Assembly (NCBI GenBank): GCA_950022695.1 | Contig: CATLLN010000001.1 | Span: 388,539-452,538, forward strand | Direction of reading: 5' to 3' | Length of the DNA: 64,000 nucleotides | Origin: an uncultured bacterium | Lineage (GTDB): Bacteria; Cyanobacteriota; Vampirovibrionia; Gastranaerophilales; Gastranaerophilaceae | In this document: positions 1-64,000 of the stretch, one piece after another | Layout of the letters: each line of letters starts with the position of its first letter | Numbering within the stretch: the stretch's first letter is position 1 | Notes under the pieces: generated by a model | Told to the model about the DNA's origin: nothing | Database searches by the model: none | What the model saw: only the letters and a program-made list of their open reading frames with translations | Program-made: the position numbers and the translations under genes

Positions 1-399
1 GCGGTGACAGCAGTGTGGAGCTCCAAAATTGAAACCCATACCCATATTAGAGTAGAAACCGCCTATCATAGGCATCGGCGGACACATAAATGAATATGAA
101 TTGAAAAACATCCAAGGGTTAGGTGTACAAGCACCCATTAATCCCATTGTACCGATTGCATTAGAAATCGGATTTCCATAGCCTGCGTACATATTTATCA
201 TATTACCGGTAGGATTACCGAATCTTTGCATTTCATATGCTACTTCATTTCTTGCAATACCATTTGCCAAGTTGCCAAATAGATTCATTGTTGCATATTG
301 TGGATTGACTCCGTCTGATTTTTGCTGCAAAAATGTTGTAGCAGAAGCAAGACCACAGTTAATGTTACTCAATATTCGCATATTGTCTGCAAAACTCAT
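1..399 (-). CDS. Met/Gly/Asn-rich small protein, C-terminus cut by window edge
   Basis: The minus-strand frame is open from an ATG at 399 to the window edge, giving 133 codons without a stop. A GAGG Shine-Dalgarno lies 7 nt upstream. The N-terminal half looks helical (starts MSFADNMRILSNINCGLASA). The second half is rich in Gly, Met, Asn, Pro and aromatic residues, such as MPMIGGFYSNMGMGFNFG, and a Cys-Cys-His follows near the edge. There is no signal peptide and I recognise no family. The composition resembles the glycine/methionine-rich N-terminal part of the 439-residue protein at 50810-52129, and both genes have the palindrome AAGTATATACTT upstream. The function is unknown. Confidence 0.7.
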   Translation of the reverse strand, partial: MSFADNMRILSNINCGLASATTFLQQKSDGVNPQYATMNLFGNLANGIARNEVAYEMQRFGNPTGNMINMYAGYGNPISNAIGTMGLMGACTPNPWMFFNSYSFMCPPMPMIGGFYSNMGMGFNFGAPHCCHR

Positions 400-483
400 A
401 ATAATCCTCAGTTAGTACTTATATATATAAAGTTTATTAATAGAAATTAATTGTCTTATTTTTATATATTGTAACGATATATT

Positions 484-495
484 AAGTATATACTT
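484..495 (-). promoter_or_regulatory. Palindrome AAGTATATACTT upstream of the 1-399 gene
   Basis: This perfect 12-bp palindrome lies in the 201-bp AT-rich gap between the divergent genes ending at 399 and starting at 601. It contains a -10-like TATACT. The same 12-mer occurs at 52167-52178, upstream of another Gly/Met-rich protein gene. It may be a promoter core or an operator; I cannot tell which. Confidence 0.35.
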
Positions 496-600
496 TTAAG
501 ATTAGTAAATCCGACAATAATTTTTTATACATTGTGGCGATTATTTTAGATAAGGGAGTTTGTACAATTCAAATATATAAGACTTAGTGGAGTAAATTTT

Positions 601-909
601 ATGTTTATTGGAAATAGTTGTAATGATTGCAATAGATACAATCGTTTGGAAATGAAAAATATTGATCAAAATCTTTTACCTTGGTTAGAAGATGTTATTG
701 AAGAAAATAACAGTAGAATCGAACGTAAAGAATGGAAAAGTAAATACAACAGTTATGTAGTGTATGATTACGAGCCGTTTTGTACAGAAGGATTTGAAAT
801 TAATCTTGTGATAACATCTCGTGAAGATTCTTATTTGAATTTTATTAAGTATTTATATGACGAAAAGATAAGTACGATAGAATATTTAAATAATTGTATA
901 ACCATATGA
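601..909 (+). CDS. Hypothetical acidic protein, 102 aa
   Basis: The ORF starts at an ATG preceded by GTGGAG at about 9 nt and ends just before a hairpin terminator. The protein has no signal peptide or membrane segment. The middle is charged (EDVIEENNSRIERKEWKSKY), and the first 13 residues hold two cysteines (SCNDCNR). The mix of Trp, Tyr and acidic residues suggests a small soluble globular protein. No family is recognised. It is transcribed alone, divergently from the gene at 1-399. Confidence 0.6.
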   Translation: MFIGNSCNDCNRYNRLEMKNIDQNLLPWLEDVIEENNSRIERKEWKSKYNSYVVYDYEPFCTEGFEINLVITSREDSYLNFIKYLYDEKISTIEYLNNCITI

Positions 910-918
910 TAGCAAACA

Positions 919-955
919 GAAAGGGAAGCCTTTGTGACTTCCCTTTCGCCGTTTT
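919..955. terminator. Bidirectional hairpin terminator
   Basis: A 10-bp perfect stem (919-928 with 938-947) with a 9-nt loop is followed by GCCGTTTT. It sits between two convergent genes and could serve both. Confidence 0.6.
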
Positions 956-979
956 AGTATATTTAAACTTGTACGTAAA

Positions 980-1252
980 TTATTCTTCAGGTTTTTGGAA
1001 ACATTCTTTACAGAAAATTTCTCTACCTGGAACAGGTTTAAATGGAACTTGAGTTTGTGCACCGCATTTTGAGCAAACTGCGTCATACATTTTTCTTTTT
1101 TTGCGATTGTTTTTTCTGCGTGCGAGCCTGCAATCCGGGCATCTTTTAGGTTTGTTTACAAGTCCTTTTTCTGCATAGAATTCTTGTTCGCCTGCTGTGA
1201 AGACAAATTCTTGTCCGCAATCTTCACATACTAATTTTTCATCTTCGTACAT
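980..1252 (-). CDS. Four-CxxC zinc-ribbon protein
   Basis: This 90-residue basic protein has four CxxC pairs, at Cys9/12, Cys38/41, Cys60/63 and Cys81/84, which should bind two zinc ions. A Lys/Arg-rich stretch (RRKNNRKKRK) lies between the two halves. The first half matches the probable zinc-ribbon family (zf-trcl), and the second matches the CxxC-x17-CxxC type (here x17 between Cys63 and Cys81). The start ATG has AGGAG 7 nt upstream. Such proteins are widespread and uncharacterised; the basic linker suggests nucleic-acid binding, which is inference. It follows the 464-residue gene on the same strand after 96 bp. Confidence 0.8.
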   Translation of the reverse strand: MYEDEKLVCEDCGQEFVFTAGEQEFYAEKGLVNKPKRCPDCRLARRKNNRKKRKMYDAVCSKCGAQTQVPFKPVPGREIFCKECFQKPEE

Positions 1253-1348
1253 TGTTTTTCTCCTGATTGTGTACTTTGGGTCTTTATAACCGTAAGGTTA
1301 TCATTTCATTGTACACTATTTTTAGATTTTTGCAAGTTTATTTTGAAA

Positions 1349-2743
1349 TTACTTTTTAAACCTGGATTGATGTTTTTGTACTTTGCGGTTTTCAACAGGG
1401 TTTTTGTTTTTATCTAAATAGGTTTCTTTATGTGTATTGTCAGCGTGTCCGGCTTTTTTTAATCTTTTCTTTTCTGCTTTTTTTTCACAAGATGTTGCTG
1501 CTCTTTCTTGTATTTTAGGAATTTTTGTTTCGAATTCTCTAAGATCTATTTTTATGATATTTGAGCGCAGGTCAAATTCTTGTTTAACAACTTGAATATA
1601 ATCACATAGCAAGGATGCATCTTCTAATCTTCCTACTTTTGTCCATCTTTCGGCAATTTCAATGAGTCTTTTAACATGATTTTGAATTTTTTCAGGAATA
1701 TTAAGTGATTCGTTTTCCAATATAAAATCGTCAATAAGAGTATCGGTTTTTAAGCCGTTCATATTTCTGGATGTTAAAATGGTGACTTTTAAATTATTTT
1801 TTAAAGGTTGATCGTTATCGTTTTCAAGCCATTCTTGAAATTCTTTTCTGAATCTTGTATGAGGGTAGATATGATCATCAGTTCCGATAGATGGTTCAAT
1901 AAGTCTTAAGCCGAGTTCTTGTGAATCCCTTTTGATGTAGATATTTTTATGTTTATTGTAGTCGTATCTTATTTTATATGGCTGAGAATATTTGACAATA
2001 AACGCATTGATATTATTAGATGAACTAGGGAGTTTTTCAGCTATTTTAAGAATTTGTTTTTTTGTTTTTTTATCTTTCAGTTCTATATTTCTTAAATCAT
2101 TTAAAAATTTTTTTCTGCCAAAACGTTTTTCCGGTTTAGGATTTGGTTCAAAAATTTTATCAAAAGCGTTTTGTATAACAGCGCGAACTTTTTGATAATC
2201 ATTTTTTGGTAGTTTTCTAATTGTGATATTTATTTTGTTTAAAATTTTACTTTGCTGAAGAATTAAAGATTGTTCAGCTTGAGGATATTTTAATCGGATT
2301 AATTCTTGCAAGGTTAAATCAGGATTCTTTTTAGACATAGTTTCAAGCATTGAAAATATTTCTTTTTCTACAGGAAACATATTATCCCGATATTTTTTTA
2401 ATGCTTTAATTGCAATAATACTTTTTTTATTTAAATCTCCATATTTTTTCAGTTCATCATAGTTCTCTCTTGGAATTAATATAATGTCTGAATATCCGTC
2501 TGTAATACCTTCTCTTAATAATTTTTTGAAAAATGTTTTTGTAAATTTCATCTCAAACTCATTGTTAATATTAACAATGCTGCCCAGAAACTGTACGTTT
2601 CTGTGCAGGGATGTATTTACTGATTTTTTCTCAAAATAATCTGCTGAAATTCCATTAAGCTGCGCAGTTTGGGTCTGATTACAACTATAAGGCTTATATG
2701 CCGTATACTGCGGTAAAATATTTTGAACACTAAAAATTTTCAT
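1349..2743 (-). CDS. Lineage-specific protein with HNH-like segment, 464 aa
   Basis: No family is recognised with certainty. The N-terminal 55 residues are polar and low in structure, and end in VQFLGS (V50-G54), a motif also found near the N-terminus of other unassigned proteins in this window. Residues about 55-250 are Lys-rich and helical. Around residues 288-338, TDDHIYPHTRF, NNLKVTILTSRNMNG and LKTD lie in the order seen in HNH nucleases (DHI-P, then N-x-L, then CN-x-x-K), but the usual cysteines and the second His are not evident. The C-terminal 60 residues are highly basic (KKAEKKRLKKAGHADN). A degenerate HNH fold is inference. An element shared with the 47752 gene lies 20 nt upstream of the ATG. 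Confidence 0.6.
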   Translation of the reverse strand: MKIFSVQNILPQYTAYKPYSCNQTQTAQLNGISADYFEKKSVNTSLHRNVQFLGSIVNINNEFEMKFTKTFFKKLLREGITDGYSDIILIPRENYDELKKYGDLNKKSIIAIKALKKYRDNMFPVEKEIFSMLETMSKKNPDLTLQELIRLKYPQAEQSLILQQSKILNKINITIRKLPKNDYQKVRAVIQNAFDKIFEPNPKPEKRFGRKKFLNDLRNIELKDKKTKKQILKIAEKLPSSSNNINAFIVKYSQPYKIRYDYNKHKNIYIKRDSQELGLRLIEPSIGTDDHIYPHTRFRKEFQEWLENDNDQPLKNNLKVTILTSRNMNGLKTDTLIDDFILENESLNIPEKIQNHVKRLIEIAERWTKVGRLEDASLLCDYIQVVKQEFDLRSNIIKIDLREFETKIPKIQERAATSCEKKAEKKRLKKAGHADNTHKETYLDKNKNPVENRKVQKHQSRFKK

Positions 2744-2762
2744 AAAATAATAATGTTCAAAG

Positions 2763-2779
2763 AAAATATTTTTTGCTAA
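2763..2779 (-). promoter_or_regulatory. TAGCAAAAAATA-type upstream element
   Basis: On the coding strand this reads TTAGCAAAAAATATTTT. The identical 17-mer occurs upstream of the 264-residue gene at 47804-47820, and the TAGCAAAAAATA core recurs at 7749-7760 upstream of the GNAT gene. It may be an operator or an UP-like promoter element; its role is unknown. Confidence 0.35.
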
Positions 2780-2797
2780 GACTTAACAAATATTTAC

Positions 2798-3415
2798 CTA
2801 ATATACAGGCGGCGGCTGAATGTATAACGGTTTAAGTTCTTGCCATTTTGCAGATGAGGTTTGAAGTTTTTCAAAGGTAAGCTTTGCAAGTATTTCTCCT
2901 AAATTGTACTCACTTTGTTGATAAGATACTCCACCTAGTACAGGTTGAAGTTTATCGTCAGTAATAAGATAATAATCATCTTGTTCAAGAAGTTTTTTTA
3001 CTTCATCTATTTGTACAGCACCTTTGATTTCTTCATCTATATAAAGATATGCGCTGTTTTTTCTTGCATCAAGTGCAACAACGGTTGGTTTATCTGTTGG
3101 ATTAATTTTAGACAAGATTTCAAGTGATGAGATTCCGCAAGCTTTTATATCAAGTTGTTGTGCCATCATTCTTGCAACGGTTGTGCAGGCTCTGATACCT
3201 GTGAAACTTCCCGGACCGATATTTGTGCCGATGGCATCTAAATCTTGCGGAGTTAATTTATTTTCTTTTAGAATTTCTTTTATTGTTGAAATTAAAAACG
3301 CTGAATGATATTTGTTGTCGCGGTTTGTTACGATTCTTGAACTAAGAATCGTATCATCTTGTGCTAAAGCTACATACATTTTATCTAAGCAGGTATCAAA
3401 TACTAATATTTTCAC
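2798..3415 (-). CDS. tsaB: tRNA t6A biosynthesis protein TsaB
   Basis: TsaB is the inactive ASKHA-fold partner of TsaD in the complex that adds threonylcarbamoyl to A37 of ANN-decoding tRNAs. At 205 residues it has the normal short bacterial length. It opens with KILVFDTC and carries the diagnostic GPGSFTGIR at 67-75. The start is GTG at 3415, whose first base is the last base of the tsaE TAG stop, so the two genes are translationally coupled. TsaB and TsaE act in the same pathway. TcdA, which cyclises t6A, lies at 10003. TsaC and TsaD are not in this window. Confidence 0.95.
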   Translation of the reverse strand: MKILVFDTCLDKMYVALAQDDTILSSRIVTNRDNKYHSAFLISTIKEILKENKLTPQDLDAIGTNIGPGSFTGIRACTTVARMMAQQLDIKACGISSLEILSKINPTDKPTVVALDARKNSAYLYIDEEIKGAVQIDEVKKLLEQDDYYLITDDKLQPVLGGVSYQQSEYNLGEILAKLTFEKLQTSSAKWQELKPLYIQPPPVY

Positions 3416-3882
3416 TATTCTAATCCTTTTACAATTTCAATACAATCTTTTCCGAATCCTTCAAATGAATATTTCCGATAATCATTATCTTCATAAGTTA
3501 CATTAATTTTTATATGATTAAATGGAATTTCATTTTGTGAAAATTCAGCCCATTCAACAAATGTAATTTGTTTACCTTCAGAGTATTCACGAAGTTCGTC
3601 GGTTATTGTTTTTACACCTTCATTTTCTAATCTATACAGGTCAAAATGGTATACCGGAATTTTTGCGCTGTGGTATTCGTTTAGAATAACAAAACTCGGA
3701 CTGGTTACTTTTTCCGTAATACCGATAGCTTGAGCGACAAGTTTTACAAATGCGGTTTTACCTGCGCCTATTTCGCCGTAAAGGTTTATAAAACACCCGT
3801 TATCTTCGATTAGTTTTGCAAATTTATATGCTAAATTTTTTGTATCTTCAAGATTTTTACAAATTTTTTCATACTTATTCAT
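3415..3882 (-). CDS. tsaE: tRNA t6A biosynthesis ATPase TsaE
   Basis: TsaE is the small P-loop ATPase that cycles the TsaBD complex in t6A formation. At 155 residues it matches the family. Walker A is GEIGAGKT at 36-43, the switch-like VTSPSFVILNEY follows at 59-70, and HFDLYRL and FVEWAEF follow further on. The ATG at 3882 lies inside the last codons of the upstream diguanylate cyclase gene (8-bp overlap), and the stop overlaps tsaB by one base. This gives a tight cluster of yebC, diguanylate cyclase, tsaE and tsaB. Confidence 0.95.
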   Translation of the reverse strand: MNKYEKICKNLEDTKNLAYKFAKLIEDNGCFINLYGEIGAGKTAFVKLVAQAIGITEKVTSPSFVILNEYHSAKIPVYHFDLYRLENEGVKTITDELREYSEGKQITFVEWAEFSQNEIPFNHIKINVTYEDNDYRKYSFEGFGKDCIEIVKGLE

Positions 3883-5125
3883 GTTGAACTACTACCTTGT
3901 TTCTTCCTGTATTTTTAGCCTGATAGAGTGCTATGTCTGCTTTTTTTAATAAATCATCGTCATTATCAGATTCTTTCATCTCATAAATCCCAAGACTTAA
4001 AGTTACTTTTATTTCTTTTATACCACAATCAGGGTTAACTTTGGAGATATCAATAACTTTTTCTTCAATTGTTTTTCTAAGTCGTTCCGCAACCATTTTT
4101 GCTTCTTCAATTTTTGTAAATGGTAGAAGTATGGAAAACTCTTCACCGCCGTATCTTCCTGCGATGTCGTATTCTCGCAGTTGTCCTCTTATAATTTTTG
4201 CAATAGTTTTTAAGACTAAATCGCCTGTGGCATGACCGTATGTATCATTTACTCCTTTGAAAAAGTCAATGTCAGTCATAATGCCGCAAAGGGGAGCTTT
4301 TTGCCGTTTTGCGTTTGATATTTCCTGTTTTAAACGTTCTTCCAGTTGTCTTCTGTTATAAAATCCTGTTAATGCATCTAGTGTAGCATGTTTTAGTATT
4401 TCAGCATATACATTTGCCCGGTTTATTGTGGTTGCAATTTGTCCTGCCAGTTGTGTTAAATAGTCTTCATCTTTTGATGTGATTTTGTCTGCAGTACTTT
4501 TAGCAACAAGTATTCCGACTTCTTTTCCTTCGCTTTTGAGTGTTAAAGCAAGTGTTTTTTTATCTTCTGTGAATATTTTTGAGTCAACGTTATTGATTAT
4601 TTCCAGAATTTTTGTGTCTTTACATGCTGCAGGCCAAGCAAGTTGTGTCTGTAAATCAGTTTCGTTGTTGAGAAAAATATATAATAAATAATCTTCAAAA
4701 AATTTATCAATCATTTCACCGATAAGAGGAATAATGTAATTAAGCTCGTATTGTGTTTCGATGATTTTTGCGATATTTTTCATTGTTTCGTGAAAACTTA
4801 TATTTTTTTGCATTTTTTCACTTAGAATAATATTTTGAACTTTTAGTGAAATAAAAGGAGCTGCAATTTTTATAAACTTTTTTAATTCATTGTTTCCTCC
4901 GCTAAAGCAAAGATAGCCTATACTTTTGCGGTGTTTAAATATCGGGTATTTAATCCCATCGGATTCAATAATTGGTGATTCCAAATATGTTTTATTATTA
5001 ATATCAATGAAAAACTTTTCAACATCGAAGTTTTTTTCAAAAAAAGTTCCTAACGAATTCAACAGTGATTTTTCGCTGTAGCTTTCATTAAGAACTTTTG
5101 AAAGTTTTTCAAGTTTATCTATCAA
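3875..5125 (-). CDS. GAF-GGDEF diguanylate cyclase
   Basis: This 416-residue cytoplasmic protein should make cyclic di-GMP from two GTP. The C-terminal GGDEF domain has an intact active-site loop, GGEEF at 326-330. The allosteric product-inhibition site RxxD is present as REYD at 317-320, exactly five residues before the loop. The region from about 110 to 240 looks like a GAF sensor domain, and the first 100 residues may form another sensor or dimerisation segment. No membrane segment is seen. The start is TTG at 5125 with GAGG 7 nt upstream; the next Met is far into the protein. It starts 2 bp after the yebC stop and overlaps tsaE. Confidence 0.88.
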   Translation of the reverse strand: MIDKLEKLSKVLNESYSEKSLLNSLGTFFEKNFDVEKFFIDINNKTYLESPIIESDGIKYPIFKHRKSIGYLCFSGGNNELKKFIKIAAPFISLKVQNIILSEKMQKNISFHETMKNIAKIIETQYELNYIIPLIGEMIDKFFEDYLLYIFLNNETDLQTQLAWPAACKDTKILEIINNVDSKIFTEDKKTLALTLKSEGKEVGILVAKSTADKITSKDEDYLTQLAGQIATTINRANVYAEILKHATLDALTGFYNRRQLEERLKQEISNAKRQKAPLCGIMTDIDFFKGVNDTYGHATGDLVLKTIAKIIRGQLREYDIAGRYGGEEFSILLPFTKIEEAKMVAERLRKTIEEKVIDISKVNPDCGIKEIKVTLSLGIYEMKESDNDDDLLKKADIALYQAKNTGRNKVVVQHE

Positions 5126-5127
5126 GT

Positions 5128-5877
5128 TTAAACCTCAAGTTGTTGTAGAATTTCATCCGGAATATCAAAATTTGCATAAACATTTTGAACATCATCAAGT
5201 TCTTCAAGTCTGTCAATTAATCTCATAATAGATGTTGCGACTTTTATGTCTGTGACTTCAATATTGTTTTGCGGGATTCTTGTAAATTCAGCGGTTGAGC
5301 TTTTGAACCCTTCAGCTTCAAGTCCTTCTACGACAGCTTGGAAATTTTCAACAGATGTTATGACTCTATAGCATTCTTCATCATCTTGTACGTCTTCAGC
5401 ATCAAGTGTAATAGCAGCTTCAAATAATTTATCAAAATCTACTGATTTATCAAATTCTATGCTTCCTTTTTTATCAAACATCCAACTAACGCAGTTTGTT
5501 TCGCCAAGGTTTCCGTTGAACTTTGTAAATATGCTTCTAACATCGCCTGCTGTTCTGTTGCGGTTATCAGTCATAGCTTCTAAAACAACAGCAACTCCGC
5601 CGGCTGCGTATCCTTCATATGTTAATTCTTCATAATTGTCAGAACCGCTTGCACCTGCACCTTTATCAATAGCTCTTTTAATGTTATCGTTTGGAAGTCC
5701 TGCAGCTTTTGCTTTTTCAATAGCTGTTCTTAAACGGAAATTTCCTGCAGGGTCAGCTCCGCCAAGTCTTGCGGCTACGATTAATTCTCTTGAATATTTT
5801 TGAAATACTGCTGCACGTTGAGAATCTGTTTTTGCTTTTTTGTGTTTAATTGTTGACCACTTTGAATGTCCTGACAT
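5128..5877 (-). CDS. yebC: YebC/PmpR family protein
   Basis: The 249-residue protein begins with the family signature GHSKWSTIKHKKAKTD and continues with RELIVAARLGGADPAGN and GLPNDNIKRAID, typical of YebC/TACO1. Members have been described both as DNA-binding regulators and as factors that help ribosomes translate difficult, often proline-rich, sequences. The three-domain length is normal. It is the first gene of the cluster running into the diguanylate cyclase, tsaE and tsaB. Confidence 0.93.
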   Translation of the reverse strand: MSGHSKWSTIKHKKAKTDSQRAAVFQKYSRELIVAARLGGADPAGNFRLRTAIEKAKAAGLPNDNIKRAIDKGAGASGSDNYEELTYEGYAAGGVAVVLEAMTDNRNRTAGDVRSIFTKFNGNLGETNCVSWMFDKKGSIEFDKSVDFDKLFEAAITLDAEDVQDDEECYRVITSVENFQAVVEGLEAEGFKSSTAEFTRIPQNNIEVTDIKVATSIMRLIDRLEELDDVQNVYANFDIPDEILQQLEV

Positions 5878-5945
5878 TTTTACCTCTTTATCTTTTGTAA
5901 TCCCTATGTTTTGATGTTACCAAAAAGTGAGTATATTTTCAAGTA

Positions 5946-5978
5946 AAAAAGACCGCTTTTTAAAAGCGGTCTTTGTGT
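5946..5978 (-). terminator. Intrinsic terminator after the SLH-domain gene
   Basis: A GC-rich hairpin with 13-bp arms (AAAGACCGCTTTT and its complement) is flanked by A/T runs on both sides. It lies directly downstream of the minus-strand gene that ends at 6008 and upstream of yebC. Confidence 0.75.
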
Positions 5979-6007
5979 CGGAGTGAAATCCTCAGAATGA
6001 TGTATGA

Positions 6008-7156
6008 TTATTTTTCGAAAATCCAGCCGTTTGTAAGATCAACTTTTACCGGTTGTAAAAGTTTCATGTCAGCTGTACCTTCTGCAGGAATTTCAAGTTT
6101 TTCACCTTTAAATGCCCATCTTACAAATTTCATCCACCAGTTTCTGTCTTTGCGGATTTCGCCAATAGCGTTAAATGCTGCTGTTTGGTCATTATCTGTT
6201 GTAATTAGTGCATTTTTAAGAACTAAAACTCCGTTTCTTACAAAGTATTTGCCCGGTCTAACGTCAAGTAATTGACCTTTTAGGGCTGCGCCTTGTCTGA
6301 TTAAGATATATTTGTCTTTTGTAACGTAATTTTGAGGAACTCTTGCTGTATACACTGCGCCGCCTTCTGAAGTTTGAGTGCTGATGTATGAATTTAGAGT
6401 TATAGGAACGATTGTTCCTGCCGGAATTGTACCGATGCTTCCTTGAACTGTAGCGTCTTCAATAACAAAACCATCTCCTGTTTTCTTTTTCATTGCTTCG
6501 GCTAATTTTGCGTTCGGATTAAGTTTTGCCTGTTCCATCATTTTGAATAATATGGCTGCAACTTCTGCTCTTGTCGCAGGACGATTAGCTTCCAATGCAG
6601 CTTTTTGAGCAGTTGGAGCTACCACAATCATTCCTAAAATTTCAGCTTTACCTGCAGGGATTAAGAACCATTCAGGTATTGTGTTTGCATCAATGTACAT
6701 TCTTTCAAGAACTTCTTTAGCTTTTTCTGTACTTATTGTTTCTGTAGTTAAAGCGTTAACCGCAACAGACATTGATTCTGCTCTTGATACAGAATCTTCG
6801 GGTCTGAATAATTCCCCTTCTTTTCCTGCTGAAATAAGGTCAAAGTAAACCGCTTTTTGAATATCTTCATAAGCCCAGTAATTTCCATCAATATCAGAGA
6901 AATTTATCGGCTGAGCAACTTTTGTATGCTGTTGTCCAAGTGCTCTTATTGCCATTGCTGCAAATTCAGCTCTTGTTACATCTGCATCCGGCTTAAATGT
7001 TCCATCAGGATAACCTACAATAACCCCTTGCTCTGATAATAATTTTATTTGCGGTGCTGCCCAATATGTATCGCTTACATCGGGAAACGCAAATGCCGGA
7101 GCTGTTCCTATTACGGCTATAGCCACAGCCATAAGTGCTTTTAATAAATTTTTCAT
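6008..7156 (-). CDS. Exported SLH-domain protein
   Basis: I place the start at 7156 rather than at the upstream in-frame ATG because AGGAGG lies 6 nt before it and the protein then opens with a clean signal peptide (MKNLLKALMAVAIAVIGTAP, probably cut after AFA23). Three SLH-type repeats follow: FPDVSDTYWAAPQI with GYPDGTFKPDADVTRAEFAA (about 24-73), FSDIDGNYWAYEDI with LFRPEDSVSRAE (about 84-135), and a weaker copy ending RPATRAEVAAILF (about 150-205). SLH domains usually anchor proteins to the cell wall. Residues 220-382 form a beta-rich domain containing GAALKGQLLDVRPGK, which resembles the secreted protein at 56062. It is monocistronic. Confidence 0.88.
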   Translation of the reverse strand: MKNLLKALMAVAIAVIGTAPAFAFPDVSDTYWAAPQIKLLSEQGVIVGYPDGTFKPDADVTRAEFAAMAIRALGQQHTKVAQPINFSDIDGNYWAYEDIQKAVYFDLISAGKEGELFRPEDSVSRAESMSVAVNALTTETISTEKAKEVLERMYIDANTIPEWFLIPAGKAEILGMIVVAPTAQKAALEANRPATRAEVAAILFKMMEQAKLNPNAKLAEAMKKKTGDGFVIEDATVQGSIGTIPAGTIVPITLNSYISTQTSEGGAVYTARVPQNYVTKDKYILIRQGAALKGQLLDVRPGKYFVRNGVLVLKNALITTDNDQTAAFNAIGEIRKDRNWWMKFVRWAFKGEKLEIPAEGTADMKLLQPVKVDLTNGWIFEK

Positions 7157-7271
7157 ACGCCCTCCTTTTATATACACTTTTTAAATTTATCACACTCAAA
7201 CACTTTTGACTTTTATTTGTTAATTTCTGTAACGTTAAACCGGCAAAATATTTAACTCCAATAACTTTAAT

Positions 7272-7691
7272 TTAAAGTGTTTTTATAAACCATTCTGGAA
7301 AATATTTCCCGGCAGGCGGATAATTTGCATTCAATAATTCAACATTTTTAGAGGCTGTAGGAAGTTTTTTAAAACCGTATGAAGTGTAAGTCAAGTGAGC
7401 ATTTTGGCCATTTGGGCTAATAGCTTTTCCTTTTGCTACAACTTTATTGAAGAATCCTTGAACAGAATCTGTGATTTTGTGAAGCATATACAACCCTAAA
7501 TTACTGTTTCTGTAATTATAATCAAGATAAATATCTTCAATGATCCCGATGTTTCCGCGTGCTTTATCAAGTTTTGACATCGCAGCATATCCTATAACTT
7601 TTTCATTTTCGTTTACGGCAACAAGTAATGATGAATTCCCGTCAGGCTTTGAGAGCATATTTATCAGATATTCTTTAATATCTTTAAGCAA
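7272..7691 (-). CDS. GNAT-like acetyltransferase, possibly N-terminally short
   Basis: The central part fits the GNAT acetyl-CoA-binding core: a strand with VIGYAAMSKL, then IEDIYLDYNYRNSNLGLYML, where RNSNLG stands at the motif A pyrophosphate loop but lacks the usual Q/R-x-x-G-x-G/A spacing. The start is TTG at 7691, with no ATG upstream in frame and no good Shine-Dalgarno. At 139 residues it is shorter than most GNAT proteins. The open frame continues about 22 codons upstream before a stop, so the N-terminus could be truncated or a non-standard start used. The acceptor is unknown. Confidence 0.6.
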   Translation of the reverse strand: MLKDIKEYLINMLSKPDGNSSLLVAVNENEKVIGYAAMSKLDKARGNIGIIEDIYLDYNYRNSNLGLYMLHKITDSVQGFFNKVVAKGKAISPNGQNAHLTYTSYGFKKLPTASKNVELLNANYPPAGKYFPEWFIKTL

Positions 7692-7748
7692 ATGTATTTT
7701 GAGTTTGGATAGATTGTATTTGCATATTGGTATAAAATCAGGTAAATT

Positions 7749-7760
7749 TATTTTTTGCTA
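7749..7760 (-). promoter_or_regulatory. TAGCAAAAAATA element upstream of the GNAT gene
   Basis: The 12-mer TAGCAAAAAATA lies 57 nt before the TTG start at 7691. It is identical to the core of the elements at 2763-2779 and 47804-47820. Confidence 0.3.
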
Positions 7761-7869
7761 TTTTTTTAGTAATTATTTTTTTTGCTCTGTTGACTAATGA
7801 TTTTTATCGTTCAGCTTTCTACAATAAAATGCCAACGAAATAATAAATTATACAATAATGAGGAATAAT

Positions 7870-9978
7870 ATGTTTAAAAAAGGACTTGTTGTCTTTTGGA
7901 TTTTGCTTTGCTTATTTTTTAATAACGTTACAGTTATAGCTCAGGAAACGAAATATCCAGATTATGCTTATGAATTTTTAGGAGATGATAAATGGGAAAA
8001 TTTTAACCGTAAATTATTTAATTTTAATCTCGGTTTAAATAAATATGCAATACGCCCCATACATATTTTGTGGTCATCAATTATGCCTGAATATGGTATG
8101 GATAGGATTAAAGGTATAACAAATAATATCGAATATCCGATAAGACTTGTCAGCAGTCTCTTACAAAGAGATTTTGAAACTTCTAAAAATGAAACAATAA
8201 GATTTTTCACAAATACTGTTATAGGTTTTGGCGGAATGTTTGATCCTGCAAAACATTTGTTTAATATTGAGCAGTCTAATGAAAATATGGAGCAAGCTTT
8301 AGCCGGTTGTAAAATGAAACCTGGTCGATATTTTGTATTGCCGGTACTATCTTTTGTGAATTTTCGTGGGCTTTTGGGAAAAGTACTTGATACTGCTTTA
8401 AATCCCGGTTCTTATATAGCTACTCCTGTTCTTGCAATTGTAAAAGCAGGGCTCACTGTGAATAAAACTTCTTACATGCAGCCATTGATAAAAATGGTTG
8501 AATCAACTTATGCAGATCCTTATGAAATTGCCAAGAAAATTTTTGGTATAGAATCTTTTATTAAGTGCGGTAATTTGGACAGGGTAGATGTTATTTCGCA
8601 ATTAAATGTTCCGGTAAAAGAAGAAAAAATAGCACAAATCCCGGAAAAAACTGCACCTGAAGTTAAAAAAGCGGTTACTGTAAAACCGGAAAAAGATGAT
8701 ACATTTGTGAAAGTTGAAGTCTCATCTGAGATAATTACACCGGACTTGTTATATGGCGGTACAAATTTTGATGAAACAGTAATGAAGAATTACAGTGCAG
8801 AGGACTTTAAGTTAGGCGCAGATATCTTACTAAAAGGATATAACCCGCAAAATCCTGTAGTAGACTCTATGCGTACGGCTCTTTTCGCACTTCCCGGGGT
8901 AGACGAATCTATTTGGAATGAATTATCTGTCTGGAACAGATCATTTAGTAAAAGAATTAGAACGTCTTCTGTAAATATAGCAGAAGGCAAAGATGATTAT
9001 AAATTTAGATATATCTTGCAAAAAGATAAAAAAGAATCACCTGTTGCAATAATTTATCCTTCAATCGGCGAAGGTATAATGTCATCTCATTCGGTTTTGC
9101 TTGCTAAAATCTTTTATGATGAAGGATATTCTGTTGTAATTCAGGGAAGCCACTTTCAATGGGAATTTGTAAAAAGCATGCCTGACGGTTATAAGCCGGG
9201 ATTACCAAGTAATGATGCCGAAAAGCTGAGGATGGTGACAACAAAAATTCTTGAAAAATTGTCAGAAAAACATAACTGTGAATTTAAAGATAAAGTATTT
9301 ATCGGAACATCATTTGGAGCATTAACGGCATTGTTTTTAGCTGATAAAGAATATAAAAATAATACTTTAGGTAATTCAAAATTTATTTCTATTTGTCCGC
9401 CGGTTGAACTTATTTATGCAATGAAGCAAATAGATAAGAATTCCGAAGAATGGAATAAATCTCCCGTAGACTTGAAGCAAAGAGTTGCAATGACAGCTGC
9501 TAAGGTTATGAAACTTTATCAGGCAAAAGACGATATCAATGTTGAAATCAATAACCTTCCGTTTTCTGAGGAAGAAGGAAAACTTATTACTGGGTTTATT
9601 ATGCATCAAAAACTTTCTGATTTGATTTTTACGATTGAAAAAGCTTCAAAATCTGCGCAATGTGATATTTATCACGTAATCAATAATATGAGTTATCAGG
9701 ATTATGCAAAGAAATATCTTTTAACGGATTCTGAAGATTCCTGTGATGATTTGACATATGAATCAAGTTTACACTCAATATCTGCATTTTTGGAAAATAA
9801 TGATAATTATAAGATTTATCATTCCTTAAATGATTACCTGACAAATACGAATCAATTGAAACGTCTCAAAGGATATTCAAAAGATAAAATTGTACTGCTT
9901 GATAATGGTGCACATTTAGGATTCTTATACCGAAAAGAATTTCTTGATGATTTGAAAATCACTATTTCTTTAAAATAA
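7870..9978 (+). CDS. MlaA (VacJ)-alpha/beta hydrolase fusion protein
   Basis: The start is the second ATG (7870), with AGGA 5 nt upstream, giving 702 residues; an in-frame ATG at 7858 overlaps that site. A signal peptide (FKKGLVVFWILLCLFFNNV) is followed by an MlaA domain to about residue 225, with DKWENFNRKLFNFNLGLNKY, FFTNTVIGFGGMFD and an NPGSY segment. MlaA is the outer-membrane component that removes misplaced phospholipids. A Lys/Pro/Glu/Val-rich linker (about 255-300) leads to a C-terminal alpha/beta hydrolase domain with the nucleophile elbow GTSFG (Ser about 481) and a C-terminal GAHLGF whose His (about 682) fits the catalytic histidine. Ordinary MlaA proteins are about 250 residues. 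The substrate is unknown; a lipase role is inference. Confidence 0.82.
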   Translation: MFKKGLVVFWILLCLFFNNVTVIAQETKYPDYAYEFLGDDKWENFNRKLFNFNLGLNKYAIRPIHILWSSIMPEYGMDRIKGITNNIEYPIRLVSSLLQRDFETSKNETIRFFTNTVIGFGGMFDPAKHLFNIEQSNENMEQALAGCKMKPGRYFVLPVLSFVNFRGLLGKVLDTALNPGSYIATPVLAIVKAGLTVNKTSYMQPLIKMVESTYADPYEIAKKIFGIESFIKCGNLDRVDVISQLNVPVKEEKIAQIPEKTAPEVKKAVTVKPEKDDTFVKVEVSSEIITPDLLYGGTNFDETVMKNYSAEDFKLGADILLKGYNPQNPVVDSMRTALFALPGVDESIWNELSVWNRSFSKRIRTSSVNIAEGKDDYKFRYILQKDKKESPVAIIYPSIGEGIMSSHSVLLAKIFYDEGYSVVIQGSHFQWEFVKSMPDGYKPGLPSNDAEKLRMVTTKILEKLSEKHNCEFKDKVFIGTSFGALTALFLADKEYKNNTLGNSKFISICPPVELIYAMKQIDKNSEEWNKSPVDLKQRVAMTAAKVMKLYQAKDDINVEINNLPFSEEEGKLITGFIMHQKLSDLIFTIEKASKSAQCDIYHVINNMSYQDYAKKYLLTDSEDSCDDLTYESSLHSISAFLENNDNYKIYHSLNDYLTNTNQLKRLKGYSKDKIVLLDNGAHLGFLYRKEFLDDLKITISLK

Positions 9979-10002
9979 ATATGTTTTTGGTAAACTTTTC
10001 AT

Positions 10003-10707
10003 ATGTCAGAGAAATTTTCAAGAACTGAATTACTAATAGGACAAGATGCAATGATAAAACTTGCAAGTTGTCGTGTCGCGGTTTTTGGAGTTGGCGGAGT
10101 AGGCGGATATGTTGTTGAAGCCCTTGCAAGAAGTGGAATTGGTGAACTCGATTTAATTGACAATGATGTTGTTTCTGAGTCAAATATCAACAGGCAGATT
10201 ATAGCAACAACTAAAACTGTTGGAATGCCTAAAGTTGAAGTCGCTAAAAACAGAATTCTTGAAATTAATCCTGAGATAAAAGTTAATGTTTATCAAACAT
10301 TTTACACTCCTGAAACTGCCGGCATGTTTGATTTTTCTAAATATGATTATGTAGTTGATGCGATAGATACTGTTGTTGGTAAGCTTCAATTGATAGAGGA
10401 AGCTAAAAAATATAATGTATCGGTAATCTGTGCGATGGGAGCAGGAAATAAGCTTAATCCTGCGTTGTTTGGGGTCGCAGATATCTCACAAACTTCTGTT
10501 TGTCCTCTTGCAAGAGTTATGAGAACAGAACTTAAAAAGCGAAAGATTACGGATGTAAAAGTCGTTTACTCAAAAGAAATTCCGTTAAAAACAGGTGTAA
10601 GAGATGAAATTACAGGAAAATCGATTCCAGGAAGTATTGCTTTTGTGCCGCCTGTTGTGGGTTTGATTATTGCGGGTGAAGTTGTTAAGGATTTAATTAA
10701 GAAATAA
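10003..10707 (+). CDS. tcdA: tRNA t6A cyclase-like TcdA (ThiF/E1-like family)
   Basis: The 234-residue protein has the E1-like ATP-binding Rossmann motif GVGGVGG at 29-35, followed by ELDLIDNDVVSESNINRQ (the Asp plus Arg-Gln that bind the nucleotide) and DAIDTVVGKLQL. The downstream SVCPLARVMRTELKKR and VVYSKE segments are typical of TcdA/CsdL, which dehydrates t6A to cyclic t6A. General ThiF or MoeB proteins are the alternative, but the FSRTELLIGQDAMIKL opening and the length favour TcdA. The start is 24 bp after the MlaA-fusion stop. A hairpin terminator follows. Confidence 0.9.
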   Translation: MSEKFSRTELLIGQDAMIKLASCRVAVFGVGGVGGYVVEALARSGIGELDLIDNDVVSESNINRQIIATTKTVGMPKVEVAKNRILEINPEIKVNVYQTFYTPETAGMFDFSKYDYVVDAIDTVVGKLQLIEEAKKYNVSVICAMGAGNKLNPALFGVADISQTSVCPLARVMRTELKKRKITDVKVVYSKEIPLKTGVRDEITGKSIPGSIAFVPPVVGLIIAGEVVKDLIKK

Positions 10708-10710
10708 TTA

Positions 10711-10745
10711 AAAAAGAGGTTAGAACAAAAGTTCAACCTCTTTTT
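10711..10745 (+). terminator. Intrinsic terminator after tcdA
   Basis: AAAAAGAGGTT pairs with AACCTCTTTTT, with an inner 4-bp extension around an AAAA loop and one bulged A, followed by the T run. It lies 4 nt after the tcdA stop. Confidence 0.8.
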
Positions 10746-10764
10746 ATTTGGGCAGGGGTGGATT
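10739..10764. repeat. 26-bp direct repeat, displaced copy of the tRNA-Tyr 3' end
   Basis: This stretch is identical to 10961-10986. The second copy spans the terminator T run and the last 16 nt of the tRNA-Tyr gene (acceptor and T-arm). This copy is detached, 222 bp away, and has no tRNA body. Confidence 0.85.
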
Positions 10765-10938
10765 TGGTCTTGGATTATTCGGGCGTGCATAGTTCTTGTT
10801 TTCGCTGCAATTTACTTTCTGTAAATTTTCGCTCAATCGAACTTATTGCACTTACGGGCTGGGTTTGCTTCGCTCACACGGCGCCCTACCGAAAATCCGC
10901 CGAACCACTTTTGTTGTTCTTCTCACTACCAGCCAAAT
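10765..10938. other. Intergenic segment between the tRNA-Tyr tail repeats
   Basis: This 174-bp segment is enclosed by the 26-bp direct repeats. It contains TTTACTTTCTGTAAA and a locally GC-rich patch (GGCGCCCTACCG). No convincing gene is seen: reading frames here have no ribosome-binding site and run into the tRNA. Confidence 0.5.
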
Positions 10939-10940
10939 AA

Positions 10941-10960
10941 AAAAGACCTTACAAAGAAGG

Positions 10961-10967
<7 letters not shown>
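10941..10967 (-). terminator. Terminator of the tRNA cluster
   Basis: A 10-bp stem (10941-10950 with 10957-10966) with a 6-nt loop lies 4 nt beyond the 3' end of tRNA-Tyr on the minus strand. On that strand, T-rich sequence (TTATTTGG) follows the hairpin. Confidence 0.7.
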
Positions 10968-11053
<86 letters not shown>

Positions 11054-11113
11054 ATATTTAATTTTCAATTTGCCTTGCTTGGTCAGTTTTTGTCTGTTTC
11101 AGGCTTTAAAATT

Positions 11114-11185
<72 letters not shown>

Positions 11186-11291
11186 TTGAGCTTTTTATTA
11201 CTGAGAGTCATTGGCAAGTACTTTATTAAGTTTCAGCTTTCTTATCAAAGTCTGCCTATAAACTTGCGTGAGCTCATTTTGTCAGTAAAAA

Positions 11292-11364
11292 AGCCGGTAA
11301 TGGGACTCGAACCTACAACCTACGGTTTACAAAACCGTTGCTCTGCCAATTGAGCTATACCGGC
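11292..11364 (-). tRNA. tRNA-Thr (TGT)
   Basis: 73 nt; the acceptor arms GCCGGTA and TACCGGC pair perfectly, with discriminator T. The anticodon arm ACGGT-TTTGTAA-ACCGT gives anticodon TGT. The T-loop is GGTTCGAGTCC. It is the first tRNA of the minus-strand cluster. Confidence 0.95.
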
Positions 11365-11471
11365 GTGTGCTTGTGTAATTGATTATATGCAAAAAAAAAT
11401 TTAGTGTCAAGCATTTTTATTTGTTTTATAATAAAATCGTTAAAGTTATTGATTATAAAGGATTTTTGAAG

Positions 11472-11813
11472 ATGTTAAGAGCTATTATGCCTATATTTTT
11501 ACTACTTATTTCTAATATTTTTATGACATTTGCATGGTATGGGCATTTGAAATTTAGATCTTCGGCGCTTTGGCTTGTTGTACTTGTAAGCTGGGGAATT
11601 GCACTGTTTGAATATTGTTTTCAAGTTCCGGCAAATCGCATGGGTTATGGTGTTTATAATGCAGCTCAGTTAAAAACTATTCAAGAAGTTATTACACTTA
11701 TTGTTTTTAGTTTCTTTTCTGTATTTTATTTAAAGGAGCAGTTTAAGTGGAATTATCTGGTCGGATTTTGTTTTATTATTTTAGCTGTGTTTTTTATATT
11801 CAAAAAGTGGTAA
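11472..11813 (+). CDS. DUF486 small multidrug-resistance-like membrane protein
   Basis: I choose the ATG at 11472, which has AAGGA upstream and gives 113 residues, the usual length of DUF486. An upstream in-frame ATG at 11379 would overlap the tRNA promoter region and adds an unlikely Lys/Tyr-rich extension. Four hydrophobic helices are visible (MPIFLLLISNIFMTFAWYGH, ALWLVVLVSWGIALFEYCFQ, ITLIVFSFFSVFYL and YLVGFCFIILAVFFIF). The VPANRMGY segment between helices 2 and 3 is typical of the family. The transport substrate is unknown. Confidence 0.85.
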   Translation: MLRAIMPIFLLLISNIFMTFAWYGHLKFRSSALWLVVLVSWGIALFEYCFQVPANRMGYGVYNAAQLKTIQEVITLIVFSFFSVFYLKEQFKWNYLVGFCFIILAVFFIFKKW

Positions 11814-11820
11814 ATTTTTC

Positions 11821-12129
11821 TTATTTGCCAAATTTTAAATATTTATACAAAAGTAATACTGTTTTTTCACAATTTAATGAGTTTATAATTTCTTGTTTCA
11901 TTGTTTCAACTGGGATGTTGTCATGAAAGACAAAAAGTTCATATACATCGACATTTAGAGCTTTTGCAATAGATGAGAGATTTTCTGCAGTTGGGTAGTT
12001 ATTCCCGTTTTCAATTCTGCTGATATTTTTCGGATCGATTCCAACAAGCTCAGCAAGTCTTTCCTGTGTGATTTTTTTATCTTTTCTCAGCTGTTGAATT
12101 TTTTGTCCTAAGTCTCGTTTTAATGTCAT
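11821..12129 (-). CDS. XRE-family helix-turn-helix regulator
   Basis: The ATG at 12129 has GGAG 8 nt upstream and gives 102 residues; a TTG further out is less likely. Residues about 7-62 form a Cro/C1-type HTH: LGQKIQQLRKDKKITQERL, then ELVGIDPKNISRIENGNNYP with the recognition helix, then LSSIAKALNVDVYELF. The remaining 40 residues may dimerise. It is convergent with the DUF486 gene and divergent from the prepilin gene, whose strong promoter carries direct repeats that could be its operator. It may therefore control that promoter or its own (inference). Confidence 0.9.
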   Translation of the reverse strand: MTLKRDLGQKIQQLRKDKKITQERLAELVGIDPKNISRIENGNNYPTAENLSSIAKALNVDVYELFVFHDNIPVETMKQEIINSLNCEKTVLLLYKYLKFGK

Positions 12130-12219
12130 ATATAAAGCTCCTGTCAATTATTATGAATTATAAAATTGAGATTTTAACTATCTTATAAGTCTAATTTGCG
12201 TAAAAGGTGACTTTATATA

Positions 12220-12248
12220 TTGACAAAATTCTATCTATCGAATATAAT
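12220..12248 (+). promoter_or_regulatory. Consensus sigma-70-type promoter with direct repeats
   Basis: TTGACA (12220-12225) and TATAAT (12243-12248) are separated by exactly 17 bp. Direct repeats TCTATCTA lie in the spacer (12230-12237) and just past the expected start (12260-12267), a plausible operator layout for the neighbouring XRE protein. It should drive the prepilin gene with a leader of about 60-85 nt. Confidence 0.8.
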
Positions 12249-12313
12249 AAATGTATAAATCTATCTAATAAACAGAGATTTTGTTTTCTAATGTTTAATG
12301 GAAGTTATTTTTT

Positions 12314-13105
12314 ATGAAAAAAAGAAAGGATTACAAGAAGATGACAGAAAGATTCGGTTTTACGTCTAAAGCAGGTTTTACACTTGCTGAAGTTTTAATT
12401 ACTTTAGGTATTATTGGTGTAGTTGCAGCAATGACTATTCCTACATTGATTGCTAACACAAATGGTGCAAAATTCAGATCACAATTTAAGAAAACGTTAT
12501 CAACATTAAACCAGGCAGGTTTGATGGCACAAGCTCAATATGACTTTGATTATGCCGGTACATCAGCTGAGTGTGGAACAAATGCTGCGTCTGAACATCC
12601 TGAAGAAGTTATGACATTCTGTGCAATTTTAAATGGTACATTGACAGGTCAAACAATGCAAGGTACTGTTAATGATTTGAAACGTAATGCTAATGCTGAA
12701 GAAAAATCTTATGAAATTATTGCAGGCTATACCGGAGCTTTAGCTAGTAATACAACGCCTGCTGATTATATAGCTTATACATTAGCAGACGGTGCTATTG
12801 TGGCATTTAACCCTGCAGCTAAAGAATGTGAATTACCTATTGGTACTCAGATGACTGATACTCAGATTGCAGATGGTGGACCACTTGCAAATTGTTTAGG
12901 TTTTATTGATGTTAATGGTGTTACATTACCTAATAAAGAAGTATCTTGTACTAAAACAGAAAAAACATCACAAAAAGTTCAAGAACCTTGTGCGGTTAAG
13001 AATGATGCAAACCACATGACAGATGTATTCCCTATTGTATTCCATGACGCAACAGTAGAACCGGCATCAAACGCAGCTAAATATGTATTAACATCTGCTA
13101 AATAG
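12314..13105 (+). CDS. Prepilin-like protein with N-terminal methylation motif
   Basis: The 263-residue protein has a short basic leader followed by the prepilin peptidase site: cleavage between Gly21 and Phe22 (AG-FTLAEVLITLGIIGVVAAM), with Glu at +5 of the mature protein. The helix continues to about residue 50. The C-terminal domain contains several cysteines (SAECGT, MTFCAIL, KECELP, NCLGF, VSCTKT, EPCAVK), which probably form disulfides outside the cell. An alternative ATG at 12341 has AAAGGA in front and would give a shorter leader. PilD at 28030 is the likely processing enzyme. Whether it belongs to a type IV pilus or a type II secretion pseudopilus is not decided by sequence. Confidence 0.9.
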   Translation: MKKRKDYKKMTERFGFTSKAGFTLAEVLITLGIIGVVAAMTIPTLIANTNGAKFRSQFKKTLSTLNQAGLMAQAQYDFDYAGTSAECGTNAASEHPEEVMTFCAILNGTLTGQTMQGTVNDLKRNANAEEKSYEIIAGYTGALASNTTPADYIAYTLADGAIVAFNPAAKECELPIGTQMTDTQIADGGPLANCLGFIDVNGVTLPNKEVSCTKTEKTSQKVQEPCAVKNDANHMTDVFPIVFHDATVEPASNAAKYVLTSAK

Positions 13106-13155
13106 ACTTAACAAGTCAAAGTGACCGAATCACTTTGATACGCTTTACATTAAGT

Positions 13156-13187
13156 GGGGCGCGGAATTCACCTTCCGCGCCCCTTTT
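13156..13187 (+). terminator. GC-rich terminator after the prepilin gene
   Basis: An 11-bp GC-rich perfect stem (13156-13166 with 13173-13183) and 6-nt loop are followed by TTTT. A weaker hairpin (TCAAAGTGA with its complement) lies just upstream, near 13116-13137. Confidence 0.85.
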
Positions 13188-13197
13188 CCTTTAACAT

Positions 13198-13228
13198 AAA
13201 ATGCGGTAAGCTTTCACTTACCGCATTT
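13198..13228 (-). terminator. Terminator of rpsT
   Basis: A perfect hairpin with 12- to 13-bp arms (AAATGCGGTAAG and its complement) and a 6-nt loop lies just beyond the rpsT stop on the minus strand, followed by a T-rich tail. Confidence 0.75.
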
Positions 13229-13246
13229 CTATTTTGAAAATTTCAA

Positions 13247-13513
13247 TTAAGCATTAGCTCTTTTGATAGCAAGAACCAATCTTGATTTTTTTCTAGCTGC
13301 AGTATTTTTGTGTAAAATACCTTTAACAACAGCTTTATCACATAATTGGTAAACTTTAGAAACAGCTGCATTTAATGCTTCTTTATCTTCACTTGTTGCT
13401 AATTCTAATGCTTTCTTAACAGCAGTTTTGATTGAAGATTTGAATGCAACATTTCTTACTCTGTTTGCTTCAGCTACTAACACTCTTTTTTTAGCAGATT
13501 TAATATTTGCCAT
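13247..13513 (-). CDS. rpsT: 30S ribosomal protein S20
   Basis: The 88-residue basic protein starts MANIKSAKKRVLVAEANRVR and contains KGILHKNTAARKKSRLVLAI, both diagnostic of S20, which binds 16S rRNA helices. Length is normal. It stands alone on the minus strand between the two prepilin-like genes. Confidence 0.97.
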   Translation of the reverse strand: MANIKSAKKRVLVAEANRVRNVAFKSSIKTAVKKALELATSEDKEALNAAVSKVYQLCDKAVVKGILHKNTAARKKSRLVLAIKRANA

Positions 13514-13707
13514 AATTGAATTTACCTTTCCTTTACTTATTTGTGCAATTAATGACTTTGCACGTACTCGTTGAGGATGTGAGTACTTATATTAAAACCA
13601 AAAGTAAAAAATTTTGCAAGTATTTTATTTGCAATGTTAAGGAAGTTGATGTATGATTTGGAAAAGAAGTTTTAATAAGGAGAGAAAATAATGAAAGGGG
13701 TAAATAT

Positions 13708-14453
13708 ATGAAAAACACTACTAAATTTACAAAGCGGGGGGGGGTAACCCATTAAAGCTTTTTTTACAGGGGTTCACGCTTGCAGAAGTATTAATAACTC
13801 TTGGCATAATTGGTGTTGTTGCAGCTATTACGATTCCGGGTTTAATAAATTCATATAAGGCACATCAACTTCGTTCTCAATTTTTAAAATCATATTCGAT
13901 AATTACACAAGTTGCACAACACATGAAAAATGACGAAATTGATTATGATAATTTACGAGCAATGTACGGTGACAGTTACTATTGGTATGGTACATATAAG
14001 GTTTTTAAGCAATATGTTAAATACAGTATTGACTGTGGAATGTCCCCGACAGAAAAAACGTACAAATACTGTTCTAGAAAGTCGACAGATACAAGTAAAG
14101 AATATAAAACATTGTTCGGAAATTATAAACTCTCCCTTGATAGTATAAGCAGCGGTGAGCTTATTTTACCTGATGGTACAAATCTTTTATTTAACAGGAA
14201 TGTTACAGTTGCGGTAGATTTAAACGGTTTTGCTAATGCGCCTAACAGAGCAGGGTATGACTTATTTTTCTTCCGCTACGTTGACGGAAATTTTTTACCT
14301 GAAGGATTTGATGGAACATTGTTCAGTACTAAAATGCGTAATTACGCTTGCAACACATCAGGGGATTTTAACGCAAATAACGGAATGTCTTGTGCCCAAA
14401 AAGCTGCTACACAAAATGATTATTTTAAGCAAATAGTAAAAAAATCCAAATAA
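13708..14453 (+). pseudogene. Prepilin-like gene, out of frame at a G9 tract
   Basis: The ATG at 13708 (AAGGGG upstream) opens a leader MKNTTKFTKRGG that hits TAA at 13753 because of nine G at 13736-13744. With seven or ten G the frame would read on through NPLKLFLQ-GFTLAEVLITLGIIGVVAAI, a complete prepilin site with Glu at +5, to the stop at 14453. The rest of the frame is intact and looks like a typical minor pilin. A strong AAGGAG upstream also serves a 6-codon mini-ORF (13691) that overlaps the start. It could be phase-variable, a fresh pseudogene, or a homopolymer sequencing error. Confidence 0.8.
13736..13744 (+). repeat. G9 homopolymer in the prepilin leader
   Basis: Nine consecutive G in an otherwise AT-rich region, within the coding leader of the prepilin-like gene. 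The tract length decides the reading frame: 7 or 10 G would be in frame; 8 or 9 are not. Confidence 0.9.
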
Positions 14454-14548
14454 TAAGTTTATTTATTTTATTAAAATTATGCCGGCAGCGGCTGCGGTTA
14501 CAAATATTTGATGGAGAAATAAATGTTTAAGTTTTATTGCTGAAATAT

Positions 14549-14576
14549 TTGCATGTATTAATGTTTATAGTATTAT
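14549..14576 (+). promoter_or_regulatory. Candidate rpsB promoter
   Basis: TTGCAT (14549-14554) and TATTAT (14571-14576) are 16 bp apart, placing transcription start near 14583, just before the structured leader. The 95 bp upstream, after the prepilin stop, holds no gene. Confidence 0.45.
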
Positions 14577-14582
14577 ATTATC

Positions 14583-14703
14583 GGTTACACCAGTCCGATA
14601 GGTTCAACCCTAGTCGGGAATAGCGGATAAATAGCTTTATGTTGTTACCCCGATGGGACGGTATAGCCCGTAGTACAATACATTAAACAAAAGGAGAAAA
14701 CCG
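14583..14703 (+). ncRNA. Structured 5' leader of rpsB-tsf
   Basis: The ~120-nt leader contains a strong hairpin (CCGATAGG with CCTAGTCGG, one bulged G, 14595-14617) and a second small stem (ACGG with CCGT, about 14659-14671). UCGGG of the first hairpin can alternatively pair with CCCGA at 14649-14653, allowing a pseudoknot or a switch. Ribosomal protein S2 represses its own operon in other bacteria through an rpsB leader. Whether this is the same element cannot be decided by eye. AAGGAG precedes the rpsB ATG. Confidence 0.5.
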
Positions 14704-15462
14704 ATGCCAGTAGCATCTATGATTGAACTTTTAGAAGCAGGTGTACATTTTGGACACCAAACTCAAAGATGGAACCCAAAAATGAAACCGTATATTTACG
14801 GTGCAAGAAACGGTATTTACGTTATTGATTTAAGAAAAACTACCGATTTGTTAGATGAAGCATACAATCTTGTTAGAGATTACGCTGCAAAAGGAAGAAA
14901 TGTTCTTTTTGTAGGTACAAAAAAACAAGCTGCTGAAGTTGTAGCTGAAGAAGCTCTTCGTTCAGGCGCTTACTACATCAACAGAAGATGGTTAGGCGGT
15001 ATGTTAACTAACTTTGAAACTATCAGAGGCAGAGTTAACAAACTAAAAGAATTAGAAGAATTCATCAACAACGGTTATGTTGATAAGCTTCCTAAAAAAG
15101 AAGTTGCTCAATTAAACAGACAATTAGCTAAATTGTCAAAAACTTTAGGCGGTATCAAAGAAATGCGCGGTTTACCTGATTTAATCTTCATCGTAGACCA
15201 AGCTAAAGAAGAAATCGCTATCAAAGAAGCTAACAAATTAGGTATTCCTGTTATTTGTTTAGCTGATACAAATGCTAATCCGGATGGTATCAACCACATT
15301 ATCCCTGGTAATGATGATGCTATCAGATCAATTAAATTAATCACTTCTAAATTAGCTGATGCAGTTTTAGAAGGAAAACAATTAAGAGAAAACAAAGCAA
15401 ACGAAGCTAAGAAAATTGAAAAAATCTCAGCTGAAGATGCTGGTGTTTCTGTTGAAGCATAA
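14704..15462 (+). CDS. rpsB: 30S ribosomal protein S2
   Basis: The 252-residue protein shows the S2 hallmarks: [19 protein letters not shown]-like start ([19 protein letters not shown]), [35 protein letters not shown] and [25 protein letters not shown]. Length is normal. It is followed after 79 bp by tsf, the usual partner. Confidence 0.98.
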
Positions 15463-15541
15463 CAAGTTAGTAAGTTAACAAGGTAAGTAAGTTAGAAGTA
15501 TATTTTTTAACTTACTTACTCTCTAAAAAGGAGAGATATAA

Positions 15542-16405
15542 ATGAATATTACAGCTCAAATGGTTAAAGAACTTCGTGATAAAACCGGTGCAGGTATGAT
15601 GGATGCCAAAAAAGCACTTGTTGAAGTTGACGGAGATATGGAAAAAGCAACTGAATTATTGCGCCAAAAAGGTATCGCTTCTGCTGAAAAGAAAATGGGC
15701 AGAATTGCAGCTGAAGGCAGAGTTGAATCTTTCGTTTCAGATAATTGCGGTGCTATGATTGAAGTTAACTGTGAAACAGACTTCGTTGCTAAAAACGATG
15801 AGTTCAAAACTTTAGTTTCAAATATGGCAAAACACGTTGCAGAATTAAATCCAGAAAACGTTGAAGCATTCTTAGCTTCTACTTGCCCTGATTGTGGTAA
15901 AGTAATCGAAGATGCTTTAAAAGAAAAAATCGCTTCTATCGGTGAAAAAATCACAGTAAGAAGATTCGTAAGATATGAAGGCGCTGTTGCTTCATATATT
16001 CACAACGGTAAAATCGGTGTATTATTAAACGCTGATAATAAAGATGAAGAATTGATGAACGACATTTGCTTACATATCGCATCTTGTGCTCCAAAATTCG
16101 TTTCAAGAGAAGAAATTCCTCAAGAAGTTATTGATGAAGAAACAAGAATCGAAATGGGTAAAGAAGATTTATTGAAAAAACCTGAAAATATCAGAGCAAA
16201 AATTGTTGAAGGTCGTGTAAATAAAATTATGGCTGAAAAATGTTTATTAGAACAACCATTCGTAAAAGACCCTAACATGACAATCGCACAATTGATTGAA
16301 GGTAAATTATCAATTAAATCATTTACAAGATACGAATTAGGTGAAGGTCTTGAAAAACGTCAAGATAACTTTGCTGAAGAAGTTATGGCTCAAATGAACG
16401 GCTAG
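15542..16405 (+). CDS. tsf: Elongation factor Ts
   Basis: EF-Ts recycles EF-Tu by exchanging GDP. The 287-residue protein contains VKELRDKTGAGMMDAKKAL, AEGRVESFV and MIEVNCETDFVAKNDEF, all family signatures. A Cys pair within STCPDCGKVIED at about 117-120 is an uncommon insertion in the core domain. GGAGAG lies upstream of the ATG. A strong terminator follows. Confidence 0.97.
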   Translation: MNITAQMVKELRDKTGAGMMDAKKALVEVDGDMEKATELLRQKGIASAEKKMGRIAAEGRVESFVSDNCGAMIEVNCETDFVAKNDEFKTLVSNMAKHVAELNPENVEAFLASTCPDCGKVIEDALKEKIASIGEKITVRRFVRYEGAVASYIHNGKIGVLLNADNKDEELMNDICLHIASCAPKFVSREEIPQEVIDEETRIEMGKEDLLKKPENIRAKIVEGRVNKIMAEKCLLEQPFVKDPNMTIAQLIEGKLSIKSFTRYELGEGLEKRQDNFAEEVMAQMNG

Positions 16406-16447
16406 GGGTAAATATTGCTGCCAAAAGCTATGAGCTAAAATAATCTT

Positions 16448-16486
16448 AAAATCAGACTTGCTAGTTTAGCAAGTCTGATTTTTTAT
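16448..16486 (+). terminator. Terminator of rpsB-tsf
   Basis: A perfect stem of about 15 bp (AAATCAGACTTGCT and its complement) with a short loop is followed by TTTTTT. Confidence 0.9.
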
Positions 16487-16492
16487 ATTGTC

Positions 16493-16513
16493 ATGCTGAA
16501 CTTGTTTCAGCAT
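16493..16513 (-). terminator. Hairpin downstream of ribD
   Basis: ATGCTGAA pairs with TTCAGCAT across a 5-nt loop. It lies 12 bp past the ribD stop on the minus strand. The T tract is weak, so it could be an RNA-stabilising hairpin or a small dispersed repeat instead. Confidence 0.4.
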
Positions 16514-16525
16514 CTATCAGTGGTT

Positions 16526-17566
16526 TTATTTTCTTGTGTAAGTTATTAAAATATCCGGCGGGTAAGGGGTAAAGCTTTCAAAATGAAGATTTGTGCAATT
16601 TGCTATTTTTTCAACAGTTGCACCATAGAAACAAGATTTTCCGTTATTGTCTCCTAAAATTTTTGGCGCGATAAAATGATATAGTTTATCAACATAAGGA
16701 AGAAAACTATTATTTACCTCTCCTCCGGCTTCAACAAGAATGCTCATTATTTTTAATTCGTAAAGTGCATTAATAATATAATTAATGTCAAGCTTATTAT
16801 TTTTGACGGGTGTTGGAACAAAAGTAATATTTTTGATATTTGGAGCGTTTAGGTTTTCGTCGTAAAATACAAAAATTTCACTTTGCTGATAAATTTTTGA
16901 GTTTAAATCAGTTTTAAGTTTTCTATCAAGAATAATTTTTCGTATGTGTTCCATTGTCGGGTTATCTTCGATTACAGTTGCTGATGATGTTAAAATCGCA
17001 TCGTATTTTTTTCTGATATTTCTAACTTCATTTCTTGCCGTATCAGATGTAATCCATTTTGAATCACCGGTATATGTTGCAATTTTCCCGTCAATTGTAG
17101 TAGCAGTTTTTAGTGCTATAAAAGTTTTCTTTTGGGTATAATTTTTTATAAAAATTTCGTTTAGTTTTTTGCATTCTTCTTCAAGAACAGGTCCAATAAC
17201 TTCAATACCTGCATTTTTTAGTTTTTGAAGTCCTTTTCCAGCAACAATAGGATTTGGGTCTTGCATTCCGTAAACAACTTTTTTAATCCCTTTTTCAATG
17301 ATTAAATCTGTGCAAGGAGGAGTTTTGCCAAAGTGCGAACAAGGTTCAAGGTTCACTATAAGAGTACATCCTTGTGCGTTTTCAAGTTTTAATAAAGCAT
17401 CGCGTTCAGCATGATTTTCTCCGTATTTTTTATGGTATCCGGTTGAAATAATCTCATCCTGCGAATTTATGATAACGCATCCCACCATCGGATTTGGAGA
17501 GGTTAATCCTTGAGCTTTTAGAGCAAGCTCTATACATTTAGCCATATATGTAATGTAATGTTTCAT
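16526..17566 (-). CDS. ribD: Bifunctional riboflavin biosynthesis deaminase/reductase RibD
   Basis: RibD carries out two early steps of riboflavin synthesis: deamination of the pyrimidine intermediate and NADPH reduction of its ribosyl side chain. The 346-residue protein has the zinc-binding deaminase site His52-Ala-Glu54 and Pro75-Cys76...Cys85 (LEPCSHFGKTPPC) and the substrate region LTSPNPMVGCVI. The reductase domain starts near residue 150 (FIALKTATTIDGKIATYTGD, WITSDTARNEVR) and ends with a VEAGGEVNNSFL segment. No other rib genes are in the window, so the pathway genes are scattered. Confidence 0.96.
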   Translation of the reverse strand: MKHYITYMAKCIELALKAQGLTSPNPMVGCVIINSQDEIISTGYHKKYGENHAERDALLKLENAQGCTLIVNLEPCSHFGKTPPCTDLIIEKGIKKVVYGMQDPNPIVAGKGLQKLKNAGIEVIGPVLEEECKKLNEIFIKNYTQKKTFIALKTATTIDGKIATYTGDSKWITSDTARNEVRNIRKKYDAILTSSATVIEDNPTMEHIRKIILDRKLKTDLNSKIYQQSEIFVFYDENLNAPNIKNITFVPTPVKNNKLDINYIINALYELKIMSILVEAGGEVNNSFLPYVDKLYHFIAPKILGDNNGKSCFYGATVEKIANCTNLHFESFTPYPPDILITYTRK

Positions 17567-17635
17567 AATTGTATTTTATACTAAAACGTGATAAATTAAA
17601 ATAGTTGGTCAGGATTGAAAAAGAGGGAGAAAAAT

Positions 17636-18301
17636 ATGGTAGATTTAAAGTATATCGGACATAGTGCATTTGAAATTAAAAATGGAGATAAAGCAGTTTT
17701 AATAGATCCTTTGGTTTCTGTTAATGAAAAATTTAATTGGCGCGAAGAACCGATTACAGATATTTTATTAACTCATGCTCACGGAGATCATTTTGGTGAA
17801 GCTTTGGAAATTGCAAAAGAAAAAGATATCGAGATTACTGCGATAGCAGAATTGGCAGGCTACTGTAAACTGCAGGGAGCAAAGTCAAAATCTGTTGGGC
17901 TTGGTGCGTGGATAAATTTTTCTTGGGGGCGTGCTGTATTTTTACCAGCATTTCATTCAAGCTCACTTCCTGATGGAAGATATGGCGGCTGTGCTGCAAG
18001 TATAATGCTTGATGTAGATGGAGTAAGAATTTATCATGCAGGTGATACTTGTTTAACAGGCGAGATGAAAACAATAAAAGAATTATATGCTCCTCAAATT
18101 GCGTTACTACCGATTGGCGGAAATTACACAATGGATGTTGAACATGCTGCAATGGCTGCAAAATGGCTTGGTGTAAAAACAGTTATTCCGATGCATTACG
18201 GAACATTTCCGGAAATACAAGCAGATTTGGAGAAATTTGCAAAGCTTATTGCATATGGTAATACTGCTTGTCAAATTTTAAATCCTGCAGAAATAAAATA
18301 A
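17636..18301 (+). CDS. UPF0173 metal-dependent hydrolase
   Basis: The ATG at 17636 (GAGGGAG upstream) is preferred to an upstream in-frame ATG. The 221-residue protein is a metallo-beta-lactamase-fold enzyme: VDLKYIGHSAFEI, LTHAHGDHFG (zinc-binding HxHxDH), AFHSSS, YHAGDTCL and PMHYGTFP. These match the UPF0173/YtkL group of uncharacterised hydrolases, related to UlaG. It is cytoplasmic. The substrate is unknown. Confidence 0.92.
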   Translation: MVDLKYIGHSAFEIKNGDKAVLIDPLVSVNEKFNWREEPITDILLTHAHGDHFGEALEIAKEKDIEITAIAELAGYCKLQGAKSKSVGLGAWINFSWGRAVFLPAFHSSSLPDGRYGGCAASIMLDVDGVRIYHAGDTCLTGEMKTIKELYAPQIALLPIGGNYTMDVEHAAMAAKWLGVKTVIPMHYGTFPEIQADLEKFAKLIAYGNTACQILNPAEIK

Positions 18302-18308
18302 TTGATTT

Positions 18309-18333
18309 GCGGCGCAGGCGATGCCTGCGCCGC
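18309..18333. terminator. GC-rich palindromic hairpin between genes
   Basis: An 11-bp perfect stem of G and C around GAT lies 7 bp past the UPF0173 stop. There is no T tract, so termination on its own is uncertain. It may cap the upstream mRNA. Confidence 0.5.
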
Positions 18334-18358
18334 CTTACATAAAATATAAAGAGGTAAT

Positions 18359-19357
18359 ATGAGAATTTTATTTGTAATAGACAGAATTGAGTTAAAGTAT
18401 TTTGAATTTAATGATCTTGTAACAAATTTTTGGATAATTAAAAGTTTTTTGGAAAGGGGTCATGAAGTTTGTATTACAACGATTGATATGCTCAAACTCA
18501 AATCTTCTTGTGCATATGCTTCTTGTTTTGAATCTTATTTAAAAGACGGCAATATATTTTATAATAAAGAAAGTTTAAATGAATGTAAGGTTGAAGATTT
18601 TCAATTGGTAATGTTTAGACCAGATCCGCCAGTTGATTTGGATTATATTAATGCAACGTATATTTTTGATTTTGTTGACCGTACAAAGACATTTATTATG
18701 AACGATACAACAGCAGTACGTAATTTTAATGAAAAGCTGCATGCTGTAATGTTTAATGACTTGATGCCGAATAATATAATTACTTCATCAAAATCAGATG
18801 TAATAGAGTTTTTGCATGAAAATGGAGAAATAATTTTAAAACCTTTAAATCAGTGTTTTGGTGGCGGAGTTATGTATCTTAAAGACGGTGATAAGAATAC
18901 GGCAGTAATAATTAATTCCATGACGAAAGAAGGTAAGCAATTAATTATGGTTCAAAAATATATTCCGCAAGCTATTTATGGTGATAAACGGGTGTTGATA
19001 CTTGGAGATAAAATACTACCGTATTGTGTTCAAAAGACCCCTGGTAATGATGATTTTAAATTTTGTGATCATAGTGACGATTTTATTAAGAAGGCAGTAC
19101 TATCTGATAAGGAGAAAGAATGTTTTCAAATTATTGCGGATAAATTAAATTCAATGGGAATTTACATGGCAGGTTTAGATGTTATTAATGGTCAGATAAT
19201 AGAAATAAATGTGACTAGTCCTTGTTATTTTATACGAGAAATAAATGGTCACTTTGGCGCCCATCTGGAAGATGTAGTGGTAGAGGGTATTTTGACGATT
19301 GTTCAAGAATTTTTTAAAAATAATATCCTCCATTGTAACGATTTATTAACAAAATAA
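18359..19357 (+). CDS. Glutathione synthetase-like ATP-grasp ligase
   Basis: The 332-residue protein follows the prokaryotic glutathione synthetase (GshB) plan: an N-terminal domain with VMFRPDPPVDLDYI, then an ATP-grasp domain with EIILKPLNQCFGGGVMYL, MVQKYIP, YGDKRVLIL and a metal-binding VINGQIIEINVTSPC, followed by INGHFG. The canonical flexible loop (RGNLAxGG) is replaced by PGNDDFKFCDHSDD, so substrate specificity may differ. GAGG precedes the ATG. No gamma-glutamylcysteine ligase gene is visible. Glutathione or a related peptide or thiol ligase product are both possible. Confidence 0.75.
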   Translation: MRILFVIDRIELKYFEFNDLVTNFWIIKSFLERGHEVCITTIDMLKLKSSCAYASCFESYLKDGNIFYNKESLNECKVEDFQLVMFRPDPPVDLDYINATYIFDFVDRTKTFIMNDTTAVRNFNEKLHAVMFNDLMPNNIITSSKSDVIEFLHENGEIILKPLNQCFGGGVMYLKDGDKNTAVIINSMTKEGKQLIMVQKYIPQAIYGDKRVLILGDKILPYCVQKTPGNDDFKFCDHSDDFIKKAVLSDKEKECFQIIADKLNSMGIYMAGLDVINGQIIEINVTSPCYFIREINGHFGAHLEDVVVEGILTIVQEFFKNNILHCNDLLTK

Positions 19358-19764
19358 AACAAAATACTTGAAATCAAATTTTTTTAGTCGTAACATAATA
19401 AATGTGCACAGCGCACAGACATAAAATTTATTAAAACCAGATACTTAGAATTTTTTATCTAAAAACGAAAGTTTTATTAAAGATTACAAAGAGTTATCTA
19501 CAATAGCCAAATAAAATTAAATGTAGAATAGCAAGGTGAGAATTTCACCAAACCTGATTGTGAGAAACGTTGGGTGATAAATTTGTAGAACATTGACAAC
19601 AGAATAGCTGAAACGAGTGTGAGTAATTGGAAACAATTGCAAACAAATAAAACTTGTTAATTTCTAAATGATTCGTAAAAGACAACGAACGCGAAACGAA
19701 ACAACGTTAGCGAAACAAAATGAGCTAGACCACTGGAGACAGTGGACTTAATAAAAACTTTCTG
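19358..19764. other. rRNA operon leader region
   Basis: About 400 bp without a protein gene. TTGAAA near 19370 with a -10-like TAACAT 17 bp downstream is a weak promoter candidate. A hairpin CCACTG-GAGA-CAGTGG (19730-19745) lies just before the 16S start and may be part of the precursor processing region. I see no tRNA. Confidence 0.5.
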
Positions 19765-21286
<1,522 letters not shown>

Positions 21287-21575
21287 AGGGAGATAATCGG
21301 ACGTAGAGCCGATCATCCCAAGGTCGTTAATCATTGACTATAATAATTCAAGAATCAGGTTATTATACGAGATTAAATTAATTAACAAGAAGTTTCAGAC
21401 TATTTTGTCTTCAGTGTTTACACTGAACCGTACATTGAAAATTGCATAAGATTATAAGCGTATACAAAGATAAAGTATATGATAAAACTGTTATCAAATA
21501 TAATATCTAAAGTAAACGTAATCATCAATGAATAACTAAAAGTATGTTGGAATCAAAAGAGAACAATATATAATA
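21287..21575. other. 16S-23S spacer without tRNA
   Basis: The 289-bp AT-rich spacer shows no tRNA cloverleaf, unlike many operons with tRNA-Ile and tRNA-Ala. It contains TTGAAAATTGCATAAG, reminiscent of boxA-type processing or antitermination sequences. Confidence 0.7.
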
Positions 21576-24581
<3,006 letters not shown>

Positions 24582-24664
24582 AACAGATTTTGAAAATCAA
24601 AATTAAAGGTTAGATGATTACGCACCTTATAATCATTATGCAATCTTCAGCGTACGACAGAATT

Positions 24665-24781
24665 CGCTGGTGACCAATCGTAAGTAAACCACCCGTACCC
24701 ATCCCGAACACGGTCGTAAAGACTTACAGAGGCAACAATACTTGGCGGGCCACCGCCTGGGAAGATAGCTCGTTGCCAGCA
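24665..24781 (+). rRNA. rrf: 5S ribosomal RNA
   Basis: About 117 nt; GCTGG at the 5' end pairs with CCAGC at the 3' end. Conserved segments CCGTACCCATCCCGAACACG and CCGCCTGGGAAGATAG are present. It is followed at once by a strong terminator. Confidence 0.93.
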
Positions 24782-24840
24782 CCTAATTTAAAAAAAGAGA
24801 ATCACGGAAACCTCCTGATTCTCTTTTTTGTTGCGTAAAC
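24771..24840. repeat. Direct repeat: 5S 3' end plus terminator, first copy
   Basis: This 70-bp stretch starts in the last nucleotides of 5S and runs through the terminator to GCGTAAAC. It is repeated with only a few differences at 25005-25075. Confidence 0.9.
24791..24829 (+). terminator. rRNA operon terminator
   Basis: A 14-bp perfect stem (AAAAAAGAGAATCA and its complement) with an 11-nt loop ends in TTTTTT, 10 nt after the 5S gene. Confidence 0.9.
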
Positions 24841-25004
24841 TCTTTTTTTATTAAGTGCGTCACCTCGCAATGAAAGTTTTTAGCAAAACTTTCGATAGAT
24901 CTCGAGTTAGTAAATTTCAATAGAATAAATTTTTAGAAATTTAAACTAACATCTCGAAGTACTATATCTCTAGGCTTCGAGTCTCTCAGCCAGAGCTATA
25001 GCAT
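24841..25004. other. Unique segment between the 5S-tail repeats
   Basis: 164 bp without a coding frame. It holds a hairpin GAAAGTTTT-TAGC-AAAACTTTC and an imperfect inverted repeat near 24904-24957 (GTTAGTAAATTTC against GAAATTTAAACTAAC). No protein or known RNA is recognised. Confidence 0.5.
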
Positions 25005-25075
25005 CGTTGCCAGCACCTAATTAAAAAAAAGAGAATCACGGAAACCTCCTGATTCTCTTTTTTATTGCGTAAACT
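25005..25075. repeat. Direct repeat: 5S 3' end plus terminator, second copy
   Basis: The sequence nearly matches 24771-24840, including the CGTTGCCAGCACCTAATT 5S tail and the complete terminator hairpin, but lacks the 5S body. Confidence 0.9.
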
Positions 25076-25127
25076 AATCTGGCTTAATTAATGTAAAGTG
25101 ACTTTTTCAACTGTAACTTCTTTATAA

Positions 25128-25316
25128 TTAAGTAAGATTTTTCTTACCTGCTACATAAGCTGTATTGGTTCGGTTTCTGCACTCAAGCTTATTTATTATT
25201 GATGTGACGTGTGCTTTTGCAGTATGTTTACTAATATGTAGAATTTTAGCAATCTCAACATTATTGTAACCTTTGCATATTAGTTTTAAAACTTCTTGTT
25301 CTCTTTTTGTAAGCAT
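25128..25316 (-). CDS. Stand-alone LuxR-type HTH protein, 62 aa
   Basis: The whole protein is one LuxR/GerE DNA-binding domain: LTKREQEVLKLICKGYNNVEIAKIL followed by the recognition helix HISKHTAKAHVTSIINKL. No receiver or ligand-binding domain is attached, unlike most LuxR-family regulators (about 200 residues). The ATG has AAAGGAT upstream. Regulation would have to come from its level or from a partner. It lies between the rRNA tail repeats and the divergent 25441 gene, so it may control that region (inference). Confidence 0.85.
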   Translation of the reverse strand: MLTKREQEVLKLICKGYNNVEIAKILHISKHTAKAHVTSIINKLECRNRTNTAYVAGKKNLT

Positions 25317-25405
25317 AATTTATCCTTTCGACTGTTATATATAATAACGTCTTAAAAATTCGTTTTATGTTAATAATATGTCCATTTTTTATGTATGCTT
25401 TTAAT

Positions 25406-25434
25406 TTTACAAAACTTAATTTTCTGTGTATAAT
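25406..25434 (+). promoter_or_regulatory. Promoter of the 25441 gene, leaderless arrangement
   Basis: TTTACA (25406-25411), a 17-bp spacer and TATAAT (25429-25434). The ATG at 25441 lies exactly where transcription should start (7th base after the -10), and no Shine-Dalgarno is present. Confidence 0.7.
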
Positions 25435-25440
25435 TTTTTT

Positions 25441-25911
25441 ATGGCAAAGAAGTCGAAAAAGAATAAAACCAAGCAAAAAATTGAACAAAAAGCAGGAAAT
25501 TTTGGTGTAAAATGTATTGCATTTGTTATTACTTTCTTGATGGCTGCGAGCGGAATTTTTTATCTTTCGCTTAATTATGTTCCAAAGTCTATGTACGAAG
25601 AACAGGTTATGCTGCCTAAAATGAAAGAAGCTTATTATGTAAGTCAGTGGTGTCGAGATGATTTTGGCAAACAGGAATTTGTATTGTGGGATAATACAAG
25701 GGTGGATTGTTTGACTAAAGATTATGCAATTGAGTTTGATTTTGCACATAAGTGGGCTGAAAGTGTCGGTCAGTCTTTGTATTATAGCAAAATGACAGGT
25801 AAACAACCGGCTGTGGCGCTTATTTTGACAGATTTAAAAGATTACAGATATGTAAAAAGAGTTGAAAGATTGGAAAATGGTATTAAAATCTTTTTAATTA
25901 AGGCTTTTTAG
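25441..25911 (+). CDS. Membrane-anchored protein with PD-(D/E)xK-like segment
   Basis: Starting at the ATG at 25441 (157 residues), the first 20 residues are very basic (AKKSKKNKTKQKIEQK). One membrane helix follows (CIAFVITFLMAASGIFYLSL, about 28-47). The extracytoplasmic or soluble part contains TRVDCLTKDYAIEFDFAHKW and ESVGQSLYYSKMTGK. The order Asp, then Glu-x-Asp, then a Lys, followed by a helix with GQSLYY, is reminiscent of restriction-like PD-(D/E)xK folds, but this is inference. The gene lies 63 bp upstream of dnaA in the same direction. Confidence 0.7.
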   Translation: MAKKSKKNKTKQKIEQKAGNFGVKCIAFVITFLMAASGIFYLSLNYVPKSMYEEQVMLPKMKEAYYVSQWCRDDFGKQEFVLWDNTRVDCLTKDYAIEFDFAHKWAESVGQSLYYSKMTGKQPAVALILTDLKDYRYVKRVERLENGIKIFLIKAF

Positions 25912-25962
25912 TTTTATATTACAAAAAGTTTATTTTTCCTTCTTTTGAAAGATTTTTTATTG

Positions 25963-25968
25963 TAATAT
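25963..25968 (+). promoter_or_regulatory. Candidate -10 of dnaA
   Basis: TAATAT ends 6 nt before the dnaA ATG and no Shine-Dalgarno is seen. A TTGAAA lies only 12 bp upstream, too close for a standard -35. The arrangement matches the leaderless genes at 25441, recF and uvrB. Confidence 0.35.
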
Positions 25969-25974
25969 CAATAT

Positions 25975-27399
25975 ATGGATATCAATGAAGTTAAAGAGGT
26001 TTGGAATCGGGTTAAGGACGAGCTGGAAGTAAATGTACCCGAGCATATTTTTGGAACATGGATTACGCCGTTAGAGGCTGTTGATATGGAAAACAATACG
26101 CTTGTATTATTTTCTCCTCATCAGATGGCTGTCGATATATTAAAAAAGAATTGGACTGAAAAAATTAAAGAATCAGTTAAGGCTGTTTTGGGGCAGGATG
26201 CAGTTTTTTCTTTAACATATGATGCAGATCTAGCTGAAAAATATATTAAAGCTCGTAAAAAAGAATTATCAAAACAAATTGCTGGTCAAACAGAAGAAGA
26301 TAAAAAAGCTGAAGATGCGAAAATGTCTTTAGCGCAAATGCAATCTAGTGCTAATTTGAATTTGAATTTGAAATTTGATAATTTTGTTGTTGGAGATAAT
26401 GCAAAATTCGCTTATAATGCGGCTTTTTCTGTGGCAAATAATCCTTCGAAAAAATTTAATCCGTTATTTATTTACGGGTCATCAGGGTTGGGTAAAACTC
26501 ACTTGATGCAGGCTATCGGGCATTATATTATTTTTAATAAGCCGGAATTAAAAGTCAGATATATCAGAATGGAAGATTATTTTAACGAATGGATGAGATG
26601 TTTTCAGTATAATGATATGCCGAATTCTAAAAAACGTCAGGTGTGTAATAATTCTTTAATGAGAAAATTTCACCAAAAATTCCAAAATGTTGATATTCTT
26701 TTAATGGATGATATTCAGTTTATTGAATCAAAAATGAAGACTATGGAGGATTTTTTCTCTACATTTGAGGCTTTGTATACGAATAATAAGCAGATTGTAA
26801 TCGCTTCAGACAGGTTGCCAAAAGATATTCCGACTCTTGATAACAGGCTAAGAACTCGTTTTGAGATGGGGCTTGTTGTAGATATTGTTCCTCCTGATTT
26901 TGATACAAGGTTTGAAATTGTAAAAGCTTATGCTAAAGAGCTTGAAGTCGAAGCAGATGATGTTGTGTTTGAATACATTGCGGATAATTTTGTTAATAAC
27001 GTAAGAGAATTAAAAGGAGCGTTTAATAAGGTCAGTGCGTATGCTGAATTTTCAGGGACAGGTGTAACACTTGAACTTGCAAAAAAAGCTCTTAACTGTG
27101 AAGTTCGGAAAAAAGAAATCACAATTGATAAAGTTGCGCAAGTTGTTGCTGATTATTTTGAATTAACCGTGAAAGATTTAAAAAGTACTGCGCGTCAGCA
27201 AAAAATTGCACATGCACGTCATATAGCTGTTTTTATGGCTAGGGAAGTTTTACAGATGAGTTATGAGGCAATTGGTGACTTCTTCAACAAAAAACATACA
27301 ACAATAATGTACTCTTGTGATTTGATTGAAGAAAAATTGAATTCGGATGGTGAACTTAAAAATACAATTGAAGAGCTTAAAAGCTTGTTAAGAGGTTAA
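25975..27399 (+). CDS. dnaA: Chromosomal replication initiator DnaA
   Basis: DnaA binds the origin and opens it for helicase loading. The 474-residue protein has an N-terminal helicase-interaction domain, a linker near residues 100-125, the AAA+ core with Walker A GSSGLGKTH at 168-176 and Walker B LLMDD at 242-246, and a DNA-binding domain IV with the signature FNKKHTTIMYSC near the C-terminus. It has a -10-like hexamer directly before the start and no ribosome-binding site. ruvA begins 1 bp after its stop. No cluster of DnaA boxes is visible nearby. Confidence 0.97.
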   Translation: MDINEVKEVWNRVKDELEVNVPEHIFGTWITPLEAVDMENNTLVLFSPHQMAVDILKKNWTEKIKESVKAVLGQDAVFSLTYDADLAEKYIKARKKELSKQIAGQTEEDKKAEDAKMSLAQMQSSANLNLNLKFDNFVVGDNAKFAYNAAFSVANNPSKKFNPLFIYGSSGLGKTHLMQAIGHYIIFNKPELKVRYIRMEDYFNEWMRCFQYNDMPNSKKRQVCNNSLMRKFHQKFQNVDILLMDDIQFIESKMKTMEDFFSTFEALYTNNKQIVIASDRLPKDIPTLDNRLRTRFEMGLVVDIVPPDFDTRFEIVKAYAKELEVEADDVVFEYIADNFVNNVRELKGAFNKVSAYAEFSGTGVTLELAKKALNCEVRKKEITIDKVAQVVADYFELTVKDLKSTARQQKIAHARHIAVFMAREVLQMSYEAIGDFFNKKHTTIMYSCDLIEEKLNSDGELKNTIEELKSLLRG

Positions 27400-27400
27400 G

Positions 27401-28015
27401 ATGTACGATTATATCAAAGGTATTTTTACATATAAAACTGAAGTTAAGGGTAGTTATATTACAGTTGAAGCAGGCGGTATTGGGTATAAATTTGAAATTA
27501 TGCAAAGAGATTTTGCTCTTTTACCCGAAGTTGATACTGAAATTAAAATTTATTCTGTATTGTTGCATAGAGAAGATAAAATGAGTCTTTGCGGGTTCTT
27601 GAGACGTGAAGACAGGGACATTTTTAATATTTTAACATCAGTTTCAGGAGTTGGTGCGAAAATGGCTTTGACCCTTTTAAATTCATTTGATGTAAGTGAT
27701 TTAGTCGGTTTTGTTCTGGATGGAAATTATAAAGAACTTACCCGTGCAAAAGGTGTTGGTCCAAAATTAGCACAAAAAATTATACTTGAATTGAAAGATA
27801 AATTAACATCTTATCAGGGGGTAAATGTTTGTGCGGCAACTTCATCTATTTCTTCAAATAATCCGAATATAGAAGATGCACAAATGGTATTATTTTCACT
27901 TGGTTACAGTAAAGATGAAGTCAGCGGTGCTATTTCGCGTGCAATGAATTCAGTATCCGCGGGAGCAACAGCAGAAGAGATTCTTAAAGAATCTCTCAAA
28001 GTTCTGTCTGTTTAA
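27401..28015 (+). CDS. ruvA: Holliday junction branch migration protein RuvA
   Basis: RuvA holds four-way junctions and loads the RuvB motor. The 204-residue protein shows the OB-fold N-terminus (YDYIKGIFTYKTE), two helix-hairpin-helix segments (LTSVSGVGAKMALTLL and LTRAKGVGPKLAQKIILEL) and the C-terminal RuvB-binding domain (DAQMVLFSLGYSKDEVSGAI). AGAGG precedes the ATG, one base after the dnaA stop, so the two are cotranscribed. Confidence 0.97.
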   Translation: MYDYIKGIFTYKTEVKGSYITVEAGGIGYKFEIMQRDFALLPEVDTEIKIYSVLLHREDKMSLCGFLRREDRDIFNILTSVSGVGAKMALTLLNSFDVSDLVGFVLDGNYKELTRAKGVGPKLAQKIILELKDKLTSYQGVNVCAATSSISSNNPNIEDAQMVLFSLGYSKDEVSGAISRAMNSVSAGATAEEILKESLKVLSV

Positions 28016-28029
28016 TTTTTATTTTTTCT

Positions 28030-29130
28030 TTAGAATCCTAATGTAAACATTGCAATAAATCCTGCTAAAATCATTGCAGGTCCAAATGGAAGATAAAGCC
28101 CGTCAGCAGCTTTGTTTTCTTTGATTCCGCAAATAACTTCACGGCAGGTAAATAGACCTATTGCAAGAAGTACGATTGTGCTTGACCAGTATGCAACTTG
28201 ATGTGTCAGCCAGCCTAATTGTTGTGCAAAAAGATAGCTGATTGTGTAAATAATAAATACAGCCAAAGAGGCTAATGTTATCCAATTCTTATTATCAAAA
28301 AGTTTTTTCATAAATATCGGTAATGTGATAATAATTTGTATTACACCTGCAAGAACAAGGATTGCTACAAGAACCTGAAATATAGGTAAAAATGTAGGAT
28401 AACTAGGAGAACATCCTAGCATAGAACCAAATACAGCCCCTAACCCTGCAGCGATATAAGAATCTCCTTCTCCAAAAGCTCTTGCCCCTACTGTGACAAG
28501 TCCAAGACGTGAAATCGCTTCCATAATCAAATATCCCATAATTGCCGCAGCTAAAGAATATAATACAGGACAAGTTAAAAAGAAGTCTAAGTCTAATTTT
28601 GGCGCACCGTTTGCTTTTGAATATGCAACAAAAGATATAACTGAATATACTACACTATACAAAATACCTAAAACAATTACCGGAATTGTATGAGCATCAG
28701 CAACTTTTTTTTCTAATATATCAGTTCCCGCAATTGCAATAAACAGGCAAGAAATGATTAATGAAAATACATAAACTGCAATTTGCATTATACTTATCGG
28801 GTTCATAACAGAAAGTCCGAAAAAGGCATCAAACGGTTTACAAAATCTTAAAAACAAGCCTACAAAAAGAAGTCCTGTTAAAAGTTCAACAATCGGATAC
28901 TGAATACTTATATGCTCTTTACAAAATGCGCATTTTCCTCTCAAAAATAAATAAGAAAATAGCGGGATATTGTGATACCATTTTAGTGGAGTTTGGCATT
29001 TTGGACATTTTGAACCCGGAAAAACAATAGATTCTTCGCTTACGGTTCTAAGTATGACAACATTTAAGAAGCTTCCGACTACAAGCCCCGTTATAAATAT
29101 AAATGCTAAAATTGTGAGAGAAAATGCCAT
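28030..29130 (-). CDS. pilD: Prepilin peptidase (A24 family)
   Basis: PilD cleaves prepilin leaders and methylates the new N-terminus. The 366-residue polytopic protein begins with a helix containing GLVVGSFLNVVILR. A cytoplasmic loop follows with two CxxC pairs (CPKCQTPLKWYHNIPLFSYL, KCAFC). The protease aspartates are in AGTDILEKKVADAHTIP and in the GxGD motif FGEGDSYIAAGLG. It is longer than usual (about 250-290) because of extra C-terminal helices. Its likely substrates are the prepilin-like proteins at 12314 and 13708. Confidence 0.93.
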   Translation of the reverse strand: MAFSLTILAFIFITGLVVGSFLNVVILRTVSEESIVFPGSKCPKCQTPLKWYHNIPLFSYLFLRGKCAFCKEHISIQYPIVELLTGLLFVGLFLRFCKPFDAFFGLSVMNPISIMQIAVYVFSLIISCLFIAIAGTDILEKKVADAHTIPVIVLGILYSVVYSVISFVAYSKANGAPKLDLDFFLTCPVLYSLAAAIMGYLIMEAISRLGLVTVGARAFGEGDSYIAAGLGAVFGSMLGCSPSYPTFLPIFQVLVAILVLAGVIQIIITLPIFMKKLFDNKNWITLASLAVFIIYTISYLFAQQLGWLTHQVAYWSSTIVLLAIGLFTCREVICGIKENKAADGLYLPFGPAMILAGFIAMFTLGF

Positions 29131-29140
29131 TTTATCCTCC

Positions 29141-29941
29141 TTATCCTGAAACTTCTTCAGACATCTCTTTTTGTATAATTGTATATAATTTATTTAATGC
29201 TCTTTTTAAAATTCTTGAAACCTGTGTAGGTGAAACATTCAGATGTTTTGCAATATCTTTTCTAGATTCGCCTTCAATATAATATAGACAGATTGCAGTT
29301 TTATCGTTTGGCGGAAGTTTGTTTATTGCATATTCAATAATTTTTTTGTTTGCGTATGTATCTTCAAAATTTGATTCGTCTTTATCCTGAATTCTATCCA
29401 TTAAGGTTTCTCCGCCCTCAGCAGTATAAATGTTTTGGTCAAGCGAAACCATGTTTTTGACAAGCTCAATATTCATAATTTCTTCAACTTTTTCAAGTGG
29501 TAAATTAACATATTGCGAAACTTCTTCAACTGTTGGTATTTTGGTATTGTTTTCTGATAATACGTCTATTGCTTCTTTAACTTTTGACATATTAGCAATA
29601 GTTTCACGCGGAGTTTTTACAATATTTGCTTTATCTCTAAGGTAGTGAAATATCTTTCCGCGAATAACTTTACTTACATAAGTTTTAAAACTTCCGCGTT
29701 CTTCGATTCTATATGTTTCGATGGCTTTTAAAACCCCGACAGCACCTACCTGTATCAAGTCGTCTTTTGGAATATTTATTGGCAGTGGATAAAAAGAGAG
29801 TACAATTTTTTTGACAAGTTTTAACGTTTCTTCAATCAAGCAAAGATATGTGACATGCTTTTTTTTCATGTCAATTTCATTCTTGTATTCAATAATTAAC
29901 TCTTCAAGTTTTTCAAGTTCTGAAACTTTTATGTTAACCAT
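29141..29941 (-). CDS. Sigma-70 family factor, SigB/F/G-like
   Basis: The ATG at 29941 (GGAG 6 nt upstream) is preferred to a GTG four codons earlier; 266 residues. Region 2 is clear (DDLIQVGAVGVLKAIETYR, GSFKTYVSKVIRGKIFHYLR), region 3 lies near 120-165, and region 4 ends LPPNDKTAICLYYIEGES with the HTH DIAKHLNVSPTQVSRILKRA. These forms match the alternative SigB/SigF/SigG group rather than the housekeeping factor. No anti-sigma factor gene is adjacent. The target genes are unknown. Confidence 0.9.
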   Translation of the reverse strand: MVNIKVSELEKLEELIIEYKNEIDMKKKHVTYLCLIEETLKLVKKIVLSFYPLPINIPKDDLIQVGAVGVLKAIETYRIEERGSFKTYVSKVIRGKIFHYLRDKANIVKTPRETIANMSKVKEAIDVLSENNTKIPTVEEVSQYVNLPLEKVEEIMNIELVKNMVSLDQNIYTAEGGETLMDRIQDKDESNFEDTYANKKIIEYAINKLPPNDKTAICLYYIEGESRKDIAKHLNVSPTQVSRILKRALNKLYTIIQKEMSEEVSG

Positions 29942-30080
29942 TATTACTCCCACTATACTAAATAATATATCATAAACCCTTTAATAAATCTAAATTTTAA
30001 AATTCGTTAATAAATAAATTTTTTATCTTATGTTTTTATGCTATCATAAGCTTATAAATATTTTTGAGGAGTAGAAAAAA

Positions 30081-30362
30081 ATGATTACCGTAAAAGATGT
30101 AGAACACGTTGCAAAACTTGCAAGACTTGAATTAACAGAAGAAGAAAAAACTTTGTATACAAAACAATTGGGCGATGTTTTAAAATATGTTGACCAGATG
30201 AATGAAGTTGATACATCAAATGTTAAACCTATGACACAGGTTATTGATTTTGTTAATGTTACAAGAGAAGATGAACCTTGTCAGGAAATATCAAAAGAAG
30301 CATTGATGTCAAACGCTCCTGATGAAGAAAACGGATTCTTTAAAGTGCCTAAGATTAACTAA
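30081..30362 (+). CDS. gatC: Asp/Glu-tRNA amidotransferase subunit C
   Basis: GatC stabilises the GatCAB complex that makes Gln-tRNA(Gln) or Asn-tRNA(Asn) by transamidation. The 93-residue protein has the family pattern VKDVEHVAKLARLELTEEE, LGDVLKYVDQMNEVDTSNV and the C-terminal NAPDEENGFFKVPKI. GAGGAG precedes the ATG. gatA and gatB are not in the window. Confidence 0.95.
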   Translation: MITVKDVEHVAKLARLELTEEEKTLYTKQLGDVLKYVDQMNEVDTSNVKPMTQVIDFVNVTREDEPCQEISKEALMSNAPDEENGFFKVPKIN

Positions 30363-30423
30363 GGGTAAAAGATTCCTGCTCAAAGGTCCGAATGACGAAT
30401 TTAGTAAAATGGAAGAATGAATT

Positions 30424-32028
30424 ATGACTAAATATATTTTTGTAACAGGTGGTGTTGTTAGTTCCTTAGGTAAAGGAATTATAGCTGCATCTTTAGGCAG
30501 ATTGTTTCGTTCAAGAGATTATTCTGTAATTATTCAGAAATTTGATCCTTATATTAATATTGACCCGGGAACAATGAGCCCGTTTCAGCATGGTGAAGTT
30601 TTCGTAACCGATGATGGCGCGGAAACCGACTTGGATTTAGGGCATTACGAAAGATTTACTGATACAAGTTTCGGGCAGGTAAATAACGTTACATCAGGTA
30701 AAATATATCAGGAAGTCATAAATAAAGAACGCCGAGGGGATTATCTTGGGGCAACTGTTCAGGTTATTCCGCATATTACTAACGAAATTAAGTCAAAAAT
30801 TGTTGCGGCAACAAAACAATTTAAGCCGGATTTTCATATTATAGAAATAGGCGGAACAATAGGTGATATTGAAAGTTTACCGTTTATTGAAGCTATCCGT
30901 CAATTTAAATCTGAAGCAGGAATTGGTAATGCTATATCTGTTCATTGTACATTATTACCGTATTTGCCGACATCAGGTGAATTAAAAACAAAGCCTTCAC
31001 AGCACAGTGTAAATGTATTAAGAAGCTATGGTATTCAGCCGGAAGTTCTTGTTTGCAGAACATCAAAACCTATTCCAAAAACTGAAAAAGAAAAACTTGC
31101 TTTGTTCTGTTCAGTTCCTAAAGATGCTGTTGTCGAATGCCGCGATATGAAAACAATTTATGAAGTTCCGCTGGCATTAGAAACACAGGGAATGTGCTCT
31201 GTAATTCTTAAAATGTTGGGAATGGAAGATAAAGAGCCAGCTTTGGAATCATGGGTTGAACTTGTAAATAATATTAAAAATCCTGAAAAGACTATAAAAG
31301 TAGCTATTGCAGGTAAATATACAAAACTTTCCGATGCTTATATTTCTGTTGTTGAATCCTTAAAACACGCAGGATATGATAATTCTGCCGCAGTAGAAAT
31401 TAAATGGATAAATTCAGAAGAATGCGTTGATTATGCTAATTGCAAAAAGCAACTGGCAGATGTTCAGGCTGTAGTTGTTCCCGGAGGTTTCGGTGTTCGC
31501 GGAATTGAAGGTAAGTTAAATGTTATTCGTTATGCACGTGAAAATAATTTGCCGTTTTTAGGATTATGCTTAGGTATGCAGTGTGCTGTTATTGAATATG
31601 CTCGTAACGTTGTAGGTTTGAAGGGCGCAAATTCGAAAGAATTTGATGAAAATCCTGCTTACCCGGTAATTGATATTATGCTTGAGCAGAAAAATGTCAA
31701 AGGTTACGGCGGTACAATGAGGTTAGGTGCATATGATTGCCATTTGAAGAAAGATTCTGTTGCTGCTAAAGCGTACGGTGCAGAAATTATTTCAGAGCGT
31801 CATCGTCATAGATATGAAGTTAATAATGAATATATAGATAAAATTTCAGAAGCAGGGTTGGTATTTTCCGGCATGTCACCTGACGGAATGCTGGCTGAAG
31901 TTGTTGAATTACCTGATTTGGATTGGTTTGTGGCTTGTCAGTTCCATCCGGAATTCAAATCACGTCCTGATAAACCGCACCCGTTATTCAAAGGTTTAAT
32001 CAGTGCGGCGGTGAAAAATTTATCTTGA
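30424..32028 (+). CDS. pyrG: CTP synthase
   Basis: PyrG makes CTP from UTP using ATP and glutamine. The 534-residue protein has the synthetase domain ([46 protein letters not shown]) and a C-terminal class I glutamine amidotransferase domain with the nucleophile Cys in FLGLCLGMQ and the His-x-Glu in [10 protein letters not shown]. Length is normal. It follows gatC after 61 bp. Confidence 0.98.
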
Positions 32029-32082
32029 CCTGCGTATATTTTACGTGTATTTTAGAAATACGATATTTTAGGGAGAGGGTTA

Positions 32083-33459
32083 ATGACTGATAACTTTGAT
32101 ATGAAAAAATTTACGACTGTAAACTTTTTAAATTTTGCATTGGGATTTTTAGGTTTGCAGTTTGCCTGGCAAATGAGGATTATTTTATCTGCGCCTGTAA
32201 CAGAAGGCTTGGGGGCTGACCCGTTTATTTACGGGCTAATTTGGCTTGCAGGTCCGTTTACTGGAATGGTTGTCCAACCATTAATCGGTGCGTTGTCTGA
32301 TAAAACAAAATCACGATTTGGCAGAAGAAGACCTTATCTTTTAGGGGGTGCTATTATCGCTTCTCTTGCATTGTGGTTGTTCCCGAATTCAGGAGAAATC
32401 GTTAATCATATAGCGCAATTTTTGCATTTACCACTTCCAGCGGTTGCAGGACTGGTTTTTGCAGGTGTAATGATTTGGATTATTGATGCTTGCATAAATA
32501 TTGCTCAAGGTCCTTATAGGGCTTTGATTCCTGATGTTGTACCGCAAGAACAGCATTCACTCGCAAATTCGTATATTAGTCTTGCAATAGGGTTAGGTTC
32601 GGTTGTTGCCGCAGCCACTGCTCCTGTGTTAAAACTTGCATTCGGGTATCAAATGTCTATACCTGCTCAATTTATTATGGCGGCTTTGGCATTTACATTA
32701 GCTATGACCTGGACTTGTTTGACAATTCATGAAAAAAGTACATTGGATTCTGAAGTCTCTGAAAAAAACGTTCCGCAAACTGGTTTTTGGCAGTCTATGA
32801 AAGAGTTTTTTGCTCTTTCTCCGGAAGTTTCTAAAATTTGTGTTATGCAGTTTTTTACCTGGATTGGTATGATGTGTATGATGATATTTTTCACAAATTT
32901 TGCAATTCATACAGTTTACGGTGTGCCGGATTTAACTAAATTGGCGGCAGATGTTCAGGCTCAATTTATGAGTACTCAAACTACTGCAACAAATTATTCT
33001 TCAATTTGTTTTGCGATATTTAACCTTATTTGCTTTATTATTGCAATTCCTATAGGAATTTTGGCAGGAAAATTCGGTAATAAAAAAGTTCATATAATTT
33101 CATTGATTTCAATGGCTCTGGCATATTTGGTGATGGGAATCTTTAAAACTTCGCCTGTTGTGGTAGCGCTTGGTATGGCACTGTCTGGTATAGGCTGGGC
33201 AAGTGTTTGTGCGCTTCCGTTTGCGATGCTTTCACGATATATTAAACCGGGTACAGAAGGTTCTGTAATGGGTATTTTTAATATATTTATTGCAGGTCCG
33301 CAGGTGTTTGTTTGTACACTTGTTGCGTGGATTATCAATAAGTCCGTAATCAATGCGGACGGGTATATGAATCATCATTATGAATATACGTTCTTTATCG
33401 GCGCAGCTTGTTTAATTCTTGCGGCATTATTAACAGGTTCTGTTAAAAAGAATAAATAA
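32083..33459 (+). CDS. MFS transporter, SLC45/sugar-proton symporter-like
   Basis: This 458-residue protein has about 12 membrane helices. After the second helix it has the extended MFS signature ALSDKTKSRFGRRRPYLLGG, with the RRRPY form typical of the SLC45/sucrose-proton symporter group, and DACINIAQGPYRALIPDVVP. A central cytoplasmic loop separates the halves (about 210-245). The second signature is GILAGKFGNKKVH. The substrate is probably a sugar but is not proved. GGGAGAGGG lies before the ATG. A terminator follows. Confidence 0.85.
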   Translation: MTDNFDMKKFTTVNFLNFALGFLGLQFAWQMRIILSAPVTEGLGADPFIYGLIWLAGPFTGMVVQPLIGALSDKTKSRFGRRRPYLLGGAIIASLALWLFPNSGEIVNHIAQFLHLPLPAVAGLVFAGVMIWIIDACINIAQGPYRALIPDVVPQEQHSLANSYISLAIGLGSVVAAATAPVLKLAFGYQMSIPAQFIMAALAFTLAMTWTCLTIHEKSTLDSEVSEKNVPQTGFWQSMKEFFALSPEVSKICVMQFFTWIGMMCMMIFFTNFAIHTVYGVPDLTKLAADVQAQFMSTQTTATNYSSICFAIFNLICFIIAIPIGILAGKFGNKKVHIISLISMALAYLVMGIFKTSPVVVALGMALSGIGWASVCALPFAMLSRYIKPGTEGSVMGIFNIFIAGPQVFVCTLVAWIINKSVINADGYMNHHYEYTFFIGAACLILAALLTGSVKKNK

Positions 33460-33464
33460 AACTT

Positions 33465-33490
33465 AAATCTCCGTTCACGCGGAGATTTTT
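33465..33490. terminator. Bidirectional terminator between the MFS gene and recF
   Basis: AAATCTCCG pairs with CGGAGATTT around a 6-nt loop, followed by TT on the plus strand and A/T-rich sequence on the other side. The two genes converge here. Confidence 0.75.
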
Positions 33491-34592
33491 AAATTAATTT
33501 CCCGTTTTCAATTTTATAAATTTGAACATCTTGTAAAAATTCTTCTTCAAAAAGAATTGTGTCAACGGATGTTATTATTGTTTGAGTATTTGCATTAATT
33601 GATTTCAGAAGGTAGTTTTGGCGCAGGTCATCAAGTTCAGCTAATACATCATCTAACAGTAAAATCGGTTCATCGCCGGTTTTATCTGTTATAATATCAA
33701 GTTCAGAAAGCTTAAGTGCAAGTACAATGGTTCTTTGCTGACCTTGGGAGGCAAATTTTGTGGCTTCCTGATTGTTGATATAAAAAATTATATCATCTCT
33801 GTGTGGTCCGACACAAGATTGACCGCGGCGCATTTCTTCTATTTTTCTTTCTTCAAGATTTTCTAAAAATGCATATTGAATATCTTCGATATTTTCAAAG
33901 TCCTTATCAAATGAGCAGTCATATTTGATTGAAAGATTTTCTGTTTCACTTATCGTTTTATGTTTATTTCTTGCAAGTTTTTCGATTTCTTTTAAGAATT
34001 TTTTTCGAATAAATATTATGTTGCTACCAGTAACAGAAAGCTGTTCATTATAAACATCCAAAAGAGCATTATTTGATTTACCTGTCTTTAAGCATTCTTT
34101 TAAGAAATTATTTTTTTGGATTCGAATTTTATCATATTTTGAAAGCCTGTCATCATATGCAGGATAAATTTGAGAAATCGCTCTGTCAAGCCAATCCCGC
34201 CTGTCTTGCGGAGTCCCGCGTAATAGAAGCAAATCTGTTGTTGAAAATAATACGGTTTTCAGAACCGTTTTAAAGTCTTTTGTTGTTGATTTTACTTTAT
34301 TAACCTTAATTTCACGTTTTTTTTCTTTAGAATATACGTAATATAAATCAATATCGGTATTGGCTTTTACGATATCGGCTTCAAGTTTAAAATATTCTCC
34401 CTCAAAGTTAATAAGTTCAAGAATATTTGAAGTTCTTGGAGTTTTTAAAGTAGAGAGAAAATATATGCTTTCTAAAATATTTGTTTTACCTTGAGCATTT
34501 TTTCCGATTATTAAAACTTTGGACTTTTCAAAATCCAAAGTAAGGTCTTTACAATTTCTGTAATCCGCCAGCTGTAATCGTTTTAATCTCAT
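33489..34592 (-). CDS. recF: DNA repair and recombination protein RecF
   Basis: RecF binds gapped DNA with ATP and helps load RecA. The ATG at 34592 gives 367 residues starting MRLKRLQLADYRNCKDL, the standard RecF opening; a TTG six codons earlier is less likely. Walker A is in IGKNAQGKTNILESIYFLS. The signature SQGQQRTIVLALKLSE and Walker B PILLLDDVLAELD follow near the C-terminus. The -10 TATAAT ends 6 nt before the ATG and no Shine-Dalgarno is present. dnaN and dnaA, frequent neighbours, are not adjacent. Confidence 0.95.
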   Translation of the reverse strand: MRLKRLQLADYRNCKDLTLDFEKSKVLIIGKNAQGKTNILESIYFLSTLKTPRTSNILELINFEGEYFKLEADIVKANTDIDLYYVYSKEKKREIKVNKVKSTTKDFKTVLKTVLFSTTDLLLLRGTPQDRRDWLDRAISQIYPAYDDRLSKYDKIRIQKNNFLKECLKTGKSNNALLDVYNEQLSVTGSNIIFIRKKFLKEIEKLARNKHKTISETENLSIKYDCSFDKDFENIEDIQYAFLENLEERKIEEMRRGQSCVGPHRDDIIFYINNQEATKFASQGQQRTIVLALKLSELDIITDKTGDEPILLLDDVLAELDDLRQNYLLKSINANTQTIITSVDTILFEEEFLQDVQIYKIENGKLI

Positions 34593-34598
34593 AATAAG

Positions 34599-34604
34599 AT
34601 TATA
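34599..34604 (-). promoter_or_regulatory. -10 box of recF, leaderless arrangement
   Basis: TATAAT on the minus strand ends exactly 6 nt before the recF ATG. No convincing -35 or ribosome-binding site is visible. Confidence 0.5.
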
Positions 34605-34700
34605 CTTCAAACATATGATTTTTCGCTTAATCTGGACAAGGTGTTAAATTTAGTGTATAATAACTGTATTCGTAAGTATTAAGAATAAGGGCTTTAAAGT

Positions 34701-34952
34701 ATGTTACCTGTTATTTCAGAAGATATTGCAACTACAGCATTTAATGAAATTTTTGAAGATATGCCTTCTTGGCGTAAAAAAATGATACATTATATTAAAG
34801 AAGAAAATCCTGAAATTAATACCGCAATTATTGAAGCTGCAAATAAAACTAATCTTGATCCAAAAGCTGTTGCTCTTGGTGCATATATGACATATTTGCT
34901 TATAGAATTGGCTTCAAAAGAAAATGATGCGATTATGAACTTTACAGAATAA
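34701..34952 (+). CDS. Hypothetical helical protein upstream of pilT, 83 aa
   Basis: The protein is acidic and mostly helical, without membrane segments: DIATTAFNEIFEDMPSWRKK, IIEAANKTNLDPKAVALGAY, LLIELASK. AAGGG lies before the ATG and a TATAAT lies near 34655. Its stop is 13 bp before pilT, whose own Shine-Dalgarno is in the gap, so the two are almost certainly cotranscribed. No family is recognised. A role with PilT is suggested only by position. Confidence 0.7.
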   Translation: MLPVISEDIATTAFNEIFEDMPSWRKKMIHYIKEENPEINTAIIEAANKTNLDPKAVALGAYMTYLLIELASKENDAIMNFTE

Positions 34953-34965
34953 AGGTGGGACAAAT

Positions 34966-36033
34966 ATGATTATAGAAGATTTATTGAAAGAATTAGTAGA
35001 AAAAGGCGGTTCCGATTTACATATTTCTAATAAGCTGCCTCCTGTTATGCGTATTGACGGTAAGCTGGTTAGAGCTGATTATCCGCCGCTAACAGCAGAA
35101 GAAGTTGAAAATTTATTATTTCCAATGATGTCAAATGAACAAAGAAGACATTTAGAACAAGAATGGGAATTAGATTTTTCTTATGGTGTTGAAGGAATCG
35201 GACGTTTCAGGGTTAACTTTTACAAAGATAAAGGATGCTATGCAGCTGCGTTCCGTACAATTGCAACTACAGCTCCTCAATTGGAAGATTTAGGTATGCC
35301 TCCGATTGTTACTACAATCGCAGAAAAACCACGTGGATTGGTTCTTGTTACAGGTCCTACCGGTTCAGGTAAATCAACAACTCTTGCTGCTATGATTGAC
35401 TATATTAATAGAACAAGACCGGAACACATTTTAACAATTGAAGACCCTGTCGAATTTGTTCACACTTCTAAAGTTTCTATTATTCACCAACGTGAATTAG
35501 GTATGGATACAAGAACTTTTGCTAACGCTCTTAAATCTGCACTTCGTGAAGACCCTGATATTATTCTGGTAGGTGAGATGCGTGACCACGAAACTATCGC
35601 GTTAGCTTTGACAGCTGCTGAAACAGGTCACTTAGTGTTTGGTACACTTCACACCTCATCAGCTTCTCAAACAATTGACCGTATTATTGACGTATTCCCT
35701 GAAGGTCAACAGCAACAAATTCGTGTTCAACTTGCGAACTCTCTTGTTGCAGTATTTTCACAAACTCTTCTTCCAAAACGTCAGCCGGATGGATCCAGAA
35801 AAGGTCGCGTAATGGCGCAGGAAATCATGGTTGTAACCCCTGCGATTGCTAACCTTATTCGCGAAGCTAAAGCTGCTCAAATCTATTCAACAATTCAAAC
35901 TAGCTCAGGCTCAGGTATGCAAACTCTTGAAGCTGCTCTTGCCGAATTGTTTAAAAAAGGTTTGGTAACTATTGAAGATGCTCTTGCAAAATCTTCTAAA
36001 CCTGGTGAATTAAAACGTTTAATTCAAGGTTAG
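34966..36033 (+). CDS. pilT: Type IV pilus retraction ATPase PilT
   Basis: PilT is the hexameric ATPase that retracts type IV pili for twitching motility. The 355-residue protein has the PAS-like N-terminal domain (VEKGGSDLHISNKLPPVMRI), Walker A GPTGSGKST at 130-138, the Asp box TIEDPVEFVH, the ALREDPDIILVGEMRD Walker B region and the His box GHLVFGTLHTSSA. The C-terminal LIREAKAAQIYSTIQTSSGSGMQTLE is typical of PilT. A hairpin terminator follows. Confidence 0.96.
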   Translation: MIIEDLLKELVEKGGSDLHISNKLPPVMRIDGKLVRADYPPLTAEEVENLLFPMMSNEQRRHLEQEWELDFSYGVEGIGRFRVNFYKDKGCYAAAFRTIATTAPQLEDLGMPPIVTTIAEKPRGLVLVTGPTGSGKSTTLAAMIDYINRTRPEHILTIEDPVEFVHTSKVSIIHQRELGMDTRTFANALKSALREDPDIILVGEMRDHETIALALTAAETGHLVFGTLHTSSASQTIDRIIDVFPEGQQQQIRVQLANSLVAVFSQTLLPKRQPDGSRKGRVMAQEIMVVTPAIANLIREAKAAQIYSTIQTSSGSGMQTLEAALAELFKKGLVTIEDALAKSSKPGELKRLIQG

Positions 36034-36054
36034 TAATAAAAGTAATGTAATACA

Positions 36055-36086
36055 GGAAGCTGGACGCTTTCACGTTCAGCTTCTTT
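36055..36086 (+). terminator. Terminator after pilT
   Basis: GAAGCTGGACG pairs with CGTTCAGCTTC (one G-T) around a 6-nt loop, followed by TTT. Confidence 0.65.
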
Positions 36087-36105
36087 AAATATAGGAGAAC
36101 TTTTT

Positions 36106-36870
36106 ATGGCATCTATTGTTGACGCATTTAATGAAGCGTTGAGTGAAGATTTAGCTTACGTTAAAATTATTGCATTTTCTATTCCGGTAAATTATGTAAT
36201 AAATTTGTATATGGTTGGTAAAACTTCACAGTTTGAATTATTTGGCACAATAGTTGGTGTATTACTTTTGGGATTATTATCTCAAGGTATAAATAACGTA
36301 AGAATGAACAGACGTGAAATTCTTACACTAAACCCTTTAAGCTATATAAAGGCTCTTGGAAAAACTTTATTGGTTCTTGTACCTCAAATTTTAGTATTCG
36401 GTACAATCGGTAAAAATCTTGTTGATAAAGTACAGATTCCTATTGATTTACCTCATGTTCCATTGATTTTTGCAATTATTGTATGGTCAATTATTTTTTC
36501 TATCGTATTAACATCTTATATGTCTTTCGCAAAATATCTAAAAGTCGCTCAAGGCTATAATTTTAAGGTTATTTTAGAGTCTTGTATTGATGTTTTGATA
36601 AGCTTTTTGTTCTTTATTCCGCAATTATTGCTGGCAAATATAGTTTTAATCGGACCGGTGGCTTATTTATTTTCATTCTTTAATTTACCGTTTACTCATT
36701 TTTGGTTTATTACATATTGCTCAATGGTATTTATTGTAAATATCTCTATTTTAGCTAATTATTTGGCGCAGGCTGCTTATGAGCATATTAGAGGTAACAA
36801 CGAAGAATATGATGAAAATGTCAACGTAAACTTAATAGATGATGTATCAGAAAGAGTTAATGGTAATTAA
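36106..36870 (+). CDS. Polytopic membrane protein, 254 aa
   Basis: About six membrane helices are visible: near 22-40, 45-62, 88-105, 118-142, 163-188 and 198-222. The C-terminal 30 residues are acidic and cytoplasmic ([16 protein letters not shown]). GGAG lies before the ATG. The 3' end overlaps the convergent uvrB gene by 4 bp. No family is recognised; the overall look is like bacterial integral membrane proteins of the DUF4013 or glycerophosphodiester-membrane-domain type. The function is unknown. Confidence 0.75.
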
Positions 36871-38855
36871 TTTTTCATTTCACGAAGCTTTTTGAGTTGG
36901 TCACGAATTTGGGCTGCACGTTCAAAATCAAGAATTTTTGCAGCTTTATGCATATCTTTTTCAAGTTTATCAATGAGTTTTGGCAAGTCTTTCTTTTCAA
37001 TTCCCATATCAACCATTTCTTCAGCAACAATATCTTCAAGATCGCGGTAGCTTGCAACAAGTGACAGTAAATTATTTTCAATTGGTTTTTTAATGGTTTG
37101 CGGTGTAATACCGTATTTTTGGTTGTAAGCAATTTGAAGATTTCTTCTGCGTTCCGTTTCTTTAATTGCTTTTTCCATAGATTCAGTAATTTTATCTGCG
37201 TACATAATAACTTCACCGCAGGAGTTTCTTGCGGCACGTCCAATTGTTTGGATTAAACTTGTTTCAGAACGCAGGAAACCCTCTTTATCTGCATCCATAA
37301 TTGCAACAAGCGAAACCTCCGGAATATCAAGCCCTTCACGAAGTAAGTTAACACCGATTAGAACATCAAATTCACCAAGTCTTAAATCTCTAAGAATTTC
37401 GACTCTTTCAATTGACTTGATTTCGCTGTGAAGGTATCTTACACGGATTCCTTCTTGAATAAAGTAATCGGTCAGATCTTCTGCCATACGTTTTGTAAGA
37501 GTTGTAATTAAAATCCTTTCATCTTTTTGTGTGCGTTTTTGGATTTCTTCTTTAAGATCTTTAATTTGAGTATCAATAGGTCGGACGGAAACTTTAGGAT
37601 CTAACAAGCCTGTAGGTCTGATAATTTGTTCAACCATTTGTTCTGATGTTTGCCGCTCAAATTCAGCAGGAGTTGCTGAAATATAAATTTTCTGTCCTAC
37701 TTTATCGTAAAATTCTTCATTAGTAAGCGGTCTGTTGTCTTTTGCGCAAGGCAGTCTAAAACCGTAATCCACAAGAACTTTTTTACGTGCGGCATCTCCG
37801 TGACTCATACCTTTAATTTGCGGTAAAGTTACGTGAGATTCATCAACAACTACAAGGAAATCTTCAGGGAAATAATCCAATAATGTTGCAGGTGCTGAGC
37901 CCGGCGGACGTCGTTCAATGATTCTTGAATAATTTTCAATACCTGTGCAATAGCCCATTTCTTTCATCATTTCAATATCATATTTTACGCGCTGTTCAAG
38001 TCTTTGGGCTTCAATAAGTTTATTTTCGTTATTAAGTTCAATAAGTCGTTCTTGAAGTTCCTGTCTTATTAAGTCAGTTGTTTCATCTACATTTTCATCA
38101 TCAGAAAGATAGTGAACTGCAGGATAAATTACAACAGATTGCGGAGTGTTAATAATTTCTCCTGAGACATTATCAATTCGTACAATTTTTTCAACTTCAT
38201 CGCCGAAGAAATAAAAACGTGTAATGATTTTTTCATAAGCAGGCATAATTTCTACAATATCGCCTCTTACACGGAATGTTGAACACTTAAGTTCTAAATC
38301 GTTTCGTTCATATCTTACGCTTACAAAATATTTTAATAAATCATCACGGTCAATTTCATCCCCAACATTAATTTCGGTTGAACCTTTAAAATAGTTTTCA
38401 GGAAGTCCCAAACCATAAATACAGCTGACTGATGATATTACAATAACATCGTTTCTTTCGTAGAGGCTTCTTGTTGTGTTGTGGCGAAGTCTGTCGATTT
38501 CTTCATTTATTGAAGATGATTTCTCAATATAGGTATCAGTTCTGGGAATATAGGCTTCCGGCTGATAATAATCATAGTAGCTGATGAAGTATTCAACGGC
38601 ATTATCGGGGAAAAGCTCTTTAAATTCGTTATAAAGCTGTGCCGCAAGAGTTTTGTTGTGCGCAATAATAAGGGTAGGTTTTTGAACTTTTTCTATAACA
38701 TTTGCAATTGTAAATGTTTTTCCTGAACCTGTAATACCGAGCAAAGTTTGCGCATCGTAACCTTTGTTTATTCCGTTAACAAGCTGATCTATTGCTTTTG
38801 GCTGATCTCCGGAGGGTGAATATTTTGAACTTATTTTGAACTTTCTGTTTTCCAT
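36867..38855 (-). CDS. uvrB: Excinuclease ABC subunit B
   Basis: UvrB verifies damage and recruits UvrC in nucleotide excision repair. The 662-residue protein has [13 protein letters not shown], Walker A GITGSGKT at 40-47, the DNA-clamping beta-hairpin [20 protein letters not shown], a motif [16 protein letters not shown] and the C-terminal UVR domain ([20 protein letters not shown]). The start has a -10-like TAAAAT 6 nt upstream and no Shine-Dalgarno. uvrA is at 53163. Confidence 0.98.
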
Positions 38856-38861
38856 ATTAAC

Positions 38862-38867
38862 ATTTTA
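38862..38867 (-). promoter_or_regulatory. Candidate -10 of uvrB, leaderless arrangement
   Basis: TAAAAT on the minus strand is followed by GTTAAT and then the ATG, the same 6-nt spacing as at recF, dnaA and 25441. Confidence 0.4.
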
Positions 38868-38957
38868 GTACAAAATTTATTTTATTGTATTCTACTATTG
38901 ATTTTGTTTGAAAAAATCTGTATACTTGATACATTGATAATGTAGAAAGGCAAGGTT

Positions 38958-39848
38958 ATGGAAAGAATTCTTCAAAGTTTTAAAAATTTATATAAAGGGG
39001 AAACTCCTTTTAAAAATCATATGTGGTTTGCGCTTACGTTGCTTATTCCAAGTATATTTGGCGTTATGTTAAATTATATTGATAAAGAAACACCAAAAGA
39101 AATGTTAATAATTTTTGGTGTTGTTGCTTTGATTTTAGGAATTTTGAGTATTATTCCTTCTATATTTCTTGCAGGTTACTCTGTTGATTTTTGTCAAAAC
39201 AGATTAAATAATGGAGTTGGGTTCCCGAAAATGTCGTGGGAGTTATTTATAAAAGGTGCAAAACTTGTTCCGCTGGGATTTGTTTGGAGTATTTATGTGA
39301 TAATTTTCTTTGGAACGTTATTTTTCTTACCTTTAACTTCGCTTATATTAAGTATAGTGAAATCAGGTGACAAGGGTGCAGGAATATTTCTTTTTATGCT
39401 CGGATTTTTATTTGTAATGTTACTGTTATGTGTTATTGCTTTTATTGTAACACCGTTTTTGAGTTATTTACCAGTGACTTATGTTAATGACGGCAGCTAT
39501 TCTGCAAAATTATTTAATCCGTTGATAATAATTGATTTTATGAAAAAATCTTTTAAAAGTACTATTATGGTTGCTTTAAAATATATTATTGTTTCTATGC
39601 TAATAGGATTGGCAGTAAGTATTATTTATATAGTTTTTCTGGTTCTTTATATGGGTATAATGGCGATTATTGCAATATCTTCATCTACAATTACTATTGA
39701 TAATGTTGCGTATGCACCGATTACATTGCTTTTTTTAATCCCATTATCTGTGCTTGTTGCAGTTTTTCAAATGTATGTAAATTCAATTATAGGATACGCG
39801 CAGTTGGATAACTATATTGAAATCTTTAAAAATGAAATCAATGTTTAA
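38958..39848 (+). CDS. DUF4013-like polytopic membrane protein
   Basis: The 296-residue protein has about six to seven hydrophobic helices. The segment SIIPSIFLAGYSVDFCQNRLNNGVGFPKMSWE, between helices 2 and 3, resembles the GY-x-(V/L)-x-x-x-(Q/R)-x-x-x-x-G pattern of DUF4013 membrane proteins. AAGG precedes the ATG. A strong bidirectional terminator follows. The function is unknown. Confidence 0.7.
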   Translation: MERILQSFKNLYKGETPFKNHMWFALTLLIPSIFGVMLNYIDKETPKEMLIIFGVVALILGILSIIPSIFLAGYSVDFCQNRLNNGVGFPKMSWELFIKGAKLVPLGFVWSIYVIIFFGTLFFLPLTSLILSIVKSGDKGAGIFLFMLGFLFVMLLLCVIAFIVTPFLSYLPVTYVNDGSYSAKLFNPLIIIDFMKKSFKSTIMVALKYIIVSMLIGLAVSIIYIVFLVLYMGIMAIIAISSSTITIDNVAYAPITLLFLIPLSVLVAVFQMYVNSIIGYAQLDNYIEIFKNEINV

Positions 39849-39858
39849 GATGTAAATA

Positions 39859-39890
39859 GATGGCGGTAATTTGAAAAATTACCGCCATCT
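39859..39890. terminator. Bidirectional terminator
   Basis: A perfect stem of about 15 bp (AGATGGCGGTAATTT and its complement) with a short loop and a T-rich plus-strand tail lies between two convergent genes. Confidence 0.85.
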
Positions 39891-39895
39891 TTGTT

Positions 39896-40291
39896 TTATT
39901 TATTATTTGCTAAAATCATTATATTTTTAACAAATTCTTCTTTGGAAGTCTTTTCAATTTTTGAATATTTTTCAGTTTTTATTTTTTTATCAAAGTAAGA
40001 AGAAATCATTTTTTCCTGACGGCTTGAAGAATATTCTTCCCAGTACGGGGTTTTTCGAATTTTATTGATGATTTCGGATTCTAAGTCATCAATATTTGTC
40101 TTGTTAATATTTTCATAAATATTTGAAATCACTTCATCTCGAGTTTTAATATTTGTGTAAACTTCTTTTGGCTGAATTATGGTTGGCTTAGAAATGAATT
40201 TAATAGATTGTTGTTCTAAAGTTTGTTCTATTTTGTGATTAAAAATGTCTTTTTTATCTAGTCTGTCTTTAAATCGTTCTGCTAATCCCAT
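39896..40291 (-). CDS. Hypothetical charged protein after the cpaE-like gene, 131 aa
   Basis: The protein is Lys/Glu/Ile-rich and predicted mostly helical, without membrane segments (GLAERFKDRLDKKDIFNHKI, DDLESEIINKIRKTPYWEEY). GGGAG precedes its ATG. It starts 10 bp after the stop of the CpaE-like ATPase gene on the same strand, so the two probably form an operon. No family is recognised. A pilus-related role is suggested only by that neighbour. Confidence 0.7.
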   Translation of the reverse strand: MGLAERFKDRLDKKDIFNHKIEQTLEQQSIKFISKPTIIQPKEVYTNIKTRDEVISNIYENINKTNIDDLESEIINKIRKTPYWEEYSSSRQEKMISSYFDKKIKTEKYSKIEKTSKEEFVKNIMILANNK

Positions 40292-40301
40292 TATTATCTC
40301 C

Positions 40302-41483
40302 CTATAGATTATTATTTAATATATTTTTAAATTTATTTGACATATTTTGTTTGTATAAATTGTCAGCAATATGCTGTGCTAAATCTTTATAGCTTTGAGC
40401 TATATTTGTTGAACTGTTTATTATACTTACCGGTAATCCTTTGTTTATTGCTGACATTATTGCAAAATAGTTGTTCGGAATTTTCCAGTAAATTTGTTTT
40501 GATAAAACTTTTTCGATATCATTTTCTTTTATTTCATCGTTTTCCATATAGCGGTTTATAACGATTTTTGTTTTTTCTTTGTCGTATCCAAGTTTATCAA
40601 ATAATTCCAGACATCTTTGGGTGTTTCTTAATGCCGGAAGGTTCGCAACAGATACCAGAAGTATCATATCCGAATTGTCAAGAGCTGCAATGTTTTTACC
40701 GTCAAAACTTGCCTCAGCATCAACAATAATGTATGAAAAAGTTTCTTTTAACGTATTAAAAAGCTTTGTAATCTGTTTCGGGTGAATTGTATCTGCCTGT
40801 TTAAAATACGGCGGATCAGCCAAAACATAAAGGCTTGAATTTTTATATCTTTCAAGTGTGCTTAATAAAAATGTTTCATTGATTTTATCGATATTTTCAA
40901 GCATATATGATATGTTAAATGATGGTTTTAGATCCAGAAAAGTTGTAATATCACCCATCTGAAAGTTCATATCAATAAGTGCTACATTCTCTTTTGTAAT
41001 TTTAGAAAGCTCAAGAGCAAGGTTTGAGGCAAGTGAAGTTTTTCCAATTCCGCCTTTGTTTGAAAATATTGATATAATTTTGCATTTGTTAATTTTTTTA
41101 GGTTCTTCTAATTTTGAAATTAGTTTGTTAATAACATCAAAAAATTCGTTTTTTAGTATAGGAACAGGGAGAAATTCTTTAGCTCCTGCTCTCATTATTT
41201 GTATAATCAAATCAACAGACGGATTATCAGACAGGGCAAGAATTTTACAATTTGGACATTGTTGTGAAACTTTCAGCATTAAATCCAGTTTTTCCTGTTT
41301 TTTTGCTGATAAATCAACAATAAATAAAGATTTACCTGCAATGTTTGATAAAATTTCGAGAATTCCCGAAAAATCAGATGTTTGCTTAAGTAATTCAAGG
41401 TTATCAAATTCACTGATAAAAAGTTTTAACACTTCGGAAGTTGATAATTCTTCAGAAAGTATAAATGTTGAAATTTTCTGCAT
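40302..41483 (-). CDS. CpaE/TadZ-like pilus assembly ATPase
   Basis: The 393-residue protein has an N-terminal receiver-like domain (about 1-125; FIVDLSAKK, CKILALSDNPSVDLIIQIMRAGAKEFLPVPI) without an obvious full phosphorylation pocket. A MinD/ParA-type ATPase domain follows, with deviant Walker A KGGIGKT at 143-149, NVALIDMNFQMGDITTFLDL and ILLVSVANLPALRNTQR. This layout matches CpaE/TadZ, which localise Tad pili at the cell pole. No tadA or tadB gene is in the window. Confidence 0.85.
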   Translation of the reverse strand: MQKISTFILSEELSTSEVLKLFISEFDNLELLKQTSDFSGILEILSNIAGKSLFIVDLSAKKQEKLDLMLKVSQQCPNCKILALSDNPSVDLIIQIMRAGAKEFLPVPILKNEFFDVINKLISKLEEPKKINKCKIISIFSNKGGIGKTSLASNLALELSKITKENVALIDMNFQMGDITTFLDLKPSFNISYMLENIDKINETFLLSTLERYKNSSLYVLADPPYFKQADTIHPKQITKLFNTLKETFSYIIVDAEASFDGKNIAALDNSDMILLVSVANLPALRNTQRCLELFDKLGYDKEKTKIVINRYMENDEIKENDIEKVLSKQIYWKIPNNYFAIMSAINKGLPVSIINSSTNIAQSYKDLAQHIADNLYKQNMSNKFKNILNNNL

Positions 41484-41535
41484 ACTACACCTGTCCCTAA
41501 GTGTATTATAACATATCAGTTTTTGCGGTGCAATA

Positions 41536-41712
41536 TAAAAAGCCCCGTATAAGCGGATTTTGTTACCTGCTGTTGCTCGCAGGTGGGTGAGAACCCGGAC
41601 TAATCCGTTTCCCGCTGGCGATACAAGTATCGGCGGGTATACTTCAATGCCCTGGAGTTAACTCTCCCTATTTATAAAAATGTAGGAACAAAATTAACGC
41701 CTATACAGAGCT
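41536..41712 (-). ncRNA. ssrS: 6S RNA (SsrS-like)
   Basis: About 177 nt, the usual 6S length. The 5' arm AGCUCUGUAUAGGCG pairs with the 3' arm over 15 consecutive base pairs, and a second block UUUUGUU/AACAAAA follows inside. A large central bubble carries a small hairpin on its 3' side (CCUGC-GAGCAACA-GCAGG). Beyond it is an irregular apical arm ending in a stable CCCGC-CGAUAC hairpin. The 3' end runs into TTTTA. 6S RNA mimics an open promoter and binds the housekeeping RNA polymerase. Identification rests on structure and length, not on a database match. Confidence 0.75.
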
Positions 41713-41718
41713 TAATTT

Positions 41719-41748
41719 AGTATAGCATATATTAGGAAAATTTGTAAA
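41719..41748 (-). promoter_or_regulatory. Promoter of the 6S RNA gene
   Basis: On the minus strand: TTTACA (41743-41748), an 18-bp spacer and an extended -10 TGC-TATACT (41719-41724). The predicted start, 7 nt downstream, is the first paired base of the RNA at 41712. Confidence 0.8.
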
Positions 41749-41760
41749 TAGTTCGTTTTA

Positions 41761-43803
41761 CTATTTTTGTTTTAATGAAGCAAGAGTTTCATTGACAAAT
41801 TTTTCCGCCATATCCGCATCAGCAAGTGCTTTTTCAGCAGCTGTAGTATCAGGGTCTTTTTGAACCATTCCTGATGGATTTGGAATATAGCTTCTGGCAG
41901 GTGCTGTCGGAACTCCGCATTCAGGTGACGGAATATATGTTCTGACTACCGGCTGTTCGCCGTTTAATGCCATTTTTATTAAATTAGTATCGCTTAATTC
42001 TTGCGGATTTCTTGGCTTTTGTGCCGGAGCTCCGGTATTTGTCGGTTTAGCTGCACTTGGAGACGGAGGATTGATTTTATTATCCGCAGCAGCCATTTTT
42101 TGAGCTTCTTTTTCTTCCGGTTCTTTGTCTTCATCAAGCACAGAGTTTGTCGGTTTTCCGAAAATTTTATGAACAGCTTTTGTCGTCCATTTTGCTAAGA
42201 ATGGAGAGACCATCATCATTGGAATAATGATTCTTAAAGGTACACCTAAAATGTTTCCGTTTTTAATCTTTCTTAAGAAGTTTAAGTTCATGTTTTTAGG
42301 CGAGCTGTAAGATAGTACACGTTCGTTACCGATATTTATTAGTTTTCCGACTTTATGGAGAAGGTTTGTGATCGGATTTTTGATATTTTTTACACCAAGT
42401 TTTTTATCAAGAGCTTTACGTGCAAGTTTGTATGATTTTTTGCTTTTGAAGAAGCCGCTTGTTACTTTTTCATTAAATATTTTTAATGCTTCACGGTATG
42501 CTTCGCGGCCTTTTACATCAAGACCTGCGTATTTGAAACCGCCGATTTTGTGCATACCCATAATACCTAATGACATTGCAATAAAGTATGTAAAGTCATT
42601 TACTGCACGTTCTATAAGGGTTTTGCCTTTTTCACCTTTTGGAGCTTTAATTGAGTGATATAACATATCTCCAAAGATGTACGCCTGCATAAGTACTGCT
42701 AATTTACCGCCTGCGTATCTGTTTGTACCGCCTTCAGTAATCCAGCCTACAGCTTTTTGAAGTCCTCTGCCAAGTTTAGTATGGGCACCTTTGCCTGTAG
42801 TCGCAAGATATTTGTTTCTGTATTCGCTAAAACTTACGGTTCTGCCAAATAAATGGTTTTTGATTTTGCTGAAAATATTTCCCTGACCACGCCAAATTGA
42901 GACCTTCCAATTTGGATGTTCTTTTGCCATATTATCAAGCATTTTGATAACTTTGTCAGGATTATCAAGGAATTTACCTTTTAATGCTTCAAATTCTTTC
43001 ATATTTTTGAAGCCGAGTTTTTTGATTTTTAAGTGTTCTGCAAGTTTTTGTAAACCTGTAATACCACGTTTATTTTGTACATTTGCAATAACTTTCGCAT
43101 CTGCTCCTAAAAGCTCAAGTTCTTTCACTTGAAGTGCCAGAGCTTTATCCATGATGGATTTTCCTTTAAGTGATTGCGCAAATGCATCAATTTCAGCCTG
43201 TTTTAAACCGAAGTTTTCAAGCTTTTGTACATAGTTTTTTAATCCTGTCGGGATACCTATTATATTATTTTGTCTGCCTGCAATTGGTTTAAGGAATTCT
43301 TCAATTACCTGCTCTGCATCACTTGCCAAAAATCCGTGAACACCTGCTCCGGGAACTTTAGCAAATTGCCATTCCGGACATGTCGAGTGATTTTTTAGAG
43401 AGTAAACAATTTTACTTTTACCGGAGAGTTTTGTTATTTGCTTATCAACCCAACGTGCGAAGCTTTCGATTTTTCTTCCGATAGGATTTTTTGTTGAAAT
43501 TTCATCTCCCCATCGTCCGAGTTTACCAAGCCAGGAATGTTGGAATTCACCTGCAAATTTAGGGTTAAGTCTGTCCATTCCCTGAGAAATACCGTACCAT
43601 GCTGCACCTGTTAAGCCTAAAACAGCTGCAGGATTAGCTTCTTCAGAAGCTCTTGCACGGTTAGCCAAATATGATTTATCCACGGAATGTTTAATTTTTT
43701 CAGAATCAACTCCCTGCATTGATGTTATATTTGCAGGCATATTTTGCTGAAAGTTTACCGGTTTATTAACTATACTTGGTATATTTACGCTTTGGTTGGA
43801 CAT
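41761..43803 (-). CDS. Lineage-specific 680-aa protein with hydrophobic segments
   Basis: No family is recognised. The N-terminus is polar (SNQSVNIPSIVNKPVNFQQN). A Gly/Ala-rich segment lies near 58-75 (AAVLGLTGAAWYGISQGMDR). The middle is basic and helical, with possible membrane segments around 380-400 (LAVLMQAYIFGDMLYHSI), 415-430 (YFIAMSLGIMGMHKIGG) and 545-562 (VPLRIIIPMMMVSPFLA). The C-terminal 110 residues are Pro/Ala/Glu-rich. AAAGGGGG precedes the ATG. It shares style with the proteins at 46465 and 46958: hydrophobic patches, Lys-rich helices and a low-complexity tail. The function is unknown. Confidence 0.65.
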   Translation of the reverse strand: MSNQSVNIPSIVNKPVNFQQNMPANITSMQGVDSEKIKHSVDKSYLANRARASEEANPAAVLGLTGAAWYGISQGMDRLNPKFAGEFQHSWLGKLGRWGDEISTKNPIGRKIESFARWVDKQITKLSGKSKIVYSLKNHSTCPEWQFAKVPGAGVHGFLASDAEQVIEEFLKPIAGRQNNIIGIPTGLKNYVQKLENFGLKQAEIDAFAQSLKGKSIMDKALALQVKELELLGADAKVIANVQNKRGITGLQKLAEHLKIKKLGFKNMKEFEALKGKFLDNPDKVIKMLDNMAKEHPNWKVSIWRGQGNIFSKIKNHLFGRTVSFSEYRNKYLATTGKGAHTKLGRGLQKAVGWITEGGTNRYAGGKLAVLMQAYIFGDMLYHSIKAPKGEKGKTLIERAVNDFTYFIAMSLGIMGMHKIGGFKYAGLDVKGREAYREALKIFNEKVTSGFFKSKKSYKLARKALDKKLGVKNIKNPITNLLHKVGKLINIGNERVLSYSSPKNMNLNFLRKIKNGNILGVPLRIIIPMMMVSPFLAKWTTKAVHKIFGKPTNSVLDEDKEPEEKEAQKMAAADNKINPPSPSAAKPTNTGAPAQKPRNPQELSDTNLIKMALNGEQPVVRTYIPSPECGVPTAPARSYIPNPSGMVQKDPDTTAAEKALADADMAEKFVNETLASLKQK

Positions 43804-43985
43804 GGCTTTCCCCTTTTTCCCTACAAGTATATAAAAACATTTTAAAACGGTTTGTTGCTAAAATGTTGAAAATATTTATAAAATATTACGAAATGTAACA
43901 AAAGAAGAAGTCTGTGAAATATTTAATTTTATATATACTTTATATATACATAAGAGATAACTAAAGAGAGAAGAGAGATTTAATT

Positions 43986-44159
43986 ATGGCAGTTGCAAAT
44001 TTAAAAAAGATTGATAAGAAATTACAAGACATTTACAAAGATCAGGTTACAACAACTGTTGCAGTTACTCCTGAACCTTTTGTAGATAAATCTGAATTAT
44101 TATTTCAGCAAATGAATTTTATTGCAGCTTATAATAAACAAATGCTGCATATAGCATAA
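43986..44159 (+). CDS. Small hypothetical protein, 57 aa
   Basis: The ATG at 43986 has AGAGAG upstream and an AT-rich promoter region containing TATATACTT. The protein is soluble and helical: AVANLKKIDKKLQDIYKDQV, then TPEPFVDKSELLFQQMNFIA. A strong terminator follows 46 bp downstream, so it looks like a complete small transcription unit. No family is recognised. Confidence 0.6.
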   Translation: MAVANLKKIDKKLQDIYKDQVTTTVAVTPEPFVDKSELLFQQMNFIAAYNKQMLHIA

Positions 44160-44205
44160 AAAGTTTTTTTAACTCCAATTTAATTTTTCCCCTACAAATT
44201 TTATC

Positions 44206-44234
44206 CCTGATTTCATTGAAATCAGGTTTTTTTT
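44206..44234 (+). terminator. Intrinsic terminator after the 57-aa gene
   Basis: CCTGATTT pairs with AAATCAGG around a 5-nt loop, followed by eight T. Confidence 0.9.
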
Positions 44235-44327
44235 GTATTTTTTCGGAAGTCGTGTGATACAGTTACGACTTTGTGCTGATTTTAATGATAATATTATTGT
44301 AATTATATATTTATTTTTTGAGATAAA

Positions 44328-45236
44328 CTATTTACAATCCCCATTTTTGATAGGTTTGCCAAAGAATATTCTGGCTCCTCCAAAACGTTGCTGAAGTGTC
44401 TTTTTAACACCGACTACAATATCGTTTACGTTGCAGACCACAAGCTGAACGGCATCAATTAGAACGCTTAATTTTGGTACAAGTACTGAAAAATCTGAGC
44501 TTGTTTTGTTGAAGTTGCCTGAAATTGATATAAAATCTTTGGATGAATTTGCAAAGTTATATGTTGTCATTTCAAGGTTTGCAGCACTGTTGCGTATTGT
44601 TTGACGGGTAATCTCGTCATTTGTTTTTTGAGATAAATCTTTCAGATTAGCAGTAGTTGTTTCAAGATTTAACATACTGTTTTTTAAGTGGGTAGTGGAA
44701 TCGAGGATATTTTCTCTGTTTTCTGTTAGAATATCTGTTACAAGATCAAATAACTCAGTTAAAGCATCTGTTGTTTTTGTAGCAGAACTTAACAGGCTTT
44801 CCCCTTTTTCAGATAAGTTATCCAAGTGGGCCTGGTTTATATCTGAAATCCCGCTGAATGTAAATCCTGATTCACCTTTAATCACATCACCTGTTCTGAT
44901 ATACTTTAGCATAGGTGCTCTGGGATATTGTATATCAACGTATTTTGTATCTTCATCGTAATTTTTTATACGAACGGTTATGTTTTTTGGAAGCTGTAAG
45001 CCTCTTTGATTTAAGGTAATATATAAATATGTTGTTTTAAAATCTTTTGAAATTTTTAGTTTTCGTGTTGTTCCAAGTTTATAACCCTTGTAGTAAACCC
45101 CCATTCTCGGCGGCATAGGGTCCATTTTGTTGAATTCTGCTTTGATATATGTGTGGTTAAAGTAGGTGACAACTACTGCACCTAAGAATATGAAAAGCAA
45201 AACTAATAATATAATTTTTCCTACTGTAAGATTCAT
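44328..45236 (-). CDS. MlaD-like MCE-domain protein
   Basis: The 302-residue protein has an N-terminal membrane anchor (ILLVLLFIFLGAVVVTYF, about 9-27) and an MCE domain (about 38-115) with GVYYKGYKLGTTRKLKIS. Residues 130-260 are a long helical or coiled-coil region with many Thr/Ser/Asn/Leu repeats. MCE proteins form hexameric rings that carry lipids between membranes. The C-terminal helices could form a bridge through the periplasm, as in longer MCE proteins. The MlaA-fusion gene at 7870 encodes the likely outer-membrane partner. mlaE and mlaF are not in the window. Confidence 0.9.
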   Translation of the reverse strand: MNLTVGKIILLVLLFIFLGAVVVTYFNHTYIKAEFNKMDPMPPRMGVYYKGYKLGTTRKLKISKDFKTTYLYITLNQRGLQLPKNITVRIKNYDEDTKYVDIQYPRAPMLKYIRTGDVIKGESGFTFSGISDINQAHLDNLSEKGESLLSSATKTTDALTELFDLVTDILTENRENILDSTTHLKNSMLNLETTTANLKDLSQKTNDEITRQTIRNSAANLEMTTYNFANSSKDFISISGNFNKTSSDFSVLVPKLSVLIDAVQLVVCNVNDIVVGVKKTLQQRFGGARIFFGKPIKNGDCK

Positions 45237-45284
45237 ACAAATAGTATTGGAAATTAGAAAAAATAATTAAATTGGACTGTTGAT

Positions 45285-46418
45285 TTAGCCTGATATATTT
45301 TGAAATTTCTTATGAATTTGAACATTGTGAACTCTTATAATATCAAGTCCTTCGTTCATTAAAACACTTCCGAAAGCAAGAGAATAAATGTCTTTTTCTT
45401 CATTTGGTGCATCTGGTATGTCTAAGAATCTTTTTCTTGATAACCCGATAAGAACAGGACAGCCAAGTGTTTTTAATTCTTTCCAGCGTTTTAAAATCTC
45501 AAGATTATGTTCTTTTGTTTTGCCAAAGCCGATGCCCGGGTCGATTATAATGTTTTCTTTTTTTATACCTTTAGATATTGCAAAATCAACTTTTGATTTT
45601 AAGTTTAAATAAATTTCATCCATGATGTTTTCATAACTCGGTGAATCCTGCATATTTTCAGGAGTTCCCTGACTATGTTGGAGAATAATTTTTGTATTTG
45701 GAAAGTTTGCCAGAGTATCTGCCATTTGTTCATCGTAATCCATACCGGAAACATCGTTTATGATATCAGCGCCAAGTTCAATACATTTTGATGCAATTTC
45801 TGAGCTTCTTGTATCAATACTGATTGGCGGGTGCGGAATTGTTTTTAAATACTCAAGAACAGGAATAAGTTTGTCCAATTGTTTTTGCGGCGGAATTGCT
45901 TTAGAATACGGTTTTGTGGATTCTGCCCCAATATCAATAATATCAGCTCCGTCCTCAATCAATTTATGCAGCTGCTTTATGGAAGCTTCAAGCTCGTAAT
46001 ATTCGCCTCCATCAGAAAATGAGTTTTCGGTAATATTTAAAATACCCATAATTTTAGTTTTTACTTTTCTATAAGTTAATTTATCTAATAGTTTTTGTCC
46101 GAGAACTTTTAATCCAAACGGCTGAAATTGAAGCTTTTGTGCAATTTTTGTAAGCTCTGATATACTTCCGCCTAAAATACAGTTAGAGTTTTCTATTTTA
46201 CCAGTGATGACTTCACGATGGGTGCCGCAATCTGCGCCGACTGATATTGCGGTTTGTTTTATGATATTTGCTTGAGCAGGAGTAAGGTTGAAAATCTTGA
46301 AATTCTTATACTCAAACTTGTCTTTAGCTTTACTTTTGTATGTTTTGTCAAATCCTATAAGCTCAAGTTCTTTTTCAATATCTGTATTAACAATTTCTTT
46401 TAAAACAAAATCGTGCAT
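45285..46418 (-). CDS. folP: Dihydropteroate synthase with N-terminal extension
   Basis: FolP joins p-aminobenzoate to the pterin diphosphate in folate synthesis. The catalytic domain begins near residue 120: GILNITENSFSDGG (125-138), ADIIDIGAESTKPYS, ISIDTRSSEIASKC, INDVSGM, IIDPGIGFGKTKEHNLEIL and a GLSRKRFL segment. The usual Pro-Asp after the first Thr is Glu-Asn here. The first ~118 residues are an extension (NIIKQTAISVGADCGTHREV) seen in some bacterial enzymes and of unclear role. The gene lies between mlaD and two lineage-specific genes on the same strand. Confidence 0.92.
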   Translation of the reverse strand: MHDFVLKEIVNTDIEKELELIGFDKTYKSKAKDKFEYKNFKIFNLTPAQANIIKQTAISVGADCGTHREVITGKIENSNCILGGSISELTKIAQKLQFQPFGLKVLGQKLLDKLTYRKVKTKIMGILNITENSFSDGGEYYELEASIKQLHKLIEDGADIIDIGAESTKPYSKAIPPQKQLDKLIPVLEYLKTIPHPPISIDTRSSEIASKCIELGADIINDVSGMDYDEQMADTLANFPNTKIILQHSQGTPENMQDSPSYENIMDEIYLNLKSKVDFAISKGIKKENIIIDPGIGFGKTKEHNLEILKRWKELKTLGCPVLIGLSRKRFLDIPDAPNEEKDIYSLAFGSVLMNEGLDIIRVHNVQIHKKFQNISG

Positions 46419-46464
46419 AAACTAAGTTTAGCACGATTATTGTTATTTCTCAAATTTTATAAGC

Positions 46465-46956
46465 TTAAGCTGCATTTCGCATTTCATTAAGTTGATGTTT
46501 GAAGTCGTCTACTGCGATTTCACCGGTTTTTACGGCTTTATTTACGCCTGTAATAAGAACAAAAAATGCTAACGCTCCGCCAAAGAAACCAGCAACTTTT
46601 TTTGTAAATGGACTTTTAATAATTGGTCCGATAAATTTAGCATCTTTTAGTTTGTTTAATCTTGCAAAAATATCTGCAGAATATACTTTTATGTTGTTTT
46701 TAAATGTAGCCCACAGGCCAGTGACAGCTTTTGAGTTTTTGTTAACTGCTTGTTGTGTTTTGGTAACCGTTCCAAGCATATTCGATAATGACTGTTCAGC
46801 TTGAAGTCCTCTTTTACCTGCCATTTTTGTGGCAGATGTAGTTAAACCGGCAGCACCACCGACACCTGCTGCAACTTGTTCGCTTTTTTCTTTACGTTGC
46901 TGAGCTGTCATAGATGGGTTTGTTGTATTTGCATTGATTGAAGGTATTCTTGTCAT
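46465..46956 (-). CDS. Lineage-specific protein with one hydrophobic segment, 163 aa
   Basis: I choose the ATG at 46956, which has GGTGA 5 nt upstream and starts 2 bp beyond the stop of the 46958 gene, making the pair translationally coupled. The N-terminus is polar and Thr/Asn/Ser-rich (TRIPSINANTTNPSMTAQQR), then Gly/Ala-rich (VAAGVGGAAGLTTSATKMAG). A hydrophobic helix lies near 122-140 (FFGGALAFFVLITGVNKAV). No family is recognised. The architecture resembles its neighbour and the 680-residue protein. Confidence 0.65.
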   Translation of the reverse strand: MTRIPSINANTTNPSMTAQQRKEKSEQVAAGVGGAAGLTTSATKMAGKRGLQAEQSLSNMLGTVTKTQQAVNKNSKAVTGLWATFKNNIKVYSADIFARLNKLKDAKFIGPIIKSPFTKKVAGFFGGALAFFVLITGVNKAVKTGEIAVDDFKHQLNEMRNAA

Positions 46957-46957
46957 A

Positions 46958-47752
46958 TTATTCACCATCCTCAAGCATTTTTTCAACTTCATTTAATTCA
47001 TCATTATCAATATCATCATCAACAGAGTCTACAGCTTCTGTTGATTCTGTTGTTTCAGGGTTAACTGTCTTTTTAGAGTCTTTTGTTGCGGCATCGTACG
47101 CGCCTGCTGCGCCTGCTCCAACCCCCATTGTATTTGAGGTTACTTTTGCAGCTTTATCATATAATTCTTCGCCGGTTTTGCCTTTAAATGGTTTAGCGAT
47201 TGCTTCAAAACCTTTTTTAAACAATCTGCCGACAAATTTGAAAGCTGTTCCGATGTATTCAAATGCTTTTACAACATATTTGCCAATAGAATGGTTGTTC
47301 ATTTTTTCTGTAATTGCAGCAAGTTTTTCAGTTGCTCCGGTGTAGAGTTTTGAAGCTTTTACGTTATCAACACCTTTGGACAGAACCTCAATGAATTTTG
47401 CTCCGCCTTTTTTGATACCTGAAAACATAGGGCTCAATACTTTATATAATTTGCTGTCTGAACCTTTTACAAGAATAGATGGTTTAACAATTTTTGCACC
47501 TTTATGAGCACCCCAGGCAACAGCCCAACCCTCTAGTAAGCCTTCTGATACAACTTTAGAACCTTTTAATACTTTTTTTAAGGTATTATTTGTATGTTTA
47601 TCTTGAATTAATTTATCAAGTTCTTCAACTTGTTTTGCATAATGTTTTTGCTTTTCTTCATAAATTTTGTCTTCGTTTGACGGAGCTTCACCTCTAAACG
47701 CAATTTGTCTTGTGTTTGAATAATGTGTGAATTTTGGTTGAATTGTTAACAT
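46958..47752 (-). CDS. Lineage-specific protein with N-terminal IAFRG motif, 264 aa
   Basis: The N-terminus is short and polar, ending in IAFRG at residues 17-21. A charged helical part and a Lys/Gly-rich middle follow (VLSPMFSGIKKGGAKFIEVL, GRLFKKGFEAIAKPFKGKTG). The C-terminal tail is strongly acidic (TTESTEAVDSVDDDIDNDEL). There is a Gly/Ala patch at about 216-226 (MGVGAGAAGAYDA). No signal peptide or known domain is recognised. TAGCAA-containing elements lie upstream. It is the first gene of a pair with 46465. Confidence 0.65.
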   Translation of the reverse strand: MLTIQPKFTHYSNTRQIAFRGEAPSNEDKIYEEKQKHYAKQVEELDKLIQDKHTNNTLKKVLKGSKVVSEGLLEGWAVAWGAHKGAKIVKPSILVKGSDSKLYKVLSPMFSGIKKGGAKFIEVLSKGVDNVKASKLYTGATEKLAAITEKMNNHSIGKYVVKAFEYIGTAFKFVGRLFKKGFEAIAKPFKGKTGEELYDKAAKVTSNTMGVGAGAAGAYDAATKDSKKTVNPETTESTEAVDSVDDDIDNDELNEVEKMLEDGE

Positions 47753-47803
47753 ATAGTATTCCCCACTACACTTAAATAAATTTCATTCGTATAATACAGC
47801 TGA

Positions 47804-47834
47804 AAAATATTTTTTGCTAAAACACTTGCTACCC
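47804..47834 (-). promoter_or_regulatory. Upstream elements GGGTAGCAAGTGT and TAGCAAAAAATA
   Basis: Two adjacent TAGCAA elements are found on the coding strand. GGGTAGCAAGTGT (47822-47834) is repeated exactly at 59747-59759, before the GH13-like gene. TTAGCAAAAAATATTTT (47804-47820) is repeated exactly at 2763-2779. A TATAAT-like box lies between these and the start. Confidence 0.4.
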
Positions 47835-47973
47835 ATTAACAAAATGTTACATTAGGACACCTATATTATCCCATATTAGTTCGCATTTGTAAAGTACTTC
47901 GTACTGTATTATGCTACAAAATTATGTTACAAATTGTTTCCGAGTCAGGGGTAAATATAACAGTGATTATAAC

Positions 47974-48918
47974 CTAAAGCAAGCGGTATTGTTCAGTTCC
48001 GCAGTTTGAGCCCTGAAATGAATTTCTTTTAATAAATTCGCGGTCAATTTTATTAAGGCAGTCAAGTTTTGCTCCAAGCCAGCGCGGTGCTATTAAATTT
48101 TTCTTTAAACCGTTTCCTGCAAGTCTGTGAATAGTTGTACTTTGAGGCAAAATTTCCAAAAAGTCACAGCAAAGATTTACGTATTCTTCTTCGCTCATAA
48201 AATCTATTTCGCCGACTTCGTAAAGCTTTGAAAGTCTTGTGTCTTTAAGCGCGCAAAGCATGTGAATTTTTACTCCATCCACTCCAAGTTCGGCAAGTTT
48301 TTGGGCGGTTTGCAGAATTTCATCACGGGTTTCCCACAGACCGAAAATTACGTGTACACAAACGTTAATCCCTTTTTCTTTTGTTTTTTCGTAAGCTTTT
48401 AAAAAACAGTCAAAATCATGACCTCTGTTGATTTTTAGAAGTGTTTTGTCATGAATAGATTGTAATCCGTATTCAACCCACGTGTAATAATCTTTTGCAA
48501 TATCTGAAATTAGTTCCAGTTTTTCATCTTCAACACAGTCAGGGCGTGTCCCGATTGATAAACCTACAACATCAGGATGCGTTAAGGCAGATTTGTAGAT
48601 TTTTTCAAGTTCGTTAACAGGTCTATAAGTATTTGTATAAGCCTGAAAGTATGACATGAATTTTTCGGCTTTGAATCTGTTATGAAGAGTTTCCGCTCCG
48701 ATTTTTACCTGTTCTTCTATTGATAACAGGTTTGAATGTGCTTGAGAAAAACTTCCGCCTTCATCACAAAAAATACAACCGCCTGTGGATATTGTACCGT
48801 CCCTGTTTGGACATGAAAAACCTGCGTCTAAGGTTATTTTATAAACCTTTGCTCCGAATTTGTTTTTCAAATATGCACTGAATTGGTTGTATCTTTTATC
48901 TGTATTGTTAAAAAACAT
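47974..48918 (-). CDS. TIGR01212/YtqA-family radical SAM protein
   Basis: The 314-residue protein has the family's N-terminal cluster region VYKITLDAGFSCPNRDGTIS with cysteines at 36, 48 and 51 (C-x11-C-x2-C), GLSIGTRPDCVED, WVEYGLQSIHDKTLLKINRG and VHVIFGLWET. These match the YtqA/YhcC group. YtqA of Bacillus has been linked to wobble-uridine tRNA modification; whether this protein shares the reaction is inference. Its ATG overlaps by one base the stop of the upstream zinc-finger gene (TAATG). Confidence 0.9.
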   Translation of the reverse strand: MFFNNTDKRYNQFSAYLKNKFGAKVYKITLDAGFSCPNRDGTISTGGCIFCDEGGSFSQAHSNLLSIEEQVKIGAETLHNRFKAEKFMSYFQAYTNTYRPVNELEKIYKSALTHPDVVGLSIGTRPDCVEDEKLELISDIAKDYYTWVEYGLQSIHDKTLLKINRGHDFDCFLKAYEKTKEKGINVCVHVIFGLWETRDEILQTAQKLAELGVDGVKIHMLCALKDTRLSKLYEVGEIDFMSEEEYVNLCCDFLEILPQSTTIHRLAGNGLKKNLIAPRWLGAKLDCLNKIDREFIKRNSFQGSNCGTEQYRLL

Positions 48919-49085
48919 TATTTATCTTCTTCGTTGTCATAAATCGGATAAACATAATGTTCACCGCAATTAGGACAAACAACTTCCTGCTGTTTTCCGT
49001 CTTCTAATTTTGCTACTTCAAATAAACATTTGCAGCCTGATTGTACACATCTTACAGCCCAGGTAGGTCTGATTAATCTTGCCAT
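48918..49085 (-). CDS. Small zinc-finger protein, 55 aa
   Basis: The ATG at 49085 has GAGGG 8 nt upstream. The protein has VRCVQSGCKCLFEV and VCPNCGEHYVYPIY, giving Cys13, Cys18, Cys20 and the CPNC pair, a single zinc-ribbon. It ends in an acidic tail (DNEEDK). The stop overlaps the start of the radical SAM gene by one base, so the two are cotranslated and may act together. No family name is recognised. Confidence 0.75.
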   Translation of the reverse strand: MARLIRPTWAVRCVQSGCKCLFEVAKLEDGKQQEVVCPNCGEHYVYPIYDNEEDK

Positions 49086-49154
49086 AATTTTACCCTCATT
49101 TTACTATACAATTTGAGTTTATCACCTAATTTAAGTTCATGCAAGTTATTAAAG

Positions 49155-50438
49155 TTATGAATACATTTCATCGTCCCAGTATTCAAGCTCAAGCTTGCCG
49201 ACAACGATTGTATCGCCGTTTTGAACACCTAAACGCTTGATTTTATCCATAATTCCCATACTTATCATAATATTCTGGAATCTTATAATCTGTTCGGTGC
49301 TTCTCGGGTCTGTAACCTGTGAAATCCTTATGATTCTTCCGCCTGTTACAACAAATGTGTCTTTATTTACTTTTTGAACATTCCAATAACCGTCATCGTT
49401 ATTTGTTGCATCCAAATCTTCTTCTACAGTAATTTCTGATTCAGGTTTTTCAATTGAATCAACTTTTGCTTCAAGTTCGTACTTGATTTTGTCAAGATTT
49501 TCGCCTGTAACTGCAGAAATTAAGAAAGGTTTAACACCTAGTTTCTCAAACTCCTGTTGTAATTCTGTTAGTCTTTCAGGTTCAATTGCATCAATTTTAT
49601 TAATCGCAACGACTTGATAAAGGTTTGCAAGTTTTTCGGAATATTTTGCAAGTTCGTCATTAATAATTTTGTAATTTTTTATCGGGTCTTCTTCTGTGCC
49701 ATCAACTATGTGAAGTAAGAATCGACATCGTTCTACGTGACGAAGGAAATCATGTCCTAAACCAACACCGTCTGAAGCTCCTTCAATCAGCCCCGGAATA
49801 TCCGCAATTACGTACCCGTCACCGTTTGATTTTCTGACAACACCAAGGTTTGGAACAATTGTTGTGAATGGATAATTTGCAATTTTTGGTTTTGCCGCTG
49901 AAACCCTGCTTATGAATGTAGATTTTCCGGCATTAGGGAAACCTAAAAGTCCGACATCAGCAAGAAGTTTTAATTCCAATTGAAGTTCTCGTTCAATTCC
50001 AGGTTCGCCAGGTTCACAATATTGCGGAGCTCTGTTTTGAGGGGTGCAGAAATGAGTGTTTCCGCGTCCTCCGCGTCCGCCTTTTGCGACAAGAACTTTT
50101 TGTTCGTGTACGGTTAAATCTGCAATGATATTACCGCTTTTAAGGTCTTTAACAATGGTGCCTGTAGGAACTTTTATGTATAAATCTTTAGCACTTTTTC
50201 CGTGCATACTTTTTTTGAAACCGTTTTCACCGTTGTCAGCTTTAAATATCGAACGGTAAGTAAAGTCTAAAAGTGTAGATAATCCTTCATCTGCGATTAA
50301 ATATACACTTCCGCCTTTTCCGCCGTCACCGCCAGCCGGACCGCCTTTGTCTACAAATTTTTCACGACGCCAGGCAACGACACCGTTTCCGCCTTTACCT
50401 GAAGATATTTTTATTTTAGCTTTATCAATAAATTGCAT
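49155..50438 (-). CDS. obgE: Obg family GTPase ObgE
   Basis: Obg is an essential GTPase involved in 50S ribosome assembly and stress signalling. The 427-residue protein has the glycine-rich Obg fold (about 1-158, FIDKAKIKISSGKGGNGVVA, GGDGGKGG), the GTPase domain with G1 GFPNAGKST at 166-174, DIPGLIEGASDGVGLGHDFL and NKID, and a C-terminal OCT domain (about 355-420). AAAGGA precedes the ATG. Confidence 0.98.
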   Translation of the reverse strand: MQFIDKAKIKISSGKGGNGVVAWRREKFVDKGGPAGGDGGKGGSVYLIADEGLSTLLDFTYRSIFKADNGENGFKKSMHGKSAKDLYIKVPTGTIVKDLKSGNIIADLTVHEQKVLVAKGGRGGRGNTHFCTPQNRAPQYCEPGEPGIERELQLELKLLADVGLLGFPNAGKSTFISRVSAAKPKIANYPFTTIVPNLGVVRKSNGDGYVIADIPGLIEGASDGVGLGHDFLRHVERCRFLLHIVDGTEEDPIKNYKIINDELAKYSEKLANLYQVVAINKIDAIEPERLTELQQEFEKLGVKPFLISAVTGENLDKIKYELEAKVDSIEKPESEITVEEDLDATNNDDGYWNVQKVNKDTFVVTGGRIIRISQVTDPRSTEQIIRFQNIMISMGIMDKIKRLGVQNGDTIVVGKLELEYWDDEMYS

Positions 50439-50522
50439 AGTATAAATCCTTTTGATTTGATTATACTATAAGGTGGAAATATTTGCGACTAATTGTAACA
50501 AATTTAAGCAGTATTTACCCTT

Positions 50523-50687
50523 TTATACCTCTTCAGGAATGAATAACGGATTTTTACCGAGTAATTCTCTGGTATGCTCATAACAACAGCTTTTGCGGGT
50601 AATCTGCTGATATTCGCGTATAATATTTAATACATCTTCTGTAGATAATTTGATAATTCTTCTTTGACCTTCAATAATTTTTGCCAT
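50523..50687 (-). CDS. Small hypothetical protein, 54 aa
   Basis: A near-perfect AAGGAGGT lies 5 nt before the ATG at 50687, among the strongest ribosome-binding sites in the window, which supports a real gene. The protein is basic and helical (AKIIEGQRRIIKLSTEDVL, IIREYQQITRKSCCYEHTRE), with two adjacent cysteines and an acidic end. It precedes obgE on the same strand by 84 bp. No family is recognised. Confidence 0.7.
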   Translation of the reverse strand: MAKIIEGQRRIIKLSTEDVLNIIREYQQITRKSCCYEHTRELLGKNPLFIPEEV

Positions 50688-50725
50688 AACGACCTCCTTG
50701 ATAAATTACTTATCGTCAGCAGAAT

Positions 50726-50748
50726 AAATGACCTTTAAAAGGTCATTT
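50726..50748. promoter_or_regulatory. Palindrome upstream of the 54-aa gene
   Basis: AAATGACCTT and its exact complement are separated by 3 nt, about 35 nt upstream of the Shine-Dalgarno of the 54-residue gene. It could be an operator or a leader hairpin. A run of T is lacking on the minus strand, so termination is less likely. Confidence 0.4.
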
Positions 50749-50778
50749 GTAAGGTGTAAAAATCTAATCTGAAATACG

Positions 50779-50806
50779 AAAAACCGGAGAATTTTCTCCG
50801 GTTTTT
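50779..50806 (-). terminator. Terminator of the 439-aa gene
   Basis: A 13-bp perfect stem (AAAAACCGGAGAA and its complement) with a 2-nt spacing lies 3 nt past the stop at 50810 on the minus strand. Confidence 0.85.
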
Positions 50807-50809
50807 CTA

Positions 50810-52129
50810 TTATAACCAAGGCTGTCTACTGCCTATGTGCGTTTTTCCATTATTAGCAGGATGTGCTGCAGGATCTGGAACTGCTTTATTAACTGCAGGA
50901 TTTGGAACCGTTTTATTAACTGCAGGATTTGGTCTCGGCTGTTGATTTTTCTTTATTTGTTCAGCTGCTAAATCTCTTATTTCTTGAGCTGTTTTATTTT
51001 TTATAGTTTCATCTTTTAGAGTTACTTCGCCTGCATCTTTTAATGGTAAAGGAATACGAACTGTTACATCTCCATTTTTATTTTTAGTTATTGTTGTTCC
51101 ATCACTTAAAGTTGTATTTCCGGTTGTGGTTAATTGTTGGTCTGCAGAGATTGTAGATGTTTTTGGCTTTTCTGATGATTTGTTTGTAGATATGTCAATT
51201 GTTCCAGCACCTTCCATTCCTGAATATTGATTAAGTGCAAATTTACCATCCGGATTTTTTTCTAATCTATATATGTCGCCTTTGCCGCTTTGAGATTTAT
51301 ATAATGCCGCACCATCAGAATCAACTCCTTGGAATGAATATTGGTATCCTCCAACTGTAATTATATTAGGGAAGCCGGATTTATCTTTTTCTGAAGAGAC
51401 CTTGAAACTATCTCTATTTATATCGCCGATTGCACCACGTTCCTCGTCATGAACTGTGAATGCACCGTTGTATTTTCCAAAGTCATCAGCTGTTGCCACT
51501 GTGCCAAATTTGTCGTTATTATCATTGACATTACTGTCGTTTACTTTACCTTGATGATTATCATCTTTAATCTTGTTGTCGTCATTATTATCATCGTTGT
51601 CGTCGACTTTCACTTTTACTTTCTCTTCAGGCTTAGCTTTAGATAATACTTTGCACATATCTTCATAGCTTAAGCCTTGACCGATTAAATGACCATCTTT
51701 ATCTGTTGCTGAATATTTATCATTACCATCAGATACAATATTGTGGTTCGGATAAAGTGTTTTTAAGTTTGCTAATTTATCTTGATTACCGGTTAACGGA
51801 TTTTGAGCCTGTTGAGCATTTAGTGCTCCAAACGGACTCATGCTGCCGCCAAATAAGTTGAACATCCCACCAAGCGGATTGAAACCGCCCATGCCCATTC
51901 CGCCGAACATACCGCCGCCAGATAGACCGCCGAATAAGCCTGACATAAAGCCCCAGAATCCTGTAGGACCATTATTAATGGTTACATTTGTACTCTGTGG
52001 TGCACAATGACAATGACTGCCAAACATTATAGGTTGTCTTGTCTGTCTGGTATTTATCCCGCGATTAGGTACATAGGTGTTTTGTGCATATCGTAGATTA
52101 AATGCTTTGCCTGCTCCGTAGATGCCCAT
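50810..52129 (-). CDS. Low-complexity Gly/Met- and Asn/Asp-rich protein, 439 aa
   Basis: No family is recognised. The N-terminal 40 residues end in QPIMFGS. Then comes a Cys/His patch (SHCHCAPQS) and a Gly/Met/Phe-rich segment at about 57-105 (FMSGLFGGLSGGGMFGGMGM). An acidic Asn/Asp-rich linker follows near 172-205 (DDNDDNNDDNKIKDDNHQGK). The middle has YQFSFQGVDSDGAALYKS and TGNTTLSDGTTITKNKNGDV, which look like beta-rich repeats. The C-terminus has nine-residue Pro/Asn/Ala repeats. The architecture suggests a surface-exposed or structural protein, but no signal peptide is seen. Confidence 0.65.
   Translation of the reverse strand: MGIYGAGKAFNLRYAQNTYVPNRGINTRQTRQPIMFGSHCHCAPQSTNVTINNGPTGFWGFMSGLFGGLSGGGMFGGMGMGGFNPLGGMFNLFGGSMSPFGALNAQQAQNPLTGNQDKLANLKTLYPNHNIVSDGNDKYSATDKDGHLIGQGLSYEDMCKVLSKAKPEEKVKVKVDDNDDNNDDNKIKDDNHQGKVNDSNVNDNNDKFGTVATADDFGKYNGAFTVHDEERGAIGDINRDSFKVSSEKDKSGFPNIITVGGYQYSFQGVDSDGAALYKSQSGKGDIYRLEKNPDGKFALNQYSGMEGAGTIDISTNKSSEKPKTSTISADQQLTTTGNTTLSDGTTITKNKNGDVTVRIPLPLKDAGEVTLKDETIKNKTAQEIRDLAAEQIKKNQQPRPNPAVNKTVPNPAVNKAVPDPAAHPANNGKTHIGSRQPWL
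50886..50932 (-). repeat. 27-bp in-frame tandem repeat (VPNPAVNK)
   Basis: TTATTAACTGCAGGATTTGG occurs at 50886-50905 and 50913-50932, a 27-bp period matching nine-residue repeats VPNPAVNKT, VPNPAVNKA and a diverged third copy near the C-terminus of the 439-residue protein. Confidence 0.8.
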
Positions 52130-52166
52130 ATATTTGTCCTCTTATTTTTGTTATCTTATATATAAT

Positions 52167-52178
52167 AAGTATATACTT
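52167..52178 (-). promoter_or_regulatory. Palindrome AAGTATATACTT upstream of the 439-aa gene
   Basis: The same perfect 12-bp palindrome as at 484-495, here 37 bp before the ATG, with a -10-like TATACT inside. The flanking TATATATAAGATAAC is also similar to the region upstream of the 43986 gene. Confidence 0.35.
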
Positions 52179-52241
52179 TGTGTATAATTTCGGGAATATT
52201 AGGTTTTTGTTACATAAGTTTACAAAACGGAGATTCTTAAA

Positions 52242-52272
52242 TAAAAAAAGAGGGGCGGAAATCCGCTCCCTC
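52242..52272 (-). terminator. Terminator of the 52289 gene
   Basis: GAGGGGCGGA pairs with TCCGCTCCCTC (one bulged base). On the minus strand it is followed by seven T. Confidence 0.8.
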
Positions 52273-52288
52273 ACAACAAATTCAAAAA

Positions 52289-53014
52289 TTAATTTTGCTG
52301 CTGTTGTTGTACTGCACTAATGGCTGTACTTGCCGCAGCTGCCGCAGGGTTTGCAAATGATGCTACAGCACGAGCAACGTTTGCAGCTGTATTTAATCCT
52401 TGTATTGTTCTGTTCCAAGTACTGTTTTGCTGTGCTGCTTGATATGCTGCTTGGTTGTAATTGTTGCCGGATGCTGTGTTAGCATTTGCAAGTTGCATGA
52501 AATTCATCATTTGGCTATTATAATTTGAATATAATCCGCTTAATAGTGAGATGTAATTCATTCTGTTAGCCATTTCTGTTGAATATAAATCATTTTGCTT
52601 CATAAGCAAAGAGTCACTTAAATCAGCAACAGCTTGAGCTTTATTTTCTGTGATATTACTCAAATTATCCATAAATATAGAGTTATCAAGGTTACCGAAT
52701 CTTGAAGCAATATCATTTTTTAAAGCGTTTTGCATAGGGTCATAAATATCGTTAATTTGTTTTATTCCCTGTTTTTTATAGGTGTCAAGTGTTTGATTCC
52801 ATTGCTCTTGTTTTGCATCTGAAATCGAAAATAAGTCTTTAAGACTTGTGTCTAAGTTACCTAAAACTCCATCATAAACAGATTTTTCAGTATCAGTCAT
52901 GTTGTATGAACTGCTGTAAGTGTTTTTTCCTGTTTTTGAAGATGTTGCAACTTTGTTGCCATTAATTTCTACGCTTCCTGTTGCGTAGCCCGGGTATTTT
53001 GATGATTTTCCCAT
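52289..53014 (-). CDS. Phage-virion-like helical protein, 241 aa
   Basis: The protein opens with a Lys/Gly/Ser-rich tail, then a long helical region: TEKSVYDGVLGNLDTSLKDL, ASRFGNLDNSIFMDNLSNIT and MKQNDLYSTEMANRMNYISLL. The ASRFGNLDNSIF segment, with Ala/Gln-rich helices after it, resembles internal or tail proteins of short-tailed phages in which RFG-(G/N)-L-x-N-S-x-F recurs. That resemblance is from memory, not a search. The C-terminus is Ala-rich and ends in five glutamines. No other phage genes are near. It has its own strong promoter and terminator. Confidence 0.6.
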   Translation of the reverse strand: MGKSSKYPGYATGSVEINGNKVATSSKTGKNTYSSSYNMTDTEKSVYDGVLGNLDTSLKDLFSISDAKQEQWNQTLDTYKKQGIKQINDIYDPMQNALKNDIASRFGNLDNSIFMDNLSNITENKAQAVADLSDSLLMKQNDLYSTEMANRMNYISLLSGLYSNYNSQMMNFMQLANANTASGNNYNQAAYQAAQQNSTWNRTIQGLNTAANVARAVASFANPAAAAASTAISAVQQQQQN

Positions 53015-53020
53015 AGTAAA

Positions 53021-53042
53021 ATTTCCTTTCTAACAAGGAAAT
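53021..53042 (-). promoter_or_regulatory. Hairpin sequestering the ribosome-binding site of the 52289 gene
   Basis: ATTTCCTT (53021-53028) pairs perfectly with AAGGAAAT (53035-53042) over a 6-nt loop. On the mRNA the pairing masks the AAGGA Shine-Dalgarno, 9 nt before the ATG at 53014. Confidence 0.6.
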
Positions 53043-53082
53043 CATCTGTTGTTTTTTTGTTCAGCTAGTCTGGAATGTCTAT

Positions 53083-53111
53083 ATTATAACATATTTTTGT
53101 GTTATTGTAAA
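53083..53111 (-). promoter_or_regulatory. Promoter of the 52289 gene
   Basis: TTTACA (53106-53111) and TATAAT (53083-53088) on the minus strand with a 17-bp spacer. Start expected near 53076, giving a leader of about 60 nt that contains the hairpin at 53021-53042. Confidence 0.75.
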
Positions 53112-53162
53112 GGTTATTTTTGAAAATTTGAAAAAAAATTATACTCGTATAATAATATTACT

Positions 53163-55997
53163 ATGGCAGATATGATTAAAATAGTGGGAGCTAAAGAACA
53201 TAATTTAAAAAATGTCTCCCTTGAAATCCCCAAAAATGAACTTATTGTATTTACCGGAGTTTCGGGGTCTGGTAAAAGCTCGTTGGCTTTTGATACGATT
53301 TTTGCGGAAGGACAACGACGATATATTGAAAGCTTATCAACTTATGCAAGACAATTTTTAGGACAGCTTGATAAACCTAATGTCGAATATATTGACGGAT
53401 TGTCTCCGGCTATTTCTATTGATCAAAAATCTAAAAGTAACAATCCGCGCTCTACTGTTGGAACTATCACTGAAATTTATGATTATTTGCGTTTGCTTTA
53501 TGCAAGAGTTGGTACGCCGTATTGCCCGTCTTGCGGTAAAAAGATTAAACCGCAAACGCTTGATGAGATTGTAAATAAAATCATAGCGCTTGGTGAAGGA
53601 ATTAAAATTCAGATATTAGCTCCTGTTGTGCGCGGTAAAAAAGGTGAATATTCTTCGCTTTTTGAAGAATTAAGGCAGGAAGGTTTTGTAAGGGTTAAGG
53701 TTGATGGTGAAGTTTACAACCTTGATGAAGATGAAATTGAGCTCGCAAAAACAAAAAAACACGATATAAGTGTTGTTGTGGATAGAATTGTAGTAAAAGA
53801 ATCTGCAACTTCAAGGATTGCAGACAGTGTTCAAATTGCCTTAAAAAAAGCTGATGGAATAGTCGTTGTAGATGTTGTTGGCGATAAGGAAATCGTTTTT
53901 TCTGAAAAACTTGCTTGTCCTGATTGTAATCTGAGTTTTGAAGAGTTAACTCCGAGAATATTTTCATTCAATGCTCCGTACGGTGCTTGTGACAGATGCT
54001 CCGGGCTTGGTGCGGATTTTATTGTCGATCCTGATCTTGTTGTACCTGATAAATCAAAATCTTTAAATGACGGTGCAATTTTTGCCTGGGCAACAAGAAG
54101 TGCTACAACTTATTATCATGATTTGTTGAGCTCAGTTTGTGCTGCTTATGATATTGATATGAATATGCCGTTTGAGGATTTAACAGAAGAACAGCAAAAA
54201 ATCATCCTTTATGGATCAAAAGAGCCTATAAAAATCAGAGTTCAACAATTTGGTACACATCGTTATCAAACAAATACATCTCCGTTTGTTGGTGTTATTC
54301 CGTTTTTGGAAAAGCGTTACAATGATGCCTCTGGAGATTACTGGCGTGAAGAAATCGAAAAATTTATGGTCGCAAAACCTTGTCCGGCTTGCGGTGGAGC
54401 ACGGCTAAAATCTTTTCCTCTTGCAGTTAAAATTCGTAATAAAAATATTTACGAATTTACAAAAATGTCTATTGATGACGAGTTACAATTTATTACTGAC
54501 CTGTATCTTGACTTGACTGATTATCAGATGAAGATTGCAAAACAGGTGTTAGATGAAATCCGTGCACGTCTGAAATTTTTAAGTGATGTAGGTCTGCATT
54601 ATCTGGATTTAGCGCGTATGGCTGGAACTCTTTCCGGCGGGGAATCTCAAAGAATTCGGCTTGCTTCTCAAATCGGAAGCGGATTAAGCGGAGTTTTATA
54701 TGTCCTTGATGAACCGTCTATAGGGTTGCATCAGCGCGATAACGATATGCTTATTAAAACTTTGTTTAAGCTTAGAAATTTAGGCAACACCCTCATTGTT
54801 GTTGAACACGATGAAGATACTATTAGAAGTGCAGATTATATCGTTGATATTGGTCCAAAAGCTGGACTTGCAGGCGGTAAAATTATCGCTCAAGGTTCTG
54901 TTGATGATATTATTGCAGCGAAAAATTCTATTACTGGGAAATATCTGAGCGGCGAAAAATCTATTCCGATTCCGGAAAAAGTTCGCGAAGGTAACGGAAA
55001 TTATCTCGAAGTAAAAAATGCACATTTGAATAATCTTAAAAACGTGGATGTAAATATTCCGTTAGGAAAAATAGTTGTGCTTACAGGAGTTTCCGGCTCA
55101 GGTAAGTCAACACTTATGCAAGAATTGATTTATGAATATGCAGCACATAAGCTTCGTAAAAATAAACCTAAACCACAAGGTGTTGATGAAATTTTCGGGT
55201 TTGAAAATATTGATAAAATTATTGATATTGACCAATCTCCAATTGGAAGAACCCCTCGTTCCAATCCTGCAACTTATACCGATGTGTTCACACCTATTCG
55301 CGACCTGTATTCAAAAACTAATGAAGCAAAAGTTCGCGGGTATAAACCGGGAAGGTTTAGTTTTAACGTAAAAGGCGGACGCTGCGAGGCTTGTAAAGGT
55401 GACGGACTTGTAAAAATTGAAATGAACTTCCTTTCTGATGTTTATGTAAAATGTGATATTTGCAAAGGAAATCGTTACAACCGTGAAACGCTTGAAGTTA
55501 AATATAAAGGAAAAACAATTGCTGATGTTCTCGATATGAGTGTAAAAGAAGCTTTAGAATTTTTTGATAGTGTACCAGCAATTAAAAACAAACTTCAAAC
55601 GCTTAACGATGTGGGGCTTGACTATATGAAACTTGGGCAAAGTGCCACAACACTCTCCGGTGGAGAAGCTCAGCGTATAAAATTAGCTTCCGAACTTAAT
55701 AAACGTTCAACTGGAAGAACTCTATATCTCCTTGATGAACCATCGGTCGGACTTCACTGGGCGGATTTGGATAAGCTTGCAAAAATACTTCAGGCACTTG
55801 CCGACCAAGGTAACACTATTCTTATGATTGAGCACAACCTTGATTTGATTAAAATCGCAGACCATATTATTGATCTTGGACCTGAAGGTGGTGTTGGCGG
55901 CGGGCAGATTATTGCTCAAGGAACACCTGAAGAAGTTGCGAAATGTAAAGATTCTTATACCGGTAAATATTTAGCTAGATACTTCGAAAATACTTAA
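53163..55997 (+). CDS. uvrA: Excinuclease ABC subunit A
   Basis: UvrA is the damage-sensing ABC ATPase of nucleotide excision repair. The 944-residue protein has two ABC modules: Walker A TGVSGSGKSS at 31-40 and a second TGVSGSGKST near 640, signature loops TLSGGESQRIRLA and TLSGGEAQRIKLA, and Walker B LYVLDEPSIGLH and LYLLDEPSVGLH. Zinc sites are visible (CPSCGKKI, CPDC, CDRCSG, CPACGG, CEACKG, CDICKG). A TATAAT at 53148-53153 leaves only about 3 nt before the ATG and no Shine-Dalgarno is seen. uvrB is at 36867; uvrC is absent. Confidence 0.98.
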   Translation: MADMIKIVGAKEHNLKNVSLEIPKNELIVFTGVSGSGKSSLAFDTIFAEGQRRYIESLSTYARQFLGQLDKPNVEYIDGLSPAISIDQKSKSNNPRSTVGTITEIYDYLRLLYARVGTPYCPSCGKKIKPQTLDEIVNKIIALGEGIKIQILAPVVRGKKGEYSSLFEELRQEGFVRVKVDGEVYNLDEDEIELAKTKKHDISVVVDRIVVKESATSRIADSVQIALKKADGIVVVDVVGDKEIVFSEKLACPDCNLSFEELTPRIFSFNAPYGACDRCSGLGADFIVDPDLVVPDKSKSLNDGAIFAWATRSATTYYHDLLSSVCAAYDIDMNMPFEDLTEEQQKIILYGSKEPIKIRVQQFGTHRYQTNTSPFVGVIPFLEKRYNDASGDYWREEIEKFMVAKPCPACGGARLKSFPLAVKIRNKNIYEFTKMSIDDELQFITDLYLDLTDYQMKIAKQVLDEIRARLKFLSDVGLHYLDLARMAGTLSGGESQRIRLASQIGSGLSGVLYVLDEPSIGLHQRDNDMLIKTLFKLRNLGNTLIVVEHDEDTIRSADYIVDIGPKAGLAGGKIIAQGSVDDIIAAKNSITGKYLSGEKSIPIPEKVREGNGNYLEVKNAHLNNLKNVDVNIPLGKIVVLTGVSGSGKSTLMQELIYEYAAHKLRKNKPKPQGVDEIFGFENIDKIIDIDQSPIGRTPRSNPATYTDVFTPIRDLYSKTNEAKVRGYKPGRFSFNVKGGRCEACKGDGLVKIEMNFLSDVYVKCDICKGNRYNRETLEVKYKGKTIADVLDMSVKEALEFFDSVPAIKNKLQTLNDVGLDYMKLGQSATTLSGGEAQRIKLASELNKRSTGRTLYLLDEPSVGLHWADLDKLAKILQALADQGNTILMIEHNLDLIKIADHIIDLGPEGGVGGGQIIAQGTPEEVAKCKDSYTGKYLARYFENT

Positions 55998-56061
55998 TTT
56001 ACAGACTATTTGATATTTTTTGAAAAATTTGTTATTATATTTTCATAAATAGGTAACTGTT

Positions 56062-56640
56062 ATGAGGCAAAAATTTTTATATTTATGTTTTTTAATGGTA
56101 CTATCTTGTGCTTTTTCAAAAGTATTTGCACAAACGATAGAGGTTTCAGCTATTGATGATTTTTCAACAGCACAGCCGCCTAAAACTATATCTGTGAAAT
56201 TAGCAGAACCTTTGGAATTTAGTGAACCAAAAGTTATAATCGCGGGCTCTATACTTAAAGGTAATCTGTTAGATGTAGTTAGTCCGAAAAGACTTAAACG
56301 TGATGCAGGATTCTCATTTCAACCTACGGAATATACAGATTTAAATGGCGAAACTCATCCGATAAATTCGTACATTACAGCATCATATACAAAACCGGTT
56401 GATAAGGGTTCAGTTGCAAAAAGTGCAGCATTAGGTGTGGGTAACTTTTTTGTAAAGGGTTTATCAATGGGTGTCGCAGCAGTGTCCGGAGCTGTTAAAA
56501 ATACAGAAGGAAACAGGTTTAAATCCTCTGCTAAGTCAATGTATGAATCCTCGCCGTTCTCATATGCTGAAAAAGGTGAAGACTTATATATAAAAGCAAA
56601 TCAGAGTTTTTTCCTGAAATTCCCGGATGCAGAAAAATAA
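56062..56640 (+). CDS. Secreted beta-domain protein, paralogue of the next gene
   Basis: The 192-residue protein begins with a signal peptide (LYLCFLMVLSCAFSKVFA, cut near residue 24). The mature start TIEVSAIDDFSTAQPPKTIS parallels TVQVTALEDFQTSNPPQVLH in the gene at 56690. The following IIAGSILKGNLLDVVSPKRL resembles GAALKGQLLDVRPGK of the SLH protein at 6008. A Gly/Ala/Ser/Val segment near 120-145 (AALGVGNFFVKGLSMGVAAV) could insert in a membrane. The function is unknown. Confidence 0.75.
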   Translation: MRQKFLYLCFLMVLSCAFSKVFAQTIEVSAIDDFSTAQPPKTISVKLAEPLEFSEPKVIIAGSILKGNLLDVVSPKRLKRDAGFSFQPTEYTDLNGETHPINSYITASYTKPVDKGSVAKSAALGVGNFFVKGLSMGVAAVSGAVKNTEGNRFKSSAKSMYESSPFSYAEKGEDLYIKANQSFFLKFPDAEK

Positions 56641-56689
56641 AACAATAAAAAGACAAAATTATATACTATAGAAAAGGAGTAATTTAAAG

Positions 56690-57106
56690 ATGAAAAAGTT
56701 ATTTATGTTATTTACAGCATTTGTTTTATCTCTTGCTATGTTTCAAGGTGCAGAAGCTAAAACTGTACAGGTAACAGCATTGGAAGATTTTCAAACATCT
56801 AATCCTCCTCAAGTTTTACATGTGCAAATGAATGCTAATACAAGACTTGATTATGATTTAATGTTGTTCCAAGGTTTTCAGGTAACAGGTAAAGTTGTAC
56901 CTCAAGATGGTGGCGGATTTTTGTTTATTCCTGTAAGTTATGTAAATTATCAGGAAGAAAATTTAAATATCGATAAAGAATATCCGGCATCATACAAAGG
57001 CAGAGCTGGACTTATTAGACAAAATCAACCATTTCAGTTGGTATTTCCAAACAACGGTCCTGATACATTCCAATACTACGTTCCTAGCGTAAGCGACATG
57101 AACTAG
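56690..57106 (+). CDS. Secreted beta-domain protein, paralogue of the previous gene
   Basis: The 138-residue protein has a signal peptide (KKLFMLFTAFVLSLAMFQGA, cut after AEA24 or nearby). Then comes the shared TVQVTALEDFQTSNPPQVLH, LMLFQGFQVTGKVV, a Gly-Gly-Gly segment and FIPVSYVNYQ. AAAGGAG precedes the ATG. The gap to the upstream paralogue is 49 bp, so cotranscription is likely, and a terminator follows. No named family is recognised. Confidence 0.75.
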   Translation: MKKLFMLFTAFVLSLAMFQGAEAKTVQVTALEDFQTSNPPQVLHVQMNANTRLDYDLMLFQGFQVTGKVVPQDGGGFLFIPVSYVNYQEENLNIDKEYPASYKGRAGLIRQNQPFQLVFPNNGPDTFQYYVPSVSDMN

Positions 57107-57164
57107 GAGGTAAATGTAGCCAACGGTTAAACCGGATTCAGGATTTATGTAGATAGATTTCAAT

Positions 57165-57197
57165 AAAAGAGTTCTCAATACGAGGGCTCTTTTAGTT
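57165..57197 (+). terminator. Terminator after the paralogue pair
   Basis: AAAAGAGTTCTC pairs with GAGGGCTCTTTT (G-T pairs allowed) around a 5-nt loop, followed by AGTTT. Confidence 0.65.
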
Positions 57198-57269
57198 TAT
57201 TTATATGATAACAAATGCTTGAATTTTTATTACTATTAAATAGTTATAGAAAAAGAAAGAGTTATTTAT

Positions 57270-58313
57270 ATGTTACAGTATTTTTTAGGTTCGTATATTG
57301 TTACAATTGCAGGAATTATTGCTGCATATTTCTGGGGTGAACATGTTCATTCAGGAGCAGGTTTATCAAGTATTTTTATTGTACTTGTTCTTGCCGTGTT
57401 AGAAACCAGTTTATCGTTTGATAACGCCGTTGTTAATGCAATGAAACTTGAAAAAATGTCTGATGTTTGGAGACATAGATTTTTAACTTGGGGTATTGCA
57501 ATTGCGGTATTTGGTATGAGATTTTTATTTCCGGTTTTGGTAGTTGCAATTTTTGCTAAGTTAGATATGTTAACAGTGACTAAAATAGCTTTGACAGATT
57601 CTCATAAATATGCGCAATATTTACATGCAACTCATGCGCCGATTGTTACTTTTGGCGGTATGTTTTTGATAATGTTATTTCTTAATTATTTTTTCAACCA
57701 CGAAAAAGATGTTCATTGGATAAAGCCTATTGAAGCCCCGTTATCTCATCTTGACCATATAAGAGGAATTGAAATCATTATTTCTATGTTAATGTTGTTA
57801 GGATTACAATCTTTTATTCCTGTAGAATCAAAAGTTGCAGTAATTATTTCCGGCATGGCTGGGATTATTACATTTTTGGCAATTGATGGCGTGGCTCATT
57901 TTCTGGAAAAGCACGAAGAAATGCGCAATGCAAAATGTGCTGCTGATAGTGTAAAATGCGCAGGATTAATCAGTTTTATATACTTAGAACTTATAGATGC
58001 TTCGTTTTCTTTAGATGGTGTTTTGGGAGCATTTGCTTTAAGTAATGATGTTTTGATTATTACAATCGGTTTAGCAATTGGTGCGATGTTTGTAAGATCT
58101 TTAACAATAATGCTTGTTGAAAAGAAAACACTTGCGCAGTTTCTGTATCTTGAACACGGTGCACATTGGGCAATTGGGGCATTAGCTGTAATTATGCTTG
58201 TGTCTACAGTTAAGGAAGTCCCGGAAGTTGTAACAGGGCTTATAGGATTATTCTTTATTGTTGCGGCGTTGATTTCATCAATTATTTATAATAAGAAACG
58301 ATTTTCAAAATAA
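57270..58313 (+). CDS. DUF475/TerC-like membrane protein
   Basis: The 347-residue protein has about nine membrane helices and the family's two acidic motifs: VLETSLSFDNAVVNAMKL (about 42-59) and LELIDASFSLDGVLGAFA (about 237-254), spaced as in TerC/DUF475 proteins, which are thought to move metal ions. HE-rich cytoplasmic loops lie between (HFLEKHEEMRNAKC). No yybP-ykoY-type riboswitch is visible upstream. The shared terminator with ahcY follows. Confidence 0.9.
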   Translation: MLQYFLGSYIVTIAGIIAAYFWGEHVHSGAGLSSIFIVLVLAVLETSLSFDNAVVNAMKLEKMSDVWRHRFLTWGIAIAVFGMRFLFPVLVVAIFAKLDMLTVTKIALTDSHKYAQYLHATHAPIVTFGGMFLIMLFLNYFFNHEKDVHWIKPIEAPLSHLDHIRGIEIIISMLMLLGLQSFIPVESKVAVIISGMAGIITFLAIDGVAHFLEKHEEMRNAKCAADSVKCAGLISFIYLELIDASFSLDGVLGAFALSNDVLIITIGLAIGAMFVRSLTIMLVEKKTLAQFLYLEHGAHWAIGALAVIMLVSTVKEVPEVVTGLIGLFFIVAALISSIIYNKKRFSK

Positions 58314-58317
58314 AATG

Positions 58318-58345
58318 AAAGCCGGTCATAAAGACCGGCTTTTTT
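58318..58345. terminator. Bidirectional terminator between DUF475 and ahcY
   Basis: AAAGCCGGTC pairs with GACCGGCTTT around a 5-nt loop, with TTTT following on the plus strand. The genes converge. Confidence 0.9.
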
Positions 58346-58364
58346 ATTCGGAGTTACTTTGAAC

Positions 58365-63914
<5,550 letters not shown>

Positions 63915-63916
63915 TG

Positions 63917-63948
63917 AAAAAGGTGACATTTAAGTCACCTTTTTTATT
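63917..63948. terminator. Bidirectional terminator
   Basis: AAAAAGGTGAC pairs with GTCACCTTTTT around a 6-nt loop. It lies between the GH13-like gene and the convergent ychF. Confidence 0.9.
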
Positions 63949-64000
63949 TTATACTGCAAATCTGAAATGAACTAAATCACCATCTTGAATAACATAATCT
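63949..64000 (-). CDS. ychF: C-terminus of YchF ATPase, cut by window edge
   Basis: The minus-strand frame ends DYVIQDGDLVHFRFAV followed by TAA, which matches the C-terminus of the TGS domain of YchF/OLA1 GTPase-family ATPases (typically KDYIVQDGDVMHFRFNV). Only 16 residues are inside the window, so the rest of the gene is not seen. Confidence 0.8.
   Translation of the reverse strand, partial: DYVIQDGDLVHFRFAV

What the first reader, a model, noticed from the sequence alone, without database searches (positions are those of the whole stretch)
7870..9978. MlaA fused to a secreted alpha/beta hydrolase
MlaA normally only passes phospholipids from the outer membrane inward. Here the same chain continues through a Lys/Pro/Glu-rich linker into a hydrolase domain with GTSFG nucleophile elbow and a C-terminal GAHLGF histidine. 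A lipid extractor joined to a possible lipase would let misplaced lipid be degraded at once. I know of no described protein of this layout.
Basis: partly seen in the sequence, partly recalled or inferred. Interest (0 to 1): 0.66.

Follow-up and report, generated by a model that had tools for sequence, protein, structure and literature searches.

The report
MlaZ–MlaY phospholipid remover in one chain
A gut relative of the cyanobacteria carries, as one protein, a lipid extractor of the outer membrane joined to a lipase-like enzyme; in Pseudomonas the same two parts are separate partner proteins (MlaZ and MlaY) that remove and break down misplaced membrane lipids, so the fusion supports their working hand to hand.

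Summary
Window 7858-9978 is one intact frame (706 aa; Met5 at 7870 is an equally good start): non-lipoprotein signal peptide, MlaA domain, disordered linker, alpha/beta hydrolase with Ser485-Asp659-His686. The fusion is not a frame error. In 382 genomes of the class, the hydrolase occurs in 140 and MlaA in 139 of the same genomes, in one frame apart from contig-edge fragments. The triad is present in every complete copy checked. AlphaFold gives two confident domains (pLDDT 80.5), matching solved MlaA (Z 20) and esterases/lipases (Z 19).

The hydrolase is a remote homologue of Pseudomonas aeruginosa MlaY, and its triad falls exactly on MlaY's published Ser187-Asp388-His415. MlaY works with MlaZ, an MlaA-family protein encoded beside it; the pair is proposed to extract misplaced phospholipid and degrade it. 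New here: the fusion, its reversed order, its presence in Gastranaerophilales although MlaA was reported absent from diderm Terrabacteria, and the lack of the shuttle MlaC in every carrier. Enzyme activity is inferred.

The parts
7858..9978 (+). MlaZ-MlaY fusion gene, 706 aa (alternative start Met5 at 7870)
   Evidence: intact ORF; orthologues full length
7858..7944 (+). N-terminal signal peptide, signal-peptidase-I type, no lipobox
   Evidence: hydrophobic N-terminus; lipobox-like motif in only 2 of 63 orthologues, both apparently incidental; sequence inspection, no signal-peptide predictor available
7984..8583 (+). MlaA (PF04333) domain, residues 43-242
   Evidence: Pfam E 1.6e-40; 5nup MlaA Z 20.2 over 200 residues
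8605..8808 (+). Variable Lys/Pro/Glu-rich linker, residues 250-317
   Evidence: pLDDT below 50 at 255-316, low conservation
8809..9975 (+). MlaY-like alpha/beta hydrolase domain, residues 318-706
   Evidence: BLASTP to P. aeruginosa MlaY E 5e-22; hhalign 99.7% probability; esterase fold Z 19.2
9310..9312 (+). Nucleophile Ser485 (GTSFG elbow)
   Evidence: aligned with MlaY Ser187; 68/68 conserved
9832..9834 (+). Acid Asp659, after strand 651-656
   Evidence: aligned with MlaY Asp388; 67/68 conserved, one gap
9913..9915 (+). Base His686 (GAHLGF), after strand 678-682
   Evidence: aligned with MlaY His415; 67/68 conserved, one gap

Best explanation
The protein is a natural fusion of an MlaZ-type lipid extractor (MlaA family) to a MlaY-type periplasmic lipase. 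After Sec export and signal-peptide removal, the MlaA domain sits in the inner leaflet of the outer membrane and lets phospholipids that have strayed into the LPS leaflet slip into its pore. A flexible linker keeps the hydrolase below the pore in the periplasm. The hydrolase takes the emerging phospholipid and cuts an acyl ester with Ser485-Asp659-His686. Degradation thus replaces hand-over to MlaC, which these genomes lack. Shown: intact fused gene, both folds (predicted), conserved triad, homology to MlaY, absence of MlaC and of a free MlaA. Inferred: location, substrate, hydrolysis, direction.
For: The hydrolase finds MlaY in two-sequence BLASTP (E 5e-22) and by profile (hhalign 99.7%, E 2.1e-25, 318 columns). 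The published MlaY triad S187/D388/H415 (PMC11977310) matches the numbering of the P. aeruginosa protein used here and aligns with S485/D659/H686. In 7.3 Gb of plasmid records the hydrolase has only 4 hits at E up to 1. The three loci opened all stand beside an MlaA gene: two P. aeruginosa and one Fusobacterium. Searching with MlaY itself adds two Skermanella loci, again beside VacJ. In 382 genomes of the class the hydrolase is in 140 and MlaA in 139 of the same ones, in one frame. MlaC is absent from all of those; its hits are in other families. No PldA. Fold matches: MlaA Z 20.2, esterase Pf2001 Z 19.2. LpxC, hence probable LPS, is nearly universal.
Against: No activity data exist for this protein. 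Identity to MlaY is only about 23%. The MlaA half is no closer to MlaZ than to other MlaA proteins by BLAST, and in the tree it lies on its own long branch; grouping with MlaZ is not rejected (p-AU 0.37) but not supported either. The fusion is missing from many related genomes that have LpxC, so it is not essential for LPS envelopes.
Confidence: 0.8

Rival explanations
1. The hydrolase acts on something other than bulk phospholipid: it deacylates lysophospholipid or another lipid, or transfers an acyl chain, for example to lipid A or a protein. The MlaA domain supplies the lipid donor.
For: Thioesterases, feruloyl esterases and lipases all fit the fold about equally; MlaY's reaction products are not defined in the papers read.
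Against: Homology and identical triad point to MlaY, which is treated as a phospholipase in PMC11977310, PMC12569750 and PMC11131202.
Confidence: 0.12
2. The protein feeds an inner-membrane MCE/MlaE transporter of the same genome, with the hydrolase as an accessory that trims cargo, so that retrograde transport rather than degradation is the main job.
For: The genome has MCE-domain proteins (one in the window at 44328-45236) and two MlaE homologues.
Against: No MlaC shuttle in any fusion-bearing genome of the class; the MCE/MlaE genes are not beside the fusion; neighbours of the fusion are not conserved.
Confidence: 0.06
3. An annotation artefact: frame error or chimeric assembly joining two unrelated genes.
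For: None found.
Against: Same intact frame in many independent assemblies, 46-94% identical, at differing gene neighbourhoods.
Confidence: 0.01

Closest known systems
MlaZ-MlaY (PA3239-PA3238) of Pseudomonas aeruginosa
   Same: MlaA-family protein plus alpha/beta hydrolase with the same Ser-Asp-His triad; adjacent genes there, one gene here; no lipobox in MlaZ or in the fusion
   Different: Two polypeptides, gene order hydrolase then MlaA; here one polypeptide, MlaA first, linker, hydrolase last; about 23-27% identity; host lacks MlaC
Canonical MlaA (E. coli, K. pneumoniae; PDB 5nuo, 5nup, 8i8r)
   Same: Pfam family and fold of the N-terminal half
   Different: Canonical MlaA is a free protein of about 250 aa that hands lipid to MlaC; no hydrolase; E. 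coli MlaA is a lipoprotein
PldA (OMPLA)
   Same: Proposed task: destroying phospholipid in the outer leaflet
   Different: PldA is an outer-membrane beta-barrel; no PF02253 match in this genome
Pyrococcus furiosus esterase Pf2001 (5lcn, 5g5m)
   Same: Closest solved fold for the hydrolase, Z about 19
   Different: 12% identity, no MlaA domain, unrelated biology

Membership tests
MlaA (PF04333) | Match to the family profile over its cut-off | tested here: met
   139.3 bits against cut-off 25
MlaA (PF04333) | MlaA ring-like helical fold | tested here: met
   5nup_F Z 20.2, rmsd 2.9, 200 aligned
MlaA (PF04333) | Lipoprotein signal (true for E. coli, not for all members) | tested here: not met
   lipobox-like motif in only 2 of 63 orthologues, apparently incidental; LolA not found in the genome; the review PMC11131202 says SPaseI-type MlaA homologues exist
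MlaA (PF04333) | MlaC partner for retrograde transport | tested here: not met
   no PF05494 in any fusion-bearing genome of 382
MlaY lipase | Sequence homology across the hydrolase domain | tested here: met
   BLASTP E 5e-22; hhalign 99.7%, 318 columns
MlaY lipase | Catalytic Ser187, Asp388, His415 | tested here: met
   align with S485, D659, H686, conserved in all complete copies
MlaY lipase | Genetic coupling to an MlaA-family gene | tested here: met
   fused in all Gastranaerophilales carriers; adjacent in Pseudomonas, Skermanella, Fusobacterium
MlaY lipase | Phospholipase activity | not testable with these tools
   needs assay
MlaZ subfamily of MlaA | MlaA domain groups with MlaZ proteins in a tree | tested here: inconclusive
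   own long branch; union with MlaZ not rejected, p-AU 0.37
PldA (PF02253) | PLA1 barrel profile | tested here: not met
   no match listed for the fusion in Pfam; none in the genome

The most novel reading that the evidence does not exclude
Gastranaerophilales keep outer-membrane asymmetry by a single self-contained protein that extracts and destroys misplaced phospholipid, with no MlaC, no PldA and no lipoprotein anchor: an extract-and-degrade route replacing the extract-and-recycle Mla route.
Probability: 0.5. Interest if true: 0.65.

Novelty: new variant of a known kind. Interest (0 to 1): 0.55.

Why it matters
How MlaZ hands lipid to MlaY in Pseudomonas is a proposal in the papers read. 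A natural fusion is direct evolutionary evidence that the two work as a unit, and it gives one soluble-plus-membrane chain to purify and solve. It also corrects a distribution claim: MlaABC was reported 'totally absent in diderm Terrabacteria' (PMC10665443), yet an MlaA domain is common in Gastranaerophilales, always joined to this hydrolase in the genomes examined and without MlaC. An MlaA without lipobox in a genome where LolA was not found shows one way an MlaA-type protein may work in such envelopes.

Tried and rejected
Frame error or chimera: rejected by orthologues. Free-standing MlaA in a Gastranaerophilales assembly (G007 contig C60): the contig's genes and composition look foreign (possibly Desulfovibrio-like, assigned by eye), judged contamination of that MAG. 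Link between the fusion and LPS: LpxC is present in 368 of 382 genomes, so it does not explain the patchy distribution. Subfamily of the MlaA half: BLAST and tree inconclusive. Conserved gene neighbours: none beyond close relatives. Pfam and NCBIfam have no model that names the hydrolase, nor MlaY (only a sub-cut-off Abhydrolase_1 match), so profile scans alone miss the link. First structure model with 19 sequences was poor (pLDDT 61.6); the 56-sequence alignment fixed it. The original MlaYZ paper (tried by a DOI recalled from memory) is not held. Wider phyla could not be scanned for more fusions (genome-contig scan used, genome quota nearly used).

Full report
What is there. The frame 7858-9978 on the + strand encodes 706 aa without interruption. 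Pfam finds MlaA at residues 43-229, E 1.6e-40, and nothing convincing in the C-terminal half; NCBIfam likewise; the PDB sequence search finds only MlaA chains convincingly.

The fusion is real and old. A search of 60 relatives found near-full-length orthologues in many genomes of the same genus and in another family of the order. In 382 genomes of the class, a profile of the hydrolase alone hits 140 and the Pfam MlaA profile hits 139. Comparing the two lists by eye, they are the same genomes; the one extra (G368) has only a hydrolase fragment at a contig start. Open frames are about 600-830 aa; the shorter ones are pieces split over contig ends. A phylum-wide sample found the hydrolase only in these families, and titles in the public genome collection name Candidatus Gastranaerophilales or Melainabacteria in many cases.

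Two domains and a linker. Over 68 orthologues the linker 246-317 has mean majority frequency 0.37, against 0.75 for the MlaA domain and 0.71 for the hydrolase. AlphaFold on 56 orthologues gives mean pLDDT 80.5 and pTM 0.79, hydrolase mostly above 85, linker below 50. Ser485 follows strand 478-484 and precedes helix 486-501; Asp659 follows strand 651-656; His686 follows strand 678-682. This is the order expected for an alpha/beta hydrolase triad. Distances could not be measured because coordinates are not exported. The model matches solved MlaA (5nup_F Z 20.2, rmsd 2.9 over 200 residues) and esterases and lipases (5lcn_D Z 19.2; 7d78, 9h0z, 6nkf at Z 17-18).

What the hydrolase is. tblastn of the hydrolase against 7.3 Gb of plasmid records gave only four hits at E up to 1: three P. 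aeruginosa and one Fusobacterium. Three of these four were opened, and each stands directly beside an MlaA-family gene. The P. aeruginosa neighbour pair is 'alpha/beta fold hydrolase' then 'VacJ family lipoprotein'. The literature names PA3238 MlaY (lipase) and PA3239 MlaZ (MlaA family) (PMC12569750; PMC11131202) and gives the MlaY triad as Ser187, His415 and Asp388 (PMC11977310). The P. aeruginosa protein used here has Ser, Asp and His at exactly those positions, which identifies it as MlaY. In the pairwise alignment they fall on Ser485, Asp659 and His686 of the window protein. Profile comparison agrees (99.7%, E 2.1e-25). MlaY as query adds two Skermanella loci, again beside VacJ. PMC11977310 also calls MlaY homologous to PldA and an integral outer membrane protein; its sequence and the alignment here fit an alpha/beta hydrolase instead.

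The MlaA half. It is very divergent. BLAST scores do not favour MlaZ. In a small tree the MlaA proteins that neighbour MlaY form a clade (100/98), which suggests that the pair travels together, while the fusion's MlaA domain lies on its own long branch; joining it to MlaZ is not rejected (p-AU 0.37). So MlaZ-like function is inferred from the partner, not from the MlaA subfamily.

Genome context. This genome has a single MlaA domain, the fused one. It has MCE-domain proteins and two MlaE homologues, no MlaC, no PldA profile match and no LolA match. In the class MlaC occurs in other families and in none of the fusion carriers. LpxC is nearly universal. Signal peptides lack a lipobox (2 incidental motifs in 63). 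Grasekamp et al. report MlaABC 'totally absent in diderm Terrabacteria' and connect the lack of MlaA with the lack of Lol (PMC10665443). The present family is an exception to the first statement that fits the second, since it has no lipoprotein signal.

Mechanism. [quoted passage not shown] Shown: sequence, folds as predicted, triad conservation, homology, gene absence and presence. Inferred: export, location, substrate and reaction. Homology and the conserved triad make hydrolysis likely; no assay exists.

Novelty. The parts and the idea of their joint action are known from P. aeruginosa. In six full-text searches and the papers read, no fused form was found (27, 38-40, 88). The original MlaYZ paper is not held and might mention it. 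I rate it a new variant of a known kind.

Noticed in passing
window 44328-45236 (-): A 302-aa protein with an N-terminal membrane anchor and an MCE (MlaD) domain below Pfam's cut-off (E 1e-4), about 35 kb from the fusion: a divergent inner-membrane lipid-transport component.
   Followed up: partly
L166 (G007 contig C60, 160000-170000): The Gastranaerophilales MAG Zag_111 holds a contig whose genes look foreign, with its own free MlaA; probably contamination.
   Followed up: partly
L080 and L065: Public records titled 'Fusobacterium sp. CAG:439' and 'Muribaculaceae bacterium' carry close copies of the fusion; the titles look mislabelled.
   Followed up: no
class-wide: MlaC is found in other families of the class (f8, f13), which have no PF04333 MlaA: an MlaC without its usual donor.
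   Followed up: no
L144 5108-5911, L145 5040-5825, L167 4236-5024, L168 4227-5000: MlaA proteins encoded beside MlaY form a supported clade across Pseudomonas, Skermanella and Fusobacterium, suggesting that mlaY-mlaZ moves between phyla as a pair; in Skermanella a tamB-like gene follows.
   Followed up: partly
window 12314-13105 and 13923-14453 (+): A protein with a type IV prepilin-like N-terminus (GFTLAEVLITLGIIGVVAAMTIP) downstream of the fusion, followed by a second ORF that resembles the C-terminal part of such a protein; read from sequence only.
   Followed up: no
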